Assembly: GCA_015488115.1 (NCBI GenBank)
Contig: WFOK01000013.1
Coordinates: 1-64,000 of the forward strand
Direction: 5' to 3'
DNA: 64,000 bases
DNA from: Mariprofundaceae bacterium
GTDB taxonomy: Bacteria > Pseudomonadota > Zetaproteobacteria > Mariprofundales > Mariprofundaceae
The stretch's first letter is position 1. Each line of letters begins with the position of its first letter. Positions 1-64,000 of this stretch are shown piece after piece. Both the position numbers and the translations under genes were made by a program. The notes beneath the pieces are model-generated. The model did not search any database and had not been told where the DNA came from. It worked only from the letters and a program-made list of their open reading frames with translations.

Positions 1-104
1 AGGAAAAACGGCTTGTCATGGGCGAACTTCTCACGGAGAATCGCCTATCCGTTTCCATACAGACCATCGGCTATTCGCATCGAACAAAAAAGGAAGCATA
101 CATC

Positions 105-446
105 ATGAGCACATTGCCCGATTGCCCAAACTGCGGTTCCGCTTACAGCTACGAGGATCGCGGTATGTTTATCTGCCCCGAGTGCGGCCATGAGTGGATC
201 GGAAACCAAGCCGAAAACACGAACGAAACGCCGGCTGTCAGGGATACGCATGGAACACCGTTGGCCGATGGGGATACCGTCATCGTTATCAAGGATCTCA
301 GGATCAAGGGGGCCTCATCCGTGGTCAAAGTCGGCACCAAGGTCAAGAACATCCGGCTCCGTCCCGGACATGATCATGACATCGACTGCAAGATCCCCGG
401 CATTGGACCGATGGCCTTGAAGTCCGAGTTTGTCAGGAAGGCATAG
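105..446 (+). CDS. yjdM: YjdM/PhnA family zinc-ribbon protein
   Basis: A 113-residue protein of the YjdM (formerly PhnA) family, whose biochemical role is not firmly known; the old link to phosphonate use is weak. An N-terminal zinc ribbon is visible as two CxxC pairs (CPNC near residue 7 and CPEC near residue 26, the latter followed by GHEW). The C-terminal half is the conserved beta-rich domain with LADGDTV, VKDLRIKG-like and KVGTKVKNIRL segments. An upstream in-frame start at position 18 exists, but ATG 105 follows an AAGGAAG ribosome binding site and gives the family's usual length of about 111 residues. Confidence 0.9.
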   Translation: MSTLPDCPNCGSAYSYEDRGMFICPECGHEWIGNQAENTNETPAVRDTHGTPLADGDTVIVIKDLRIKGASSVVKVGTKVKNIRLRPGHDHDIDCKIPGIGPMALKSEFVRKA

Positions 447-470
447 GCCCGGACAGACAGCAATACCGCC

Positions 471-1445
471 TCAGCCCTCCCGTTCCCCGCGAACCAGCAA
501 GGGTTTGCCACAATGCGGGCACTTGCTCTGCCCGAGCTGGGACAGCACGCTGAACTCCGCCCTCGTGACGGCCTTGGCATCCTCGATATCCAGCCCGAGC
601 TGGCGCCGGATGTGCTCAAGCTGCTCCTGCTCCTCAAGCGTGATGACGCCGTCTTCCAGTGCCTCCCTGACGCGGGTCTGGTAGATCTCGCGACGCTTCT
701 GCATTTCCCGGGTGAATCCTCCGGCAATGATACCGGCTGGCAGTGCGGCCATGCCCACACCCAGCATCGTGATGATCAGGGCAAAGAAGCGCCCGGCATC
801 CGTCTGCGGCACGACATCGCCATAGCCGACCGTGGTCAGCGTCACGATCGCCCACCACAGGGCGGCCGGAATGCTGCCGAAGGCCTCGGGTTGGGCATCA
901 TGCTCGACGACATAGATGCCGCCAGCCGCTAGCACGGCCAGCACGAGCAGCACAAACAGGGCCGAGCCCAGCACCGGCCCCTCCATGCGAAGAACCTGAA
1001 TCAGGATCTCCAGCGACTGAAAATGCCGGGTAAGCTTGAACACCCGCAACAGGCGCAGCACGCGCAGAAAGCGCGTGTCCAGCGTGAAAAACATCGAGAG
1101 ATAGAAAGGCAGAATGGCGAGCAGATCGACAATGGCCATGAATGAAACCATGTAGCGCAGCCGCCCCCGCACGGGACTGAAATACATCGGATTTTCCGTG
1201 CACACCCATACGCGCAACACGTATTCGATCGTGAAGATGGCAATGGAAAAGGTCTCAAACCCCTGAAAGAATGCCTCATGGGCAAGGCGGATCGATCTCA
1301 CGGACTCCAGCACGATAGCCAGCACATTGGCCAGAATCAGAACCATGATGAAGCCGTTGACCATTCGCGAGGGAAGGGTCTCTCGCTCCTCAAGCAGAGC
1401 ATAGAAGCGCGATCGAAGTTCTGGCATTCGCGAGAAGTGATTCAT
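471..1445 (-). CDS. Voltage-sensor-type potassium channel with C-terminal CxxC
   Basis: A 324-residue six-segment ion channel of the Kv type. The S4 voltage sensor lies at residues 125-140, with Arg or Lys at nearly every third position (RFLRVLRLLRVFK). The pore helix and selectivity filter read TLTTVGYGD at 202-210, the potassium signature. After S6 comes a charged helical tail (250-295) and a single zinc-knuckle-like CPHCGKPL at 309-316. It starts 32 bases after the stop of hyfI on the same strand, with no obvious promoter between, so it may be the last gene of the hyf-like operon and could carry charge-compensating potassium flux (inference). Confidence 0.88.
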   Translation of the reverse strand: MNHFSRMPELRSRFYALLEERETLPSRMVNGFIMVLILANVLAIVLESVRSIRLAHEAFFQGFETFSIAIFTIEYVLRVWVCTENPMYFSPVRGRLRYMVSFMAIVDLLAILPFYLSMFFTLDTRFLRVLRLLRVFKLTRHFQSLEILIQVLRMEGPVLGSALFVLLVLAVLAAGGIYVVEHDAQPEAFGSIPAALWWAIVTLTTVGYGDVVPQTDAGRFFALIITMLGVGMAALPAGIIAGGFTREMQKRREIYQTRVREALEDGVITLEEQEQLEHIRRQLGLDIEDAKAVTRAEFSVLSQLGQSKCPHCGKPLLVRGEREG

Positions 1446-1477
1446 ATGCTATGAGGATAAGCTCATGCATGCATCTT

Positions 1478-1990
1478 TCAAGGCATGCGATCAATCGCCG
1501 CTAGAATGCCCCGAATGATGTCAGACGGGGTTGGCGGACAGCCATGAACGACGACATCCACCGGAATGATGTCGGACACGCAGCCCGCAATGGCGTAGTT
1601 TTCACGCCCGAACACGCCGCAATGCTCGGCACAGTCACCGACTGCCACCACGAGTTTCGGATCTGGCGTGGCTTCATAGGTCATCTCCAGGGCCGTTTTC
1701 ATGTTCACCGATACCGGACCGGTGACCAGCAACATGTCGGCAAAACGAGGGCTGGCCGTGAAATGCACGCCGAAACGTTCGATGTCGTAATAGGGATTGT
1801 TCGCGGCATGAATCTCGAGTTCGCAACCATTGCAGGAGCCTGCATCCACCTGACGGATGGCCAGCGAGCCGGCAAATCGCTTTTTGACCGCATCTTCAAG
1901 TTCACGCCCGAGCCGTTCATAGGCATCGCTTGTCGCAAGCCTTTCCGTGATCGTGCCAATGCGGACAATCTGTCTGAGCATTCTCAGCAT
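1478..1990 (-). CDS. hyfI: HyfI/NuoB-like [4Fe-4S] subunit
   Basis: The small, NuoB-like subunit of a complex I/hydrogenase-4-related membrane complex, 170 residues and shorter than E. coli HyfI. The proximal (N2-type) [4Fe-4S] cluster ligands are present: Cys53 and Cys56 in GSCNGCE, Cys120 in GDC and Cys151 in GCPPTP. Extra cysteines sit at 124 and 137. So this subunit can still hold its iron-sulfur cluster although its partner HyfG has lost the nickel site. It lies seven bases downstream of hyfG and is the last of the six structural genes. Confidence 0.88.
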   Translation of the reverse strand: MLRMLRQIVRIGTITERLATSDAYERLGRELEDAVKKRFAGSLAIRQVDAGSCNGCELEIHAANNPYYDIERFGVHFTASPRFADMLLVTGPVSVNMKTALEMTYEATPDPKLVVAVGDCAEHCGVFGRENYAIAGCVSDIIPVDVVVHGCPPTPSDIIRGILAAIDRMP

Positions 1991-1997
1991 CCCAGCC

Positions 1998-3608
1998 TCA
2001 CAGATCGTTGCCCGAATACGAGCAATTGAAGGATTTGTTGTTCAGCGGGAAGTCCGGCACCGGCACCTCGCGCACGGCCAGCTCCAGCCCCAGCCAGTTG
2101 ATGACCGAGGGATCGCGCACGAAGTAGCGGTCAATCAGCCCTTTCTCGCCGAAGCGCACCCAGGCGGCAATCTCGCCACGCCAGCCCTCAATGGCGGCAA
2201 AGCCGGACACCCCGGGCTCAGGCGGCGTCCATTCTGCAGCAATCGGGCCATCCGGCATGCGCTCAACCATCTCGCCGATCAGGCGCGCCGAATCGGCAAT
2301 CTCCTCGAAGCGCACCCAGACACGCGTGGCGACATCGCCGCTCTTTCCTTCAGCCACATGCACCTTCAGTTCATCGTAGGGCGGATAGGCCTCTTCGATG
2401 CGCGCATCCGGGTAGTTGCCCGAGGCTCGGCCGGCAAAGCCCAGCAAGCCGATATCTCGAGCATCGTCGACAGAAACAACACCGGAGCCGATGACGCGCT
2501 CCTGAATCGACGGATGATCGGCATAAATTGAACGCAAATGCTCGACCTCCGCAGCAATGGCCCGGGTTTGCCGCTCCAGCCGCGCAAGTTGCGCCTCACC
2601 CAGGTCCACAGTGACCCCGCCGGGTACGATGGTATCAAACAACAGTCGATGCCCGAAGATCTCCTGATGAAGCCTGGCCATATCCTCGCGCAGGCGCTGC
2701 ATCTGCATGTGCATGAAGGCGAAGGCCGCATCGTTGCAGATGGCGCCGATATCACCAATGTGATTGGCCATGCGCTCGCGCTCACAGAGGATGCCGCGAA
2801 TCAGGCTGGCGCGCCGCGGCGGCTTGATGCCTGCGGCATATTCCGAGGCCTGGGCGAAAGCCCAGGCATGGGCCACGGCGCTGTCGCCGGAGATGCGCGC
2901 GGCCAGCTTCGCCCCACTTGCCGCATCGCGGCCCTGCATGGCGCGCTCGATGCCCTTGTGCACATAACCCAGGCGCTCCTCCATGTTCAGGATCTGCTCG
3001 CCGACAGCCAGAAAGCGGAAATGACCCGGTTCGATGATGCCGGCATGAACCGGCCCGACCGGAATTTCATAGACGCCGCTGCTGGCAGAGCGGACGAAAT
3101 CGTAATCGCCACTGCAGGGACAGGGGGGCATGGGGTTCTTGCCATCGAAATCATCGCGCAATGGATGGGCTCCCCGGGGCCAGTGCTCATGCCTGATCCA
3201 AGGCCGCGCATCGGGGGCAGCCTCGATCGTGATGCCAAACATGTCCGCCATGTGACGCTCCATGCGGCTGGCGGCCACGAATTCGCCGGCAATCGAGGGA
3301 AGCGACGGATTTTCATCGGCAAGCGGCGTGCGCAGCAGCGCATGGCAATGCTCAGGGTGTGCGAAGGCCATGTAGGCATACAAGCCATGTCTTGCGCCCC
3401 GGTCCTGATCGTGGCATCCGGCCCCGGCGGCCCAGACGGCGACAAACCGCATCTCCAGCCTTCTCGCCTGTTCGGCGGCGCGCAGCCAATCCAGGCGCAT
3501 GATTTCAAGGCAAGGCATGTGCGCCGGATGATGATCCGCGAGATAAATCGTGCGGATGCCGCTATCGCCGAGACGCTCGGCGAACCAAGTGTTCGCCAAA
3601 TGCCTCAT
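1998..3608 (-). CDS. hyfG: HyfG-like NuoC-NuoD fusion without NiFe ligands (Ehr type)
   Basis: A 536-residue fusion of a NuoC-like 30-kDa domain (about residues 1-165, ending in the HPLRDDFDG signature) and a NuoD-like 49-kDa/hydrogenase large-subunit domain (175-536). In group 4 [NiFe] hydrogenases four cysteines bind nickel: RxCGxC near the N-terminus and DPCxxC near the C-terminus. Here the first motif reads RISGDS (238-243), with both cysteines replaced by serine. The C-terminus reads FNCSYSGNDL (527-536), leaving one Cys and a Ser. That fits the 'energy-converting hydrogenase related' (Ehr) group rather than a working hydrogenase. The start ATG overlaps the hyfF stop (ATGA). Confidence 0.88.
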   Translation of the reverse strand: MRHLANTWFAERLGDSGIRTIYLADHHPAHMPCLEIMRLDWLRAAEQARRLEMRFVAVWAAGAGCHDQDRGARHGLYAYMAFAHPEHCHALLRTPLADENPSLPSIAGEFVAASRMERHMADMFGITIEAAPDARPWIRHEHWPRGAHPLRDDFDGKNPMPPCPCSGDYDFVRSASSGVYEIPVGPVHAGIIEPGHFRFLAVGEQILNMEERLGYVHKGIERAMQGRDAASGAKLAARISGDSAVAHAWAFAQASEYAAGIKPPRRASLIRGILCERERMANHIGDIGAICNDAAFAFMHMQMQRLREDMARLHQEIFGHRLLFDTIVPGGVTVDLGEAQLARLERQTRAIAAEVEHLRSIYADHPSIQERVIGSGVVSVDDARDIGLLGFAGRASGNYPDARIEEAYPPYDELKVHVAEGKSGDVATRVWVRFEEIADSARLIGEMVERMPDGPIAAEWTPPEPGVSGFAAIEGWRGEIAAWVRFGEKGLIDRYFVRDPSVINWLGLELAVREVPVPDFPLNNKSFNCSYSGNDL

Positions 3609-5077
3609 AGACCCTCCAACGGAGCCGAGACAATCAGCGCCGCCGCCTGATCATACCAGCCGGCCAGGAAGCCAGGGATAAAAAGACCGAGCATCAGGGC
3701 CAACAAAAGGTGCACATAGACAGGCAACATGTTCACACGCACGGCCACGGCATCGGACGCAGGCTCCCCAAAAGCCATCGGCTGCACAAAACGCAGTAGA
3801 CCGGTCATGGCCACCAGCAGCCCCAGCAGCAAGAGAATGCAAGTCCAGGCATGGGCATCCAGTGTTGCCGTGAGCAACAGGAACTCGCTGGTAAACACCC
3901 CAAATGGAGGAAACCCTGCAATGGCCACGGTCCCGACCAGAAGTCCCCAGCCGATACCCGGATGATGACGGATCAAGCCGCGAATGCCGGTCATTTTCTG
4001 CGTGCCCATGGCCTGCGCAGCATGTCCGACCGTGAAGAAGATGCCGGACTTGACCAGCGAGTGGACAGTCATGTGCAGCAGCGCCGCAAAGCTTGCCAGA
4101 TGCGTACCGATGCCGAAGGCAAAGGTCATCAGTCCCATGTGCTCGATGGATGAGAATGAGAACAGGCGCTTGATGTCACGCTGCTTATGAAGGCTGAAGG
4201 CAGCCACGAACAGCGAGAGCAGGCCGAAGCTCATCATGATATGGCCAGCCGTATCCGTGCCCGTGGCTCCGTCCACCAGCATCTTCAGGCGCACCAACGC
4301 GTACAGGGCCAGGTTCAGCAAAAGCCCCGAAAGCACGGCAGAAACGGGTGTCGGCCCCTCGCCATGCGCATCCGGCAGCCAAGCATGCATCGGCGCCAGG
4401 CCAACCTTGGTGCCGTAGCCGACCATCAGGAAGCAGAAGGCGATCATCATGACCACCGGGTCCAATTTGGAAGACTCATCCATCAGCAAGGTCCAGGTCA
4501 GGGCCTCGTTGCCATGGCCGAGGACGCTGGAGGATGTGAAGAAAATCATGACCGTGCCGAACAGCGCCAGTGCAATGCCCATGCCACAAAGAACAAAGTA
4601 TTTCCAGGCTGCGGCGATCGAGGCTGGCGTGCGGTAAAGCGAAACCAGCAGCACCGTGGCCAATGTGGCCAGCTCCAGACTGACCCAGAGCACACCGATG
4701 TTGTTGGCCGTGAACCCCAGCAACATGCCAAACTGAAACAGTTGAAACATGCTATGGTACAGACGCATGCGACGTGCATCCATGCGACCATGGGCGATCT
4801 CGTGACGCATGTAAGGACCCGAGAAGATGGCCGTTGTCATGCCGACGAACGCGGTCAGGGCAACAAGAAACACATTGAAGGCGTCAAGAAAGAACCACCC
4901 CCCCACCGCGTTTAAGGAACCAACTTGAGCCACGGAAACGGCCAGTGCGAGACTGGCGCCGAAGGTGATGACACCCGATGCCACATTGATCCTAGCCGCG
5001 ATGCGGGCGTCCTCGACGGCGGCCAGTACAAAACCGCCAATCAGCGGCGTCATCAGTGTGACAAGAAACGGACTCAT
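3605..5077 (-). CDS. hyfF: HyfF/NuoN-like antiporter-type membrane subunit
   Basis: A 490-residue polytopic membrane protein of the proton-conducting antiporter family (NuoL/M/N, Mrp), most like HyfF. The Proton_antipo_M core is visible at residues 120-400, with the conserved VGYGTKVGLAPMHAWLPDAH stretch at 242-261 (loop lysine and histidines of proton-conducting subunits) and HKQRDIKRLFSFSSIEHMG following it. It would form one ion channel of the membrane arm. It overlaps hyfE upstream and hyfG downstream by four bases each, indicating translational coupling. Confidence 0.88.
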   Translation of the reverse strand: MSPFLVTLMTPLIGGFVLAAVEDARIAARINVASGVITFGASLALAVSVAQVGSLNAVGGWFFLDAFNVFLVALTAFVGMTTAIFSGPYMRHEIAHGRMDARRMRLYHSMFQLFQFGMLLGFTANNIGVLWVSLELATLATVLLVSLYRTPASIAAAWKYFVLCGMGIALALFGTVMIFFTSSSVLGHGNEALTWTLLMDESSKLDPVVMMIAFCFLMVGYGTKVGLAPMHAWLPDAHGEGPTPVSAVLSGLLLNLALYALVRLKMLVDGATGTDTAGHIMMSFGLLSLFVAAFSLHKQRDIKRLFSFSSIEHMGLMTFAFGIGTHLASFAALLHMTVHSLVKSGIFFTVGHAAQAMGTQKMTGIRGLIRHHPGIGWGLLVGTVAIAGFPPFGVFTSEFLLLTATLDAHAWTCILLLLGLLVAMTGLLRFVQPMAFGEPASDAVAVRVNMLPVYVHLLLALMLGLFIPGFLAGWYDQAAALIVSAPLEGL

Positions 5078-5751
5078 TCCTCTTCCTCCCGCTCCACCAG
5101 CGAGGCATGCATCGCATCCACCTCGAGCGAGTCGAACGTCGTGCGGATCTGGAAAAAGAACAAGCCGAAGATCAGCGCCGCAATCAGGACATCAAACGCA
5201 ATGCCGATCTCAACGACCAGCGGCATGCCGTTGGTCGAACCAATGGCGGCGAAGAACAGGGCGTTCTCGACAGCCAGGAAGCCCACGACCTGCGTGATCG
5301 CCTTCCTGCGCGTGATCATCATCAGCATGCCAAGCAGCACGCAGGCCGTGGCAATGGCCATCGAATCGCGGGTCAGCAACTGAGAAATCTTCTCGATCGG
5401 CTGGATAATATGGAAAGAGAATAGCGTGATGCCCAGCGCAATGAGCATGGTCAGGGTCAGGTTCACCAGTGGCTCGACCTCACGATGCACATGCAGTCGC
5501 TTGATCACGCGCCAGAGCAGCCATGGCAGGAGCAGCCCCTTGAGCAGGAGGGTCATGGCCGCAGAGACATAAAGCTCATGATGGCCGGTCCCATAGGCAA
5601 CGAAGGCGGACGTGATGGCCAGCAGCCATCCCTGAACCGCGAACCAGTGCAACACGGACAACATGCGATGCTGAGCCAAAAGAGAGAACGACACCAGAAG
5701 CATCAATGCGGCCAGTCCGTCGATGATTTGCTGAATCAAGGCCGTGTTCAC
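5074..5751 (-). CDS. hyfE: HyfE-like membrane subunit
   Basis: A small membrane subunit of hydrogenase-4 type, 225 residues with about six to seven transmembrane helices and related to NuoK in its C-terminal half (ENALFFAA and EIGIAFDVLIAALIFG segments). A GTG start at 5751 is chosen because it overlaps the hyfC stop as GTGA and gives the family's usual length; the reading frame is open further upstream inside hyfC, but that extension is not membrane-like. The C-terminus ends in a charged EREEEE tail. Confidence 0.85.
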   Translation of the reverse strand: MNTALIQQIIDGLAALMLLVSFSLLAQHRMLSVLHWFAVQGWLLAITSAFVAYGTGHHELYVSAAMTLLLKGLLLPWLLWRVIKRLHVHREVEPLVNLTLTMLIALGITLFSFHIIQPIEKISQLLTRDSMAIATACVLLGMLMMITRRKAITQVVGFLAVENALFFAAIGSTNGMPLVVEIGIAFDVLIAALIFGLFFFQIRTTFDSLEVDAMHASLVEREEEE

Positions 5752-6695
5752 GCATTGACCTCCAGCATGTAATGCGAAAGAAGTCCGAGAAAGGCGATCA
5801 CGAAGGCCATGGAAAGAAACTCCGGCACCTCGAACAATCTGAGCTTGGCCAGATAGGTCTCGGCAAGTGACAGGGCAAGAAGCAGACCGAAAATCTTGAG
5901 CACCCAAGCGACGAGGGCCAGGAGCAGACCCGCTGCATCAGGGCCGGCAACCATGCCCCAAGGCATGAACAGGTCAATGATGAGCGTTGCAAACAATGTC
6001 AGCTTGATCATCGAGGCCCATTCCATCAAGGCAAGATGACGACCCGAATATTCGAGAATCATGGCCTCATGAACCATGGTCAATTCCAGGTGCGTGGTCG
6101 GGTTGTCCACCGGAATACGTCCATTCTCGGCCAAGGCGATCATCAGCATGGCCGCGAGCGCAAAGGCCAGTGAAGGCTGCAGCATGATCGGCGTGTTCAG
6201 GGTGTGCTGAATCATCGTTGTCAGATTCGTGCTGTGAGCCCCAAGCGACAACACGAACACGCTCATCAGCAAGGCTGGCTCTGCCAGTGCCGAAAAGGTC
6301 ATCTCGCGGCTTGCGCCCATGCCGCCAAAAGCCGTGCCGATGTCCATGCCGGCCAGCGCAAGGAAGAAGCGCGCCAACGCCAGCAGGGACACCAGCGCAA
6401 TGACATCGGCGGTCAGCGATAGCGGCGTATCCACGAGTAACGCCGGCACGCAGCTGGCCGCCATCACCGTGGCCGTGAACACGACATAGGGTGCGAAACG
6501 GAAGATCCAAGAAGCGTTTTCCGCTAGCACCACCTGCTTGGCGAACAGCTTGGCTAGGTTGCGCCAGGGTTGCAGCAGGCCCGGTCCATGCCTGTTTTGC
6601 AGCCTTGCCTTGACCGAGGCTACAAAGCCTGCCGCCACGGGAGCCAGCAGCACCAGCAACAGTGCCTGCGCGATCTGCAACGGCAGCGAGCTCAT
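5748..6695 (-). CDS. hyfC: HyfC/NuoH-like membrane subunit
   Basis: A 315-residue NuoH-like subunit, the same length as E. coli HyfC, that links the membrane arm to the NuoB/NuoD module. The family signature around RHGPGLLQPWRNLAKLF (residues 33-49) and the acidic loop ENGRIPVDNPTTHLELTMVHE (about 194-214) are both visible; in complex I these line the proton and quinone path. The start ATG at 6695 overlaps the hyfB stop (ATGA). A longer open frame upstream lies inside hyfB. Confidence 0.88.
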   Translation of the reverse strand: MSSLPLQIAQALLLVLLAPVAAGFVASVKARLQNRHGPGLLQPWRNLAKLFAKQVVLAENASWIFRFAPYVVFTATVMAASCVPALLVDTPLSLTADVIALVSLLALARFFLALAGMDIGTAFGGMGASREMTFSALAEPALLMSVFVLSLGAHSTNLTTMIQHTLNTPIMLQPSLAFALAAMLMIALAENGRIPVDNPTTHLELTMVHEAMILEYSGRHLALMEWASMIKLTLFATLIIDLFMPWGMVAGPDAAGLLLALVAWVLKIFGLLLALSLAETYLAKLRLFEVPEFLSMAFVIAFLGLLSHYMLEVNA

Positions 6696-8689
6696 GCGAA
6701 CACCGCCAGCAACAACAGTACCGTCGCGAAAGTCCAAGCCAGATAGGCATGGATGCCGCGTTGGTGCTCTTGTTGCACGATCCTGGCCAAATTCAGAACG
6801 AAATCGCCAATGGGGCGATGCAGATGACGGACGGCCGGGTCGGCCACATGCAGAACATGTCGCACCTTTTTCGTCAGCAGCTTGTGCGCGGGATATTCCA
6901 TGTGCACATGCTCATCCGGCTGCAGAACCCCGCCGAAGATGCGCCTGAGCGGCTGCGAGAAGCTGGTGGCATTGTACTGCATGCGCGCGTTCAGGTTCGG
7001 GGTGCCGCAGCTCCATATCGGCCCGCGGCGCACCGTCGTGCCCTTCGGATGCAGCCACCAGAAAGCCAGCCCGCCGATGGCCAGCATGCCGGCCAACGCC
7101 ACCGGGGCAGAATACGAGGCGCGGCTTACATCCACCGGGCTCAGCCACAGCCAGCCGTGCGCATGCACGTGCCCAGCCAGCGAAACATCGAGCAAGGCCC
7201 GTGGAATCGCGTCCATCAGCGGTACGAACAGCACCGGCAACAGCCCCAGCAGCAGGCAGCACAGGGCAGGGATCGCCATGCCAAGTTTCATCCAGCCGTC
7301 CACTTCGCGGGCCCCGGCCACGGCCTCGCTGCGGGCATGGCCGAGGAAGACGACGCCAAAGACCTTGACGAAACAGGCCGCAGCCAAGGCCCCTGCCAGC
7401 GCCAGCATCGCCGCCGAGAAGGGCACGATGGCCGTCAGTAGCGCAGCACCCAGTTGCGGCGCCATCAGCGCCGTCTGGAAGGTCAACCATTCGGAAACGA
7501 AGCCGTTGAACGGTGGCAGCGCCGAAATCGAAATGCTGGCCACGAGGAAGAACAGGCTTGTTGCCGGCATGCGGTGGATGAGTCCACCCATGGATTCCAT
7601 GTCGCGCGTTCCGCTTGCATGCAGCACAGCGCCTGCACCCATGAACAGCAGGCCCTTGAACAGCGCGTGGTTGATCGTGTGATAGAGCCCTGCAATCAGG
7701 CCTAGGGCGGCCAGGAGCGGATGACCGAAATGCGCCAACAGCATCGAAAGTCCCAAGCCGATGAGGATGATGCCGACGTTTTCAATGGAATGGTAGGCGA
7801 GCAAACGCTTGAGATCATGCTGCTGCAAGGCGAACAGCACCCCGAAGACAGCCGATGAAGAGCCGGCGGCCAGCACGAGCACACCCCACCACCACTGGAA
7901 ATTGGCCGTCCCGATCAGGTCCCATGCCAGACGCACGAAACCGAAGATGGCGACCTTGAGCATGATGCCGCTCATCAGCGCCGAGACATTGCTTGGCGCC
8001 ACCGGATGTGCATCGGGCAACCAACCGTGCATCGGCGCCACGCCCGCCTTGGTGCCGAAACCGAGAGCAGCCAGCAGGAAGGCAACCGAGGCCCAAAACG
8101 GCGTCAGTTCGGCATTGCGCATGGAAACAAACTCGAAAGAACCACCGGCCGCGTACAGCACCGCGAAGCTTCCCAGAATAAGCAGGCCAGCCAAGTGCGC
8201 CATCAACAGATAGATGAAGCCCGCCTTGCGGTTTTCAGGCTGCTCATGCTCGAACGTGACGAGAAAATACGAGGATACGCTCATCAGTTCCCAGAACAGC
8301 ATGAAGGAGAAGGCATCGTCGGCGAGCACGACACCGAACATGCCGAGCACGAAAAGCGGCAGGAACACGCCCATGGCCGCCAGCCGCCTTTCATGCCTCA
8401 GATAGCCCTGCGAATAAACCGCGACTGGGGTAAGCAGCGCGCCGATGACCAACAGGAAGAACGAGGCCAGCGCGTCAATCCTGACATGCATCGGCAGCCA
8501 GGGCAGACCCAGCGGCAGGGTCAAAGTGGCCGGGTTTTCGAGCAGCCCGGCCATACCCGCAACGATGGCCAGCAGCCCGCTGACCCCGAGCAACAGGCAG
8601 AGTGCCGTGCGCTGCAGGCTTCCCCGCAGGAAGCCGCCGCCAACGGCCGCAAGCAGCGCCGCGATGCAAGCGCCCAGAGCCAGGATCAT
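6692..8689 (-). CDS. hyfB: HyfB/NuoL-like antiporter-type membrane subunit
   Basis: A large polytopic subunit of about 665 residues, the same size class as E. coli HyfB, belonging to the NuoL/MrpA antiporter family. The core motif GFGTKAGVAPMHGWLPDAH, the QQHDLKRLLAYHSIENVGII stretch and LPPFNGFVSEWL are all visible. ATG 8689 is used; a TTG at 8698 (three residues longer) would overlap the regulator's stop as TTGA and is equally possible. Together with HyfF it gives the complex two antiporter-type channels. It is the first structural gene after the regulator. Confidence 0.88.
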   Translation of the reverse strand: MILALGACIAALLAAVGGGFLRGSLQRTALCLLLGVSGLLAIVAGMAGLLENPATLTLPLGLPWLPMHVRIDALASFFLLVIGALLTPVAVYSQGYLRHERRLAAMGVFLPLFVLGMFGVVLADDAFSFMLFWELMSVSSYFLVTFEHEQPENRKAGFIYLLMAHLAGLLILGSFAVLYAAGGSFEFVSMRNAELTPFWASVAFLLAALGFGTKAGVAPMHGWLPDAHPVAPSNVSALMSGIMLKVAIFGFVRLAWDLIGTANFQWWWGVLVLAAGSSSAVFGVLFALQQHDLKRLLAYHSIENVGIILIGLGLSMLLAHFGHPLLAALGLIAGLYHTINHALFKGLLFMGAGAVLHASGTRDMESMGGLIHRMPATSLFFLVASISISALPPFNGFVSEWLTFQTALMAPQLGAALLTAIVPFSAAMLALAGALAAACFVKVFGVVFLGHARSEAVAGAREVDGWMKLGMAIPALCCLLLGLLPVLFVPLMDAIPRALLDVSLAGHVHAHGWLWLSPVDVSRASYSAPVALAGMLAIGGLAFWWLHPKGTTVRRGPIWSCGTPNLNARMQYNATSFSQPLRRIFGGVLQPDEHVHMEYPAHKLLTKKVRHVLHVADPAVRHLHRPIGDFVLNLARIVQQEHQRGIHAYLAWTFATVLLLLAVFA

Positions 8690-8694
8690 GGCAT

Positions 8695-9237
8695 TCAACG
8701 AGAGCGTACCATCAGCAGCTCGCTTGGCTGGTCGGAAACATTGTGCCAGTTATGCGGCTTGCGTGCATCGTAATAGACAGACTGGGTCTCGTGCAGATCA
8801 TATTCGCGGCCGTCGAACTCGAGCCTTGCTTTTCCCCTGCGAACCCAAACGAAAACCTGCGGACTTTTGATGCCGTACTGGTTCTCATCGAAACTGCCGC
8901 CGGCTTCCAGGCGCACAAGCATCGGTTCGAACCCCGTTGGCTGGTGCAAGGCCGTGAGCGGCACAAAGCGGCCGCCGTGGCTCAGCTCCACCGAGGGACG
9001 ATCTCCAAGATCGAAGATCTCGATGTCCTGCTCGTCCCCCTGTTCGATGAAGAAGGCGGCGACAGCCACTCCGAGACCATCGGCCAATTTTTCCAGCGTG
9101 GCCACCGAGGGCGAGGTCTGGCCGGCTTCAAGCTGCGAAAGCGCGGCCGCGCTGATGCCGGCGGCCTCGGCCAGCGCACGCTGCGAAAGCCCCTTCTGCT
9201 CGCGCAGCCTTCTGATTTTTTCCCCGATTGCCTGCAT
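8695..9237 (-). CDS. XRE-family regulator with C-terminal cupin domain
   Basis: A 180-residue transcription factor. A helix-turn-helix of the XRE/Cro type occupies residues 5-60 (GLSQRALAEAAGISAAALSQLE), and a cupin_2 domain fills about 105-175 (KARLEFDGREYDLHETQSVYYDARKPHNWHN), which in this family senses a small ligand or metal. It is the first gene of the hyf-like operon and touches hyfB, so it probably regulates its own operon. The start at 9237 begins the HTH as in family members; the frame continues further upstream without looking coding. The ligand cannot be read from the sequence. Confidence 0.85.
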   Translation of the reverse strand: MQAIGEKIRRLREQKGLSQRALAEAAGISAAALSQLEAGQTSPSVATLEKLADGLGVAVAAFFIEQGDEQDIEIFDLGDRPSVELSHGGRFVPLTALHQPTGFEPMLVRLEAGGSFDENQYGIKSPQVFVWVRRGKARLEFDGREYDLHETQSVYYDARKPHNWHNVSDQPSELLMVRSR

Positions 9238-9557
9238 GGCACCGGATTGTTCATAATATCTAACATGTGTAAAGTTTGGCAAACACGCTCGGAGAACGAT
9301 GATGCGGCATGTGGAACGTGAAAGACGTGCCCCGAACTTGGACAAGCCTCGGATCCAAACGGTCATGCCTGGCGCCATGATCCGACGCCATCGCTTGCTT
9401 TTCCGCCCGCTTGCTTCAGGGTGCGCTCCTCCCGCAGGCGGACCACCCCCTGCTCTCACCTGTCCTTCACTGTGGATCGGTGTCCGGAAATGACAAGCAC
9501 CCTCACGATCAGTGAGTCCCGTCTATGGGATCGTTCGGGTGCGCAACAGGATAAGAC
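9238..9557. other. Intergenic region between divergent XRE regulator and rhlE
   Basis: This 320-base spacer separates the minus-strand regulator from plus-strand rhlE. It contains the candidate promoter at 9253-9282 and must hold the rhlE promoter, which I could not pin down. I see no convincing small gene, tRNA or strong hairpin in it. Confidence 0.6.
9253..9282 (-). promoter_or_regulatory. Candidate sigma70 promoter of the regulator-hyf operon
   Basis: On the minus strand TTGCCA (-35, five of six consensus bases) is followed after 18 bases by TATTAT (-10, five of six), about 16 bases before the regulator's ATG at 9237. The CATG palindrome in the spacer could be part of an operator. Seen by eye only. 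Confidence 0.45.
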
Positions 9558-10829
9558 ATGAAAACATTTGAACGACTCGGCCTAGGCGCCGACATCCTTC
9601 GTGCGGTTGCCGCCGAGGGATACACCAAACCCACGCCGGTGCAGGAGGCAACCGTTCCGCATGTGCTGGCAGGACGCGATGTGCTGGCCTGCGCCCAGAC
9701 CGGAACCGGAAAGACCGCAGCCTTCGCGCTTCCCTTGCTGCAGATGATGCAACAAAAGCCCGGCAAGCACCATCGACAGATTCGCACGCTGGTGCTGACG
9801 CCAACCCGGGAGCTGGCGGCCCAAGTGGAGGCCTGCATGAGCACCTACGGCAAACACCTCCCGCTCCGATCCACAGCGGTCTTCGGCGGCGTGGGCATCC
9901 AGCCCCAGATCCGGCGACTCCGGCGCGGCATGGATATCCTGGTTGCCACACCCGGCCGCCTGCTCGACCTGGCTCACCAGGGCGAGGCCGACCTATCCAG
10001 ACTCGAATTCCTTGTGCTCGATGAAGCCGACCGCATGCTGGACATGGGCTTCATTCACGATATCCGGCGAATCATGAAGCTGCTGCCCGAAAAACGGCAG
10101 AGCCTCCTGTTCTCGGCCACCTTCTCCGGGGAGCTCAAGCGCCTGGCCGGAGGGCTGCTGCAACACCCGGAGCATGTCGAGGTTGCACGCAATGAAACGT
10201 CGCATCAGGTGGGCCAGCGCGTGCACCCGGTCGGCAAATCCGAGAAACGGGCGCTCCTGACGCATCTGATACATGAGGGTGACTGGCAACAGGTGCTGGT
10301 GTTCACCAAAACCAAGCATGGCGCCAATCGCCTGAGCAGACAGCTCGGGGATGACGGCATCAAGGCAGCGGCCATTCATGGCAACAAAAGCCAGACGGCA
10401 CGCATGAAGGCCCTGAGTGATTTCAAGGCGGGACGCATCCGCGTGCTTGTGGCCACGGACATCGCAGCGCGCGGACTGGATATCCAGCAGTTGCCCCATG
10501 TGGTCAACTTCGAGCTGCCTCATGTGGCCGAGGATTATGTCCATCGCATCGGCCGAACGGGTCGCGCAGGCCATGTGGGCGAGGCCGTGTCCCTGGTCTG
10601 TGCCGAGGAGGCCGGGCTGCTGCACGGCATCGAACGCCTGATCCGGAGTCGAATCCCTCAGCGGGTGGTCCCGGGTTTCGAGCCGGACCCGGCGTGGCCT
10701 TCCGGCAGAGCCAAGGGCGATGTGCGGGCTTCCGGACGAATGCGCGCCGAGAAAGCTGCCGAGAAGCGGGGAGACGCCCGACGCAGACCGGACGGAAAGG
10801 TGCGACAAGGCGGGCGATCCGCCCGCTGA
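9558..10829 (+). CDS. rhlE: DEAD-box RNA helicase, RhlE-like
   Basis: A 423-residue ATP-dependent RNA helicase. The Q-motif region ([10 protein letters not shown]), Walker A AQTGTGKT, motif Ia PTRELA, motif II DEAD ([11 protein letters not shown]), motif III SAT, and motif [12 protein letters not shown] are all present in order. The last 50 residues form a basic Arg-rich tail typical of RhlE proteins, which aid ribosome assembly and RNA turnover. It stands alone, divergent from the XRE regulator. The RhlE assignment, as against another DEAD subgroup, rests on the [11 protein letters not shown] segment and the tail. Confidence 0.88.
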
Positions 10830-10964
10830 TCCGCAGGATGACTGATCCTTGCATGCCCTGCATGTTCATGCCCGGTTCATCCTTCATTCAGAAAGACGCA
10901 TCAGTGTCTGTGTCATGCTTCGTCTCTTTCTCAACGGGCGTCAGCGCACCATGGCACGGGAGCC

Positions 10965-11453
10965 ATGAACCGACGACGCGTCCTATCGCTGCTTCCCGGC
11001 GGCCTGCTTGCCTGCGTCGCCCTGCTCATGAACGGCAAGCATGTGGAGGCGAAAAACATGGAACACAAGTCATGGCGATTGACAGAGGAAGAATGGCGCA
11101 GGCGGCTGACACCCGCGCAATATCGCATTCTAAGGGAACAGGGAACCGAGCCGCCGTTCTCATCGCCCCTGCTCCATGAGCATCGACCGGGCCTCTATGT
11201 CTGCGCTGGTTGCGGCCTGGCTCTTTTCGATGCATCGTCCAAGTTCGAATCGGGCACGGGATGGCCCAGCTTCCATGCTCCCATCGAAGGAAGTGTGGAA
11301 ACAAGGCTGGACTTTCGTCTTGTCCTGCCACGCAGGGAATACCATTGCATCCGTTGTGGAGGCCATCAGGGACACGTCTTCGATGACGGACCGCCCCCCA
11401 CCGGCCAGCGGTGGTGCAACAACGGCCTGGCGCTGCAATTCATCCCCCGTTGA
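10965..11453 (+). CDS. msrB: Exported methionine-R-sulfoxide reductase MsrB
   Basis: A 162-residue MsrB that reduces the R form of methionine sulfoxide. Zinc ligands are Cys80/Cys83 (CAGC) and Cys128/Cys131 (CIRC, followed by GGHQGHVF), the substrate loop is GTGWPSF (97-103), and the catalytic Cys is 151 in RWCNNG (family usual: RYCIN). The N-terminus NRRRVLSLL plus a hydrophobic stretch looks like a twin-arginine or Sec signal peptide, so the enzyme probably works in the periplasm. An internal ATG at residue 32 would give a cytosolic form. Confidence 0.88.
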   Translation: MNRRRVLSLLPGGLLACVALLMNGKHVEAKNMEHKSWRLTEEEWRRRLTPAQYRILREQGTEPPFSSPLLHEHRPGLYVCAGCGLALFDASSKFESGTGWPSFHAPIEGSVETRLDFRLVLPRREYHCIRCGGHQGHVFDDGPPPTGQRWCNNGLALQFIPR

Positions 11454-11618
11454 GCACCGGTCCACCGGCACAAATGATCTCCCTCTGTTTCCGCCGTGGC
11501 TCTTCACGAGCTCATCGCATACAGACAAGCTCGGCAGAAGCATGACCCCCAACGGCCGAGACGGGCCGATATTGTTGTCGTTTGCATTTCCATTCCATGC
11601 CCTTTACGTTGCCGCATC

Positions 11619-12194
11619 ATGAAGCCAGAGATACGAGGAGTGATTCTGGATAGGGATGGGGTGATCAATTTCGATTCTCCCGACTACATCCTGACGCCAG
11701 ATCAATGGTGTCCCATTCCGGGAAGCCTCGAGGCGATTGCGGCCCTGACCTGCGCCCACATCCCCGTGGCCATTGCCAGCAATCAATCGGCCCTGGGACG
11801 TGGCATGCTGGATGCATCCACGTTCCGCGCCATTCATGAAAAGATGATGGAGGCAATCGAGCATGCCGGCGGCCGCATCGAGCATGTGGCCTACTGCCCA
11901 CATGCTCCGGAGGAAGGGTGCGCGTGCCGAAAGCCCAAGCCAGGGCTTGTGCTGGCCTGTCTGCAAGCGCTAGGGCTGAGGGATTCGCCGATGCATGCAC
12001 TGATGATTGGTGACTCCTTGCGCGATATCGAGGCGGCGCATCGTGCCGGCACAAGTGCTTGTCTGGTTCGTACGGGCTACGGCGACGCGGACAGCATTCT
12101 TGCAGCGGCAAAAAACATCGACCCTCACATTCGCAGCTACTCGTCCCTTCTGGAAGCTGTCCAGGCCTTGCTGGATGATGAGGAGGTTGCATGA
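11619..12194 (+). CDS. gmhB: D-glycero-manno-heptose-1,7-bisphosphate 7-phosphatase
   Basis: A 191-residue HAD-superfamily phosphatase of the lipopolysaccharide heptose pathway. The nucleophile motif is LDRDGVIN (residues 10-17), followed by the zinc-loop pattern CPHAPEEGCACRKPKPG and the HAD motif IGDSLRDIEAA. These together are typical of GmhB/HisB-N. The start at 11619 places the nucleophile where the family has it. Its stop overlaps the plsC start (ATGA), a pairing common in related bacteria. Confidence 0.9.
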   Translation: MKPEIRGVILDRDGVINFDSPDYILTPDQWCPIPGSLEAIAALTCAHIPVAIASNQSALGRGMLDASTFRAIHEKMMEAIEHAGGRIEHVAYCPHAPEEGCACRKPKPGLVLACLQALGLRDSPMHALMIGDSLRDIEAAHRAGTSACLVRTGYGDADSILAAAKNIDPHIRSYSSLLEAVQALLDDEEVA

Positions 12195-12907
12195 TCCTGT
12201 TGCGTTCGGCCCTGTTCAATCTGCTGTTCTTTCTGGTCACCCCCGTGTTTTCCTTGCTGGTCCTGTTCTCCCGTCCATTCGGCTTTTCTGTTTCATGGTT
12301 CTGGGCCAGGGCCTGGTCATCCCTGACACGCGGGCTGTTAAGGCTGTGCTGCGGCATTCGCATTCGCATCGAGGGACGGGAGCATTTGCCGGATGAGCCA
12401 TGCGTGGTCATCGGCAAGCATCAGTCCGCCCTGGAAACAATCATGATGCCCCTGCTCGTTCCTCCCTACACCTGGGTACTGAAGCGCGAGTTGCTGCACA
12501 TACCCTTCTTTGGCTGGGCCTTGATGGCCTTGGGCACGATTGCCATTCGTCGCAGCAGTCCCAGGGATGCACTCAAGCAGGTGCTTGTGCAAGGGCGGCG
12601 GTTTCTGGAACAGGGCCGGTGGATTGTCATCTTTCCCGAGGGTACGCGCACCCCGGTCGGTAAAACGGGCAGGTACCAGCCTGGTGGCATCGTGCTGGCA
12701 CAGAAGGCCGGCGTCGGCCTCCTGCCGCTGGCACACAACGCCGGGCGATGCTGGCCAAGGAAAGGATTCATGAAGTATCCGGGAACGGTCACACTGCGCT
12801 TTCTGCCCTTCATTCCCCCGGACCAGGTCGCGTCAACGCCGCGAGATGAGCTCCTGAGCAGGATCAGGGACCAGATCGAACAGGAGACGCGCCGGCTGGG
12901 CGGTTAA
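12191..12907 (+). CDS. plsC: 1-acyl-sn-glycerol-3-phosphate acyltransferase
   Basis: A 238-residue membrane-bound acyltransferase making phosphatidic acid. N-terminal hydrophobic segments precede the catalytic motif, which is HQSALE (His77, Glu82), i.e. HX4E in place of the usual HX4D; this variant is known in a PlsC subgroup. The phosphate-binding motif FPEGTR is present. It is translationally coupled to gmhB, consistent with membrane/LPS biogenesis. Confidence 0.88.
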   Translation: MILLRSALFNLLFFLVTPVFSLLVLFSRPFGFSVSWFWARAWSSLTRGLLRLCCGIRIRIEGREHLPDEPCVVIGKHQSALETIMMPLLVPPYTWVLKRELLHIPFFGWALMALGTIAIRRSSPRDALKQVLVQGRRFLEQGRWIVIFPEGTRTPVGKTGRYQPGGIVLAQKAGVGLLPLAHNAGRCWPRKGFMKYPGTVTLRFLPFIPPDQVASTPRDELLSRIRDQIEQETRRLGG

Positions 12908-12968
12908 GAAGAGCCTGCCGTCTTCCCGTCGGGGGACGGGACATGGCCCTGACCGTACACTGCCAGGC

Positions 12969-13325
12969 TTACGAGCGCTCCAGCAGTTCGAGCACCTTCT
13001 CCGGCGGCCGGCAGACCGCAGCAAGCCTGTCATCCACGATGACAATGGGACGCTCGATGACCTTTGGATACTGCGTCAACAGCTGAATGGCTTCGCTCCT
13101 GTCCAGTCTCTGGCCCTTGAAATGCGCCTTGTAGTCGGCTTCCTGGCGGCGCATGATGTCTTCTGGCTCCATGCCGAGCAGATCGAGGACATGCTCCAAC
13201 TCATGCGGTGCTGGCGGATTCTTCAGATATTCGACGATCCTCGGCTCGATGCCGGCCTCCCTGAGCAAACCAAGGGCCTGGCGGGATTTCGAACAACGGG
13301 GATTGTGGAAAATGACGATGGACAT
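12969..13325 (-). CDS. arsC: ArsC-family (glutaredoxin-type) reductase
   Basis: A 118-residue ArsC/Spx-family thioredoxin-fold protein. The catalytic site is HNPRCSKSRQ (Cys11), as in glutaredoxin-dependent arsenate reductases. There is no arsR or arsB nearby, so arsenate reduction is not certain. ATG 13325 follows an AAGGGAGACG ribosome binding site. It lies 26 bases downstream of uvrD on the same strand, as the third gene of a clc-uvrD-arsC run. Confidence 0.85.
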   Translation of the reverse strand: MSIVIFHNPRCSKSRQALGLLREAGIEPRIVEYLKNPPAPHELEHVLDLLGMEPEDIMRRQEADYKAHFKGQRLDRSEAIQLLTQYPKVIERPIVIVDDRLAAVCRPPEKVLELLERS

Positions 13326-13351
13326 GCGGGCGTCTCCCTTCTTGAATCGAA

Positions 13352-15451
13352 TCAACCGGACAGCGGCTCAAGAGCCGCATATTTAAGCATCAGTCGCTTC
13401 ACGCCGGCAAGTCGGAACTGAACCGTGATGCGCGTGGCCTCGCCGCTGCCTTCCAGACCGAGCACGATGCCCTCGCCAAACGTTGGATGGCGGACGCTCT
13501 GCCCGATATCCAGCATGCTGTCCGCTGCAGCCGCATCAACCGGCACCGCCTCATTCTGTGTCCGGTCCAGGACATCCCCGGCCAGGCCTGAAATGAAGCG
13601 GCTTGGGCGCGGATAGACGAATTCGCCGAAGGCGCGCCGCACCCGCGCCGTGCTCAACAGCAGATCATTGCGCGCGCGCGTAATGCCGACATACAGCAGA
13701 CGGCGCTCTTCGGCCACGGCGGAGGGGCCCTCGTCGATAGCCCGTTGATGGGGCAGAAGCCCTTCCTCGACACCGCAGAGCACCACCGAATCGAACTCCA
13801 GTCCCTTGGCCCGATGCAGGCTCATGAGATTGACCGCATCCTCGTCCGGATCGGACTCCTCGCCGCTTTGCAGCAGGGATGCGCGATCAAGAAACTCCAC
13901 CGGCGTCAGGCCGGCCTCCATGGCCGATTCAATCGCGTTCTGAAGTGCCCTGAGGTTCTCCAGGCGCGCTGCAGACTCAAGTTCGCCCATGGCCCCGAGG
14001 CTGTCGAGATAACCGCTCTGCTCGAGGATGGGCCATAACCCCCGGTCGTTGCGCGAGCCATGCTGTTCCCTGACTTGTCGCACCAATCGGGCGAGGGGTT
14101 GCAGGCGATGCATGGGCGCTGGTGGGGAGGGACTGTCCGCCACCTGATCAAGCCAGTCTGCTGCACGCATGCCAGCCCGACTCAGAGCCTCCGCAAGCCG
14201 CTCCATGCCTTTGGCTCCAATCCCCCGTTTGGGCTTGTTCGCTATGCGCATCAGATGCATGGCATCCGCCGTGCGGGTCACAAGTGACCAGAAGGCCAGC
14301 GCATCCTTGATTTCCATGCGTTCAAAGAAACCGAGTCCGCCAATGACCCTGTAGGGAATGGAAGACTCGCGCAACACCTGCTCAAGCGGGAGGGATTGAC
14401 GATTGGACCGGTAAAGCACGGCCATGTCCTTCCATGGAGTGCCGCGCTCCCGGCGCGACCGAAGGTGTTCGGCGATGCGGCGGGCCTCGTCAAATTCATC
14501 ATGACAGACGAGTAGCTTGGGCTTGTCGCCCTCTTCCCGCGTGGCGCGAAGAAGCTTGTCATGTCGTTCGGCGTTTTCATGGATGACGGCATTGGCCAGC
14601 TTCAGGATGGCCGCGGTCGAACGGTAATTGTATTCGAGGCGGTGGACGCCCGCTTGCGGCCAAAGACGGACAAAGTCGAGAATATGGCGCACATCGGCAC
14701 CTCGCCACCCATAGATGGACTGATCATCGTCTCCGACGACGGTGAGGTTCCGGTGCTCCGCGCACATGAGCATCAGCCATTCGTGCTGGATGGGGTTGGT
14801 GTCCTGATATTCATCCACGAGCACGTGATCAAACCGCGCGCGAATCGCATCGGCGATGTCGGCGCGCTCCCGCAACAGGCGAACCATGTTCAGGATCAGA
14901 TCGGAAAAATCCATGCGCTCGTTGCGCATGAGCTCCTGCTGGTATGAGCGGTACAGCTCGTGCAGCGCGATGCCGTTCCATTGCTGCTCGGGACACTGCT
15001 CGGGCAGGAGGCCGCCATGCTTGCAATGCTCGATCCAGCTCTGGAGATATTGCGGATGCAATCGCTCCGAAGCGATGTTTCTTTCCTTCAACAGGCGCTT
15101 GACCAGTGCCCGCTGATCATCGGCATCGACGATCAGAAAGGATTTGGGATAACCCAGAACATCGGCATATCGGCGCAACAGACGCAGGGAAATGGCATGA
15201 AAGGTTCCGGCGAGAACGCCACCGCAGTCATCGCCCACCAGCATGGTCAGCCGCTCTTGCAACTCCATGGCGGCCTTGTTCGTGAAGGTGACGGCCAGGA
15301 TGCGATGCGGAGCCACGCCCCGCTCCGCAATGAGATGGCCGATGCGATGCACGATGGTACGCGTCTTGCCGGAGCCCGCTCCTGCCAGAATCAGTTGCGG
15401 GCCATCGCCAGCCGTCACGGCGCGCTGCTGCTGCTCATTCAATCCGTTCAT
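13352..15451 (-). CDS. uvrD: UvrD-type 3'-5' DNA helicase
   Basis: A 699-residue superfamily 1A helicase. Motifs in order: Walker A AGAGSGKT (residues 23-30), AVTFTNKAA, DEYQDTN (motif II), GDDDQSIYGWRGA (motif III), EYNYRST (motif IV), NLMSLHRAKGLEF (motif V) and YVGITRAR (motif VI). The C-terminal HPTFGEGIVLGLEGSGE segment matches the Tudor-like end of UvrD/PcrA, which Rep lacks, so UvrD is favoured over Rep. Its start overlaps the stop of the ClC gene. Confidence 0.88.
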   Translation of the reverse strand: MNGLNEQQQRAVTAGDGPQLILAGAGSGKTRTIVHRIGHLIAERGVAPHRILAVTFTNKAAMELQERLTMLVGDDCGGVLAGTFHAISLRLLRRYADVLGYPKSFLIVDADDQRALVKRLLKERNIASERLHPQYLQSWIEHCKHGGLLPEQCPEQQWNGIALHELYRSYQQELMRNERMDFSDLILNMVRLLRERADIADAIRARFDHVLVDEYQDTNPIQHEWLMLMCAEHRNLTVVGDDDQSIYGWRGADVRHILDFVRLWPQAGVHRLEYNYRSTAAILKLANAVIHENAERHDKLLRATREEGDKPKLLVCHDEFDEARRIAEHLRSRRERGTPWKDMAVLYRSNRQSLPLEQVLRESSIPYRVIGGLGFFERMEIKDALAFWSLVTRTADAMHLMRIANKPKRGIGAKGMERLAEALSRAGMRAADWLDQVADSPSPPAPMHRLQPLARLVRQVREQHGSRNDRGLWPILEQSGYLDSLGAMGELESAARLENLRALQNAIESAMEAGLTPVEFLDRASLLQSGEESDPDEDAVNLMSLHRAKGLEFDSVVLCGVEEGLLPHQRAIDEGPSAVAEERRLLYVGITRARNDLLLSTARVRRAFGEFVYPRPSRFISGLAGDVLDRTQNEAVPVDAAAADSMLDIGQSVRHPTFGEGIVLGLEGSGEATRITVQFRLAGVKRLMLKYAALEPLSG

Positions 15452-17250
15452 TGGTCCTGCTGCATGGTTTCGCCATGTTTGATCATCAACTGATGGTAGG
15501 TCTGAAACACCGCATTGCGCGCCAGCACCCCCAGCACCCTGCGCGGATTTTCAGCCGAGACCACCGGGATCTGCTCGAAACTTTCCTTGTCAAAGGTGCG
15601 AATGGCCTCGAGCAGGCTACCATCCTCGGAAATCACGCGGACATTCCGGTTCGCAACCTCGGCGGCCACGATAGCCTGGTCAAGGCTCGGATCGAGCAAC
15701 CAGTTTTGCAAGTCTGCAAAGGTGACAATGCCAACCATCAGCCCTTCATCATCGACGACCTGCACGCATCCCTTGCCCGAGCTGACATAGATGCGCTTGA
15801 GTTCCACCAGGGGGGTGTTCATGTGCACCGAGGGGATCTTGCGCCAGGGGATCTGCGTGACCTTGACCGATCGCATCCACGATTGTTCCCTGCCCCATTC
15901 GGTATTGATGCCGCGCTCTTCCAGGGACTCCGTGAACACCGAAGCGCGACCGAATGCTCGCGTGACCAGCGTGGCCACGCTGCAGGCTGCCATAAGCGGC
16001 AGCATGATGTGATAATCAGCGGTCATTTCAAACACCATGAGCATGACCGTGATGGGAGCCTGAAGCGCAGCCGCTGTCAGGGCGCCGCAGGCCACAAGTG
16101 CATATGCGCCATAGCTTTCCGAGTAGGCCGGAGCAAACCCGTGAGCCACACCGCCAAACAAGGCGCCCACGCAGGCCCCGAGAAACAGAGAAGGACCGAG
16201 CAATCCGCCGGGGAACCCTCCAGCGGAACAAATGATCGTGCCGACAAGCTTGCAAACCAGCAGGATGCCCAGAAAAAGCCCCAAGGGCAGCATGATGTCG
16301 AGCAATTCCGGACGGATCTGTTCAAGCATCATCGAGGCGACGGTTTCGTAGCCGATGGACATGATCTCCGGCACAAAAAGCCCGATGAGGCCCAGCAACA
16401 GGCCGGCAACGGCGGGCCGCAGCCGGCGGTCGGGAACGAAGCGCTCATAAAGACGCCGTGTCGGCGCCAGGGACTTGATCAGGATCGTGGCCACCAATCC
16501 GCAAATGACGCCCATGATCAGGTAGGCAGGGATCTCCCATGCGCTGATCAACTGGAATTCCGGAATGATGAAGGCCGGGAAATTGCCCAGTTCCGAGCGT
16601 GTGATCACCGTGGCCAAGACGGAAGCAATCACGATGGGACTGAAGGTTGCAATCGTATAGTCAGCAAGGATGACCTCCAGGGCGAACAGGACACCAGCGA
16701 TGGGGGTATTGAACGAGGAGGCGATGCCGGCCGCCACACCACAACCGATGAGGGTCCGGATCTGCTGTTCGGTCAGCCCGAGGCGCTGGCCGATTTCCGA
16801 CGAAATCAGCGCACCAAGCGCCACCGTGGGGCCTTCCCTGCCCAGGCTGGCTCCACTTCCGATGGAGACGGCCGTTCCCACGGTTTCGGTGATCATCTGG
16901 CGATTGTTGATCCTTCCCTTTCTTTCGACGAGGTCAGCTAGCACGCCTGGAACCCCCCGCAATTCTCCCCCGGGAAGAAAATGGACCACGATGATGCCGA
17001 CTAGCAGCCCGGCGCAGGTGGGGGCAATGAGATAGATGTACCAGGGAAGCTCGTCGATAACCTGTTCCCATGTCCGCTCGCCGGTCCACAGCAGGCTCAC
17101 CCATTCAATGCCGAAGCGCAGCAGCAGGGCAGCATAGCCGGAGATCACGCCGACAACGATGGCCAACAGGACCAGATAGATCGTATCCTGACCGTGAAGC
17201 TTGGTCAGGGATCTAAACTGCCATGTGCGAAGCCATTCCCAGACAGACAC
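15448..17250 (-). CDS. ClC-family chloride channel/transporter with CBS domains
   Basis: A 600-residue ClC protein: a membrane core (about residues 25-440) followed by two CBS domains (about 470-590). Chloride-site motifs GSGASLGREGP (with the gating glutamate in REGP) and GGLLGPSLFLGA are visible. A GTG start at 17250 with GGAG five bases upstream is preferred; an ATG at 17364 would add 38 residues of non-membrane sequence. It heads the clc-uvrD-arsC-like group. Whether it is a channel or a Cl-/H+ exchanger cannot be decided here. Confidence 0.88.
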   Translation of the reverse strand: MSVWEWLRTWQFRSLTKLHGQDTIYLVLLAIVVGVISGYAALLLRFGIEWVSLLWTGERTWEQVIDELPWYIYLIAPTCAGLLVGIIVVHFLPGGELRGVPGVLADLVERKGRINNRQMITETVGTAVSIGSGASLGREGPTVALGALISSEIGQRLGLTEQQIRTLIGCGVAAGIASSFNTPIAGVLFALEVILADYTIATFSPIVIASVLATVITRSELGNFPAFIIPEFQLISAWEIPAYLIMGVICGLVATILIKSLAPTRRLYERFVPDRRLRPAVAGLLLGLIGLFVPEIMSIGYETVASMMLEQIRPELLDIMLPLGLFLGILLVCKLVGTIICSAGGFPGGLLGPSLFLGACVGALFGGVAHGFAPAYSESYGAYALVACGALTAAALQAPITVMLMVFEMTADYHIMLPLMAACSVATLVTRAFGRASVFTESLEERGINTEWGREQSWMRSVKVTQIPWRKIPSVHMNTPLVELKRIYVSSGKGCVQVVDDEGLMVGIVTFADLQNWLLDPSLDQAIVAAEVANRNVRVISEDGSLLEAIRTFDKESFEQIPVVSAENPRRVLGVLARNAVFQTYHQLMIKHGETMQQDQ

Positions 17251-17392
17251 GCATGCTCCATGGTTGCAGGTTGCCAGGCGGGGTCTCGCCTGTTCAGCAG
17301 GCGAGCATAGCAAACGCTCCGGCACGCGCCCATCACGTATTTTGCTCCAGGTAACCTTTATCATCAGCCTGGCTGGCTGCTAGCCTGCGCCG

Positions 17393-18334
17393 ATGCAAAG
17401 CGTGTTGCTGGCCATGGCCTCCATCATTCTTGCCGGAATGGCATGGCGACTGTGGCTGGGCGCCGAGCACGCTGAACGAATCCGGGGCGTGCTTGCCGGC
17501 GCCGTCTATCAGCTGTTTCTTCCGGCGCTTGTCCTGCACGTGCTCTGGTCAACGCCGGTGGACCTGAACACCCTGAGAATCCCCGTGGTTGCGGCGGCCG
17601 CCGTGCTGGGATCCATGATGCTGGCCTATCTGATGTACGGGCGCGTCCTTTCAGACAGGACCAATCATGCAGCCGTCGGCGCCCTGCTTCTGGCCTCGGC
17701 CTTCGGCAATTTCACCTACCTGGGATTGCCGGTGCTGACCCAAACCTTCGGTGAATGGAGCCAGTTCATTGCCATCCAGTTCGATCTGCTGGCCAGCACA
17801 CCTCTGCTGTTCACCGTAGGTATCCTGCTTGCGCGTCATTACGGAAAGGCGGATGACGGGCACCCCTTTCTGGACCTGTTGCGCGTGCCCGCCATCTGGG
17901 CTGCAAGCTTCGGCTTGTTGTTCAGCAGCCTGCACCTGGAAGCTCCGGCATGGCTGGAGCAGGCGCTGCGCACCTTGGGCAGTGCGGTCATTCCCCTGAT
18001 GTTGCTTTCTGTGGGCATGGCCCTGCGCTGGCAGGCCGGCTGGCTGGCCCGGGCGCCCATGCTGTTGCCGATGCTGGGCCTGCAATTGTTTGTGATGCCG
18101 CTTATCGCCTGGGCGCTCTGCCGGGCGCTTGGGGTACCTGAACAACTGCTCGCACCGATGGTCATCGAGGCGGCCATGCCTTGCATGGTGCTTGGGCTGG
18201 TCATCTGCGACCGCTTTCGCCTGGATGCATCCCTTTACGCGGAAGCAGTAACGGTTTCCACCCTGCTTTCCTTCCTGACCCTCCCGCTCTGGCTGCACTG
18301 GCTTTCCCGGGATCTGCCCGCACTTTCTGGATAA
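17393..18334 (+). CDS. AEC (auxin efflux carrier) family transporter
   Basis: A 313-residue membrane protein with about ten transmembrane helices arranged as two five-helix halves, as in the auxin efflux carrier/MleP family of organic-anion transporters. Helix-breaking motifs ASAFGNFTYLGLPV (about 101-114) and the PLMLLSVGMALRW stretch in the second half are family hallmarks. The start lies near the divergent ClC gene. The substrate is unknown. Confidence 0.85.
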   Translation: MQSVLLAMASIILAGMAWRLWLGAEHAERIRGVLAGAVYQLFLPALVLHVLWSTPVDLNTLRIPVVAAAAVLGSMMLAYLMYGRVLSDRTNHAAVGALLLASAFGNFTYLGLPVLTQTFGEWSQFIAIQFDLLASTPLLFTVGILLARHYGKADDGHPFLDLLRVPAIWAASFGLLFSSLHLEAPAWLEQALRTLGSAVIPLMLLSVGMALRWQAGWLARAPMLLPMLGLQLFVMPLIAWALCRALGVPEQLLAPMVIEAAMPCMVLGLVICDRFRLDASLYAEAVTVSTLLSFLTLPLWLHWLSRDLPALSG

Positions 18335-18366
18335 TGCCTTCTTCCATTCCGCATCAGCGCGGGAGA

Positions 18367-19119
18367 TCAGCTGCCCATCAACGAGGCATTCTGTTTGAGC
18401 ATGCCCTGCAGGGTTCTGACATAGTCTGAGCCCCGCTCCGAATAATGAGTCAGACCGGTGGCCAGCGTCAGCGCATCGGGCTCCTGGCCCATGCGCCTTT
18501 TCATGGCACGTAACTGGCGGAACCGGGCATAGGCCGGCAAAGTGTTCAGATTGTGCATGTAGCTGCGAACCGAATCCTGCATGGAGGCAAAACGCTCAAC
18601 CTCGTGCGTGGCTCCGGGCCTGCGACTGCGGGGCACAATGCCACAGCCCTTGGTGAAGCACCATTCGCCAAAGTAATTGTTGCCTTCGCGAGCAAACCTC
18701 GAGCTTCCCCATGCCGATTCATTGGCCGCCTGAACGAGCACGAGTCCTGCGGGAATGATGTCAACACGGGCAAGCAGGGCATCCCAGCTTTCCTTCCTGC
18801 TCCAGTCCGGCGTGCCCAGGCCATAGTCCCTGGCCAGTTCATTGAGACGGAGCCGGTCCAGATATCCTATGCTCCCACGGCGTCGCAACTTCAGCACATA
18901 CTCTCTCTGCTTGAGAATGCGCGCGTTTTCCCTTTCCACGGCAGGGCGCATGAACGCGAAAAAACGCTTCTTCTTGGCCGTCGCATCATCATGCCCCTCT
19001 TTCGCGGGTGATGGAGAAGACACGGAGCCCCCTTGCTGCAAGGCGCATGAACTGATCAGCACGGAAACAATGAGGACCGTGGCAAATCCGCGGCATGACA
19101 ACAACCGTAGCCTCTTCAT
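18367..19119 (-). CDS. Bax-like glucosaminidase-domain lipoprotein
   Basis: A 250-residue protein of the Bax/FlgJ-C/LytG glucosaminidase family (PF01832-like), expected to cut peptidoglycan glycan strands. The signal sequence ends in LISSC (Cys27), a lipobox. The catalytic-domain hallmark QAANESAWGSSRFAREGNNYFG carries the presumed catalytic Glu, and YMHNLNTLPAYARFR follows as in E. coli Bax. It converges with the AEC transporter gene. Confidence 0.86.
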   Translation of the reverse strand: MKRLRLLSCRGFATVLIVSVLISSCALQQGGSVSSPSPAKEGHDDATAKKKRFFAFMRPAVERENARILKQREYVLKLRRRGSIGYLDRLRLNELARDYGLGTPDWSRKESWDALLARVDIIPAGLVLVQAANESAWGSSRFAREGNNYFGEWCFTKGCGIVPRSRRPGATHEVERFASMQDSVRSYMHNLNTLPAYARFRQLRAMKRRMGQEPDALTLATGLTHYSERGSDYVRTLQGMLKQNASLMGS

Positions 19120-19199
19120 GACAAACCTCCTTGAGTGGCTTGCAAGGAAGTCTGCATTGCGGGCATGCGACCGCTGTGCCGGGTATCACAAAGATGCTC

Positions 19200-19676
19200 C
19201 TATCCCCTGGGATTGATGTCATCGGGCGGGCGGATGGCGACGGTATTGCGAATCATTGTACACGTCTTGCCATCTGCGCGGACATAGCGCATCTCGAATG
19301 TCGGGGTCGAGCGGCCACGTCGCACAAGCTCATCCTGAATGGCCACCAGCCGGGATGGAGGCAGATCGAATTCGAGCACCAGATCAGAATTGCCGGGTCG
19401 GATGAAATCCAGGACCAACCGCCGCGTGGCGATCCGGTGACCGCTGAAATGCTGCAAGCAGGCCAGCGCAGGGATGGGATCCGCCAGGCAGGCCTGGAAG
19501 CCGCCAAACATGTTGCCCCAGGCATTGCGGGAGATGATGGTCAACGGCAGCAGGATGCGCACATGTGTCCAGTCCCTGCTTATCTCGATAATCCGGATAC
19601 GCATGAGCCAGAATGGGGGATACCATTTCAGCCGCAGGGCATTGGAAAACAGGCGCAGCCGGCCCCCTGGTCGCAT
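19200..19676 (-). CDS. DUF4442 hotdog-fold thioesterase-like protein
   Basis: A 158-residue hotdog-fold protein of the DUF4442/YiiD-C type, resembling acyl-CoA thioesterases. The N-terminal WYPPFWLMRIRI and NAWGNMFGGFQACLADPI (helix of the hotdog) are recognisable. The substrate is unknown. It begins one base after the stop of rhlB and so is probably co-transcribed with it. Confidence 0.75.
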   Translation of the reverse strand: MRPGGRLRLFSNALRLKWYPPFWLMRIRIIEISRDWTHVRILLPLTIISRNAWGNMFGGFQACLADPIPALACLQHFSGHRIATRRLVLDFIRPGNSDLVLEFDLPPSRLVAIQDELVRRGRSTPTFEMRYVRADGKTCTMIRNTVAIRPPDDINPRG

Positions 19677-19677
19677 G

Positions 19678-20964
19678 CTATCCCTGCGGCAGGTGTTTTC
19701 GGCGGGGGCTCCTGGACCTGCGCCGGGGTTTTCCCACCCGGGGGCGATCGCACCGGTCCGGTTTTCTCATGCCTTCGGGAATGGCCTCGGGATGGGTCGG
19801 CTCGCCAATGTTCAGCATATGATCCTCGATGCTCCGAACCGGAATGGAATGGCCGATATAGGCCTCGATGTCGGGCAAGCCGAAACAGTAGCGTTCACAG
19901 GAAAAGGAAATGGCCTTGCCCGTGGCGCCGGCCCTTGCCGTTCTACCAATGCGGTGGACGTAGTTCTCGGCCTCTTCCGGCAGATCATAATTGTAAACAT
20001 GGGTCACGTCGTCGATGTGCAGCCCGCGACTGGCCACATCCGTGGCCACCAGCAGATGCAGTCTCCCCTCGGAAAAATCCTTGAGAATGCGCATGCGCTT
20101 TTTCTGGCGCACATCTCCGGACAGGATACCGACCAGGAACCCGTACCGCGCAAGGGCCATGGCCACGGCTTCACCCGTCCTTTTCTCATTGACAAAGATC
20201 ATGCCCCGCTTGACATCTTCCTGCTGCAACAGATGGACAAGCAGGGGAAGCTTTTCTTCCATGGCCGTATGGAACAGGCATTCGCTGACGCCACTGGCCG
20301 TAATGTCGCCGCTTTCCGCCCGCAGCAGCAGCGGATTGTTCATGTGTTCGTAAGCCAGTTCGAGCACCCTGTGGGAAAGGGTCGCTGAAAAGAGCAATGA
20401 CTGTCTTTCATGGTACTTGGGCATTCGGCGCAACAGGAAGCGGAGGTCCCGGATAAAACCCAGATCAAACATGCGATCGGCCTCATCGATAACCAGCATC
20501 TCGGCAAGGCGCAGCGAATAGCAGCGCTTCTTCAGGAAATCGATGAGCCTGCCGGGAGTACCGATCAGAATGTCCACGCCCTTGTCAAACTGGCGCTGTT
20601 GCTTTTCATAGTCGATGCCGCCGTACACGGCATGAAGGCGCAGCTCAGTATGCCGGGCAAGCTTTTTTGCATCCTCATGGATTTGCACGACAAGTTCTCG
20701 CGTTGGCGCGATGATCAGGGCGCGCGGATGGTGCAGCTTTCGGCCAGGCTTGGGGGCATGGGCCAGCAGCCGCTGAATGATCGTAATCAAGAATGTCGCC
20801 GTCTTGCCTGTGCCTGTTCTTCCCTGGCCCGCAATATCCTTGCCGGCCAGGGCCTCCGGCAAGGCTATCTGCTGTACGGGGGTAAGATGTGTAAAGCCAA
20901 GCTCCGCAATGGCTTTCATCAACTGTGGGGCAAGGTTGAGTTCATGGAATGCTGTAGGTTTCAT
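19678..20964 (-). CDS. rhlB: DEAD-box RNA helicase, RhlB-like
   Basis: A 428-residue ATP-dependent RNA helicase. The start motif FHELNLAPQLMKAIAELGF, Walker A GRTGTGKT, PTRELVVQI, DEAD (DEADRMFDLGF), SAT and HRIGRTARAG are present. DLGFIRDLRFLLRRMP is the RhlB subgroup signature; RhlB is the degradosome helicase in gammaproteobacteria. The C-terminal 25 residues are Arg-rich. ATG 20964 is preferred over an earlier in-frame start, matching the family N-terminus. Confidence 0.9.
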   Translation of the reverse strand: MKPTAFHELNLAPQLMKAIAELGFTHLTPVQQIALPEALAGKDIAGQGRTGTGKTATFLITIIQRLLAHAPKPGRKLHHPRALIIAPTRELVVQIHEDAKKLARHTELRLHAVYGGIDYEKQQRQFDKGVDILIGTPGRLIDFLKKRCYSLRLAEMLVIDEADRMFDLGFIRDLRFLLRRMPKYHERQSLLFSATLSHRVLELAYEHMNNPLLLRAESGDITASGVSECLFHTAMEEKLPLLVHLLQQEDVKRGMIFVNEKRTGEAVAMALARYGFLVGILSGDVRQKKRMRILKDFSEGRLHLLVATDVASRGLHIDDVTHVYNYDLPEEAENYVHRIGRTARAGATGKAISFSCERYCFGLPDIEAYIGHSIPVRSIEDHMLNIGEPTHPEAIPEGMRKPDRCDRPRVGKPRRRSRSPRRKHLPQG

Positions 20965-21009
20965 GGGGAGCATGCTAGCCTGAATCGATGCGGGGGGCAC
21001 GCATGCGCG

Positions 21010-21038
21010 TTGCCATGCTGCCTCCGGCTGACTAGCTT
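21010..21038 (+). promoter_or_regulatory. Weak candidate promoter of the tRNA gene
   Basis: TTGCCA (-35) is followed after 17 bases by TAGCTT (-10, only three of six consensus bases), placing transcription start a few bases before the tRNA at 21054. The match is weak and seen only by eye. Confidence 0.25.
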
Positions 21039-21053
21039 CCGCCCTGGGTTTGC

Positions 21054-21130
21054 GGGCCCATGGCGCAATTGGTTAGCGCTGCCGGCTCATAACCGGTTGG
21101 TTCCAGGTTCGAGTCCTGGTGGGCCCACCA
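21054..21130 (+). tRNA. tRNA with CAT anticodon (Ile2 or elongator Met)
   Basis: A complete 77-base cloverleaf with encoded CCA. The acceptor stem pairs 21054-21060 with 21120-21126, the D stem is GCGC/GCGC, the anticodon stem GCCGG/CCGGT encloses loop CTCATAA with CAT at 21088-21090, and the T arm is CCAGG-TTCGAGT-CCTGG. CAT anticodons are shared by tRNA-Met and the lysidine-modified tRNA-Ile2. The G-rich acceptor and absence of initiator features exclude fMet, and I lean slightly to Ile2. Confidence 0.95.
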
Positions 21131-21158
21131 GTCCAATGCCGGATGTTTAGGGAAGGTC

Positions 21159-21392
21159 ATGAGCAGGATTGATGCGAATGAGATCAAACGCTTGGTGCTG
21201 GAACGCATGCCGGATGCGGAAGTCAGCGTGCGCGCCTATGCGGGGGATGACCATTTTGAAATGAGTGTCACCTCCCGCGCATTTGCAGGGCTCAGCCGTG
21301 TCGCCCAGCACCAGATGGTCTATGCGGCGCTGGGCGAGCACATGAAGGAAGCGATTCATGCCCTGAGGCTGAAAACAATGGTCAAGAAATAA
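21159..21392 (+). CDS. BolA/IbaG family protein
   Basis: A 77-residue BolA-family protein. The class II KH-like fold is suggested by the HFEMSVTSRAFAGLSRVAQHQMVYAAL core, in which the conserved His is the usual [2Fe-2S] co-ligand with a monothiol glutaredoxin. It lies 12 bases upstream of grxD, the classic partner pair in iron-sulfur delivery. Size and core are nearer IbaG/YrbA than E. coli BolA (about 105 residues). Confidence 0.88.
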   Translation: MSRIDANEIKRLVLERMPDAEVSVRAYAGDDHFEMSVTSRAFAGLSRVAQHQMVYAALGEHMKEAIHALRLKTMVKK

Positions 21393-21404
21393 CGGGAGAC
21401 CGCC

Positions 21405-21743
21405 ATGAGCGAAGACATTCTGTCGCAGATCGACAAAACCGTGAAGGAGCACGACATCGTGCTGTTCATGAAGGGAACCCCCGAGTTCCCGCAATGCGGT
21501 TTCTCGCAAAGGGTAGCGGCCATCCTTGACCGCATGGGGGTGACCTATGTAGCCATCAACGTGCTGCTGGACCCCCGCGTGCGCCAGGGCATCAAGGACT
21601 ACAGCAACTGGCCGACGATTCCTCAACTGTATGTCGGAGGCGAGTTCATTGGCGGCTGCGATATCGTGACGGAAATGTACGAATCCGGAGAGCTTGAAAC
21701 CCTGCTTTCCCCTTACCGCAACAAGGATCCGGTCACCGATTGA
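21405..21743 (+). CDS. grxD: Monothiol glutaredoxin Grx4
   Basis: A 112-residue monothiol glutaredoxin that binds a shared [2Fe-2S] cluster and passes it on. The active site is CGFS (in [10 protein letters not shown]), with KGTPEFP before it, and the glutathione-binding [19 protein letters not shown] motif follows. A GGGAGACC ribosome binding site precedes ATG 21405. It forms a two-gene unit with the BolA-family gene. Confidence 0.95.
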
Positions 21744-21918
21744 TGCATCTGTTCGGACGATGCCTTCAGCCATGAATCAGGCAAGGGTACGTCACTTCAC
21801 TGAGCTGGTTTCCTGACCATCCTCCTGAAACGTGGGCTGCTCACTCGAAGCCGGCACAGACAGGCAGGGCACATCACTCACGTCATGAGAACTGAGTCCG
21901 CTGATTGCGGCGCGGGAT

Positions 21919-23223
21919 TCATTGACACCAGGCCTGCTGCTCCGGCGTAAGCTTGGACTTGAGCCCTGCGCAGTAGGCCGATGGGATCGCGGCAATCTGC
22001 TCCTTGCCCATCGCATGCAACACATCCACGGGAATCTGACTGTACCACCATCCATGGTTGATGCTCGCTATTTGAGCCGGGGTCATCGATGACACCCAAG
22101 ATGGTTTCTTCTGCAAGACCGACACCACCGCCGGGCCGGAGATCGCAGCCCGCTGTTCCGGCGTCAGCCAGGCAAGCTTGGATGCCGGCAGTGTGCCCGC
22201 CGCCGGACCAACCCCCTTCGGATCCAGTGCCTGCAATTGGGCCTTTGTCAGTTGCGTTCCATATCCGCTGACAACCTTGCCCACCCAATATGGATGACTG
22301 ATGGAGGAAAGCTGCGATGGTGACATCTGAGACAGCAAATCCGGACGCTTGTCAAGCAGGGTTGCAATCGGCCAGCCCCCCTTGATCGTCGAAAAATACT
22401 GCTTGGGCACCCATGACAACTGGCTCTTGCTCAGAAGCCAGACATTCGGCGCCAGCAATTTCGGGTTTATCGCCAAGGCCCCCAGCAATTGCTGCTTCGA
22501 CAGATCCTGCGCATGTTTGCGCATGAACTCGAACATCCAGTACCCGTGGCTGATTCCGGCAATCTGCTCCGGCGTCAGGTACTTGATGTATTTGGACGGA
22601 ATCGACGGAAATTGCTCTTGCTTCATTGCACGGATCTTTTCAGCCATTTTTCGTTCGGCCAGTTGCTCTGGCGTCAATGCCGCAAGCTGTTCCGCCGAGA
22701 GCCTTGCGAAATCTGCAGCACTCATCATCGCAATCTGCTCGGGTGACAGCTTCGCAATCTGTTCAGGCGTCAACCCCAGAATATCCGCGCCGCTGATTTT
22801 CGTCAGGTCCACACCTCCGCCGCCACCGGCCGCAGCCGAGCCCAGGGGCAAGCCGTAACTCGTCAGCGTGCGTTTCAGAGATGGGTGGCTGTTCGCATAC
22901 AGCGTCAGAGTCTCGCCGTCATTGCTGTAATACCAGTCCGGCTTAGCCGTCCAAGGATCCACAGGCAGGGCTTTCAGGTATCCTGCCTTGACAAGCTCAT
23001 CCAGCTTTCCCGTTCCCGGGCTGTAGTTCCGGTCCAGACCGTACCGATGCAAGGCCTGCACGATGTTCTCTTCCGCAGCCAACAGACGCGCCTTGTTCAC
23101 ATATTCGTGGTAAGCGTTCCATGCAATGCCCGCCAACACGGCCATGATCGCAACCGCAACCATCAGCTCCAGCAGCGTGAAACCATCCTGATGCTCGCCT
23201 GCAGAACCTGGACCCTTTGCCAT
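21919..23223 (-). CDS. GspG-like pseudopilin fused to LTPEQIA-repeat domain
   Basis: A 434-residue protein. The type IV prepilin signature is clear: cleavage after Gly14 (DG|FTLLELMVAV), Phe at +1 and Glu at +5, then a hydrophobic helix. Residues 35-125 resemble a GspG-type pseudopilin head (LDELVKAGYLKALPVDPW). A Gly-rich linker (133-137) leads to a 280-residue C-terminal domain of degenerate [LM][ST]xEQ[IL]A repeats, which ordinary pseudopilins lack. ATG 23223 has a GGAGAAGAG binding site. No other secretion or pilus gene is nearby, so the apparatus that assembles it is unknown. Confidence 0.85.
   Translation of the reverse strand: MAKGPGSAGEHQDGFTLLELMVAVAIMAVLAGIAWNAYHEYVNKARLLAAEENIVQALHRYGLDRNYSPGTGKLDELVKAGYLKALPVDPWTAKPDWYYSNDGETLTLYANSHPSLKRTLTSYGLPLGSAAAGGGGGVDLTKISGADILGLTPEQIAKLSPEQIAMMSAADFARLSAEQLAALTPEQLAERKMAEKIRAMKQEQFPSIPSKYIKYLTPEQIAGISHGYWMFEFMRKHAQDLSKQQLLGALAINPKLLAPNVWLLSKSQLSWVPKQYFSTIKGGWPIATLLDKRPDLLSQMSPSQLSSISHPYWVGKVVSGYGTQLTKAQLQALDPKGVGPAAGTLPASKLAWLTPEQRAAISGPAVVSVLQKKPSWVSSMTPAQIASINHGWWYSQIPVDVLHAMGKEQIAAIPSAYCAGLKSKLTPEQQAWCQ
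21922..22773 (-). repeat. Protein-level LTPEQIA repeat array in the pseudopilin
   Basis: Five octapeptides in tandem at residues 151-190 (LTPEQIAK, LSPEQIAM, MSAADFAR, LSAEQLAA, LTPEQLAE). More widely spaced copies follow at 216, 300, 353, 380, 405 and 425. Three of these run into ISHGYW, ISHPYW and INHGWW. A second recurring motif, IPSKY/VPKQY/IPSAY, sits at 208, 272 and 413. The array fills the whole C-terminal domain and is a protein repeat; the DNA copies have diverged. Confidence 0.85.
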
Positions 23224-23696
23224 GCTCTTCTCCGGCAGGAAGAACCAATGCCCAATTGGCTTCCTGAGCCAATGTTGTTTGCTCCCTAGTCCAGTCCTAG
23301 CATCCGGCATGCCAAGCCCTTGCTATTGCAAGGCCGATGATTTGGCTGGCATCGCAATCCCGCAACCAGACCCTTTCGCAGCAACCCCATCCCGGAAAGA
23401 AATAGATGCGGACACAATGACCTCAAGCTGCGCGTCTGACCCCACAAGTCAGCCGGGTGACATTTTTTCGCAGCCAAGGTGACAAAAAGCGTCAGCCATC
23501 CGGTCGCAACATCATGGGAATGGCCACATACCGAACCGGCATGCATGCAACGGCAAATCAAGGGATTGAGCCTTGCCGGAAAGTGCAGAAATGGTTATAA
23601 GTTCATGCTGTCAATGATGACGCTGTATATGGATGCAACACTGTTCTGGTCCCGTGCAAAATGCCGCCGACCCCGTCGTCTGGCAGGGGTGCTGAG
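23224..23696. other. Intergenic region between pseudopilin and rpoN
   Basis: This 473-base divergent spacer must hold the promoters of both neighbours. The lptA/lptB genes that usually precede rpoN in related bacteria are absent. Apart from the candidate rpoN promoter I see no gene, RNA or strong hairpin; short open frames here have no recognisable content. Confidence 0.55.
23573..23601 (+). promoter_or_regulatory. Candidate sigma70 promoter of rpoN
   Basis: TTGCCG (-35) and TATAAG (-10, five of six) are separated by 17 bases, leaving a leader of about 90 bases before the rpoN ATG. Identified by eye only. Confidence 0.35.
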
Positions 23697-25067
23697 ATGA
23701 AGCTGTCGCTGAGCAACCGTCTTTCCCAGAAGCTTGCCCTGACGCCCCGAATGGCCATGAGCCTGAAGGTGCTGGCGATGAACAGAATCGAGCTGGATCG
23801 GTATCTCGAGGAATGCGTCGAAAGCAATCCCCTGCTTGAAATCGAGGCCCCGGAGCAGGTTGAGGAGAACCAGCCTCAAAGAGCCCTCGTGGAACAGGGT
23901 GGGGATGATCGCTGGGAGCAGATGTATCGCCCGCTGGATGATGCAGAGCCTCTTGACCGATTCGCCCATGTTGCAGAACGCCCCTCCCTGTATGAATCCC
24001 TGATGCGGCAACTCGACCGTCAGCCGATGCCCGAGGACGACCGCCGGATTGCCCACGCCATCGTTGACGCCCTGGACGAGGACGGGCTGTTCCGGACCGA
24101 TATTGCCGCCTTTGCAAAAGAACACCAGACGAATTCAGGGCATGTCGAGCGCGTGCTTATCGAGCATGTTCAGCAGCTTGAGCCTTCGGGCATCGGCGCC
24201 CGCAATCTGACGGAATGTCTGTTACTGCAACTGGATCCTGACGAGCCTGTGGACAGGCTGGCCTCAACCCTGCTCGTGCATTTCCGGGAACGTCTGGACA
24301 TGGATCGCGCCGAGCTGGCGCAGGAGGTGGGGGTTTCCACTCAACAGATCGAGGCTGCATTCGAACGCATGCGCCGGCTGGATCCCTTCCCCGGCCATGA
24401 TGCCGGCGGCCAGGAAAACATTTATATCGAACCGGAAATCGTGTTCCAGCGCAATGAAGAATGCGGATTCGACGTCATCGTGCCGCGCTCGGCGCGCTAC
24501 AGGCTCCGCATTCATGACCGCTGGTCGGAAAGTGAGCTGAGCGATGCGGACAGAGCCTATGTCGAACGCGCACTGCGCGAGGCAAGGTGGTTGATGCAAT
24601 CGCTATCCCAACGACGGGAAACCCTGCTCAAGCTCGGCATCAGCCTGGCCAGGCGGCAGCGCCGCATGCTTGAGTCCGGTTTTCTCGCGATTCAGCCTTT
24701 GACCATGCGGGAGGTCGCCGAGGACATCGGCGTGCATGAATCGACCATTTCCCGGGTTGTGCAGGGGAAATATGCCGGCACGCCCTTTGGCATTATCCCG
24801 CTGAAATCATTCTTCTCAGCCGGACTGCAAACGCAGGATGGGCATGCCATTTCTACAAGCCAGGTTCAGCAGCGCATTCGCGCCCTGATCGAAACCGAGC
24901 CACCTGGCAAACCGATCTCGGATCAGAAAATTGCCGAAAGGCTCCGCATGGAGGGTATCGAGATCGCGCGCCGGACCGTGGCCAAGTACCGGGAACAGAT
25001 GGGGCTTCCGTCGAGCAGCCAGCGACGACGCAGGGTTGCGCGTCCGTCATCCCGGACAAGGAGGTAG
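23697..25067 (+). CDS. rpoN: RNA polymerase sigma-54 factor
   Basis: A 456-residue sigma-54. Region I (residues 1-50) has the Gln/Leu-rich start SLSNRLSQKLALTPRMAMSLKVL; the core-binding domain follows, and the C-terminus carries the HTH (LTMREVAEDIGVHESTISRVVQGKY) and the RpoN box RRTVAKYREQMGLPSSSQRR that reads the -24 element. ATG 23697 begins region I in the usual way; an earlier in-frame start adds only 12 atypical residues. It heads the hpf-ptsN-hprK-rapZ-PTS gene run. Confidence 0.95.
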   Translation: MKLSLSNRLSQKLALTPRMAMSLKVLAMNRIELDRYLEECVESNPLLEIEAPEQVEENQPQRALVEQGGDDRWEQMYRPLDDAEPLDRFAHVAERPSLYESLMRQLDRQPMPEDDRRIAHAIVDALDEDGLFRTDIAAFAKEHQTNSGHVERVLIEHVQQLEPSGIGARNLTECLLLQLDPDEPVDRLASTLLVHFRERLDMDRAELAQEVGVSTQQIEAAFERMRRLDPFPGHDAGGQENIYIEPEIVFQRNEECGFDVIVPRSARYRLRIHDRWSESELSDADRAYVERALREARWLMQSLSQRRETLLKLGISLARRQRRMLESGFLAIQPLTMREVAEDIGVHESTISRVVQGKYAGTPFGIIPLKSFFSAGLQTQDGHAISTSQVQQRIRALIETEPPGKPISDQKIAERLRMEGIEIARRTVAKYREQMGLPSSSQRRRRVARPSSRTRR

Positions 25068-25069
25068 AC

Positions 25070-25210
25070 ATGCTGCTCTCGATCACCGGCCATCATATCA
25101 AACCCATGCAGCAATGCGTGTTCGACCTCCGGCACTTCAGGCCGTCATTTGATCACATGCTTGATGTGCATGTGGCTCTCGGCAGCGAAAAGTGCCGGGA
25201 GGCGAAATGA
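25070..25210 (+). CDS. hpf: Hibernation-promoting factor, N-terminal part (split gene)
   Basis: A 46-residue frame beginning two bases after rpoN. It has the start of the ribosome-binding S30AE domain: LSITGHHIKP at the N-terminus, then SFDHMLDVHVALGSEKCREAK, which corresponds to beta strands 1-2 and helix 1. The frame stops at TGA 25208-25210 in mid-domain, where a complete HPF continues. The rest is in the -1 frame in the next feature. It may be a truncated or coupled half protein, a frameshift mutation, or a sequence error; on its own it would not fold as a normal HPF. Confidence 0.6.
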   Translation: MLLSITGHHIKPMQQCVFDLRHFRPSFDHMLDVHVALGSEKCREAK

Positions 25211-25455
25211 AGGTTCAAACGAGGATTTTGGCCCTGCGCGGGGAGGATGAAGCATTGCATGAAAACGAGCAGCCCGTACCGCTGGCCTGCGCCGAAATGC
25301 TTGCCAAACCGATGAGTGTTGACGAGGCTGTGATGCCATTGGAGCTTTCCTGGCGTGATGAACTGGTGTTTGCCGATCAGGAAAACGATCGGCTGAATAT
25401 CCTTTACTGCAAGGCGGATAACTCCGTCGGCTGTGTGGAGACGGAATCCGTCTGA
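25207..25455 (+). CDS. hpf: Hibernation-promoting factor, C-terminal part with dimerisation domain
   Basis: An 82-residue frame whose ATG overlaps the stop of the preceding half (ATGA) and which has its own strong GGGAGG binding site four bases upstream. Residues 1-32 (RILALRGEDEAL region) resemble the second half of the S30AE domain. From KPMSVDEAVMPLEL to the end it matches the C-terminal dimerisation domain of long-form HPF (consensus KPMSVEEAI.QMEL...NVVYRR.DG). A GTG at 25192 is an alternative start. Long HPF beside rpoN is more typical of alphaproteobacteria; here it is divergent and split. Confidence 0.65.
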   Translation: MKVQTRILALRGEDEALHENEQPVPLACAEMLAKPMSVDEAVMPLELSWRDELVFADQENDRLNILYCKADNSVGCVETESV

Positions 25456-25487
25456 GGGCGAATGAAAAAACCAGAGCAGGGAACATC

Positions 25488-25928
25488 ATGGCATTACTGA
25501 CCCCGGATCATGTTATCGTCGATTCGCATGCGCCCACAAAGAAGGCGATGATTGCTGAACTGGCCCAGTCCATTCGATCGATTGATCCCGATCAGGTTCT
25601 CGAGGTGGTCATGGCCCGAGAGCGCTTGGGCAGTACGGGAATCGGGCATGGCGTGGCCATTCCCCATGGCCGCATCCATGATCTTCTGCACCCGATCGTC
25701 GCGGTCGCCCGGCATCGCAAAGGTGTGGATTTCGAGGCCATTGACGGCGAGCCCGTGCACATCGTCGTGTTGTTGCTCGTGCCGGATGATGACAACCGGC
25801 AGCACCTGGAGCTGCTGGCCCACCTGGCACGTTTGCTTCAGCAGCCCTCTTTTCGCGAACAGATCATGCGCGCCACCGATGCCGAAAGCCTGGCGGCCCT
25901 TTTCCCGGAGATGATCCCGGCCTCATGA
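25488..25928 (+). CDS. ptsN: PTS IIA-like nitrogen regulatory protein
   Basis: A 146-residue EIIA-Ntr, the phosphate-accepting regulator of the nitrogen PTS. The phosphorylated His lies in GHGVAIPHGRIHD (about residue 66). The fold pattern (MARERLGSTGIGHG, HIVVLLLVP) is typical. It is preceded by an AGCAGGGAA binding site and overlaps hprK by four bases (ATGA). Confidence 0.94.
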   Translation: MALLTPDHVIVDSHAPTKKAMIAELAQSIRSIDPDQVLEVVMARERLGSTGIGHGVAIPHGRIHDLLHPIVAVARHRKGVDFEAIDGEPVHIVVLLLVPDDDNRQHLELLAHLARLLQQPSFREQIMRATDAESLAALFPEMIPAS

Positions 25929-26881
25929 GCAGCCCAGCCGGCATGTCCATCCGCGCCCTGCTCAAGCAGCAAGGTGCGGCCATGGATCTGCAGTTGCTGG
26001 CCGGCCGCTCGGGCCTCGACAGGATCATCGAGCATCCGCGTATCAACAAGCCCTCCCTGGCTTTCGCGGGCTTTCTTGATGATGTCGATGACTGCCGCCT
26101 GCAGGTTATCGGCAAGACAGAGCTGAAATATCTGGCCACGCGTAGCCCGGAGGACCAGCGGCGCGTGGTGGACGCCCTATTCGATCGCCATCTGGCCGGC
26201 GTGGTCGTGACCCGGGGTCTTGAGCCTCCCGAACTGTTGATACAGGCCGCTGAGCGAAGCGGGACACCGCTTTTGAAAACCTCGCTGGACACACAGACTT
26301 TCATATCTCAGATCATGCTGGTTCTCTCGCGTGCGCTAGCACCGGTCAGCCATCAGCATGGGGTTTACTTGGATGTGTTTGGCCTGGGCGTACTGTTGAT
26401 CGGCCCCAGCGGTATCGGCAAGAGCGAAATCGCGCTGGAACTGATTTCGCGCGGACACCGGTTGGTGGCCGATGACGTGGTGGAGCTGGTGCGCCAGGGG
26501 CCGGACATCATCGTCGGCCACAGCCCGGATGCATTGCGTTATCACATGGAAATCCGGGGGCTTGGCGTGCTCAACATCCGGGACATGTTCGGCGCGGCAG
26601 CCATCACCGATACCAAGCGCCTGCGCCTGGTCATCGATCTTGTTCCCTGGGAACATGCGAAGACAAGGGACCGATTGCCCATGAGTGAGGAGACATTTGA
26701 TATTCTGGGCGTCCTGTTGCCGAGGGTGTCGCTACCCATACGATCGGGGCGATCGCTGGCCATCCTGATCGAGGTCGCGACACGTCATCAGTTGATGAAG
26801 CTGAGGGGCATAGACAGCAACAAGGCCTTCATGGCGGATCTCGAGCGTCGCATCCAGCAGGGAGGATCTGAAAACCCATGA
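25925..26881 (+). CDS. hprK: HPr kinase/phosphorylase
   Basis: A 318-residue HprK that phosphorylates and dephosphorylates HPr on serine. The Walker A-like P-loop GPSGIGKSEIALELI (about 158-172) and the following RGHRLVADDVVE are family hallmarks, as is MEIRGLGVLNIRDMFG. The N-terminal half is the HprK-N domain. In this cluster its target is the HPr encoded two kilobases downstream, which has the matching serine site. Confidence 0.95.
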   Translation: MSSPAGMSIRALLKQQGAAMDLQLLAGRSGLDRIIEHPRINKPSLAFAGFLDDVDDCRLQVIGKTELKYLATRSPEDQRRVVDALFDRHLAGVVVTRGLEPPELLIQAAERSGTPLLKTSLDTQTFISQIMLVLSRALAPVSHQHGVYLDVFGLGVLLIGPSGIGKSEIALELISRGHRLVADDVVELVRQGPDIIVGHSPDALRYHMEIRGLGVLNIRDMFGAAAITDTKRLRLVIDLVPWEHAKTRDRLPMSEETFDILGVLLPRVSLPIRSGRSLAILIEVATRHQLMKLRGIDSNKAFMADLERRIQQGGSENP

Positions 26882-26894
26882 CAAGGCGAATGGC

Positions 26895-27752
26895 ATGCTG
26901 TTGATCAGCGGCCTGTCAGGCGCGGGAAAGAGCACGGTGCTGCATGCACTGGAGGACCAGGGTGTATTCTGCACAGACAATCTTCCGCTGGAACTCTTTC
27001 ATGACTGGGCCATGCACATGCGGCGGCGCGACATGCCTGCGGCATTGTGCATCGACGCCCGCAGCTTCCGGGATCCGGGAGACTTTGCAAGGGCTTATCG
27101 CTCGATCCTCAATTCCGGCGATGAATGGTTTTTGCTCTTCGTGGAGGCCAGCACCGAGGCACTGCAACGGCGATATTCGGCCGTGAAACGTCGCCACCCG
27201 TTCGCCCGTGATCGATCCTTGCTGGAGTCGATCACCATGGAAAGGGAGGCGATGGCCCCCATCCGGGACATGGCGGATTTGGTGCTGGACAGTTCAAACC
27301 TTACACCCTACGAGCTTGCCGCCCGCGTCGAGAACTTCTGGGAAATCAAGAAAACAAGCTGCCGATCCATCTATGTGACCGTAACCTCATTCAGTTACCG
27401 CCATGGCATTCCCGCAGAAGCGGATATGGTCGTTGATGTGCGCTTCTTGCCCAACCCTCACTATGACCCGGACCTGGCGCCGCTGACTGGAAGGGACGAA
27501 CCCGTCATCCGGTTCTTTCGCGGCCAACGCGACATGCTCAGGGCAGAGGCCCTGCTCGCCGAGTGGCTGGCCTTTGCATGGCCCCGCATGGAAAGGGAGC
27601 GCAAGCGATACTTCACGCTGGCCTTCGGATGCACGGGCGGCCGTCACCGATCCGTTTACATGGCCGAGCGAGCGGCGGCCTGGCTTCGCCGTCGGGGCGT
27701 GGAACCGCTCGTGCTGCATCGCGAACTGGAGCGGCAGGAGCATCATCCGTGA
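26895..27752 (+). CDS. rapZ: RNase adapter/nucleotide-binding protein RapZ
   Basis: A 285-residue RapZ (YvcJ family), matching the usual length. The P-loop is GLSGAGKST (residues 6-14). The C-terminal domain has CTGGRHRSVYMAE and LRRRGVEPLVLHREL, the RNA- and metabolite-binding part that in E. coli steers GlmZ decay and senses glucosamine-6-phosphate. No glmS is in the window. The ATG at 26895 follows an AAGGCG site; the stop overlaps the EIIA start (GTGA). Confidence 0.94.
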   Translation: MLLISGLSGAGKSTVLHALEDQGVFCTDNLPLELFHDWAMHMRRRDMPAALCIDARSFRDPGDFARAYRSILNSGDEWFLLFVEASTEALQRRYSAVKRRHPFARDRSLLESITMEREAMAPIRDMADLVLDSSNLTPYELAARVENFWEIKKTSCRSIYVTVTSFSYRHGIPAEADMVVDVRFLPNPHYDPDLAPLTGRDEPVIRFFRGQRDMLRAEALLAEWLAFAWPRMERERKRYFTLAFGCTGGRHRSVYMAERAAAWLRRRGVEPLVLHRELERQEHHP

Positions 27753-28174
27753 TTGGCATCGTGCTTGTCGGTCATGCCCACATTGGACGCGAAATGGTGC
27801 GCGCCGTCGAGCATGTGCTCGGACCCCAGCACCAACTGGCCTCCGTTGATGCGGGGCCCGAACAGGATCTGCGGGCCATGCGCAAGGCCATGGACCAGGC
27901 CATCCGGCTTGTCGACACGGGAGACGGGGTGCTCATCCTGGCCGACATGTTCGGCGGAACGCCATGCAATCTTGCTCTTGAGACAAGGTCCGGGCGCGGT
28001 GATATCGAGATCGTTTCGGGCTACAACCTTCCCCTGCTGATCAAGGCCCTGAGCTTGCGAGAGCATGAAAGGGCTTTGGGCACACTGGCCCGAAAGGCCA
28101 TTGCCTCTGGCCGACAGTACATGGACAAGGCCCGTGCTTGCCATGGCGCTGAAGGACAGGATGCCGATGCCTGA
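27749..28174 (+). CDS. PTS EIIA component, mannose family
   Basis: A 141-residue EIIA of the mannose (ManX-N) type. It starts at GTG 27749, overlapping the rapZ stop. The probable phosphorylation site is His9 in IVLVGHAHIG, and GVLILADMFGGTPCNLAL matches the family's LxDLFGGSPxN motif. No EIIB, EIIC or EIID gene is present, so this is probably a regulatory phosphate acceptor in an incomplete PTS rather than part of a sugar permease. Confidence 0.9.
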   Translation: MIGIVLVGHAHIGREMVRAVEHVLGPQHQLASVDAGPEQDLRAMRKAMDQAIRLVDTGDGVLILADMFGGTPCNLALETRSGRGDIEIVSGYNLPLLIKALSLREHERALGTLARKAIASGRQYMDKARACHGAEGQDADA

Positions 28175-28436
28175 ACAGACCGTGGTGATCCGGAACAGAC
28201 TCGGTCTGCATGCCAGGGCCTCGGCAAAACTGGCCAGCACGGCAAACCGATTTGATGCCGAGGTCGAACTGGTCCGGGATGACGTCAGCATCAATGCAAA
28301 AAGCATCATGGGCATCATGATGCTCGCGGCAGCCAAGGGCACGGTGCTGACCGTTCGCACGAAGGGAGAGGAGGCCAAGGAGGCGCTGGCAGCCGTCGTC
28401 GCCTTGATCGAAGACGGCTTTGGAGAGGCGGAATGA
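28167..28436 (+). CDS. ptsH: Phosphocarrier protein HPr
   Basis: An 89-residue HPr. The EI-dependent phosphorylation site is His in NRLGLHARASAK, and the HprK-dependent serine is in NAKSIMGIMML, so both control inputs are present. ATG 28167 overlaps the EIIA stop region and has AGGACAGG upstream; ATG 28161 would add two residues. It overlaps ptsI by four bases. Confidence 0.94.
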   Translation: MPEQTVVIRNRLGLHARASAKLASTANRFDAEVELVRDDVSINAKSIMGIMMLAAAKGTVLTVRTKGEEAKEALAAVVALIEDGFGEAE

Positions 28437-30133
28437 ATCGCCACAAGGAGACAACACACCAGGCCACGGCCAAGAGCATCGGCATTGTCATCGGCCGAGT
28501 GCAGAAACTGACTCACGGCCGTCCGCCCATCCCCGAACGGCACATCCCCGCCGATCAACTCTCACGGGAACTGGAGCGATTCCGAAAGGCCGTGGAAGAG
28601 ACGCGCAATGAACTCGATCGTGAGTGCGAACAGCTGGAACGACTGGGCATTCATGATCCCGTGCTGATTCTCGAAGTTCACCGGATGCTGCTGATCGACC
28701 CCGAATTGAATGAAAAGACGGCCGAGATGATCAAGCGCGAGGGCATCAATGCCGAGTGGGCCCTGCGCCGGCGCATGGATGAAATCCAGGCCGTCTTTGC
28801 TTCCATCGAGGACCCCTATCTCCGCGAGCGTAGCGAAGACATCGAACAGGTGGGCTCGCGCATCATGCAGCATCTTCAGGGTCGTCAGTCCGTGCCCGAG
28901 TTGCCGCCGAGCCGTGAACCAACGATTCTCGTGTCCGACGACTTCAGCCCCGTGGATGTCGTTTCCCTGTGGCGGTATGGAGCCGCCGGCCTGATAGCCG
29001 AACAGGGAGGAGCCAACGCTCACAGCATCATTGTCGCAAGAGGCATCGGTCTGCCGATGCTCGTCGGCGCCCACGGTCTCATGGATGAGGTCCAGGATGG
29101 CGATGTCATCATCCTCGATGCCGAACTTGGCCGATGGATCTGCCGTCCCTCGGAAGAGCTACTGGACCAGTATGCCGTGTTCAGGCATGCCCTTGATGTC
29201 GTGCACGAGGATCTCCTGGCCTACGCGAGGATGCCTTCCCGCAGCGCGGACGGACACGCCATGGCGCTCATGGCCAACATCGAATTCGTCGAGGAAGCGG
29301 CCATGGCGCAGAAAGTCGGTGCCGAGGGCATCGGTCTGTTCCGCAGCGAGTTCATGTTTGTCAACGCCCGGCGCCTGCCCGATACCCCGACCCAAGCGCG
29401 TTGCTATCGTCGCCTTGTGCAGGCCTTCGATGGCAAGCCAGTGACAATAAGACTACTGGATATCGGAGGCGACAAGCCCCTGCTTTTTCGGACCATTGCT
29501 GGACACGAATATGCTGGCGCAAACCCAGCCCTGGGACTGAGAGGTATCCGTCTGCTCAGACAGTGGCCGGAGATCCTCGATGCGCAGTTGGCCGGCATCC
29601 TGATGGCTGCGCAGGAAGGGTCCGTCATGGTACTGGTGCCCATGGTCGCATCGGTCGAGGAAATCGAGATGGTGCGCAAGCGGATGGAACGCATTTGCCG
29701 CCGCCATGGATGGCCGGTCGATGTGCCGGTCGGCGCCATGATCGAAGTGCCCGCAGCCGTCATGATCGCCGATGAACTGGCGAGCGCATGCGACTTTTTC
29801 TCGATCGGCACCAATGATCTCATGCAGTATGCCCTGGCAGCAGACAGGAACGATGAAGAGGCAGCCGCCCTTTATCCCGCGAAGCACCCGGCCATCATCA
29901 AGATGATCGCGCACACGGCCCAAGCCGGACGCCGGCACGGTATTCCCGTGACCGTTTGCGGCGAACTGGCGGCGGACGATGAATGGACGGAGACGTTCCT
30001 GAACCTTGGCATCAATGCGCTTTCCATGAGCGCTCATCACATCCTTGGCATCCGCAAGCGCCTGTCCAGGTTGAACTATCGACCTGAGCTGGCTTGCGGA
30101 CCGGAACCGTCGTTGCCACCCGGAAGACATTGA
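28433..30133 (+). CDS. ptsI: PTS enzyme I (phosphoenolpyruvate-protein phosphotransferase)
   Basis: A 566-residue enzyme I that takes phosphate from phosphoenolpyruvate and passes it to HPr. The active-site His is in GGANAHSIIVARG (canonical GGRTSHTAIxAR), the PEP-binding domain has GIGLFRSEFMF, RLLDIGGDKPL and FFSIGTNDLMQY, and the catalytic Cys is in VCGELAAD. An N-terminal HPr-binding helical domain is present. It ends the rpoN-PTS run; its 20-residue basic tail is unremarkable. Confidence 0.94.
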   Translation: MNRHKETTHQATAKSIGIVIGRVQKLTHGRPPIPERHIPADQLSRELERFRKAVEETRNELDRECEQLERLGIHDPVLILEVHRMLLIDPELNEKTAEMIKREGINAEWALRRRMDEIQAVFASIEDPYLRERSEDIEQVGSRIMQHLQGRQSVPELPPSREPTILVSDDFSPVDVVSLWRYGAAGLIAEQGGANAHSIIVARGIGLPMLVGAHGLMDEVQDGDVIILDAELGRWICRPSEELLDQYAVFRHALDVVHEDLLAYARMPSRSADGHAMALMANIEFVEEAAMAQKVGAEGIGLFRSEFMFVNARRLPDTPTQARCYRRLVQAFDGKPVTIRLLDIGGDKPLLFRTIAGHEYAGANPALGLRGIRLLRQWPEILDAQLAGILMAAQEGSVMVLVPMVASVEEIEMVRKRMERICRRHGWPVDVPVGAMIEVPAAVMIADELASACDFFSIGTNDLMQYALAADRNDEEAAALYPAKHPAIIKMIAHTAQAGRRHGIPVTVCGELAADDEWTETFLNLGINALSMSAHHILGIRKRLSRLNYRPELACGPEPSLPPGRH

Positions 30134-30194
30134 ACAGGTGTTGAATCCCGTCGCACGCCTTGAGGGATGCCCGGACTGACATCACAATGTCCTG

Positions 30195-32210
30195 ATGTAT
30201 GCTTTCTTGCAACGTCCGCTAACCGAGCTTGATGGCATCGGATCAAAGCTCGCCTCGGCATTGGCTTCACAAGCCTGCCATTGCTGGGGCGATCTGCTGT
30301 TGCACGTTCCCAAGCGCTATCAGGACGATCGCACGGTTGAAACCATCGACAACCTGATCGAGTCGCAGGAAGTCCGCCTGGCAGGCCGCATCATTGACAG
30401 GCGCACTCACGGCGTTGGTCGAAAGCGGCAGGTGATCATTCGCATGACCGATGCTCATGGCGAGATCTCCCTACTGTTCTTTCATTCGGGCTTCATGATG
30501 CACGATGCACGCCTTGCGCCAGGAGGCCAGATCACGGTCCGCGGCGTGCCTAGGCGCTGGAAAGGCCGTTGGCAGATGGCCCATCCCGAATGGCAGCCGC
30601 TGGATACATTCCAACCATCCATCAGGCCCGTGTATGCCGCGCTGGCCGGCCTGAGCGGCAAGCGTATTCAGCGATTCATCGGCCGCATTCTGGCTTGCAT
30701 GCCCGCAGGACTGACATCACCGCTGGATGCGCTGGTCCGGCCCTGGAGCCCGCTCACCCTCGAAGCGGCTTTGCGAGGCATTCATCTTCCGTCGGAAAAG
30801 ACCGACCCCGAGGCCTGCTTGTTGCGACTGAAATTGGAAGAACTGTTGGTTTATCTGGCCCTGATGCGTGAAAAACGACGTGAAGCCGGCAGACGGGCCA
30901 CGCCAATGCTGCGCGCTGAGGCATCCCGCTGTCTCCAGTCGCGTCTTCCCTATCCACTGACAGACGCCCAAAAGCAGGCATGGGATGCCATTCTGCACGA
31001 TCTCGCCTCGGGTCGACGCATGCACCGACTCGTGCAGGGGGATGTCGGCGCGGGTAAGACATGGGTGGCCGCACTGGCCATGGCACATGCCCAGGACAAC
31101 GGCTGGCAAAGCGCCCTGCTTGCTCCGACGGAGGTGCTGGCCAGACAACATGCGGAAACGCTTGCCTCGCTGCTGGAGGGTCTTGGCGAGGTTGCCCTGC
31201 TGACCGGCGGCATGCCGGCCGGGATAAGACGGAAGTTACTGCACGGGTTGTCTGACGGCAGCATTCCCTTTGTCGTCGGAACCCATGCCCTGCTGGTCGA
31301 AGACGTTCGCTTCGCCCGCTTGGGTTTGGCCATCGTGGATGAACAGCATCGATTCGGCGTGCGCCAGCGTTGGGCCTTGGCCGATCGGAAGGGGCCGAAA
31401 GAGGAGGGCTCGGCCGTCCATCTTCTGAGCATGACAGCCACGCCCATTCCGAGGTCGCTGGCGCTCGCCCTGTATGGCGACATGGATCTGACCCTGATGC
31501 GCGGCATGCCACCAGGCCGCAAGCCTGTGGACACGCGGTTGCTACCCATGGACAAGATCCCCGCCCTGATGGACGGCATGGGACGCTTGCTGACACAGGG
31601 CGGCAGAATCTATTGGATCGTCCCCAGGGTGGATGAGCAGGAGGATGGGCGTTCGGTCGCACAGCGCGCCGACATGCTGCGACAGCGCTTCCCTGATGCC
31701 GGCGTGTTGGGACTGCATGGACGCATGCAAGCCGACGAAAAACGACGGGCGCTTCAGGCCTTCGCCGAGGGATCCTGCCGGATTCTGGTATCAACCACCG
31801 TCGTTGAGGTCGGCGTAAACGTTCCCGAGGCGCGCCTGATCATCATCGAGCAGGCCGAGCGCTACGGACTCGCCCAACTGCATCAGCTCAGGGGTCGGGT
31901 GGGACGCTCGAATGAGCAGGGATATTGCATCCTGATCCCCAGTGAGGATGTCGGTCAGGCTGGACTGGCCCGATTGCGCACCATGACACATTGCCATGAC
32001 GGACTGGAGCTTGCCGAGGCGGACCTGGAGATGCGCGGCGCCGGCGATGCCCTGGGCCTGCGGCAAAGCGGCAGCGTTGGCTTTCGTCTTGTGGATCTGG
32101 CGGAGGACCATGCGCTGATCCGCTCATGCCATGAAGCGCTCCCTGCATTCGTGCCCGAGGATGACATGGTCCGCTTCTGGAGGCCCGTCGAGGCCTTGAG
32201 CGTCGATTAG
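30195..32210 (+). CDS. recG: ATP-dependent DNA helicase RecG
   Basis: A 671-residue RecG, slightly shorter than the usual 690, that remodels stalled forks and Holliday junctions. An N-terminal wedge/OB domain (about 50-150) precedes the helicase core: Walker A GDVGAGKT, DEQH (DEQHRFGVRQR), SMTATPIPR, and motif V/VI TTVVEVGVNVPEA and QLRGRVGRS. It stands 61 bases after ptsI on the same strand. Confidence 0.94.
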   Translation: MYAFLQRPLTELDGIGSKLASALASQACHCWGDLLLHVPKRYQDDRTVETIDNLIESQEVRLAGRIIDRRTHGVGRKRQVIIRMTDAHGEISLLFFHSGFMMHDARLAPGGQITVRGVPRRWKGRWQMAHPEWQPLDTFQPSIRPVYAALAGLSGKRIQRFIGRILACMPAGLTSPLDALVRPWSPLTLEAALRGIHLPSEKTDPEACLLRLKLEELLVYLALMREKRREAGRRATPMLRAEASRCLQSRLPYPLTDAQKQAWDAILHDLASGRRMHRLVQGDVGAGKTWVAALAMAHAQDNGWQSALLAPTEVLARQHAETLASLLEGLGEVALLTGGMPAGIRRKLLHGLSDGSIPFVVGTHALLVEDVRFARLGLAIVDEQHRFGVRQRWALADRKGPKEEGSAVHLLSMTATPIPRSLALALYGDMDLTLMRGMPPGRKPVDTRLLPMDKIPALMDGMGRLLTQGGRIYWIVPRVDEQEDGRSVAQRADMLRQRFPDAGVLGLHGRMQADEKRRALQAFAEGSCRILVSTTVVEVGVNVPEARLIIIEQAERYGLAQLHQLRGRVGRSNEQGYCILIPSEDVGQAGLARLRTMTHCHDGLELAEADLEMRGAGDALGLRQSGSVGFRLVDLAEDHALIRSCHEALPAFVPEDDMVRFWRPVEALSVD

Positions 32211-32273
32211 CTTTGCGCCGGAAGCCCAGTCCGTCTACCCTTGCGACCTGAAAGGTGAACGGAGGAAGCCCCT

Positions 32274-33254
32274 ATGCGTCATGACTGGACCGTGGACGAG
32301 ATCGAGAAGCTGTTTGAACTGCCGTTCAACGACCTGCTGTTCAAGGCGCAGCAGTGTCACCGCGCACATTTCGATGCCAATACCGTCCAGTTGTCCACAT
32401 TGCTGTCAATCAAGACCGGCGGCTGCCCGGAGGATTGCAAATACTGCCCGCAATCGGTTCATCATGGAACCGGCCTGGAGCGCGAATTGCTGATGAAAAA
32501 GGAGGAGGTGGTTGCCGCAGCCCGCCGTGCCCGGGAGAAGGGTGCCACCCGTTTCTGCATCGGGGCTGCATGGAGGGAGCCCAAGGGACGGGCCTTCGAG
32601 CTTGTGCTGGACATGGTGCGTGAAATCAAGGCCATGGGGCTTGAGGTTTGCGCCACGCTGGGCATGCTGGATGCTGATCAGGCGCAGCGACTGAAAGAGG
32701 CCGGCCTGGATTATTACAATCACAACCTGGACACCGATCCCGAGTTCTACGGTGAAATCATCACCACCCGCACTTACGAGGATCGCCTGAACACGCTGCG
32801 TCACGTTCGCGACGCTGGCATGAGCATCTGTTGCGGGGGCATTGTCGGCATGGGCGAAAGCCGGAGACATCGCGCGGGTCTGATCGCGCAACTGGCTCGC
32901 ATGCAGCCGCATCCCGAGTCGGTCCCGATCAATATGCTGGTCAAGGTTCCAGGAACGCCGTTGGCCGCGGCGGATGAGCTGGATGCATTCGAATTCGTGC
33001 GCACGATCGCCGTGGCTCGAATCACGATGCCTGCCTCGTGGGTCCGCCTGTCGGCCGGCCGTGAGCAGATGAGCGAGGAGCTACAGGCGCTATGCTTTCT
33101 TGCCGGAGCCAATTCGATTTTCTACGGCGAAAAGCTGCTGACGACGGGCAATCCGGAAGCGGATCGCGACAGACGGCTGTTTGAAAGACTTGGACTCCAG
33201 CCTTACCGCGAGCCAACCCCCTCATCCCGCCGTATGGTCAATGCCGTGGATTGA
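32274..33254 (+). CDS. bioB: Biotin synthase
   Basis: A 326-residue radical-SAM enzyme inserting sulfur into dethiobiotin. The SAM-cluster motif is CPEDCKYC (CxxxCxxC) in [15 protein letters not shown], followed by NLDTDPEFY and [11 protein letters not shown]. The [2Fe-2S] cluster region RLSAGREQM is also visible. Other bio genes are not adjacent. Its 3' end overlaps the convergent DUF255 gene by 52 bases. Confidence 0.95.
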
Positions 33255-35323
33255 GCGATCAATCGTTCCAGCTCCGCTGGATCAGTCGTGGGCGCATGGC
33301 ACCGGAAATGGTCGCAAACGTAGGCTGTTGCCTTATGCCCAATCGGCTCATGTTGCCGGATGGACGGAATGCATTGCCTCGTTGCCGCATCCGCTCGCAG
33401 GATGGTAAGATTCGGAAGAAACGCGCCATCGATGATCCGGCGCATGGCCTTGCCCGTTGCCGAATCATCAGGACCGGCAAGTACGATCTCCAGACTCGGT
33501 GCATGCGCCAATTCCATACCGGACAGCAAATGCAGCGCGCTCAGTGGTGCCTGTTCCAGAACGGATGCGAATCGCCTGACGATCGACATGGCCGCCCGCT
33601 CGAAATCGTCCCTGCCGAAAAGACGTCCAAGCCGCAGCAGCGATTGCATGGCAACGGCATTGCCGGAAGGCAGGGCACCATCATAGGCCTCGACAGGCCG
33701 GGCAATCAGATCGTTTCCATTTGCAAGGTAGAGACCTCCCTCCGGAGCGGCAAGCCGCTCCAGCATGACGTCAGCCAGCATACCTGCCGCCTCCAGCCAG
33801 CGTGCATCCAATGTGGCCTGATGAAGTTCGATCAGGCCCCAGACGAGAAAGGCATAATCATCCAGCGTTGCGTCGATGCCGGCCTCCCCCTGAAACCAGC
33901 GGTGCTTCAATGCGCCCGCCTGCCACAGATGCCGCATCACGAACGCGCCGGCACGCGCCGCCTGCCTGATCCATTCCCCTTGCCGGAAGGCGCGACCAGC
34001 CTTGGCCAGCGCGGCGATGGCCAAGCCGTTCCAATCGCAGAGGATCTTTTCATCACGGAATGGACGGGGCCTGCGATCCCGGGCGGAGAGAAGTCTTGTG
34101 CGTATGTCCGGCCAGTTGAGGGCAGACAGCGCTTCTCCATCAATGAGATCAAGCACGTTCCGCCCGGTTGTCCCTCCGGTTGATTCATCGGCATAGTTGC
34201 CCTGATCCCTCAGACCGAACGCGCGGATCACCGCATCAGCCTCGCGGGCCTCGAGCAGGGAACGGATTTCCGCCGTGCTCCAGACATAGTAAAGCCCTTC
34301 CTGTCCTTGCGAATCCGCATCCTCGGCCGTATAGAAGGCCCCTTCCGGAGACTGCATGCGCCCCAGAAGGTAACGCACGAGATTTTCCACCGTCTCCCTG
34401 AACGAGGCGTCTCCGCTGACAAGCCAGCCCTCGGTGTAGGCGATCAGCAGCATGGCCTGGTCATAGAGCATTTTCTCGAAATGGGGCAGGTGCCAATAAC
34501 GATCGGTTGAATACCGGTGAAACCCGCCGCCGACATGATCATGCATGCCTCCTTTCTGCATGGCTCTCAAGGTATGGGTCGCGGCCTGAATGGCCGCTTG
34601 CTTCCCAGCCAGGATGCCGTGACGGAAAAGAAACAGCAGCTGATGCGGACTGGGAAACTTGGGAGCCGTGCCAAAGCCGCCCCATTCGGCATCATAGCGC
34701 TTCATCAGGGCCCGGTATCCTGCATCAACCCCGGCCATGCCGATATCGGCCTGTTCCTGCGACCCGCTGGCCTGTTCCTGCAGGGCCCTGCCCAGGGCCG
34801 CAGCGGATCGCTCGATACGTTCGCGGTCGTCACGCCACAGTGTCGCAATGCGCCTGCTCAGGGACATCAGCCCCATGCGTCCGAAGCGGTCTTCCTTGGG
34901 AAGGTAGGTGAAGGCGTAAAAGGGCTTCTTCTCCGGCGTGAGCAGCACATGCAACGGCCAGCCTCCTCCGCCAGTCAGGGATTGCGCTGCCCTCATGTAA
35001 ATGGCATCGAGATCCGGGCGTTCTTCGCGATCCACCTTGATGCAGACAAAGGTGCGGTTCAGCTCGTCGGCTACCTCCGGATCCGAAAACGACTCCTTCT
35101 CCATGACATGGCACCAGTGGCAGGTGGAATAGCCAATGGAGACGAGCACGGGCTTGTTGAGTCTCAGGGCCTCGGCAAAAACTGCCTCGCTCCATGGCTG
35201 CCAGTTGACGGGGTTGCCTGCGTGCTGGCGAAGATACGGGCTGGAAGACCCGGCCAGACGATTCGCATCGGACAAGTGCCGGCCTGCCGTCTCCTCCATG
35301 CTCACACCGGAGCGCTCATTCAT
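33203..35323 (-). CDS. DUF255/YyaL thioredoxin-domain protein (SPATA20 family)
   Basis: A 706-residue protein of the YyaL/SPATA20 family. The N-terminal thioredoxin-like domain has the signature [15 protein letters not shown] (about 65-79), and the long C-terminal part is an alpha-barrel resembling N-acylglucosamine epimerases ([23 protein letters not shown]). Its reaction is not established. ATG 35323 overlaps the stop of the upstream oxygenase-like gene. The 3' end runs 52 bases into bioB on the other strand. Confidence 0.86.
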
Positions 35324-36423
35324 GCACCGGGTGCAAGCGCAAACGAGAGCGCATGCCCCGGTTCCTCATCCAGGCAAAACACGGCATGCCAACAGCACAG
35401 ATCCGTTGTCTGCTGCGGCAGCAGCAAGACATCGCCCGGCTGAAGCATGATCCCCCAACCGTGTTCGACAAGCCAGCGCGTGAACATCGGGCTCTGGTTG
35501 AGCAACTGTTCCAGCACACCCTGATCCTCGCTCTCCAGCGCATCGACAAGGCGTTCACGGTCCCGGGCCAGATGACACAGGGCTTCCAGCTGGCCCTCAT
35601 CGAAATCGGCGTGCAGAAGCACGCGACCCTCGGCCAGAAAAGCACGGATTTCCTCAAGAAGTGCACTTCGTGGCAGGGCCAGCCAGCCGGTGCGACCATG
35701 GAGCTGGGCATAGATGACCCCGAGATGCCCCTGTTCGACATCCTGATGAAACTGGGCGCCACCATTGGGGGCATTGGAATAGATGATTCGTTCCACGAAC
35801 ATGGGCTGCAGGCCGAGCATGTCGCGCAACAGCGCATTCAGTTCCGCATCTTCGGTGACCAATGCACATTCAGGGAAAATCCGCTCCGCAAGCTCGGCGG
35901 CCAGCCGCTCCCGCAGGGGATCGTCCTCCTGAGCCTTGAACATTTCCAGGCCATAGGAGAAGCGGAAGCGAACGGATGCATCCTCCTCGTAAAAGGACAG
36001 GCGGGAGACCTTCATCCAAAGATCCTCGGCGAACAGCTCGCCGGACTTGACCGCATCAAAGGCGATCTTCTCGATTTCCTGGGGGTCATGCCCGGAATGC
36101 ACAGCCGCCAGCATCTCGAAGTCCGGCTGCAGACGCCGCTGATAACGCGGTTCATCCAGAATGTCGAGACAGCTTTCGCCTTCGCGCACACGCCTCATGA
36201 TGGCCAGTGCATCGCGAATATGGTCGGCATGATTGGCTACGCTCGGCAGAAAGAGTCCCGGCAGGTGAATGGCTCTGGCCTGATTCCAATGGTGAAGCAT
36301 GGCCCCGCGATCGGGCATGGAATCAGGGGTTCTTGCCCTGACCCATCCATGCCGGATGCCCCTCCTGCGCAGCAGGGCCGCCTCGGTTTGCTCCTCGGGA
36401 TGCTCGACCCATTGCATCAGCAT
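35320..36423 (-). CDS. Putative cupin-fold Fe(II)/2-oxoglutarate-type oxygenase
   Basis: A 367-residue protein I cannot place firmly. The segment [19 protein letters not shown] offers His226-x-Asp228, and GDVLLLP then CCWHAVF offers His346. This HxD...H spacing is that of a double-stranded beta-helix Fe(II) oxygenase, so a cupin/JmjC-like hydroxylase is a reasonable guess. The first 200 residues are helical and unassigned. It overlaps pckA upstream and the DUF255 gene downstream, so the three are probably one operon. Confidence 0.6.
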
Positions 36424-37997
36424 CGGATCCGCCCCGCATCATCCAGGCTGGCATATTGCACCTCGAACTCGGCCTTCAGCCTTTTCGCCGTTTGCATGTA
36501 GGCCTCCCTGTCGGACCAGCTTGCAGAAGGGTCTAGCAGGCTCTCAGGCACATGCGGACAGTGCTTGGGAACTTGCAACCCGAACACGGGATCATTGCTG
36601 TAGGAGACCTGTTCGAGACGGCCGCTCAGGGCCGCGTCAAGCAAGGCACGGGTGATGTCGATATCCATGCGCCGACCCGTTCCATAACTTCCGCCTGTCC
36701 AGCCGGTGTTGATCAGCCAGCAACTGACATTTTCCGTGCGCAGCTTCTCGCCAAGCATACGGGCATAAACCGTCGGATGACGAGCCATGAACGGTGCACC
36801 GAAACAGGGCGAGAACGTGACCTGGGGCTCCCTGACGCCTTCTTCGGTCCCGGCAATCTTGGCCGTATAGCCCAGAAGGAAATGGTACATGGCCTGAGCC
36901 GGGGTCAGCCGGGCGATGGGAGGGAGCACGCCGAATGCATCGGCCGTGAGCATGACAACATGCCGGGGTTGCGGCGCCACGCCTGGATACACGGCGCCAG
37001 GAATGGCCTGGATTGCGTAGGCAGCGCGCGTATTCTCCGTCAGCGAGGTATCATCAAAGTTCACGCGCCGGCTCTCGATATCCATGCAGACGTTTTCAAG
37101 AATCGTGCCGAAACGCTGGGTGGCCTGATAGATGAGCGGTTCCTTCTCGGGGGAGAGGCGCGCCACCTTGGCATAGCACCCTCCCTCGAAATTGAAGATG
37201 TCATGACTGCTCCAGCCATGCTCGTCATCCCCGATCAGGCGACGCTTCGGATCTGAGGAAAGCGTGGTTTTGCCCGTTCCGGAAAGGCCAAAGAACACGG
37301 CGACATCCCCGTTCTCGCCGATGTTGGCCGATGCATGCATGGGCAACACATCCTCGTCCGGCAGCAGGTAGTTCATGATCGTGAAGATGGACTTCTTGAT
37401 CTCGCCCGCATAGGCCGTACCGCCGATCAGCACGATGCGCCGCGCAAGATGCAGCATGACAAAGGCCTCTGAATGGGTGCCATCCTGACTGGGCAGGGCT
37501 CGAAAATGCGGCACATGCAACACGGTAAATGCCGGCTCGCCGCCGCCAAGCTGTCGGCCAAGGTCAATGGGCCGGACAAACATCGTGCGAGCAAAAAGGG
37601 CGTGCCAGGCATCCTGCGTGATCACGCGCACATGTTTCTCGAACTGCGAGTCGGCGCCAACCAGACAATCCTCCACATAAACCTCGCGCCCCTCGAGGTA
37701 CCGGCAGACCCGTTGCAACAATGCATCGAAGCGATGCTCGGGAAAGGCCTGGTTGAAATCACCCCACCAGACCTTGTCCCGATTGACCGGCTCATCCACG
37801 ATGAACTTGTCATGCACGGCGCGGCCGGTGAAATGTCCCGTGCGCACGACAAGCGCTCCCATGTGCGCGATGTGTCCCTCGCGATTGCGGATCGCATGCT
37901 CGTACAACCGGGGCGTCGGAAGATTCCAGTGAATGGCCTCCAGGTTGCGCAAGCCCCAGGTCTTCAGCGCATCATGGATTGTGATCTGGGTTTGCAT
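36417..37997 (-). CDS. pckA: Phosphoenolpyruvate carboxykinase (ATP)
   Basis: A 526-residue ATP-dependent PEP carboxykinase, converting oxaloacetate to PEP in gluconeogenesis. Kinase-1a P-loop GLSGTGKTTLS and the metal site RRLIGDDEHGWS are present, as are RKIVLIGGTAYAGE-like (RRIVLIGGTAYAGEIKKSIF) and the C-terminal NTGWTGGSYGTGRRM. ATG 37997 follows a GGGGGG stretch; in-frame ATGs at 38024 and 38087 would add 9 or 30 residues. It leads a three-gene overlapping unit. Confidence 0.94.
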   Translation of the reverse strand: MQTQITIHDALKTWGLRNLEAIHWNLPTPRLYEHAIRNREGHIAHMGALVVRTGHFTGRAVHDKFIVDEPVNRDKVWWGDFNQAFPEHRFDALLQRVCRYLEGREVYVEDCLVGADSQFEKHVRVITQDAWHALFARTMFVRPIDLGRQLGGGEPAFTVLHVPHFRALPSQDGTHSEAFVMLHLARRIVLIGGTAYAGEIKKSIFTIMNYLLPDEDVLPMHASANIGENGDVAVFFGLSGTGKTTLSSDPKRRLIGDDEHGWSSHDIFNFEGGCYAKVARLSPEKEPLIYQATQRFGTILENVCMDIESRRVNFDDTSLTENTRAAYAIQAIPGAVYPGVAPQPRHVVMLTADAFGVLPPIARLTPAQAMYHFLLGYTAKIAGTEEGVREPQVTFSPCFGAPFMARHPTVYARMLGEKLRTENVSCWLINTGWTGGSYGTGRRMDIDITRALLDAALSGRLEQVSYSNDPVFGLQVPKHCPHVPESLLDPSASWSDREAYMQTAKRLKAEFEVQYASLDDAGRIRC

Positions 37998-38081
37998 GGC
38001 AGCCCCCCGGCAGTTCGTTGACATCCTCAAGCCTGCCAGTTTTCTCTGGCGAATGAAGTCTGGACTTCCTATCATGGGCCC

Positions 38082-38267
38082 ATGCACAAATGGATTGCGT
38101 CGGCCTTGCTGATTACGGCCTTGCTGAGCAGCGGTTGCGTTGGCGCCGTGGTGGGCACGGCCGTGGACGTGACCACGGCTGTCATCAAGGTTCCGTTTCA
38201 GGTGGGTGGGGCCATTCTCGATGCCGCAGGCGGGGACAACGAGCAGGGCGAGGATTCTGGCGACTGA
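38082..38267 (+). CDS. Small lipoprotein (NF038104-like)
   Basis: A 61-residue predicted lipoprotein: a hydrophobic signal peptide ending in LLSSGC (lipobox Cys19), then a short GAVVGTAVDVTTAVIKVPFQVGG stretch seen in a family of tiny outer-membrane lipoproteins of unknown role, and an acidic tail. The divergent pckA start is 84 bases away. Confidence 0.75.
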   Translation: MHKWIASALLITALLSSGCVGAVVGTAVDVTTAVIKVPFQVGGAILDAAGGDNEQGEDSGD

Positions 38268-38321
38268 TCACGGCTGGCCCCTTGCTTGCGCCTGGACTGA
38301 GGGCGGGTCTATGCTTGAATT

Positions 38322-39002
38322 ATGATGAGGATCATCCGCAGCTCGACCGTGTGGTTGCTTGCCCCGACGGTCATGCTGGCCTTTCTTCAGGGAATGGCCC
38401 AAGCGGAGGATCATGCCTATCCACAGACAATCGCCGTGCTGCAGGAGCTCCATGCCAAGGAGATCATGGCCCATCATCGCTACCAGCTTTTCTCCGAAGC
38501 GGCCCTCAGGGAGGGCCACCCCAACATTGCCCACCTGTTTGCGGCACTCGCCTATTCCGAATCCGTGCATGCCCGACAATTCCGGCGCATCCTGCAAGAG
38601 CTGCATGCGGCCGTGCCCGAGGTCTCCCTGACCGGCATACGGGCGAGAACCACCCGGGAAAACCTGAAATATGCGACCAATGTGGAATTGGCCGAAATCG
38701 ACAGGGAATATCCGGCTTATCTGGAGCGCATCGAGGCCGAACATCATGAAGAAGCGCAGAAGTATATCCGTTACGCATGGTCTGCCGAACGGCAGCACCG
38801 GGATCTGATCAAGCAGATCCAGAGCGGGACGGGCATGTTTTTCCGTTTGCTGATCAAGCGATTCAAGACCGAGGAACATCGCTATTTCGTCAATCGGAAC
38901 TGCGGCGCCACGGTTACCGAGTTGCCAAGGGAGCGATGTCCGATCTGTCACCAGCCGGTCAGCACCTACATCGAGATCCCCCGCCCGGTGGAAACCCGTT
39001 AG
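38322..39002 (+). CDS. Exported rubrerythrin-like protein with incomplete rubredoxin site
   Basis: A 226-residue rubrerythrin-like protein. A signal peptide (residues 1-28, ending GMAQA) suggests export, unusual for the family. The diiron four-helix bundle is visible with EIMAHHRYQLFSEAA, YSESVHARQ and, in the second half, EAEHHEEAQKYIRYAWSAERQH. The C-terminal rubredoxin-like knot has Cys194, Cys206 and Cys209, but Asn191 stands where the first cysteine should be. It may detoxify peroxide or bind iron in the periplasm (inference). Its end overlaps the convergent Mut7-C gene by four bases. Confidence 0.82.
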   Translation: MMRIIRSSTVWLLAPTVMLAFLQGMAQAEDHAYPQTIAVLQELHAKEIMAHHRYQLFSEAALREGHPNIAHLFAALAYSESVHARQFRRILQELHAAVPEVSLTGIRARTTRENLKYATNVELAEIDREYPAYLERIEAEHHEEAQKYIRYAWSAERQHRDLIKQIQSGTGMFFRLLIKRFKTEEHRYFVNRNCGATVTELPRERCPICHQPVSTYIEIPRPVETR

Positions 39003-39460
39003 ACATGAGAACCGCTCATGGCCCACTGGCGCAGACGGTTGCGCATGCGTCTGACATGGCCTCCGACCCAATAGGGCTTCATGCAGCTCGGGCAATGCCA
39101 GCAATCATGGCGGTTACGGGCAACATGCTCCGGCAGTCGCGAACCCAGCGGACCTGCCCCCCGTTGCAAGGGGCAATTGCAAAGAGCGCAGCGACTGAAC
39201 GGGCGATAAAGCCAGTCAATGCCAAGCTTCTGCTTCAGCTCTTCTGCCCAGACGCCCATGCCCTGACCGGTGAGCAACAGCACCCTTCCTCTGGCCAGGT
39301 GCTGTCGGGCCAGATCACGATCACGCGTGATCAGAATGCGCTGTTCCCTTGCCGCAGTCTCCAGGATTTGCCGGTCACTGCTTCCCAATTCGGCCATGGC
39401 CGTATCATAGCCAGCGATCCTGAGCCATTTGCCCAGGCCACGCAGCATCTCGTCGCACAT
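38999..39460 (-). CDS. Mut7-C RNase-domain protein with zinc ribbon
   Basis: A 153-residue protein of the Mut7-C (PIN-like) family. The N-terminal DEMLRGLGKWLRIAGYDT and LITRDRDLA carry the acidic residues of the PIN-type active site, and the C-terminal part holds CALC and CPSC pairs of a zinc ribbon ending in KPYWVGGH. An RNase activity is suggested by the family but has not been shown for this group. The upstream DUF2238 gene ends 11 bases before its start. Confidence 0.82.
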   Translation of the reverse strand: MCDEMLRGLGKWLRIAGYDTAMAELGSSDRQILETAAREQRILITRDRDLARQHLARGRVLLLTGQGMGVWAEELKQKLGIDWLYRPFSRCALCNCPLQRGAGPLGSRLPEHVARNRHDCWHCPSCMKPYWVGGHVRRMRNRLRQWAMSGSHV

Positions 39461-39471
39461 CAGTCAGTGTG

Positions 39472-40089
39472 TCATGGCAGCCTCCGGAGATGGGGGCGGC
39501 TTCCCCAGAAGAGCCCCACGGCCGTGATGGCGCCCAGGGTGTCGGCAAGCATGTCCTTTTGCGCATCCCAGATGTCTCCCTGGGACCCAAGGAAGGCCAG
39601 GCCGGCTTCTCCCCCCTCCACGACCGCATACCACCATTCGATGATTTCATAGGCGGCAGCCACGGCCATGATGGCCAGGACGCCAAACAGACTGGCCAGC
39701 ACGGGGCCGCACAGCTTCCGCCGCAGCAGCCATTCGATGATGCCGTAGGCATAGAATCCCACGGAAAAATGCCCGATGCGATCAAAATGGTTGCGCTCGA
39801 AACCAAATGCGTGGCTGAACCAGTCGAATGGAACGCCGGCAAATGTGTAATGCCCGCCAATGGTATGCCAGAACAGCCATACGGCCATGAGTGAGTACGC
39901 CGTGTTGCTGAAGCGGAACCATGGATAGCTGATGACAAGGCCTGCGAAAACGATGATGACCGGAATGTTTTCGGCCCACCAGACCTGTCGGGATACGGGC
40001 TCCACGCCCATGGCAAGGAAAAACACCAGAAAGATGGCGGCCAGCCAGAAGGGATAGCGAAGACTCAGCTTGCTGAAAACCGACGGCAT
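39472..40089 (-). CDS. DUF2238 (YjdF-like) inner membrane protein
   Basis: A 205-residue protein with about six transmembrane helices of the DUF2238/YjdF family, function unknown. Family landmarks HYTFAGVPF, FERNHFDRIGHFSVGF and the C-terminal GDIWDAQKDMLADTLGA are visible; the conserved His and Asp residues at the membrane surface may bind a metal. It is followed directly by the Mut7-C gene. Confidence 0.85.
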   Translation of the reverse strand: MPSVFSKLSLRYPFWLAAIFLVFFLAMGVEPVSRQVWWAENIPVIIVFAGLVISYPWFRFSNTAYSLMAVWLFWHTIGGHYTFAGVPFDWFSHAFGFERNHFDRIGHFSVGFYAYGIIEWLLRRKLCGPVLASLFGVLAIMAVAAAYEIIEWWYAVVEGGEAGLAFLGSQGDIWDAQKDMLADTLGAITAVGLFWGSRPHLRRLP

Positions 40090-40164
40090 CTTCAGAAGAA
40101 CAAGCGCAACCGGTTCCGGCTCATAACCTGTCTCGATGAGACGCTGGAAACCGGGAAGCTCGCA

Positions 40165-41085
40165 TCATGCGCCGTGTTTGAGCCTCAAGGCATCGAACAC
40201 GTCTTCGGCATGAAACGAGGAACGCACGAGGGGACCGGAAGCGACCATGCCGAAGCCCTTTCTTTCGGCCAGATACTTCAGCTCCTCGAACTCCTCGGGT
40301 TCCCAGTAACGGATGACCGGGTGATGCTTCGCTGACGGGCGCAGATACTGGCCGATGGTCAGGATATCCACTTCGGCCTCTCGCAGATCGTCAAGCACCT
40401 GCAGCACCTCATCCCGCTCCTCGCCAAGCCCGACCATGATTCCCGATTTGGTGACCACGCCGGAAGCAAGCTCCTTGGCCCGCTGCAGCAGGCGCAGGCT
40501 CGTGAAATAACGGGCGCCCGGACGAACGGAACGATACAGCCGCGGGACCGTTTCCAGATTATGATTGAAGATGTCCGGCCCAGCCTCGATGATCTTTTCC
40601 AGGCACGAGGAAGGCTTGCGCTGGAAATCCGGCGTGAGCACCTCGATGGTGGCCTCAGGCAGGCGCGACTTCACGGCACGGATGGTGGCAGCATAGTGCG
40701 AGGCTCCTCCATCGGGGAGGTCATCGCGATCGACCGAGGTGATCACCACATGCCTCAACCCCATCGAGGCGGCGGCCTCGGCCAGGTTTTCCGGCTCCCT
40801 GGGATCGACCGGATCGGGCCGGCCCGTTTCAACGTCACAGAACGCGCATGTGCGCGTGCAGACGCGACCGAGAATCATGAACGTGGCCGAGCCATGCTTC
40901 CAGCATTCTCCGATGTTCGGACAGCTTGCCTCCTCGCATACGGTGTTCAGATGCTTGTTGCGCATCAGTCGGAACAGTTCACGATATTCGGGAGAAAGCG
41001 GCGCCCTGACCTTCAGCCATTTCGGCTTGCCCGTCATGGGTTGCCCTTCTTCCTTGCTCTGGATGGGAATCACGCGCCTGCTCAT
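40165..41085 (-). CDS. lipA: Lipoyl synthase
   Basis: A 306-residue radical-SAM enzyme that inserts two sulfurs into octanoyl groups. The radical-SAM cluster is CTRTCAFC (CxxxCxxC), and the auxiliary cluster is [22 protein letters not shown] near the C-terminus supplies the usual Arg-Ser-Ser-x-His. The start at 41085 includes SRRVIPI, resembling the family N-terminus; ATG 41037 is a weaker alternative. lipB is not nearby. Confidence 0.95.
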
Positions 41086-41141
41086 GCGCGCATGCTAGCC
41101 TGTCGTCAAGCGAAAAGCAGCCGTGCGAATGCCAGCAGCGA

Positions 41142-41579
41142 TCAGCCGCCGCTCAAGGCCGTCTCGCCCTGAACATAAGCCCAGGCCAGAGCCGCATATC
41201 TGGCAGCCTTGCCCGTGGCGACAAGCAGCACGAACATCGGCAACGGACTGCGCAACAGGCCGGCGACCAAGCATAGGGGATCGCCGATGAAAGGCAGCCA
41301 TGCAAACAGCAGCGCCGGCTGCCCAAAGCGCGCAAACCCGCGCTCGGCGCGGGCGATCAGTTGTTCGTTCATGCGCAGCCAGCGCCTGTGGGCGACTACG
41401 TTGCCCAGGCGCCCGAGCCCATAGGTCATCATGCTGCCCAGCGTGTTGCCGGCTGTCGCGATGGCCACGAGCTTCCAGGGCTCACCACCCTCATGCAGGC
41501 GATAGAGCAGCAGGGCCTCGGAACCGCCCGGCATCAGGGTCGAGGATATCAGGGCTGAAAGGAACAAACCCCACTCCAT
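41142..41579 (-). CDS. YqaA family (DedA-superfamily-like) membrane protein
   Basis: A 145-residue membrane protein of the YqaA group (SNARE-associated/DedA-like fold). The reentrant-helix hallmarks ISSTLMPGGSEALL and the glycine-containing GNTLGSMMTYGLGR are visible, as is LPFIGDPLCLVAG. A lipid-transport role is plausible from distant relatives but unproved. It lies nine bases after coaD. Confidence 0.85.
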   Translation of the reverse strand: MEWGLFLSALISSTLMPGGSEALLLYRLHEGGEPWKLVAIATAGNTLGSMMTYGLGRLGNVVAHRRWLRMNEQLIARAERGFARFGQPALLFAWLPFIGDPLCLVAGLLRSPLPMFVLLVATGKAARYAALAWAYVQGETALSGG

Positions 41580-41587
41580 GCCGGAGC

Positions 41588-42067
41588 TCAGTTGCGCAGC
41601 CCATGCAATCGTTGTACCACCGGCCGAGGGACGAGCGAGGAGACATCGCCTCCCATGCTGGCGATTTCGCGGATGAACCGGGAAGAGACGAAGGTGTAGT
41701 CCTCGCGGGCCATGACGAAGACGGTCTCGATCGATTCATCGAGTCGTCGATTCATCGTGGCCATCTGGAATTCATATTCGAAATCAGAGGCTGCCCGCAG
41801 ACCGCGCAGAATGGCACCGGCACCAAACTCATGAGCGAGCTCCACCAGCAAGCCCGAGAAGGCCACGGCCTTGATGCGGGACTCGTCGGCAAAGGTCTCC
41901 TTCACCATCTCCAGACGTGTCTGCAGATCGAACAGGGGACGCTTGGCCGTATTCTCGGCCACGCCAATGACGATCCGGTCCACAAGCTTCAGCCCGCGCA
42001 ATACGACATCGACATGTCCCAGCGTGATGGGATCGAAGGTGCCGGGGTAAATCGCGATTCTGGTCAT
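41588..42067 (-). CDS. coaD: Phosphopantetheine adenylyltransferase
   Basis: A 159-residue CoaD, joining AMP to phosphopantetheine in coenzyme A synthesis. The nucleotidyltransferase HIGH-like site is TFDPITLGHVD, with AAENTAK-type loop GVAENTAKRPLF and the C-terminal VSSRFIREIA. AAAGGAGT five bases upstream fixes ATG 42067, which overlaps the rsmD stop (ATGA), a common pairing. Confidence 0.95.
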   Translation of the reverse strand: MTRIAIYPGTFDPITLGHVDVVLRGLKLVDRIVIGVAENTAKRPLFDLQTRLEMVKETFADESRIKAVAFSGLLVELAHEFGAGAILRGLRAASDFEYEFQMATMNRRLDESIETVFVMAREDYTFVSSRFIREIASMGGDVSSLVPRPVVQRLHGLRN

Positions 42068-42621
42068 GCATGACTCCTTTTCCCGTGATCCGCCTGCTCC
42101 AGAAAATGCAAGCAGGTATCGCCATAGCAACGACATTGCAGCTCATGCCATGTGTCCGGCCAGCATGATTCAGACCTGAGCGAGGTCTCGATGACCAGCC
42201 GCCCGCAACCGATGCCATGGCGGTCCAGCCAAACCGGCAGAGATGCAGCCTCATCGCTTGCATAAGGGGGATCGGCGAAGATCAGATCAAAACGCGCATC
42301 TGCGATTCCGGCCAGGCCATGGGGAATTCGTTCCTGAATGATTTGCCAGCGCCCTTCAAGCCGCCATTGTCTGCAGAGCTGGCGCATCCGGGCAATCAAG
42401 CCCCGGTGCCGTTCGATGCTGATGACCCTTGCAGCCCCCCTGGACAAGGCCTCCAGGGCCATGATGCCGCTTCCCGCATACAGATCCAGCATGTGAAACC
42501 CGGCGACAGGCCCCAGGATATTGAACATGGCCTGGCGGACCTTGGATGGCGTCGGCCTCAGGCCGGTCACGCTCGGAACGCGAACCACGCGGCCTCGCAG
42601 CTCTCCAGCGGTCACGCGCAT
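42064..42621 (-). CDS. rsmD: 16S rRNA (guanine966-N2)-methyltransferase
   Basis: A 185-residue RsmD. The start MRVTAGELRGR and LRPTPSKVRQAMFNIL are family hallmarks. The SAM site is LDLYAGSGIMALEALSRGA, and the catalytic motif is DPPY in DLIFADPPYASDE. It lies eight bases downstream of the inactive M16 gene and is coupled to coaD. Confidence 0.93.
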   Translation of the reverse strand: MRVTAGELRGRVVRVPSVTGLRPTPSKVRQAMFNILGPVAGFHMLDLYAGSGIMALEALSRGAARVISIERHRGLIARMRQLCRQWRLEGRWQIIQERIPHGLAGIADARFDLIFADPPYASDEAASLPVWLDRHGIGCGRLVIETSLRSESCWPDTWHELQCRCYGDTCLHFLEQADHGKRSHA

Positions 42622-42628
42622 GAACGGA

Positions 42629-43930
42629 TCAGCGCGCGATCGGGCCGACCCGGATCACGTTCCAGTCCTCAAATCTGAGCCAGCGCTTGGCCTGCTGTCT
42701 GACCTGCTGGAGGGTGACGGCCCGCACATGTGCGGTCCAGGTTTGCAGGTAATCAAGGGGAAGGCCGTAGAAGCCGATCATGGACATCAATCCGACCCGC
42801 TCCCGATTGGAATCAAGCCGCTGCGCAAAACTGCCCACCAAATGCGTCTTGGCTGCATCAAGCATGCGCTGACTGATTTTTCCGGACACGAAGTCCTGCA
42901 TGACCTGCCGTACGATGCGTTCCGCCTCGTCTGCCTGATCGGCGCGAGTCTGCAACATGATCGTGAACGGGCCGCCGATGGTCAGCGGGACGAAATAGGA
43001 ATAGATTCCATACACCAGCCCCCGCTTTTCGCGCACCTCCTCCATCAGGCGCGAGGCAAAGCCGCCACCGCCCAGCATGTGATTGAGCACGAAGATCGGG
43101 AAGAAATCGGGTGCATTGCGCGCAGGTCCAAGACGAACGAACTGAACCAGGGTTTGGCTGGTCGGCATGTCAAGCATGCTTTGCTGTCCCCTGACAAGCC
43201 GGGGTTCCGCAATGTCCTGCCGGGCCATAGCCGGACTACCTTCCCAAGCGCCGAAATATTGCCGGACCAGCTTCAGCAACTCGGGCATGGTGACATCGCC
43301 ACTGACGGCCAGCACCCCACCCGCGGGCTTGACCTGCCGTCGGTAAATCGCCTGCAGATCCGCCATGCCGATTCGTTGCAATGAATCGGGCGATCCTTCG
43401 CTGCGATGTCCGTATGGGTGATCGCCATACAGCATCTCGAGGGCGGCTGCATTGGCGACGACCCCGGGTTCCTCAAGCGCTTTTCTGGCCGCAAATACCG
43501 CATCCTGCCTCAGAATGGAGAAGCGATTTTCATCCCAGCCAGGATACAGTAGCGCCTCGGCCAGCGCCCCCATGCCATCGTTCAGGGATTCCCGCAGCAC
43601 GGTCAGCGACACATGCAGCGCATCCTTGTCCACATCGCTGCCAAGCCGCAAGGCATGCCGATCGAGGAACTCGGCCCAGGCATCATGATCATGACGAGCC
43701 GTATGGTCGGTCAGCATCGCCGCCAGCAAGGCCGCAGCTCCGCCCTTGCCCAGAGGATCGAAACGGCTGCCAGCCGGTAGCGTAAGCTGCATGGACAGCA
43801 TGGGAACATCATGGGCCTCCATCAACAGCACGCGGATCCCGTTCGGAAGGGTGGCCTGCTGAATCGGCGGCACGGCCCAGGCCGAGACATGAACGAGCAT
43901 CACGGCCAGACAGGACAGCAGAATCCTCAT
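42629..43930 (-). CDS. M16-family peptidase-like protein without zinc motif
   Basis: A 433-residue pitrilysin-like (M16) protein with a signal peptide (residues 1-19, ending VSAWA). The fold is recognisable from TLPNGIRVLLMEAHDVPMLSMQL and VLNHMLGGGGFASRLMEEVREKRGLVYGIYS. The HxxEH zinc motif expected near residue 66 is missing (region reads GGAAALLAAML), so it is probably the non-catalytic partner of the M16 enzyme encoded just upstream. They overlap by four bases and probably form a dimer. Confidence 0.86.
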   Translation of the reverse strand: MRILLSCLAVMLVHVSAWAVPPIQQATLPNGIRVLLMEAHDVPMLSMQLTLPAGSRFDPLGKGGAAALLAAMLTDHTARHDHDAWAEFLDRHALRLGSDVDKDALHVSLTVLRESLNDGMGALAEALLYPGWDENRFSILRQDAVFAARKALEEPGVVANAAALEMLYGDHPYGHRSEGSPDSLQRIGMADLQAIYRRQVKPAGGVLAVSGDVTMPELLKLVRQYFGAWEGSPAMARQDIAEPRLVRGQQSMLDMPTSQTLVQFVRLGPARNAPDFFPIFVLNHMLGGGGFASRLMEEVREKRGLVYGIYSYFVPLTIGGPFTIMLQTRADQADEAERIVRQVMQDFVSGKISQRMLDAAKTHLVGSFAQRLDSNRERVGLMSMIGFYGLPLDYLQTWTAHVRAVTLQQVRQQAKRWLRFEDWNVIRVGPIAR

Positions 43931-45270
43931 GACCTACCTCCCTTGCCCGCCTTAGGTTGCAACACGCCGGTGGTTGCGCGATCCGCACGAATCCATTTGT
44001 GAATGACGCGGCGCACATCGGCGGGGCCGACCTTCCGGATCGCTTCCAGCCACGCATCGCGATGCTCGGCTCCGATGCCCACGGCTTCCAGACGACCGAT
44101 CTCCTTGGCGCGCAGATAAAGGGAGTCCTGGGCGAAGACCTCATCGGCGATGATGTTTCGCTTGGCAGCCTCCAACGTGTCCAAATCGAGCTCGTGGGAT
44201 GCGAGCCGTTCTATCAGACGCCAGAATCCAGCCTCAAATTGGCCGGCAGACTGTTTCGGGCCCAGCATCCCGTACGCGAACCAGAGATCGATGCCCATGC
44301 CGAACGGGTCATAGCCGGCCGAGGCCTGGAAAGCAAGGCGTTCGCGATCAACCAGATCCCGTTGCAGGCGCGCGCCATAACCGCCGGCCAGAATCTGCGT
44401 GGCCACGGCCAGCGCAGCGACCTCGCGGTCGTTTTCCCCCGGCCGCCATACCGGCACGGGCATCGTGATCGCGACCATCGGCAGCTGGGCGGGCAGACGG
44501 ACAACCATCCGCTTCGGTCCCAGGGGCTCGGGCTCCACAGGCGCAAAGCGCGGGGGAGCGCTCCGCGGCCTCAGACGCCCGAATGTCCGGCCGACGACCG
44601 CTTTCACATGCTCGAATTCGACATCACCGACAATGACGACAATGACGTTTTCCGGCACGTAATGTGCCTTGTAAAAGGATCGCACGTCCTCAATGGTCAG
44701 GCGCCTCAAATCCTGCATCCACCCGATGACCGGGTTACGGTACGGATGCAGACGCAAGGCCGTGGCGGAGATTTCCTCGAACAAACGACTGTTCGGATCA
44801 TCCTCCGTGCGCATGCGTCGCTCTTCCTGGATGACCCTGATTTCCTTGGCAAACTCCTCGGCATCCAGGCGCAGATGCGCGAAACGCTCTGCCTCCATGC
44901 CCAACACTTCATCGACGCGCGATGCAGGCACGGTTTCAAAATACGCTGTATAGTCATGCGTCGTGAAGGCATTGTCGTTACCGCCAATGGCCGCGATGCG
45001 CTTGGAGAATTCCCCGGGGCCAAGCTTGCGAGATCCCTTGAACATCATGTGCTCAAACACATGAGCCAGGCCGGTCTTGCCCGGCATCTCGTCCCGTCCT
45101 CCGACCTTCAGCCAGACCTGAACCATGGCCACCGGCGCCGCGTGACTTTCATCTACGACGAGCTTGACCCCATTGGGGAAACGGGCGCTTTTCATATGCG
45201 GCGTCGCCCACGCAGCATCGCTGCTGATGAGAAGGTAGCCCAAAGCCAGGAACAGGAACGCTTGACGCAT
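43927..45270 (-). CDS. M16-family zinc metallopeptidase
   Basis: A 447-residue pitrilysin-family protease with a signal peptide (1-22, ending DAAWA). The inverted zinc motif HVFEH lies in GLAHVFEHMMFKGSR, with downstream Glu in EVRSFYKAHY-type region, so it should be catalytic. It is likely periplasmic and processes peptides, working as a heterodimer with the zinc-less paralogue encoded downstream. The divergent purH starts 90 bases away. Confidence 0.9.
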   Translation of the reverse strand: MRQAFLFLALGYLLISSDAAWATPHMKSARFPNGVKLVVDESHAAPVAMVQVWLKVGGRDEMPGKTGLAHVFEHMMFKGSRKLGPGEFSKRIAAIGGNDNAFTTHDYTAYFETVPASRVDEVLGMEAERFAHLRLDAEEFAKEIRVIQEERRMRTEDDPNSRLFEEISATALRLHPYRNPVIGWMQDLRRLTIEDVRSFYKAHYVPENVIVVIVGDVEFEHVKAVVGRTFGRLRPRSAPPRFAPVEPEPLGPKRMVVRLPAQLPMVAITMPVPVWRPGENDREVAALAVATQILAGGYGARLQRDLVDRERLAFQASAGYDPFGMGIDLWFAYGMLGPKQSAGQFEAGFWRLIERLASHELDLDTLEAAKRNIIADEVFAQDSLYLRAKEIGRLEAVGIGAEHRDAWLEAIRKVGPADVRRVIHKWIRADRATTGVLQPKAGKGGRS

Positions 45271-45360
45271 GAAACCTCCATGCCCTCAATCTTGCGTTGA
45301 TGGGGGGGATGCGTAGCGTTCCGCGTCTCGTATCAAATTGCAAGGCAAGGTGGTCTTTCG

Positions 45361-46911
45361 ATGAACATTGAACGGGCTCTGATCAGCGTTTCGGACAAAA
45401 CAGGCATCGTGGAATTTGCGCGTGCGCTTGTCGAGCGCGGTGTGGAGATCCTATCCACGGGAGGGACGGCCCGATTGCTGCGAGAGGCGGGTATCAAGGT
45501 CCGGGAAGTCTCGGATTACACAGGGTTTCCCGAGATCATGGATGGCCGCGTGAAAACACTGAATCCGAAGGTGCATGGAGGCATTCTGGCCCGCCGTGAC
45601 CATGCGGAAGACCGCGCGGCCATGCAAGCCCATGGCATCCAGCCCATCGATCTGGTCTGCGTGAACCTCTATCCGTTCCGGGAGGCCGTGAGCAAGCCGG
45701 GGTGCACGATCGAGGATGCGATTGAAAACATCGACATCGGCGGGCCATGCATGGTTCGCGCAGCGGCGAAGAACCATCAGTTTGTGACCATCATCGTCGA
45801 TCCGGGCGATTACGGCATGGTCCTGGATTCCATGGACGCAGGCACCCTCGATGAGGGCAAGCGTCGGGCTCTGGCGGTCAAGGCCTTTGCCCATACGGCG
45901 GCCTATGATGGGGCCATCGCCCATTATTTCTCGTCCCTCAATGCGGACGGAACGCAGCGTGCATTTCCGGACATTCTCACACGCCAGTTCATCAAGACCC
46001 GTCATGAGCTCCGATATGGCGAGAACCCGCATCAGAAAGCCGCCTTTTATGCCGATCCCGAGGATGTCGGCGTTTCCATGGCCGATTGCCAGATCCTTCA
46101 GGGCAAGGCCATCTCGTTCAACAACATCGCCGATGCCGATGCTGCATATGCCTGCGTGCGCGATTTCGAAGCCTCAGCCGTCGTCATCGTCAAGCATGCA
46201 AACCCCTGCGGCGTCGCTCTTGGAGAAGACCAGGCAGATGCCTATGCCCGAGCGCGTGCTGCCGATGCCGTATCCGCCTTCGGCGGCATTGCGGCATTCA
46301 ACCGTCCCGTCACTGCGGCGACAGCCAGGCTCATCGGCGAAACATTCATGGAGGTCATCATTGCGCCCGGCTTTGATGATGAAGCCCGCGAAATCCTGGC
46401 GGCCAAGAAAAATCTGCGACTATTGCTTGCACCTTCGGCGGAGCCGATTGCTGGCGGCTGGGACTTCAAGCGAGTATCAGGGGGCTTGCTCGTTCAGGAA
46501 AGGGATGCCCACAGGCTCGACCAAGGAGACTGCCGCATCGTAACCAAGCGCCAACCCAGCAAACAGGAATGGCAGGACATGCTGTTTGCCTGGACCGTGG
46601 CCAAGCACGTCAAATCCAATGCCATCGTGTTTGCCAAGGATGGCGTCACATTGGGGGTCGGCGCTGGCCAGATGAATCGCGTGAACTCCACGCGCATCGC
46701 TGCCCGACACGGCGGAGAGGCCATTCACGGCTCCGCCGTAGCATCCGATGCCTTCTTTCCGTTCCGCGACGGTGTCGATGCACTGGCCGAGGCTGGTGCA
46801 ACGGCCGTGATCCAGCCGGGCGGATCCATCCGGGATGAAGAGGTCATTGCCGCAGCCGATGAACATGGCCTGACCATGGTGTTCACCGGCATCCGTCATT
46901 TCCGGCACTGA
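45361..46911 (+). CDS. purH: Bifunctional AICAR formyltransferase/IMP cyclohydrolase
   Basis: A 516-residue PurH catalysing the last two steps of IMP synthesis. The N-terminal MGS-like cyclohydrolase (residues 1-200) shows [23 protein letters not shown] and [15 protein letters not shown]. The C-terminal transformylase has [14 protein letters not shown] and [10 protein letters not shown], and [15 protein letters not shown] near the end. It is monocistronic, with no other pur gene adjacent. Confidence 0.96.
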
Positions 46912-47149
46912 CATCAGGGCCTGGCGTATTGACCCGGTTGATGTCGATCGTGCGTTTAACGCAGTTCTGATTTGAACTACCATAGGTGATCGATGCCGGG
47001 GGTCGGCGTTGACGACTAAGGGAGCCATCCGCACCCAAATCAGAAGCTCATGCCCCAGCCAGCGACCGAGTGAAAACCCGTGCATGTTGAACAAATGCCC
47101 ATGTCGGCAATCAGCGAACAAAATCCGTCGGTGCTGTCACGAACCAAAA
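46912..47149. other. Intergenic stretch downstream of purH
   Basis: About 240 bases between the stop of purH and the terminator of the convergent PuuD-like gene. I see no gene or RNA in it; a GACATC/GATGTC inverted repeat right after the stop has a long loop and no T-run. Confidence 0.5.
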
Positions 47150-47153
47150 CCAT

Positions 47154-47180
47154 AAGAAAAGGCGGCCTGGACGGCCGCCT
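47154..47180 (-). terminator. Rho-independent terminator of the PuuD-like gene
   Basis: On the minus strand AGGCGGCC and GGCCGCCT form an 8-base-pair stem with a five-base loop, followed by TTTTCTT, about 22 bases beyond the stop of the gene at 47203. On the plus strand the following bases TCTTCATT are a poor tract, so it chiefly serves the minus strand. Confidence 0.8.
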
Positions 47181-47202
47181 CTTCATTACGCGATCAGGCT
47201 TG

Positions 47203-47790
47203 TCAGCCAAACACCGGGAAGTGTGCACTGGAAGCCATGAAGAACAGCATCGGAATCGACAGGATGGTGTTCGTCCTGCTGGCAATCAATGCCTTCTTGC
47301 CTGCGGCCGCCTTCTCCTCGGCCGTGGCATCGACGATGCCGATGACCTTCCGCTGATTGGGCCAGATGACAAAGAAGACATTGGCCCACATGATCAGGCC
47401 AAACGTGGCTCCGATCATGATATCCGTACTGATGGCCGCCGCCCCTCCGCTCTTCCAGAGACCGGCAAGGAGCAGCAGACCAAAGATCACCGTTGCCAAG
47501 GCGGCCCATCGAAACCAGAACAGGGCCCTGCGCACGATGCTTTCCTCCTTGAAGAGCTCGGCCTTGGTCTCGGCGGAGACCTTGCCCAGAGCGGGAACCT
47601 GTACAAAGTTGAAATAGTAGAGCAGGCCGATCCAGGTGATGCCGGCCAGAAAATGCCCCCATCGGGCGACGGCGGCAAGAACCTGATCCGCATCCAAACC
47701 GCCACCACTGGCCGTGGCAACGCCAATCAGGACGAAAGCCAGCACAAAACCCGCTATGATGGCCATCTTATGGTCCGTAAATATAATCAT
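47203..47790 (-). CDS. PuuD-like (urate hydroxylase N-terminal-type) membrane protein
   Basis: A 195-residue membrane protein with about four transmembrane segments, resembling the N-terminal membrane domain of PuuD. The visible pattern is VARWGHFLAGITWIGLLYYFNFVQVPAL, with histidine and aromatic residues in the first helices, and LIMWANVFFVIWPNQRKVIG in the second half. Full-length PuuD carries a cytochrome c domain that is missing here. GGAGG five bases before ATG 47790 supports the start. It is followed by its own terminator and so is monocistronic; a real urate-hydroxylase role is unproved. Confidence 0.72.
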   Translation of the reverse strand: MIIFTDHKMAIIAGFVLAFVLIGVATASGGGLDADQVLAAVARWGHFLAGITWIGLLYYFNFVQVPALGKVSAETKAELFKEESIVRRALFWFRWAALATVIFGLLLLAGLWKSGGAAAISTDIMIGATFGLIMWANVFFVIWPNQRKVIGIVDATAEEKAAAGKKALIASRTNTILSIPMLFFMASSAHFPVFG

Positions 47791-47864
47791 TGTATCCTCC
47801 AGTGATTTCGTGCTTTCATCGAAACCAGGCGAATGCTATCGTCAGTTGCCCAAATTAACCGCCC

Positions 47865-48137
47865 ATGCAAATTATGGGCTTTTTCAATGATGCGGAGCAT
47901 TTTGTGGGGCCGAAAAGAGCGACTTTCAAGAGAAGACCTGCCCCTGGAGCATTGAAGCTTGGCCTTTCAGGCGCTGCCGCCTGCGGCCTGCTGCTGTTCT
48001 CGCCGCTGCTGACGGAAATCCTCGGCCGATTGCACCAGCCGTTTCTGCTGGCCTATGGAGAGGATCTCGTCACACTGTTGCTGATGGGCTTATTGCTGCT
48101 GGCCATGCATGGATTGGTGCAATGGCGGAAAGACTGA
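47865..48137 (+). CDS. Small hypothetical membrane protein
   Basis: A 90-residue protein I do not recognise. It has a basic N-terminal segment (GPKRATFKRRP) and two hydrophobic helices (about residues 32-52 and 66-85) joined by a short loop. ATG 47874 (MGFF) is an alternative start three codons in. It is divergent from the PuuD-like gene and 58 bases upstream of the diheme cytochrome gene, so it may belong with them. Confidence 0.5.
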   Translation: MQIMGFFNDAEHFVGPKRATFKRRPAPGALKLGLSGAAACGLLLFSPLLTEILGRLHQPFLLAYGEDLVTLLLMGLLLLAMHGLVQWRKD

Positions 48138-48195
48138 TGCAAAATCCCGGTTTGTCGTCCATGCTTAGCCATCTGCATCAAGAGGAGACCGCCCA

Positions 48196-48477
48196 TTGGA
48201 TACAAGAACGAGGATTCACTGGAGCCCCAACAAGCGCGATTTTCTGTTCCTCGGCATCATAGCTGTCGTCATCACGCTCCTCGTTCTGGGAACCAAGGAG
48301 CGAACGACCAAGCCCGTACCCAATGACGAGGTGCACATCAACAGCACAACACGTGCAGCCTGCATGACATGCCATGGCGAGCAGGGGATGCGTCCGCAAC
48401 CACCAGGGCATACCAAGGCCGATCAGTGCTTCCAGTGCCACCGGCAGCCTGATGATTGGCGTGGAGCCTCGCGGTGA
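48196..48477 (+). CDS. Membrane-anchored diheme cytochrome c
   Basis: A 93-residue protein with one N-terminal membrane anchor (about residues 17-34) and two covalent heme sites, CMTCH and CFQCH, 20 residues apart in the periplasmic part. A TTG start at 48196 has GAGGAG eight bases upstream; the first ATG downstream would remove the anchor. It would carry electrons at the membrane surface. The stop overlaps nadK (GTGA). Confidence 0.78.
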   Translation: MDTRTRIHWSPNKRDFLFLGIIAVVITLLVLGTKERTTKPVPNDEVHINSTTRAACMTCHGEQGMRPQPPGHTKADQCFQCHRQPDDWRGASR

Positions 48478-49331
48478 AGCTGATTGGCATCACGGCCAAA
48501 CCGAACGATGGCCAGGCGGCCTCCCTGGCCAACGACCTCAGGGGATGGCTGAAAAAACGCGACTGCACGGTATGGATGGACGACAACCTTGTCCCAAACG
48601 CGCCTGACAGCATGGACCTGGAATCCATGCCACAACATGTCGAGCTGATGGTCGTACTGGGAGGGGACGGCACATTGCTGCACACGGCCCGACATTTCAT
48701 CGGCAGCAAGGTCCCGATTCTCGGCATCAATCTCGGCCGGCTGGGTTTCCTGACCGATACGCCCGTGGGCAGCATGTTCGACGTCATGAATGACATCCTG
48801 CTGGGCCGCTGCAAAACCAAACAGTACTTCTCCCTGCATGCCGAGGCACGGCGCGACGGCAGGCGCATCTATAGCGGCTGGGCCATCAATGATGTCGTCA
48901 TTCAGCGCGGCGCGCATCCGCGCATGATCGAATTCGAGATGATGATCCGCGATCAGTTCGTCTTCCGCATGAGGGGCGACGGGCTGATCCTTGCGACACC
49001 CGCGGGCTCCACGGCCTATGCCCTTTCGGCTGGCGGCGCCATCATTCATCCGGAGGTGGAAGCCATAGGCGTGGTCCCCATTTGCCCGCACACGCTCTCC
49101 AACCGACCGATCGTCGTGCCTGCAACGGATTGCATCGAACTGCAGCTTGTCGGCGTCCCCGGCTCTGCCGCCTTGAACCTTGATGGCCAGGGGCATATGG
49201 AACTTGATGAAGGCGACCGTATTTGCGTGCGACGGGGGCCGGTCGTGTCGCTGATCTACCTGCCGCAGCGGCATTATTTCGAGGTGCTGCGCACCAAGCT
49301 GCACTGGGCAGGACACCTCGAGGTCAAATAG
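48474..49331 (+). CDS. nadK: NAD kinase
   Basis: A 285-residue NAD kinase. The GGDGT motif (VVLGGDGTLLHTARH) and NLGRLGFLTD, then ATPAGSTAYALSAGGAIIHP, are the family hallmarks. GTG 48474 is preceded by GGAG and overlaps the cytochrome stop; an earlier in-frame start would add six residues inside the cytochrome gene. It is followed closely by recN, a frequent neighbour. Confidence 0.94.
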   Translation: MKLIGITAKPNDGQAASLANDLRGWLKKRDCTVWMDDNLVPNAPDSMDLESMPQHVELMVVLGGDGTLLHTARHFIGSKVPILGINLGRLGFLTDTPVGSMFDVMNDILLGRCKTKQYFSLHAEARRDGRRIYSGWAINDVVIQRGAHPRMIEFEMMIRDQFVFRMRGDGLILATPAGSTAYALSAGGAIIHPEVEAIGVVPICPHTLSNRPIVVPATDCIELQLVGVPGSAALNLDGQGHMELDEGDRICVRRGPVVSLIYLPQRHYFEVLRTKLHWAGHLEVK

Positions 49332-49336
49332 ACCAC

Positions 49337-50998
49337 ATGCTCGTCTCACTGCACATCCGCCAGTTTGCGCTGATGGAAGCCGTGGACCTTGAACTCGGCG
49401 CAGGCATGACGGTCTTTACGGGCGAAACTGGAGCCGGCAAATCCATTCTGGTTGATGCCCTCGGCTCGGTTTTCGGATCAAGGGCCAATGCCGACTGGGT
49501 GCGCCATGGGGCCGACAAGGCTGAAATCATGGCCGTGTGGGAAGGTCATGAGGAGAGAATCGCACGGTTTCTGGAAGCCCATGATCTGGATGCGGACGAT
49601 CAGCTCATTCTGCGGCGGATCATCCGTGCTGACGGCCGGTCACGCTGCTTCATCAATGGCACGCCAGTGCCGGCAAGGGTTTTGCGAGAGCTTGGTCAGA
49701 GGCTGTTGGACCTTCACGGCCAGCACGACCATCAGGCCCTGCTGCAGCAGGACTTTCAAAGGGAGCTTCTTGATGCCCAACTCTCCCGGACATTGCTGCA
49801 ACAAACGGCGCAAGCCTTCAGACAGTGGCAATCGCTCAAGGACAGGCTGCGCCGGCTGAGACAGGAGAAGGAAAGGGCGCTGAAGCAGGCGGACTGGATG
49901 CGACATGAGCTGGATCAACTCAGAGCCGTGGCGCCCAGGGAAGGTCTTGCGGAAGAACTTGAGGCATCCGTTGAAAAGGGGCGGCGCCACGCCCAACTGC
50001 AGCAAGCGGCGGCCCTCGCACTGGCCACGCTTGATGAGGATGAGCCGAGTGCGCGCTTCCTGATGGGCCAGGCCATGCACGCATTGAAGTCCGTGGCCGA
50101 TTACGATGAATCCCTTGCCAGGGCCTTGGAGCTTGTCATGCAGGCCGATGCCCTGCTGGAAGAAGCAGCCCCCTCGCTGCGCACCGTTCGGGATGCGGAA
50201 TTCGATGAAGAGGCCTTCCAGGCCCATGAGGAAAGACGGATTGCCCTCCATGAAGCCATGCGCAGACACCAGACCGATGAGAAAGGCCTTGTGCACCTGA
50301 TGCAGCGACTGGAGAACGACCTTTCCCTGGCCGAAACGGCAGCCTGGGAGGAATCCAGGCTGGAAGAGGCGCTTCTAGACGCCGAAAGGGCGTACGTCTC
50401 CATGGCCAACAGGTTGCACGAAGAACGGCAGCGCGCTGCGGACAGGCTCGTTCGTCTGATACGCCCGCACCTGGATGCATTAGCCCTGCAGGACATGCAG
50501 GTGCGCTTTCGGATTCAAGGGCTTGCCTCTTCCGAGCACTGGAACGAACATGGCTTTGATCGCATACACCTTGAGGTCATGGCCAATCCTGGCGAACCAT
50601 GGCGCGCATTGAACACGACGATATCCGGTGGCGAACTCTCGCGCTTCGTGCTTGCACTGAAAGGATGCCATGCCATGAGGAACGCGCCTCCGCTCGCCGT
50701 GTTCGATGAAGTGGACACCGGCGTGGGCGGGGAGATCGCATGGCATATCGGCCGCGTGCTCTCGACCATGGCACAAACGCGGCAGGTGCTGGTCATCTCG
50801 CACCTGCCGCAGGTTGCAGCCTACGCAGACCGCCACGTCAATATCGAAAAACATACCCGGGATCAGCGAACGGTTTCCTGTCTGCGCGTGCTGAATGACG
50901 ATGAACGTGTGAGGGAACTTGCGCGCATGCTGGGCGGCGGTCATGACCGTGCGCTCGAACATGCGCGCGCGATGCTGCGTTCGGCCAAGGCCTCCTGA
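49337..50998 (+). CDS. recN: DNA repair protein RecN
   Basis: A 553-residue SMC-like RecN. The N-terminal P-loop is FTGETGAGKSILVDAL (about 28-43), the middle is a long coiled coil (about 160-370), and the C-terminal part has the ABC signature TTISGGELSRFVLALK, Walker B PLAVFDEVDTGVGG and VISHLPQVAAYAD. RecN bridges double-strand-break ends. The start at 49337 begins the ATPase in the usual way. Its stop overlaps the next gene (TGATG). Confidence 0.95.
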   Translation: MLVSLHIRQFALMEAVDLELGAGMTVFTGETGAGKSILVDALGSVFGSRANADWVRHGADKAEIMAVWEGHEERIARFLEAHDLDADDQLILRRIIRADGRSRCFINGTPVPARVLRELGQRLLDLHGQHDHQALLQQDFQRELLDAQLSRTLLQQTAQAFRQWQSLKDRLRRLRQEKERALKQADWMRHELDQLRAVAPREGLAEELEASVEKGRRHAQLQQAAALALATLDEDEPSARFLMGQAMHALKSVADYDESLARALELVMQADALLEEAAPSLRTVRDAEFDEEAFQAHEERRIALHEAMRRHQTDEKGLVHLMQRLENDLSLAETAAWEESRLEEALLDAERAYVSMANRLHEERQRAADRLVRLIRPHLDALALQDMQVRFRIQGLASSEHWNEHGFDRIHLEVMANPGEPWRALNTTISGGELSRFVLALKGCHAMRNAPPLAVFDEVDTGVGGEIAWHIGRVLSTMAQTRQVLVISHLPQVAAYADRHVNIEKHTRDQRTVSCLRVLNDDERVRELARMLGGGHDRALEHARAMLRSAKAS

Positions 50999-51522
50999 TG
51001 CCCCATCGCATCAGCATCCGCCCGGCAGCAGCATCGGACGTGGACAATATTCATGATCTGCTGCAGCCCATGGCCAAGGCCCATGTGATCCTGCCGCGCA
51101 GCAGGGACGACATCTTCGAGCACCTGCAGGAATTCCTTGTCGCCACATACGACCGGACCTTGGCCGGGGTGGCTGCCCTGCATGTTTATGGAACAAACCT
51201 TGGGGAAATCCGCTCGCTGGTTGTTGCGCCTGAACTCCAGGGGCATCGCCTTGGGAGCATGCTTGTCGACGCCTGCGAGCGCTGGGCCAAGGGCCTGGGG
51301 CTTGCGCGTCTGTTCGCCCTGACCTATGTGCCTGCATTCTTCGTCAAGAAAGGCTACCATGTCGTTTCCAAGGAAAGCCTTCCTCACAAAATCTGGACCG
51401 TCTGCATTCACTGCGCGAAGTTTTCACAATGTGACGAGGTGGCCGTAGAAAAACGGCTTTCCGATGCGCCAATACAACCCATGAAAATGATCCCGATTCT
51501 GGAGGCCCTGGAACGTGACTGA
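50998..51522 (+). CDS. argA: Short-form N-acetylglutamate synthase (GNAT acetyltransferase)
   Basis: A 174-residue GNAT-fold acetyltransferase resembling the short ArgA used in arginine synthesis. The acetyl-CoA motif reads LVVAPELQGHRLGSMLVDACERWA, and the C-terminal KIWTVCIHCAKFSQCDEVAV is the short-ArgA hallmark. It lacks the amino-acid-kinase domain of classical ArgA. It overlaps recN and is followed by the DUF2939 gene. Confidence 0.8.
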   Translation: MPHRISIRPAAASDVDNIHDLLQPMAKAHVILPRSRDDIFEHLQEFLVATYDRTLAGVAALHVYGTNLGEIRSLVVAPELQGHRLGSMLVDACERWAKGLGLARLFALTYVPAFFVKKGYHVVSKESLPHKIWTVCIHCAKFSQCDEVAVEKRLSDAPIQPMKMIPILEALERD

Positions 51523-52090
51523 GAAACCCGAGATGAAACAAGGAAGGCAAGGGAGACGAATGGCACTCATCGCCATCGTCGTGGGACTTATCGTCGTCGG
51601 GTGCTTTGCGGCCGGCCCCTACATTGCCTGGTGGAACATCCAGCAGGCCGTGGCCTCGGACGACCCGGCCAGGCTTGCAAGATGGATGGATGCCGAGGCC
51701 TTGCGACAGAACCTGGATCGACAGCTTGCAACAAGCGCAATGGAGCCGAGCCCCATGATCAGCGGCGACGGGGACCCATTCCTGATGCTGTCTCTGGGAC
51801 TGGCCACAGCCCTCGCACAAGGAATAGCCTCGGCACTGACAACGCCGGAAGGCATCATCGCGATACTTGGAGAATGGGGACCGCGGCAGGTTACCGATGC
51901 CTCATCCATTCCTGCGGAAAAAACCCGATGGCTTCAGGGCGAAAGCGGATTCGAGGGATGGCATCGGTTCCGCGTCATTCTCCACGGGCATCAGGAAAAG
52001 AAAGATGAGATATCCCTGTTGCTCTGCAGGCAAGGGCTTTCCTGGAGGCTCTGCGACATCAGTCTCCCTGCGACGATCCTTCCGGAGTGA
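51515..52090 (+). CDS. DUF2939-family exported or anchored protein
   Basis: A 191-residue protein with an N-terminal hydrophobic segment (about 16-38) that could be an anchor or signal peptide, then the GPYIAWWNIQQAVASDDPARLARWMDAEAL pattern of DUF2939 (repeated copies of a periplasmic helical module). Its role is unknown. GTG 51515 overlaps the previous stop; ATG 51533 is an alternative. The 3' end overlaps the convergent gene by 32 bases. Confidence 0.7.
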   Translation: MTEKPEMKQGRQGRRMALIAIVVGLIVVGCFAAGPYIAWWNIQQAVASDDPARLARWMDAEALRQNLDRQLATSAMEPSPMISGDGDPFLMLSLGLATALAQGIASALTTPEGIIAILGEWGPRQVTDASSIPAEKTRWLQGESGFEGWHRFRVILHGHQEKKDEISLLLCRQGLSWRLCDISLPATILPE

Positions 52091-52811
52091 ACGGCTCCAG
52101 TTCCTCGAGCATGCGCCGGACGAGATCGGCAGCCTGTTCCAGACTGTGCCGGTCCTGGCTGCTCAAGCATATCTTGCCGCAGGGGCTGGGGCCGCACCGT
52201 CCAGGATAGGAGCCGATCTCGACATCCTGGAAGCGTTCCTGGAGGGAAGAGAGGGCGGCAGCATACCTGCTCTCCGGAAGCTTCACCTCCAGTTCTATCC
52301 GATGAAACGGACGCCCGCCGAACTCGGGGAGAATGACCTCCAGTTGGGAAGCAAAAATATCGGGCACCCCTGCAAGCACATAGACATTGCCCAGGCGCGC
52401 GCCGGGTGCAAGGGTCTTCCCGCAGACGATGGGCTCGGCCCCTTCCGGCAAACGGGCCATGCGGCGCCGGCCCGGATTGAGCCGCTCCCCGCCGTAATAC
52501 GCCATCATGCGCTCCAGCGTCTCCGGATGTTCAACCAGCTTCACGCCAAAGGCCTCGGCCACGCAACTCATGGTGATATCGTCATGTGTCGGTCCGATCC
52601 CGCCCGAGGTAATCACGGCCTCAAATTGCGGGGACAAGCGCCGCAGCGTGGAAACAATGGCTTCCCGCTGATCAGGGATCACGGCTATCTCACCGAGCTT
52701 GCAGCCACGTTCAAACATGCGTCGGGCCACCAGCCAGGCATTGGCTTCCCGCGTGCGCCCCGAAAGGATTTCATTGCCAATGACGATCATGGCCAGAGTC
52801 GCGTGTCCCAT
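52059..52811 (-). CDS. MoaB/CinA-type molybdopterin-binding protein
   Basis: A 250-residue protein with the MogA/CinA-type MPT-binding fold: IGNEILSGRTREANAWLVA (about 10-28) and the ITSGGIGPTHDDIT loop (about 66-79) are clear hallmarks. The C-terminal part is a CinA-like extension. No other molybdenum cofactor gene is nearby, so its cofactor or NAD(P) repair role cannot be decided. The 3' end overlaps the DUF2939 gene by 32 bases on the opposite strand. Confidence 0.85.
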   Translation of the reverse strand: MGHATLAMIVIGNEILSGRTREANAWLVARRMFERGCKLGEIAVIPDQREAIVSTLRRLSPQFEAVITSGGIGPTHDDITMSCVAEAFGVKLVEHPETLERMMAYYGGERLNPGRRRMARLPEGAEPIVCGKTLAPGARLGNVYVLAGVPDIFASQLEVILPEFGGRPFHRIELEVKLPESRYAAALSSLQERFQDVEIGSYPGRCGPSPCGKICLSSQDRHSLEQAADLVRRMLEELEPFTPEGSSQGD

Positions 52812-52928
52812 TGCAGTCAATTGTAGGCAAAATAACATGGCCATCCAGTCGGAATTCATGGGCAGGAGCCCATCCTTCCATTGCCAGCCAACAGGGCATG
52901 ACTAGAGTAAGGCCGAGGAGATCATGCC

Positions 52929-53477
52929 ATGCCTGAATATTTTGACAGCAACCGACCAATGAGTACCTTGCTGCCCTCAATACGCAGCCTGCTGAGGGAT
53001 CCGCGGGCTTTTTTCCGGTCCCTGCCTAAACAGACGCGTTACCAGGAGGGGGTTTTTCTTCTCTCGCTGACCATCCTTGCCTGTGCTTTCCTGAGCGCGC
53101 CGTTTGCGGGCATGACCATGCTCTTTCTCTTTCCCGTGATCTGGGGAATCTTTCTGGGTGCAGCCTGGATATGGTCGAGATACCTGCGCTGGGCCGTTCA
53201 TACGCTTGCCCGTCAGCCACTGGGCAAGGTAACGGCTTTTGACATCGCGGCCTATGGCAGCATTCCAATGGCCATCTGTTCGCTGCCATACCTCGGCATC
53301 CTGGGATTCCTGGGTAGCCTGTACCTGCAGACACAGGCCCTGATTCATCTTGCCCGGATCAATCCGGGAACAGCCTGGATGATCGTGCTCATTCCAAGCA
53401 TGGCCATTCTGGCCCTGGCCGCCGCGATCTGGGTGGGCTTTTTGGCCACGGCCTTCCATGTCGCCAGCTCTTCATGA
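52929..53477 (+). CDS. YIP1 family membrane protein
   Basis: A 182-residue protein with about five transmembrane helices of the Yip1 domain type: an N-terminal LLRDPRAFFRSLPK stretch, then hydrophobic helices from residue 43 on and LARQPLGKVTAFDIAAYGSIPMAI. GAGGAG upstream supports ATG 52929. It overlaps rlmI by four bases. Its role is unknown. Confidence 0.75.
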   Translation: MPEYFDSNRPMSTLLPSIRSLLRDPRAFFRSLPKQTRYQEGVFLLSLTILACAFLSAPFAGMTMLFLFPVIWGIFLGAAWIWSRYLRWAVHTLARQPLGKVTAFDIAAYGSIPMAICSLPYLGILGFLGSLYLQTQALIHLARINPGTAWMIVLIPSMAILALAAAIWVGFLATAFHVASSS

Positions 53478-54646
53478 CAGCCAAGCTTTGCCTGGCCAAG
53501 GGCGAGGAACGCCGCCTGAAGGCTGGCCATCTTTGGATCTACGCCGACGAGGTTGCCCGCCTGGACCCGATTGAACCCGGCGAGCTCGTCCATGTCCAAG
53601 ACCACCGGGGCCACTTGGTTGGCACGGCCTATGCCAATCCGGCAAGCAAGATCATCGCTCGCATGATGTCACGCAAGGCCCTTCCAGAGCTCAAGCCTTC
53701 CTGGTGGATGGAGCGTCTGCAAACAGCCCTGGCTTGGCGGGAATGGATGCATGAGACTCCGCATTACCGTTGGATCCATGGCGAGGGCGACAAGCTGCCC
53801 GGCCTTGTAATCGACCGCTTTGGCGAAGATATTGTGATCCAATCGCATACAGCCGGCATAGATGCCCAGATGGACACCATCATTCAGGCCGTCAGCCGAC
53901 TTGTTTCTCCCCAAGCCATCTATTTGAACAACAGGGCCTCATCGAGAAGACATGAAGGCATCGATCGCTATGCCCGACTTGTGCATGGCCGGGGCTCCGG
54001 CCAAGTCCAGGTCGTTGAAAACGGCGCCGTGCTGAACTGCGATGCGCTGACGGGTCAGAAAACCGGTTATTTTTACGATCAGCGGCCCAATCGAACCTGG
54101 GTTGGAAAACTCTGCGCAGGAAGGGAAGTGCTGGACCTGTTCGCCTATGTCGGAGCCTTTGCCGTTCAGGCCTTGCAAGGCGGCGCCAGACATGTGACCA
54201 GCGTCGATGCATCCCAGACCGCTCTCGACTGGGCATGCCGCAACGTGGCCCGCCTTGGCGCTGAAACAAGCTGGGAAGGCATTCGCGGCGATGTGCCACG
54301 CATCTTGCAAGAGCTGGGCGAGCAGAAAAGGCGCTTCGATATCGTGATCTGCGATCCGCCCGCCTTTGTCAAAAGCAGGAGCAAGCGTCAGGCTGGTCTT
54401 CGTGGCTATCAGAGACTGGCCCGATCGTGTGCGACGCTGGTCCGGCCCGGAGGTCTGCTTTGCACTGCCTCCTGCTCGGGCCTGATCAGCCTGGATGAAT
54501 TTCGACTCGCCACGCTGAAAGGCATCCGCGAAGCAGGGCGCTCGGCCCAGATCGTCCATGTCGGCGAAGCTGGCGCCGACCACCCATGGCTGCCCGCGAT
54601 GCCGGAAATGCGTTATCTCAAGTTTATGGCCTGGAGGCTGGATTGA
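53474..54646 (+). CDS. rlmI: RlmI-like 23S rRNA cytosine methyltransferase
   Basis: A 390-residue protein with an N-terminal PUA domain (GEERRLKAGHLWIYADEV, residues 10-27) and a C-terminal class I SAM methyltransferase: KTGYFYDQRPNRTWVGKL, VLDLFAYVGAFAVQAL and DIVICDPPAFVKSRS. This fits RlmI (m5C1962 of 23S rRNA) in length and architecture; a related class I member cannot be excluded. Confidence 0.88.
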   Translation: MTAKLCLAKGEERRLKAGHLWIYADEVARLDPIEPGELVHVQDHRGHLVGTAYANPASKIIARMMSRKALPELKPSWWMERLQTALAWREWMHETPHYRWIHGEGDKLPGLVIDRFGEDIVIQSHTAGIDAQMDTIIQAVSRLVSPQAIYLNNRASSRRHEGIDRYARLVHGRGSGQVQVVENGAVLNCDALTGQKTGYFYDQRPNRTWVGKLCAGREVLDLFAYVGAFAVQALQGGARHVTSVDASQTALDWACRNVARLGAETSWEGIRGDVPRILQELGEQKRRFDIVICDPPAFVKSRSKRQAGLRGYQRLARSCATLVRPGGLLCTASCSGLISLDEFRLATLKGIREAGRSAQIVHVGEAGADHPWLPAMPEMRYLKFMAWRLD

Positions 54647-54701
54647 GTTCCCGGGCATCTGCCGACATGATTTCCCATGCCATTGGCCCTACCATCGCCC
54701 C

Positions 54702-55490
54702 ATGTCTGTGACCGTTCTTCATTTGACGGACTTCCATCTTTATGCCGATGCCGGGGCCGCGATCAAGGGCATCGTCAGCCGCGACAGTTTCGAGGCCGTG
54801 CTGGCCAGGGCCTGTGCCGCTCATCCACAGGCCAGGGTCATGATTCTCGGCGGCGATTTGGCCCAGGACGAATCCCTGTCAACCTATCGCTGGCTGGCCC
54901 AGCGTCTGCGGCAGCATGAGTTCAAATATCTGGTGACACCTGGCAACCATTGCAAGCTTGACCGATTGCGCGAAGGGCTCGAAATCCCACTCTGCGGCCA
55001 TGGACCACGCGCCCTGGCCCTTGTCGGCGGCTGGCGCGTTCTTGGCCTGAACACCCACTGGAAAGGTCGTGTCGGCGGCATGCTGTCAAACGACGAACTC
55101 GCATGGATGGATCAGGAATTGCAACACGCCGAGCATGTCCTGATCGCGATGCACCATCATCCATTCCCCACAGGCAGCGCTTGGCTGGATGACATAGCCC
55201 TGAACAATGCGGATGAATTCTGGCGACTTGTTCATGATCACGGCAATGTCAGAGGCATCGTGTGCGGACACGTGCATCAGGCCATCGACATCCGGCGGAA
55301 TGGCATCCGGCTCATGAGCACGCCCTCGACCTGCATCCAGTTCAAGCCCCGAAGGCCCACTTTCGAGCTGGATGACGCATCCCCCGGCTATCGCTGGATC
55401 CAGCTTGGCGATTCGGGATCGCTGGAAAGCGGCGTGGTTCGCATCGGGGGCTTCATTCCACCGAACCTTAGCGATACAAGCGAATACTAA
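54702..55490 (+). CDS. cpdA: 3',5'-cyclic-AMP phosphodiesterase (Icc/CpdA type)
   Basis: A 262-residue calcineurin-type metallophosphatase. Ligands Asp-x-His (DFH in HLTDFHLY), GGDLAQD, GNH, HHH (MHHHPF) and GHVH are all present. The usual GNHD reads GNHC here; the metal ligand Asn and His are kept. ATG 54702 is chosen because the frame upstream overlaps rlmI with unrelated sequence. CpdA would lower cAMP levels; no cyaA or crp is in the window. Confidence 0.88.
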   Translation: MSVTVLHLTDFHLYADAGAAIKGIVSRDSFEAVLARACAAHPQARVMILGGDLAQDESLSTYRWLAQRLRQHEFKYLVTPGNHCKLDRLREGLEIPLCGHGPRALALVGGWRVLGLNTHWKGRVGGMLSNDELAWMDQELQHAEHVLIAMHHHPFPTGSAWLDDIALNNADEFWRLVHDHGNVRGIVCGHVHQAIDIRRNGIRLMSTPSTCIQFKPRRPTFELDDASPGYRWIQLGDSGSLESGVVRIGGFIPPNLSDTSEY

Positions 55491-55494
55491 GGGC

Positions 55495-56541
55495 CTATTT
55501 TTCCTCGGTCTTCTTCCACTCAAGCGCACTGCGGTCCGGCCCCAGCAGAATGGCCAGCCATCGCGTCCTTTCATCGGTTTCCAGCGCCAGTTTGACGATC
55601 ATGGTCAGCGGCACGGAAAGCAGCATGCCAACCGGCCCGAGAATCCAGCCCCAGAAAACCAGGGACAGAAAAACGACCAGCGTGGACAGGCCAACGCCCT
55701 CGCCCATGAATTTCGGCTCGACGATGTTGCCCATGATGGCATTGATGACCCCGTAGCCGGCAGCGGCAGCCAGAGCCGCGCCCGGACCAAGCTGAACCAG
55801 GGCCAGCAGCACCGGCGGCACGGCCGCAATAAGAACCCCTATGTTGGGCACAAAATGGAAAAGAAACGCGATCAGCCCCCAAAGCAGCGCATAATCCACG
55901 CCCAGGATGGCCAACCAGATGGCCGACAGCACGCCGGTGACAAGGCTCACCCAGCCCTTGATCGTCAGATAGGCATTGACGCTCTCTACAAAACGCCTGA
56001 AATGAGCCGTTGAAGGCGCCTGGTCACCCATCATCTTCCACTTGCCCGGAAGGGCCGCGCCCTCGAGCAGCAGCAGGATGACGGTAAAGAGAATCAGGAA
56101 GGTGTTGGCCATCGCATGCCCAAAGCCGGACAACAGCTTGCCGGCAAGGCTCATGGCCACGGATGGATCGAAATCCTGCATCAGATGCCCCGTATCCACG
56201 ACAATGCCATGGGATTTGAGCACCAGCAGCCATTCGCCGGTCAGGCTCTTGAGCTTTTCCTGATACAGCGGAAGATTGTCGGAGAAATCGGAAATGGAGG
56301 CGCCAACAAAGCCACCGATGAGAATGCTGGCCAGCAGGAGTGCCACCGTGATGATCAGAACGGCGGCAATGGGGGAGACCCGATGACGGATCAACCAGGT
56401 CATCGGCGGCATGCAGATAATGGCTAGAAAAGCCGCCAGCAGAAACGGCACCAGCAGCGAGGTGGCAGCCTGCATGCCCGCCACAATGATCACGAAACAG
56501 GCCGTGGACACAAAAAAGCCCTGGGCGCGGGACGCGGCCAT
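55495..56541 (-). CDS. AI-2E family transporter (PerM-like)
   Basis: A 348-residue membrane protein with about eight helices of the AI-2 exporter (PerM/TqsA) family: an N-terminal pair of helices, a central periplasmic segment (about 80-200), then the C-terminal hallmarks LLWGLIAFLFHFVPNIGVLIAAVPPVLLAL and the GEGVGLSTLVVFLSLVFWGWILGPVGMLLSVPL stretch. Substrate is not predictable from sequence. It converges with cpdA, which ends four bases away. Confidence 0.88.
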   Translation of the reverse strand: MAASRAQGFFVSTACFVIIVAGMQAATSLLVPFLLAAFLAIICMPPMTWLIRHRVSPIAAVLIITVALLLASILIGGFVGASISDFSDNLPLYQEKLKSLTGEWLLVLKSHGIVVDTGHLMQDFDPSVAMSLAGKLLSGFGHAMANTFLILFTVILLLLEGAALPGKWKMMGDQAPSTAHFRRFVESVNAYLTIKGWVSLVTGVLSAIWLAILGVDYALLWGLIAFLFHFVPNIGVLIAAVPPVLLALVQLGPGAALAAAAGYGVINAIMGNIVEPKFMGEGVGLSTLVVFLSLVFWGWILGPVGMLLSVPLTMIVKLALETDERTRWLAILLGPDRSALEWKKTEEK

Positions 56542-56603
56542 CTACTCGTGCTCTCCCTCAGTCAGACACATCATCCGCTCACCCCTCCGCCATAGGATTC
56601 CAG

Positions 56604-56807
56604 TCAGTTGTAGTCCTTCAAGCGGGGGTCGTCAAGGTCGATCGCGGTTTCACCACTGGCAAACATGAGCTTCAGATAGGGCAGACAGCCCTCGCATTCC
56701 AGGCCGCAACCCGAGGATGCCTGCGCATCTTCCAGGGAGCCAAAGTCCTTCAATTCCTCGAATGTTCGGTTGACGCATGCGCAACGGTCGACTTTTGTTT
56801 CACCCAT
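56604..56807 (-). CDS. BFD-like [2Fe-2S] ferredoxin
   Basis: A 67-residue protein of the bacterioferritin-associated ferredoxin (BFD) type. Cysteines at 9 and 11 (CAC) and 34, 38 and 41 (CGLECEGC) supply four cluster ligands plus one spare. GGAG six bases upstream supports ATG 56807; longer frames start at 56819-56924. Its start overlaps the 3' end of the hydroxylase gene by eight bases. BFDs transfer electrons to release iron from bacterioferritin; no bfr gene is in the window. Confidence 0.8.
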   Translation of the reverse strand: MGETKVDRCACVNRTFEELKDFGSLEDAQASSGCGLECEGCLPYLKLMFASGETAIDLDDPRLKDYN

Positions 56808-57636
56808 GTCTGTCTCCATCATGTTCCTGCTCTGCCGGATACTGGGGCATCCGGCCACGCCATGGCAAGCGAAGCATCCATGACAAATCATGCGTTGGGG
56901 CGTTCCGAAACGGCGCCAAGCCAAGCGTCATGCATTGATGACCCTTTTCGGGGGCCGCGCGATAGGTACCAAACATGCGGTCCCAACATGAAAGATTGAA
57001 GCCAAAATTGCTGTTGTGCTCCCGGGGCAAAACGGAATGATGAATTCGGTGCATGTCCGGCGTGACGACCAGCAGTCGCAAGCGACGCTCAAAGGGCTCA
57101 GGCAGCAGCACATTGCCATGATTGAACATGGCCATCGCATTCAAGAGGACCTCAAAGACCAGGACGGCCGTTACCGGCACCCCCAGCATAAACACGGCCA
57201 GCCCCTTGATGACAAAGGAAACCACCATTTCCAGAGGATGGAAACGCAATCCCGAGCTCACGTCGAGGTCCCTGTCTGCATGGTGCACCATGTGCAGTCG
57301 CCATAGCACGCCCACGCGATGGAACATGACGTGCTGTCCGTAGATCACGGCATCCAAGGCCAGAACTGCCAGCAGAACCTTAACCGAAGGCGGCAGATCG
57401 ATGTGCACGAGCAAGCCCAGCTGATGAAATTGGCACCATGCCGCAAACGCCACCAAACCCGCTGGAAACAACAGGCGCAATAACAGTGCATTCAGCGTGG
57501 CCAAGCCCAGATTGCCAAGCCAGCGCGGACCTCGCGGCTCTCTCCATTCCCTGCGGGGCGCGATCCACTCCCAGCAGAACATGCCAGCCAGCATCCCAAG
57601 CGTGATCCCAAGACGAAGGAGGCTGTCCTCGTTCAA
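56800..57636 (-). CDS. Fatty acid hydroxylase/sterol desaturase family membrane protein
   Basis: A 278-residue membrane protein of the FA_hydroxylase family. The diiron histidine clusters are visible as HVMFHR, HMVHH, NHGN and HRIHHS, arranged as in non-heme diiron membrane oxygenases. The start is taken as TTG 57636 (overlapping the ampD stop as TTGA), though ATG 57594 is also possible. Its substrate is unknown (hopanoid, fatty acid or another lipid). It lies between ampD and the BFD-like gene, which could supply electrons (inference). Confidence 0.82.
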   Translation of the reverse strand: MNEDSLLRLGITLGMLAGMFCWEWIAPRREWREPRGPRWLGNLGLATLNALLLRLLFPAGLVAFAAWCQFHQLGLLVHIDLPPSVKVLLAVLALDAVIYGQHVMFHRVGVLWRLHMVHHADRDLDVSSGLRFHPLEMVVSFVIKGLAVFMLGVPVTAVLVFEVLLNAMAMFNHGNVLLPEPFERRLRLLVVTPDMHRIHHSVLPREHNSNFGFNLSCWDRMFGTYRAAPEKGHQCMTLGLAPFRNAPTHDLSWMLRLPWRGRMPQYPAEQEHDGDRHG

Positions 57637-58205
57637 GACGCGAAGTCCAGATCCAGTCTTCGAATCCCGGACAGGCTGCGCCGGAAGCGCTGCCAGTCCC
57701 ATTGTCGGCCCGGATCCCACTTTCTTCCCGGGGCCACCTGCTGGTGTCCGACAATCCGATCCCTCGTGATGCCGGGATAGCATTGCATCAGACAACGGCA
57801 AAGCCTTGCAACCTCCCGGTACTGAGCAGCCGTAAACGGGAGCTGTTCATCGCCCATCATTTCGATGCCGATGGAATAGTCATTGCAGTTATCCACGCCC
57901 TGCCAGCTGGACACACCGGCATGCCAGGCCCTGTCGCGACAGCGGACGAACTGATAGATGCGGCCATCCCTGTCAACGAGGAAATGGGACGAGACACGCA
58001 ACCCGGCCAAATCGGCAAGCTCTCGGTGCATGGTCACATCCAGCGTTCCCTGAAAAAAATCGCGAACAAGCGAGACGTCGAAGATCCCCGGCGGCAGACT
58101 GATCGCATGAAGCACGATGAGGTCAATGCTGGCTCCTTCGGGACGTCGGTTGAAATGCGGACTCGGCAAAAAGGGAATGCGCGCCACCATGCGTTCATTC
58201 TGCAT
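57633..58205 (-). CDS. ampD: N-acetyl-anhydromuramyl-L-alanine amidase AmpD
   Basis: A 190-residue zinc amidase that recycles murein peptides in the cytosol. Conserved pieces LIVLHAISLPPG (zinc His), SSHFLVDRDGRIYQFV, RAWHAGVSSWQG, CNDYSIGIEMMGD and GHQQVAPGRKWDPG (zinc His and Asp) all match AmpD. ATG 58205 is chosen from family alignment by eye. The divergent patatin gene starts 35 bases away. Confidence 0.92.
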   Translation of the reverse strand: MQNERMVARIPFLPSPHFNRRPEGASIDLIVLHAISLPPGIFDVSLVRDFFQGTLDVTMHRELADLAGLRVSSHFLVDRDGRIYQFVRCRDRAWHAGVSSWQGVDNCNDYSIGIEMMGDEQLPFTAAQYREVARLCRCLMQCYPGITRDRIVGHQQVAPGRKWDPGRQWDWQRFRRSLSGIRRLDLDFAS

Positions 58206-58240
58206 GCTTGAAATGCCTTGACCAGCGTAATGGAGCTGAC

Positions 58241-59161
58241 ATGGTTGCATGCATGACGGGCATCGTGCTGGCCTTGGGAAGCGGAGGCGCTCGCGGCATC
58301 GCTCATCTGGGCATACTTCGGGTGCTGGAACGGGAAGGCATTCCCGTCCGTGCGGTTATTGGCAGCAGCATCGGTGCCCAGATCGGGGCGCTGTATGCAT
58401 CGGGCATGTCTCTCCAGCAACTCATCCGGCTTGCCTGTGATGTGGACTGGAAGACGACAATCCGCCTGTTCTTGCCCGAGTTTGGACGCAGTGGCCTGAT
58501 TACGGACAAGGGTATCCGGGAGTTCCTCGAGCCCCATCTGGGGCATCTGGACATCGAAGACATGAACATCGGCTTTGCGGCCATAGCGGCCGATCTCATA
58601 AGCGGGGAAGAGGTTTTGATCCGGCATGGCAATCTGCTCGAGGCCGTTCGAGCCAGCATTGCGGTTCCGGGCTTGCTGAAGCCCTCCAGGGTCGATGGCC
58701 AATGGCTCGTCGATGGCGGTCTGGTCAACCCCGTGCCCTTCGATCGCGCCCGGGAACTGTTTGGCGGGCCGGTCATCGGCGTCGCCGTTCATCCGGGTGC
58801 CACAAGGTTCGAAAAACCGGAAGAAGAAGGAAAGGACTGGCGCGACCACCTGGAAGAGCTGATCCGGCAATCCGTGGAACGACGCTGGCCGACGCTACAG
58901 CGGCTGCTCGATGAATGGGGCAGGGAAGAAGAGGAAGAAGCCTGGCCGGGCATGGCTGTCGGCGGCATCTATAACCGCGCCATGGACATCAGCAGAGCGC
59001 AGCTCATGCGACTGCGGGAAAAGATCTCTCCTCCGGACATGCTGATTGTGCCGCCGGTGCAGGGCATAGGCATGCTCGAATTTTACAGGGGGGAGGAGGC
59101 CCTGAAGGCTGGCGAACGCTCTGCAGAACAGCTGCTGCCGAAGATCCGGACCCTGCTCTAA
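58241..59161 (+). CDS. Patatin-like phospholipase (RssA type)
   Basis: A 306-residue patatin-domain protein. The oxyanion loop GSGGARGIAH (about residues 12-21), nucleophile GSSIGA (Gly-x-Ser-x-Gly) and the catalytic Asp in VDGGLVNPVP complete the Ser-Asp dyad. Length and layout resemble RssA/NTE-type bacterial enzymes. GGAG five bases upstream supports ATG 58241. The lipid substrate is unknown. Confidence 0.9.
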   Translation: MVACMTGIVLALGSGGARGIAHLGILRVLEREGIPVRAVIGSSIGAQIGALYASGMSLQQLIRLACDVDWKTTIRLFLPEFGRSGLITDKGIREFLEPHLGHLDIEDMNIGFAAIAADLISGEEVLIRHGNLLEAVRASIAVPGLLKPSRVDGQWLVDGGLVNPVPFDRARELFGGPVIGVAVHPGATRFEKPEEEGKDWRDHLEELIRQSVERRWPTLQRLLDEWGREEEEEAWPGMAVGGIYNRAMDISRAQLMRLREKISPPDMLIVPPVQGIGMLEFYRGEEALKAGERSAEQLLPKIRTLL

Positions 59162-59194
59162 GCCCGGCTTGCACGGGGCCATGCCTTGGAGAGA

Positions 59195-60133
59195 ATGGGC
59201 GGAATGAACCCGCGACACACTGCCCCCGAAGAGAAGGCGCGCTTGATGCGCTGGGCGACCTATGCTTCGACCGCCACCGCAGTAGCCCTGATTCTGGCCA
59301 AACTCGTCGCATGGGCGCTGACCGATTCCATCAGCATGCTGGCCACGCTGATCGATTCCTGCCTGGATGCGCTCGCCTCCCTGATCAACCTGTTCGCCGT
59401 CCGCCATGCCCTTTCTCCAGCCGACCGACAGCATCGTTTTGGGCACGGCAAGGCCGAATCCCTGGCCGGCCTTGGTCAGGCGACCTTCATTGCCGGCTCG
59501 GCCATGTTTCTGATGCTCGAGGCAGGATTCCGATTGCTGCACCCTCAGCCCGTGGCATCGGCCGGCATCGGCATCGCGATCATGGTGTTCTCCATTTGCG
59601 CCACCTTGGGGCTGGTCGCCTTTCAAGGTCATGTGATCCGGAAAAGCGGCTCCACGGCGATCAAGGCCGATCACCTTCACTACAAGACCGATCTCCTGGT
59701 CAATGGGGCCGTCATTATCGCCATTGCACTTTCTTCAATCGGCCACCCCGGTTTTGATCCAATCTTCGCCCTGGCCATCTCCGCATACATTCTGCATAGC
59801 GCCTGGGACATCGCCCGCGAGGCCCTGGATCACCTGATGGACAAGGAATTGCCCGAAGCCGACAGGGAACGAATCAAGAACATCGTGCTCCAGCATCCGC
59901 AGGCCAAGGGCATGCATGATCTGCGCACAAGAAAATCGGGCACGCAGGTTTTCATCCAGTTGCATCTCGAGCTGGAGGACAACCTCTCGCTTCTGGAGGC
60001 CCATGCCATCTCCGACCAAGTGGAGGCCCGGATCAAGAAAGCCTTCCCGGGCGCGGAAGTGCTCATTCACGAGGACCCCGCCAGCATCGTCGAGCCCATT
60101 CCGGACTTTGCGGAACGCCACCCGAAATCGTAA
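59195..60133 (+). CDS. fieF: Cation-efflux pump FieF (CDF family)
   Basis: A 312-residue cation diffusion facilitator for divalent iron or zinc. The transport-site DSCLDALASLINLFAVRHAL and QHRFGHGKAESLAGL, together with ADHLHYKTDLLVNGAV, match E. coli FieF closely, and a C-terminal cytosolic metal-binding domain follows. Several start codons are possible (59186, 59195, 59204); 59195 is a compromise. Confidence 0.9.
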   Translation: MGGMNPRHTAPEEKARLMRWATYASTATAVALILAKLVAWALTDSISMLATLIDSCLDALASLINLFAVRHALSPADRQHRFGHGKAESLAGLGQATFIAGSAMFLMLEAGFRLLHPQPVASAGIGIAIMVFSICATLGLVAFQGHVIRKSGSTAIKADHLHYKTDLLVNGAVIIAIALSSIGHPGFDPIFALAISAYILHSAWDIAREALDHLMDKELPEADRERIKNIVLQHPQAKGMHDLRTRKSGTQVFIQLHLELEDNLSLLEAHAISDQVEARIKKAFPGAEVLIHEDPASIVEPIPDFAERHPKS

Positions 60134-60139
60134 ACGGCG

Positions 60140-60427
60140 CTAGCGGGAAAGCCGATACCAGCGGGCCTTCTCCCTGCGCCAGAAGTCCCGGAACTCCTCT
60201 TCGCTGACCTCGCCATCCCTGTTCGCATCCATGTGCATGAACCGCTGATGCGCCCGATTCTGAACCATGGCCAGATATTCGTTCCAGGAAACGCCATCAC
60301 TTTCATCCAGGTCAAGCGCCATGAATTTCTCCACAACCTTGTCGGTCGCCGTGCCGGCAAGTCCGGGTGAAACACCGGCCAGCCACATGGCTGCCATCAA
60401 GGCAGAAAAACGCAACACGATGTACAT
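60140..60427 (-). CDS. Exported EF-hand domain protein
   Basis: A 95-residue protein with a signal peptide (about 1-24, ending GLAGT). It carries two EF-hand-like loops: DLDESDGVSWNE, in which the usual Gly at position 6 is shifted by one, and the canonical DANRDGEVSEEE. It could bind calcium in the periplasm. GGAGCAGGAG just upstream supports ATG 60427. It converges with fieF and is divergent from thyA. Confidence 0.82.
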   Translation of the reverse strand: MYIVLRFSALMAAMWLAGVSPGLAGTATDKVVEKFMALDLDESDGVSWNEYLAMVQNRAHQRFMHMDANRDGEVSEEEFRDFWRREKARWYRLSR

Positions 60428-60522
60428 GTGCTCCTGCTCCAACGATGGAATAAGACTTTGCTATTGTAATGCGCGCGGGGCAGCATATCCAGGCTCATTT
60501 CCCCGGGGAGGAAAACGCCAGG

Positions 60523-61356
60523 ATGAAACCCTATCTCGACTTGGTGCGGCATGTGCGCAGGCATGGAACCAGAAAGGAGGACCGCACCGGCACAGGTACG
60601 CTGTCCGTCTTTGGCTATCAGATGCGCTTTGATCTCGAGGAAGGCTTCCCGCTGGTCACGACCAAGAAGATTCATGTCAAGTCCGTGATCCATGAACTCC
60701 TGTGGTTCCTGCGCGGCGACACCAACATACGGTACCTGACCGATCATGGTGTCTCCATCTGGAATGAATGGGCAACCGAGGACGGTGAACTTGGTCCCAT
60801 CTACGGCCATCAATGGCGCTCATGGCCCACTGCCGATGGACGCCGGATCGATCAGATGGCCGAGCTCATCGAGAACATTCGCCGCCGCCCCCATTCCAGA
60901 CGCCTGATCGTTTCGGCCTGGAATGTGGCCGACCTTCCCGATGAATCCAGGAGCCCGCAGGACAATGTACGAAACGGCCGCATGGCCCTGGCGCCCTGTC
61001 ATGCCCTTTTTCAGTTCTACGTCGCCAATGAAAGGCTTTCTTGCCAGCTTTACCAGCGCAGCGCCGATATTTTCCTGGGCGTGCCGTTCAACATCGCCTC
61101 CTATGCACTGCTGACCTTGATGGTGGCCCAAGTGTGCGGCCTGAAGCCGGGCGAGTTTGTCCATACGCTCGGCGATGCCCATCTGTACCTGAATCATCTG
61201 GACCAAGTGGATGAGCAACTGTCGCGGCAACCCTTTCCCCTGCCACGCATGCAGCTGAACCCTGAAATCCGGGACATCTTCTCGTTTCGTTACGAGGACT
61301 TCACGCTTCTAGACTACCGCTGCCATCCCGCGATTCGGGCGCCCATTGCCGTGTGA
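60523..61356 (+). CDS. thyA: Thymidylate synthase
   Basis: A 277-residue ThyA making dTMP from dUMP with methylene-tetrahydrofolate. The catalytic Cys is in [43 protein letters not shown] and [15 protein letters not shown] are hallmarks. GGGGAGGAAAA upstream supports ATG 60523. folA follows 238 bases downstream. Confidence 0.96.
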
Positions 61357-61594
61357 TGGCACCGCCACGCACAGGATCATCGCCGGCCCCTCGCCGACAG
61401 GCAAGGCCCGAAGAGCTTGGTCTTCACATGCACCTCGGTGAACGCAGAATCGTGGATATCCCGCCGATGCTCCCGAACGCCCGTTCCCTGACCCCAAGCA
61501 CCCGGCGGATCCTCGCGCGCCATCGGCAACATGGAACCTTCGCACATCCAACGGTCCTGTGGAGGAGAACAGCCTGTGAGTTGCGGGTCATCAT

Positions 61595-62098
61595 ATGCTG
61601 ACGCGGAAGTGCATCTGTTCCCTGATCGTCGCCATGGATGATCACGGCCTGATCGGCCGGCGCAACCAGCTCCCGTGGCATCTGCCTGCGGATATGGCTT
61701 GGTTCAGGCAACACACCCTGGGAAAGCCCATCCTGATGGGAAGAAAAACCCATGAGTCCATCGGCCGTCCTCTTCCCGGCCGCAAAAACATCGTGCTAAC
61801 CGCCAATGTGAAGCTGCGAATCCCGGGCTGCACGATGGTTCATTCCCTGGCCGAGGCCTTCCGTGCCTGCGGTGACGCGGACGAACTCATGGTCATCGGG
61901 GGTGCCGAGGTCTACCGGCTTGCCTTGCCCCAGGCCCAGCGCATCTACCTCACCGAGGTGCATGACCGATTCGAAGGGGACGCCTGGTTTCCGCCATTCG
62001 ACCGCCAGCAATGGCGGGAAGTGTATCGGGAAGATCATGAGCCGGATGAAAAAAACCGCTGGCCTTACAGCTTCACGATTCTGGAACGCCGTCCATAA
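61595..62098 (+). CDS. folA: Dihydrofolate reductase
   Basis: A 167-residue FolA regenerating tetrahydrofolate for ThyA. The family start LIVAMDDHGLIGRRNQLPWHLPADM, KPILMGRKTHESIGRPLPGRKNIVLT and VIGGAEVYRLALPQA are clear. ATG 61595 is the first start of the family N-terminus. The 3' end overlaps the convergent yceF by 26 bases. The 238-base gap to thyA holds no convincing gene. Confidence 0.95.
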   Translation: MLTRKCICSLIVAMDDHGLIGRRNQLPWHLPADMAWFRQHTLGKPILMGRKTHESIGRPLPGRKNIVLTANVKLRIPGCTMVHSLAEAFRACGDADELMVIGGAEVYRLALPQAQRIYLTEVHDRFEGDAWFPPFDRQQWREVYREDHEPDEKNRWPYSFTILERRP

Positions 62099-62675
62099 CC
62101 CCCTCATGCGAACAGGCTGCCGAAAGCGGCCGCAACCATCCGGCAAGCCTGATCAGCGGCAGGCCAATCAGGGCCGTCGGATCATCGCTGTCGATCCGGG
62201 AAAACAGGGCGATGCCAAGCCCTTCGCTCTTGAAGCTGCCGGCACAGTCCAGGGGGCGCTCCCGCTCGACATAATATCGGATCTCCTCTTCCTCCAGATG
62301 CCGAAAATGGACCCTGGAAAGAACACAATCATAGCGTTCCCGCCCATCCTCGATGCAGGCAACGCCCGTATAGAAATCGACGGCCTGTCCGCTGAAGCGG
62401 CGCAATTGTGCCATGGCCGCCTGCATGCTGGGGGGTTTGCCCACGGCACCCCCCTCAAACCAGGCAACTTGATCGGAGGCAATGACCGTGGCGCCCGGAC
62501 ATGTCGAGGCGACAACGCGTGCCTTGCCCAAGGTATTCTCGCGCACCAGGGACAAGGGCTCAGCACCATGGCGCCGCTCGCAAAATTGGGGCGCTACCTG
62601 TCGGAACGGCATGCCGAGTCTGGCCAACAAGCTGGCGCGGTAGGACGATGTCGAGGCCAGAATCAGGCTAGGCAT
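62073..62675 (-). CDS. yceF: YceF-type nucleoside triphosphate pyrophosphatase (Maf family)
   Basis: A 200-residue Maf-family pyrophosphatase, of the m7GTP-cleaving YceF subgroup. LASTSSYRASLLARLGMPF, SDQVAWFEGGAVGKP, and GSFKSEGLGIALF match YceF. The C-terminal 20 residues extend past the usual end and overlap folA. Its start overlaps the 3' end of the upstream membrane-protein gene by eight bases. Confidence 0.9.
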   Translation of the reverse strand: MPSLILASTSSYRASLLARLGMPFRQVAPQFCERRHGAEPLSLVRENTLGKARVVASTCPGATVIASDQVAWFEGGAVGKPPSMQAAMAQLRRFSGQAVDFYTGVACIEDGRERYDCVLSRVHFRHLEEEEIRYYVERERPLDCAGSFKSEGLGIALFSRIDSDDPTALIGLPLIRLAGWLRPLSAACSHEGVMDGVPES

Positions 62676-63120
62676 GCGCCAAGGCGACCAGCCAGAGGAA
62701 AATGCCCGTTGCCAGCCCAGCATCGCGCACCCATGCCGGCCAGAGCCACCAGTCATTCCGTCCAAGCCACAGGCGCCAGCCCGAGCGCAGGGCATGCAGG
62801 GAAAAACCGAGGCCGACAAGCCAGGGCGCAGATGGCATGCGCAGGGCCGTGGACACCCACACCCCCATGCCGATGACCCAAATGGACGTGGCCAGCATCG
62901 ACGTCGTCCGCTGGCGATAAGCCAGCATGGAATCGGCGGTCACGGCGCTCATGAGCAAGGAGGAAGCCGCGATCATCCAAAGCATCGGGAATGGAATGCC
63001 CGCCTCAAACCCCTCCCTGCTCATCCAGAGCCAGGGCCAGACCAGGACCGGCAAGGCCATGGCCGCCGACACGGTCGCATAGGTCCATTGATGGGATGCT
63101 GCCTGGGCATCAGGCCTCAT
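62668..63120 (-). CDS. Hypothetical membrane protein
   Basis: A 150-residue protein with about four to five hydrophobic helices and Trp-rich loops (WPWLWMSREGFEAG, SGWRLWLGRNDWWLWPAW) that I do not recognise. ATG 63120 overlaps the yacG stop by 11 bases, and the stop overlaps yceF. The longer upstream frame lies inside yacG and zapD and is not membrane-like. Confidence 0.6.
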   Translation of the reverse strand: MRPDAQAASHQWTYATVSAAMALPVLVWPWLWMSREGFEAGIPFPMLWMIAASSLLMSAVTADSMLAYRQRTTSMLATSIWVIGMGVWVSTALRMPSAPWLVGLGFSLHALRSGWRLWLGRNDWWLWPAWVRDAGLATGIFLWLVALAHA

Positions 63121-63283
63121 CGCCTGTCTCCGCGAAAGGCAATGATGCCGGAATGACATAGCTTTCGCTGGCCCAATTGGCCAGGTCATGCTGGCGACAG
63201 CGTTCGCTGCAGAAGGGAAAGTCGGGCACGCGCCGATGCACGGTCTTGCCGCAGCCCGGACAACGAAATCGCGCGCCATTCAT
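63110..63283 (-). CDS. yacG: DNA gyrase inhibitor YacG
   Basis: A 57-residue zinc-finger protein with CPGC and CSERCRQHDL (C-x2-C and C-x3-C), the YacG pattern that in E. coli binds GyrB. ATG 63283 overlaps the zapD stop (ATGA), the usual gene neighbour. It also overlaps the downstream membrane-protein gene. Confidence 0.9.
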   Translation of the reverse strand: MNGARFRCPGCGKTVHRRVPDFPFCSERCRQHDLANWASESYVIPASLPFAETGDEA

Positions 63284-63999
63284 GCGATGGGCACCAGCAT
63301 GAAGGCATAGTCCACGGAATCCTTGACCTCCTCGGGCGGCTCGCACGGCACCCACCGCTGAAACCTTATCCGGATGACCCGATGATTGCCGGACATATCC
63401 GGAACCAGACCGCTGGCGACATGGCCTCGCGGCAATCCAACGACAAGCAGGCCGTAATGGTGGTTCCTGTCCGGCGTAATCTTGTCAGAGCCTTCCACGG
63501 CCTTCCGGTGCTGCCACTGCACATAATCGTTGAACATTTGATCCATCGTCTCAACGGCCTCCAGCAACGGCGTCAGCAGCTTGTGCAAAAGCTCGACGCG
63601 CGCCCCCCGATCCGAGCCGAGAACAGAAAGAAACTGGGGCAGGCACTGCTTGTGGCCAAGCAGATCATGCTTTTTTTGAGCATTGTAATATTGGGAGATC
63701 AGGGCGTCTCGCACGAGGAACTGACTTGCTTCCGAAAGATCCGGCTGCTGCAAGGCGTTCAAATGATGTTCGAGGCGGTTGCATGCCTTGCGTATCGAGG
63801 GAGCGAGGGAAGGATGCTCCTCGGCCAGATGCCCCAGGCTCGTTTGCAGGGAGTCGAGAAGGCCGACGATCTCGCCAAGGGCCGCCTTGCGCCCCATGTC
63901 CCCGAGCAGGGATGCACGAAGATCGCTGGCCGCCTGCAGCCAGGCGAAATCATCCTCGCGCCGCCGGGCGTCATCAAGACAAAACAGCGCGTCGCGCAC
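63280..63999 (-). CDS. zapD: Cell division protein ZapD (5' end outside window)
   Basis: At least 239 residues of ZapD, which cross-links FtsZ filaments. The alpha-helical N-terminal part and the beta-rich C-terminus (RVIRIRFQRWVPCEPP and VDYAFMLVPIA) are recognisable. A GTG lies at the very edge of the window, but the protein likely begins beyond it; E. coli ZapD has about 247 residues, so only a few residues should be missing. Confidence 0.85.
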   Translation of the reverse strand: MRDALFCLDDARRREDDFAWLQAASDLRASLLGDMGRKAALGEIVGLLDSLQTSLGHLAEEHPSLAPSIRKACNRLEHHLNALQQPDLSEASQFLVRDALISQYYNAQKKHDLLGHKQCLPQFLSVLGSDRGARVELLHKLLTPLLEAVETMDQMFNDYVQWQHRKAVEGSDKITPDRNHHYGLLVVGLPRGHVASGLVPDMSGNHRVIRIRFQRWVPCEPPEEVKDSVDYAFMLVPIA

Positions 64000-64000
64000 A

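Follow-up and report, generated by a model that had tools for sequence, protein, structure and literature searches.

The split hibernation factor gene between rpoN and ptsN is very probably a pseudogene of long hpf, decaying after its displacement by an acquired short HPF. The source genome (G000 below) is a zetaproteobacterial metagenome-assembled genome (MAG) of 1.69 Mb in 72 contigs, 98.65% complete, and ‘the window’ refers to the whole stretch of 64,000 nucleotides that was analysed.

What the two frames retain

The features of the locus are as follows, with positions counted in the window.

23661..25067, + strand: rpoN (sigma-54), intact; upstream, conserved hpf neighbour
25060..25064, + strand: original hpf Shine-Dalgarno site GGAGG, with the start codon ATG at 25070
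25070..25210, + strand: ORF1, 46 aa, TGA at 25208-25210; probable remnant of the long HPF N-terminal part
25197..25210, + strand: probable deletion junction; about 57 S30AE codons (profile 49-105) absent, frame -1, TGA overlapping ATG
25207..25455, + strand: ORF2, ATG at 25207, -1 frame, 82 codons; probable remnant of the linker and C-terminal dimerisation domain
25300..25431, + strand: Ribosom_S30AE_C (PF16321) match within ORF2
25488..25928, + strand: ptsN (EIIA-Ntr), intact; downstream, conserved neighbour
25925..26881, + strand: hprK, intact

The ORF at 23661..25067 is taken by us to be rpoN from its family resemblance and synteny. The sequence-only reading had described a frame of 46 residues running to a TGA, and a second frame at -1 starting from an ATG that overlaps this stop (ATGA) behind GGGAGG (25197-25202), and these coordinates are confirmed. 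A functional long HPF is read in a single frame; here it is interrupted by the TGA at 25208-25210, and the remainder lies in the -1 frame.

Both frames were compared with a class-specific long-HPF profile built from 28 intact relatives. ORF1 matches profile positions 1-48 with 33.5 bits and small deletions in alpha1, and ORF2 matches positions 106-187. Positions 49-105, about 57 residues, are present in neither ORF; they comprise late beta3, beta4 and alpha2, strands and helices being named to match the topology published earlier (PMC6177447). Therefore, joining ORF1 and ORF2 yields no complete HPF. The rest of the S30AE domain does not continue in ORF2, as had been supposed, nor would one extra or missing base at the junction turn the two frames into a complete continuous HPF.

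The long-HPF dimerisation domain ascribed to the second frame is indeed there, as ORF2 matches PF16321 with an E value of 4.7e-11 and 42.7 bits (cut-off 25) over profile positions 13-56 of 57. The complete N-terminal S30AE domain of a functional long HPF (beta1-alpha1-beta2-beta3-beta4-alpha2) is not. PF02482 matched neither ORF1, ORF2 nor both joined, and a six-frame search of the rpoN-ptsN locus found none; ORF1 alone matched no Pfam family, and NCBIfam had no match to the remnants.

Near-invariant residues are affected on both sides of the junction. Along with the 49-105 gap, 17 of 54 near-invariant columns are lost, including the alpha2 basic residues. In the N-part, 13 of the 23 near-invariant columns are kept, 7 changed and 3 missing, and 5 of 14 are changed in the C-part. 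Near-invariant columns outside the gap thus have 12 changes and 3 deletions, compared with 1 and 2 changes in 55 columns in the congeners G001 and G002.

An alignment by eye placed ORF2 MKVQT on beta3 (EISIQT), implying a 4-base frameshift and a separate in-frame loss. It was rejected, as the class profile puts MKVQT on the linker motif (eIKVSHRVLD), with which one out-of-frame deletion suffices. We infer that the loss of about 57 codons was a single event.

The feature resembles long HPF (HPFlong or LhpF; PF02482 plus PF16321) in its rpoN-hpf-ptsN locus, start and Shine-Dalgarno site, and in matching the N-terminal 48 positions, the linker and the C-terminal dimerisation domain. It differs from long HPF in that the S30AE residues of the gap are missing, the frame is broken, parts of alpha1 are lost and near-invariant residues are changed.

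The locus in the class and in the sister species

Among 30 relatives, an S30AE gene lies at the rpoN-ptsN locus in 29, being long and unbroken in 28 and short in one (G037), and the exception is G003. The 28 intact orthologues at the same locus each encode a long HPF of 183-191 aa in a single unbroken frame between rpoN and ptsN. A homologue of rpoN lies beside hpf in 28 of the 29 relatives' loci, as does one of ptsN in 28 of 29. The order rpoN, long hpf, ptsN is the standard arrangement in the class. A long HPF beside rpoN had been called unexpected in a beta/gamma-like genome, but the genome is zetaproteobacterial. GGAGGTA upstream of hpf is found also in G001, G002 and G003. G000 and G003 are the only tested genomes without an intact HPF at this locus.

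Incidentally, G037 belongs to another family of the order, and its rpoN-ptsN interval holds a naturally short hpf of 111 aa (L049 1492-1827). Only about 21 bases between this short hpf and the ptsN match are left, giving no room for a C-terminal domain, and a search for RMF in G037 gave no match.

In the proposed comparison with close relatives, the gene of G003 turned out to be broken differently. G003 is the MAG J030 (Zetaproteobacteria bacterium) and the sister species of G000. J030 originates from Jinata Onsen; in this hot spring, Zetaproteobacteria are found at up to 63 C (PMC6759342). Protein identity between the two species is 86% for rpoN, 92% for ptsN and 92% for hprK. Identity over 25041-25310 is 0.33-0.61, compared with about 0.83 in the flanking genes.

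Indels and a premature stop interrupt the C-domain in G003. The remnant there contains the linker and a stretch resembling profile positions 64-104, which are missing in G000; the match to 64-104 is weak (8.3 bits), with about 2-3 of 1990 shuffles scoring as high. Profile positions 9-63, partly retained in G000, which keeps 1-48, are not recognisable in G003. The differing retained parts suggest that the ancestral gene was complete and decayed independently in the two species. One deletion common to both species, as the MAFFT DNA alignment looked, was dropped because the profile suggests that different parts are kept.

A 26-codon stretch of the C-domain (window 25291-25368) has diverged little between the two species, with pS of 0.18 and pN of 0.10, compared with about 0.5 at synonymous sites of neighbouring genes. 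Its pN/pS is 0.56, whereas windows of the neighbouring genes have a median of 0.09. This pattern is read as late relaxation, and may alternatively come from recombination or local conservation. Altogether, disabling lesions (the internal deletion, the frame change and the 12 changed near-invariant sites) are found with relaxed constraint, although by pairwise dN the C-part on its own has accelerated only modestly.

The unlinked short S30AE protein

A short S30AE protein of 112 aa, intact and unlinked to rpoN, is encoded on a different contig of G000 (G000:C56, L001 1489-1827). Its PF02482 match is complete (70.9 bits) and it has no C-terminal domain, as expected for a short HPF. The nearest solved sequence is chain 9t0z_9, ‘ribosome hibernation promoting factor’, with an E value of 2e-26. 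Among the congeners, only G000 and G003 carry this protein. The two copies share 98% identity, and their dN of 0.008 indicates strong constraint. The gene lies beside a BON-domain gene in a 3.2-kb stretch that is collinear in the two genomes.

Leaving aside other short copies from Zetaproteobacteria, the protein is closest to proteins of Gammaproteobacteria and Nitrospirota, at best 67-68% identical outside the genus, and not to the long HPF of its own class. A tree separates it, with full support, from the short copies in a second zetaproteobacterial genus (g10). The natural reading of these relationships is horizontal acquisition before the split of G000 and G003.

Several observations accompany this protein. 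The dS of the short HPF between G000 and G003 (L001 1489-1827, L066 2626-2958) is 0.29, compared with 0.80-0.92 for rpoN, ptsN and hprK, which strongly biased codon usage or a separate history may explain. A BON-domain gene also adjoins a short S30AE gene (34% identity to that of G000) in records of Methylocaldum and Methyloversatilis (L136, L141, about 6.6-7.4 kb), suggesting that the two genes are a recurrent pair. Members of g10 (L078-L082, L158) have a different short S30AE protein, so the class seems to have acquired such proteins repeatedly. The one g10 genome checked, G012, has a short HPF and an intact long HPF together.

Like the E. coli-type short HPF that works with RMF, the factor retained in G000 is S30AE only, being of the HPF/RaiA type with a complete S30AE domain. 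Unlike in that system, no RMF partner was found: none scored over the cut-off in G000 or 20 relatives (21 genomes), while the E. coli control was positive. The E. coli dimerisation route thus appears unavailable in G000 and its relatives.

Proposed history and other readings

We conceive the following history. The ancestor had an ordinary long HPF of about 188 aa, made up of an S30AE domain, a linker and a C-terminal dimerisation domain, the form still found in nearly all relatives. The common ancestor of G000 and G003 would have gained the unlinked short S30AE protein beside the BON-domain gene by horizontal transfer, with which the long HPF probably became dispensable. The short protein, whose S30AE domain is plainly present, would have taken over hibernation, blocking the decoding site in 70S ribosomes but not dimerising these on its own. 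The old long hpf would have decayed afterwards, probably separately in the two species. In G000, the out-of-frame internal loss of late beta3, beta4 and alpha2 would have produced the TGA/ATG overlap, and the small alpha1 losses and near-invariant-site substitutions could have come before or after this main deletion.

Counting against decay are the frame of ORF2, still open over 82 codons, and the fair conservation of the 26-codon C-domain stretch in the two species. Decay of the C-part may have come late, or this part may retain some role. Also, the loss is seen in one genus and two species, so that only one shared gain underlies its tie to the short HPF. In the literature on HPF pseudogenes or HPF displacement, nothing on point was found.

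The sequence-only reading had offered three options, a two-chain factor, a frameshift or decay, and only the last is supported. In a two-chain hibernation factor, ORF1 and ORF2 would be translated by stop-start coupling at ATGA and would jointly bind and dimerise ribosomes, as the overlap with its GGGAGG site and the good PF16321 domain in ORF2 could suggest. However, neither chain contains beta4 or alpha2, every near-invariant basic residue of alpha2 being lost with them, and S30AE Arg86 and Arg93 contact 16S rRNA and the ribosome backbone in the Thermus HPF structure (PMC6177447). The layout is absent from G003 with its interrupted C-domain ORF. The GGGAGG site had been considered strong, but the window contains GGAGG-N3-8-ATG 26 times, compared with 24 expected by chance, so an SD-like site before the second ATG is uninformative. 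Such a factor is extremely unlikely. A programmed -1 frameshift at the junction is not supported, as it would not result in a complete HPF and there is no slippery heptamer in the ORF1 frame over 25150-25207. Its layout is not conserved either, with a single frame in 28 relatives and different lesions in G003.

A sequencing or assembly error, with one continuous HPF as the true gene, is hardly credible. The junction could in principle be misassembled in a MAG of 72 contigs, but a single-base error cannot restore about 57 codons, nor would it explain the further small alpha1 losses and the near-invariant residues changed on both sides. Moreover, the independently assembled MAG of G003 is also without an intact gene here. 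It is very unlikely that ORF2 alone is retained to supply a free dimerisation peptide, which might work together with the short HPF in trans, or else compete. Its open frame and the stretch of low divergence from G003 would fit such a peptide, but the pN/pS of that stretch is far above the neighbour median, of 14 near-invariant C-domain residues 5 are changed, and the G003 version ends prematurely. That the C-terminal domain survives as a separate small protein pairing in trans with the short HPF, making a two-gene substitute for long HPF, is most improbable.

In other bacteria, 100S dimers need the C-terminal domain of long HPF or RMF (PMC5620043; PMC12977618). By analogy, 100S dimers in G000 and G003 would be absent or made otherwise. 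In a Legionella study, 100S formed without LhpF and RaiA through an unidentified factor, so the absence of 100S here cannot be assumed. If 100S is absent, the pair would provide a natural loss of ribosome dimerisation, comparable with congeners that keep long HPF.

A candidate two-chain hibernation factor is removed, and ordinary gene displacement very probably takes its place. The two sister zetaproteobacteria, at least one of them from a hot spring, have probably lost the ribosome-dimerising long HPF, and carry a conserved short HPF and no detected RMF. Apparently, a short HPF has replaced a ribosome-dimerising long HPF in two lineages.

Elsewhere in the window, a 463-aa ORF lies on the minus strand at 21919-23310. 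In it, a type IV prepilin-like N-methylation motif (PF07963) precedes two stretches of ALTTAQ repeats (PF20080), that is, a pilin-like head joined to a repeat protein.
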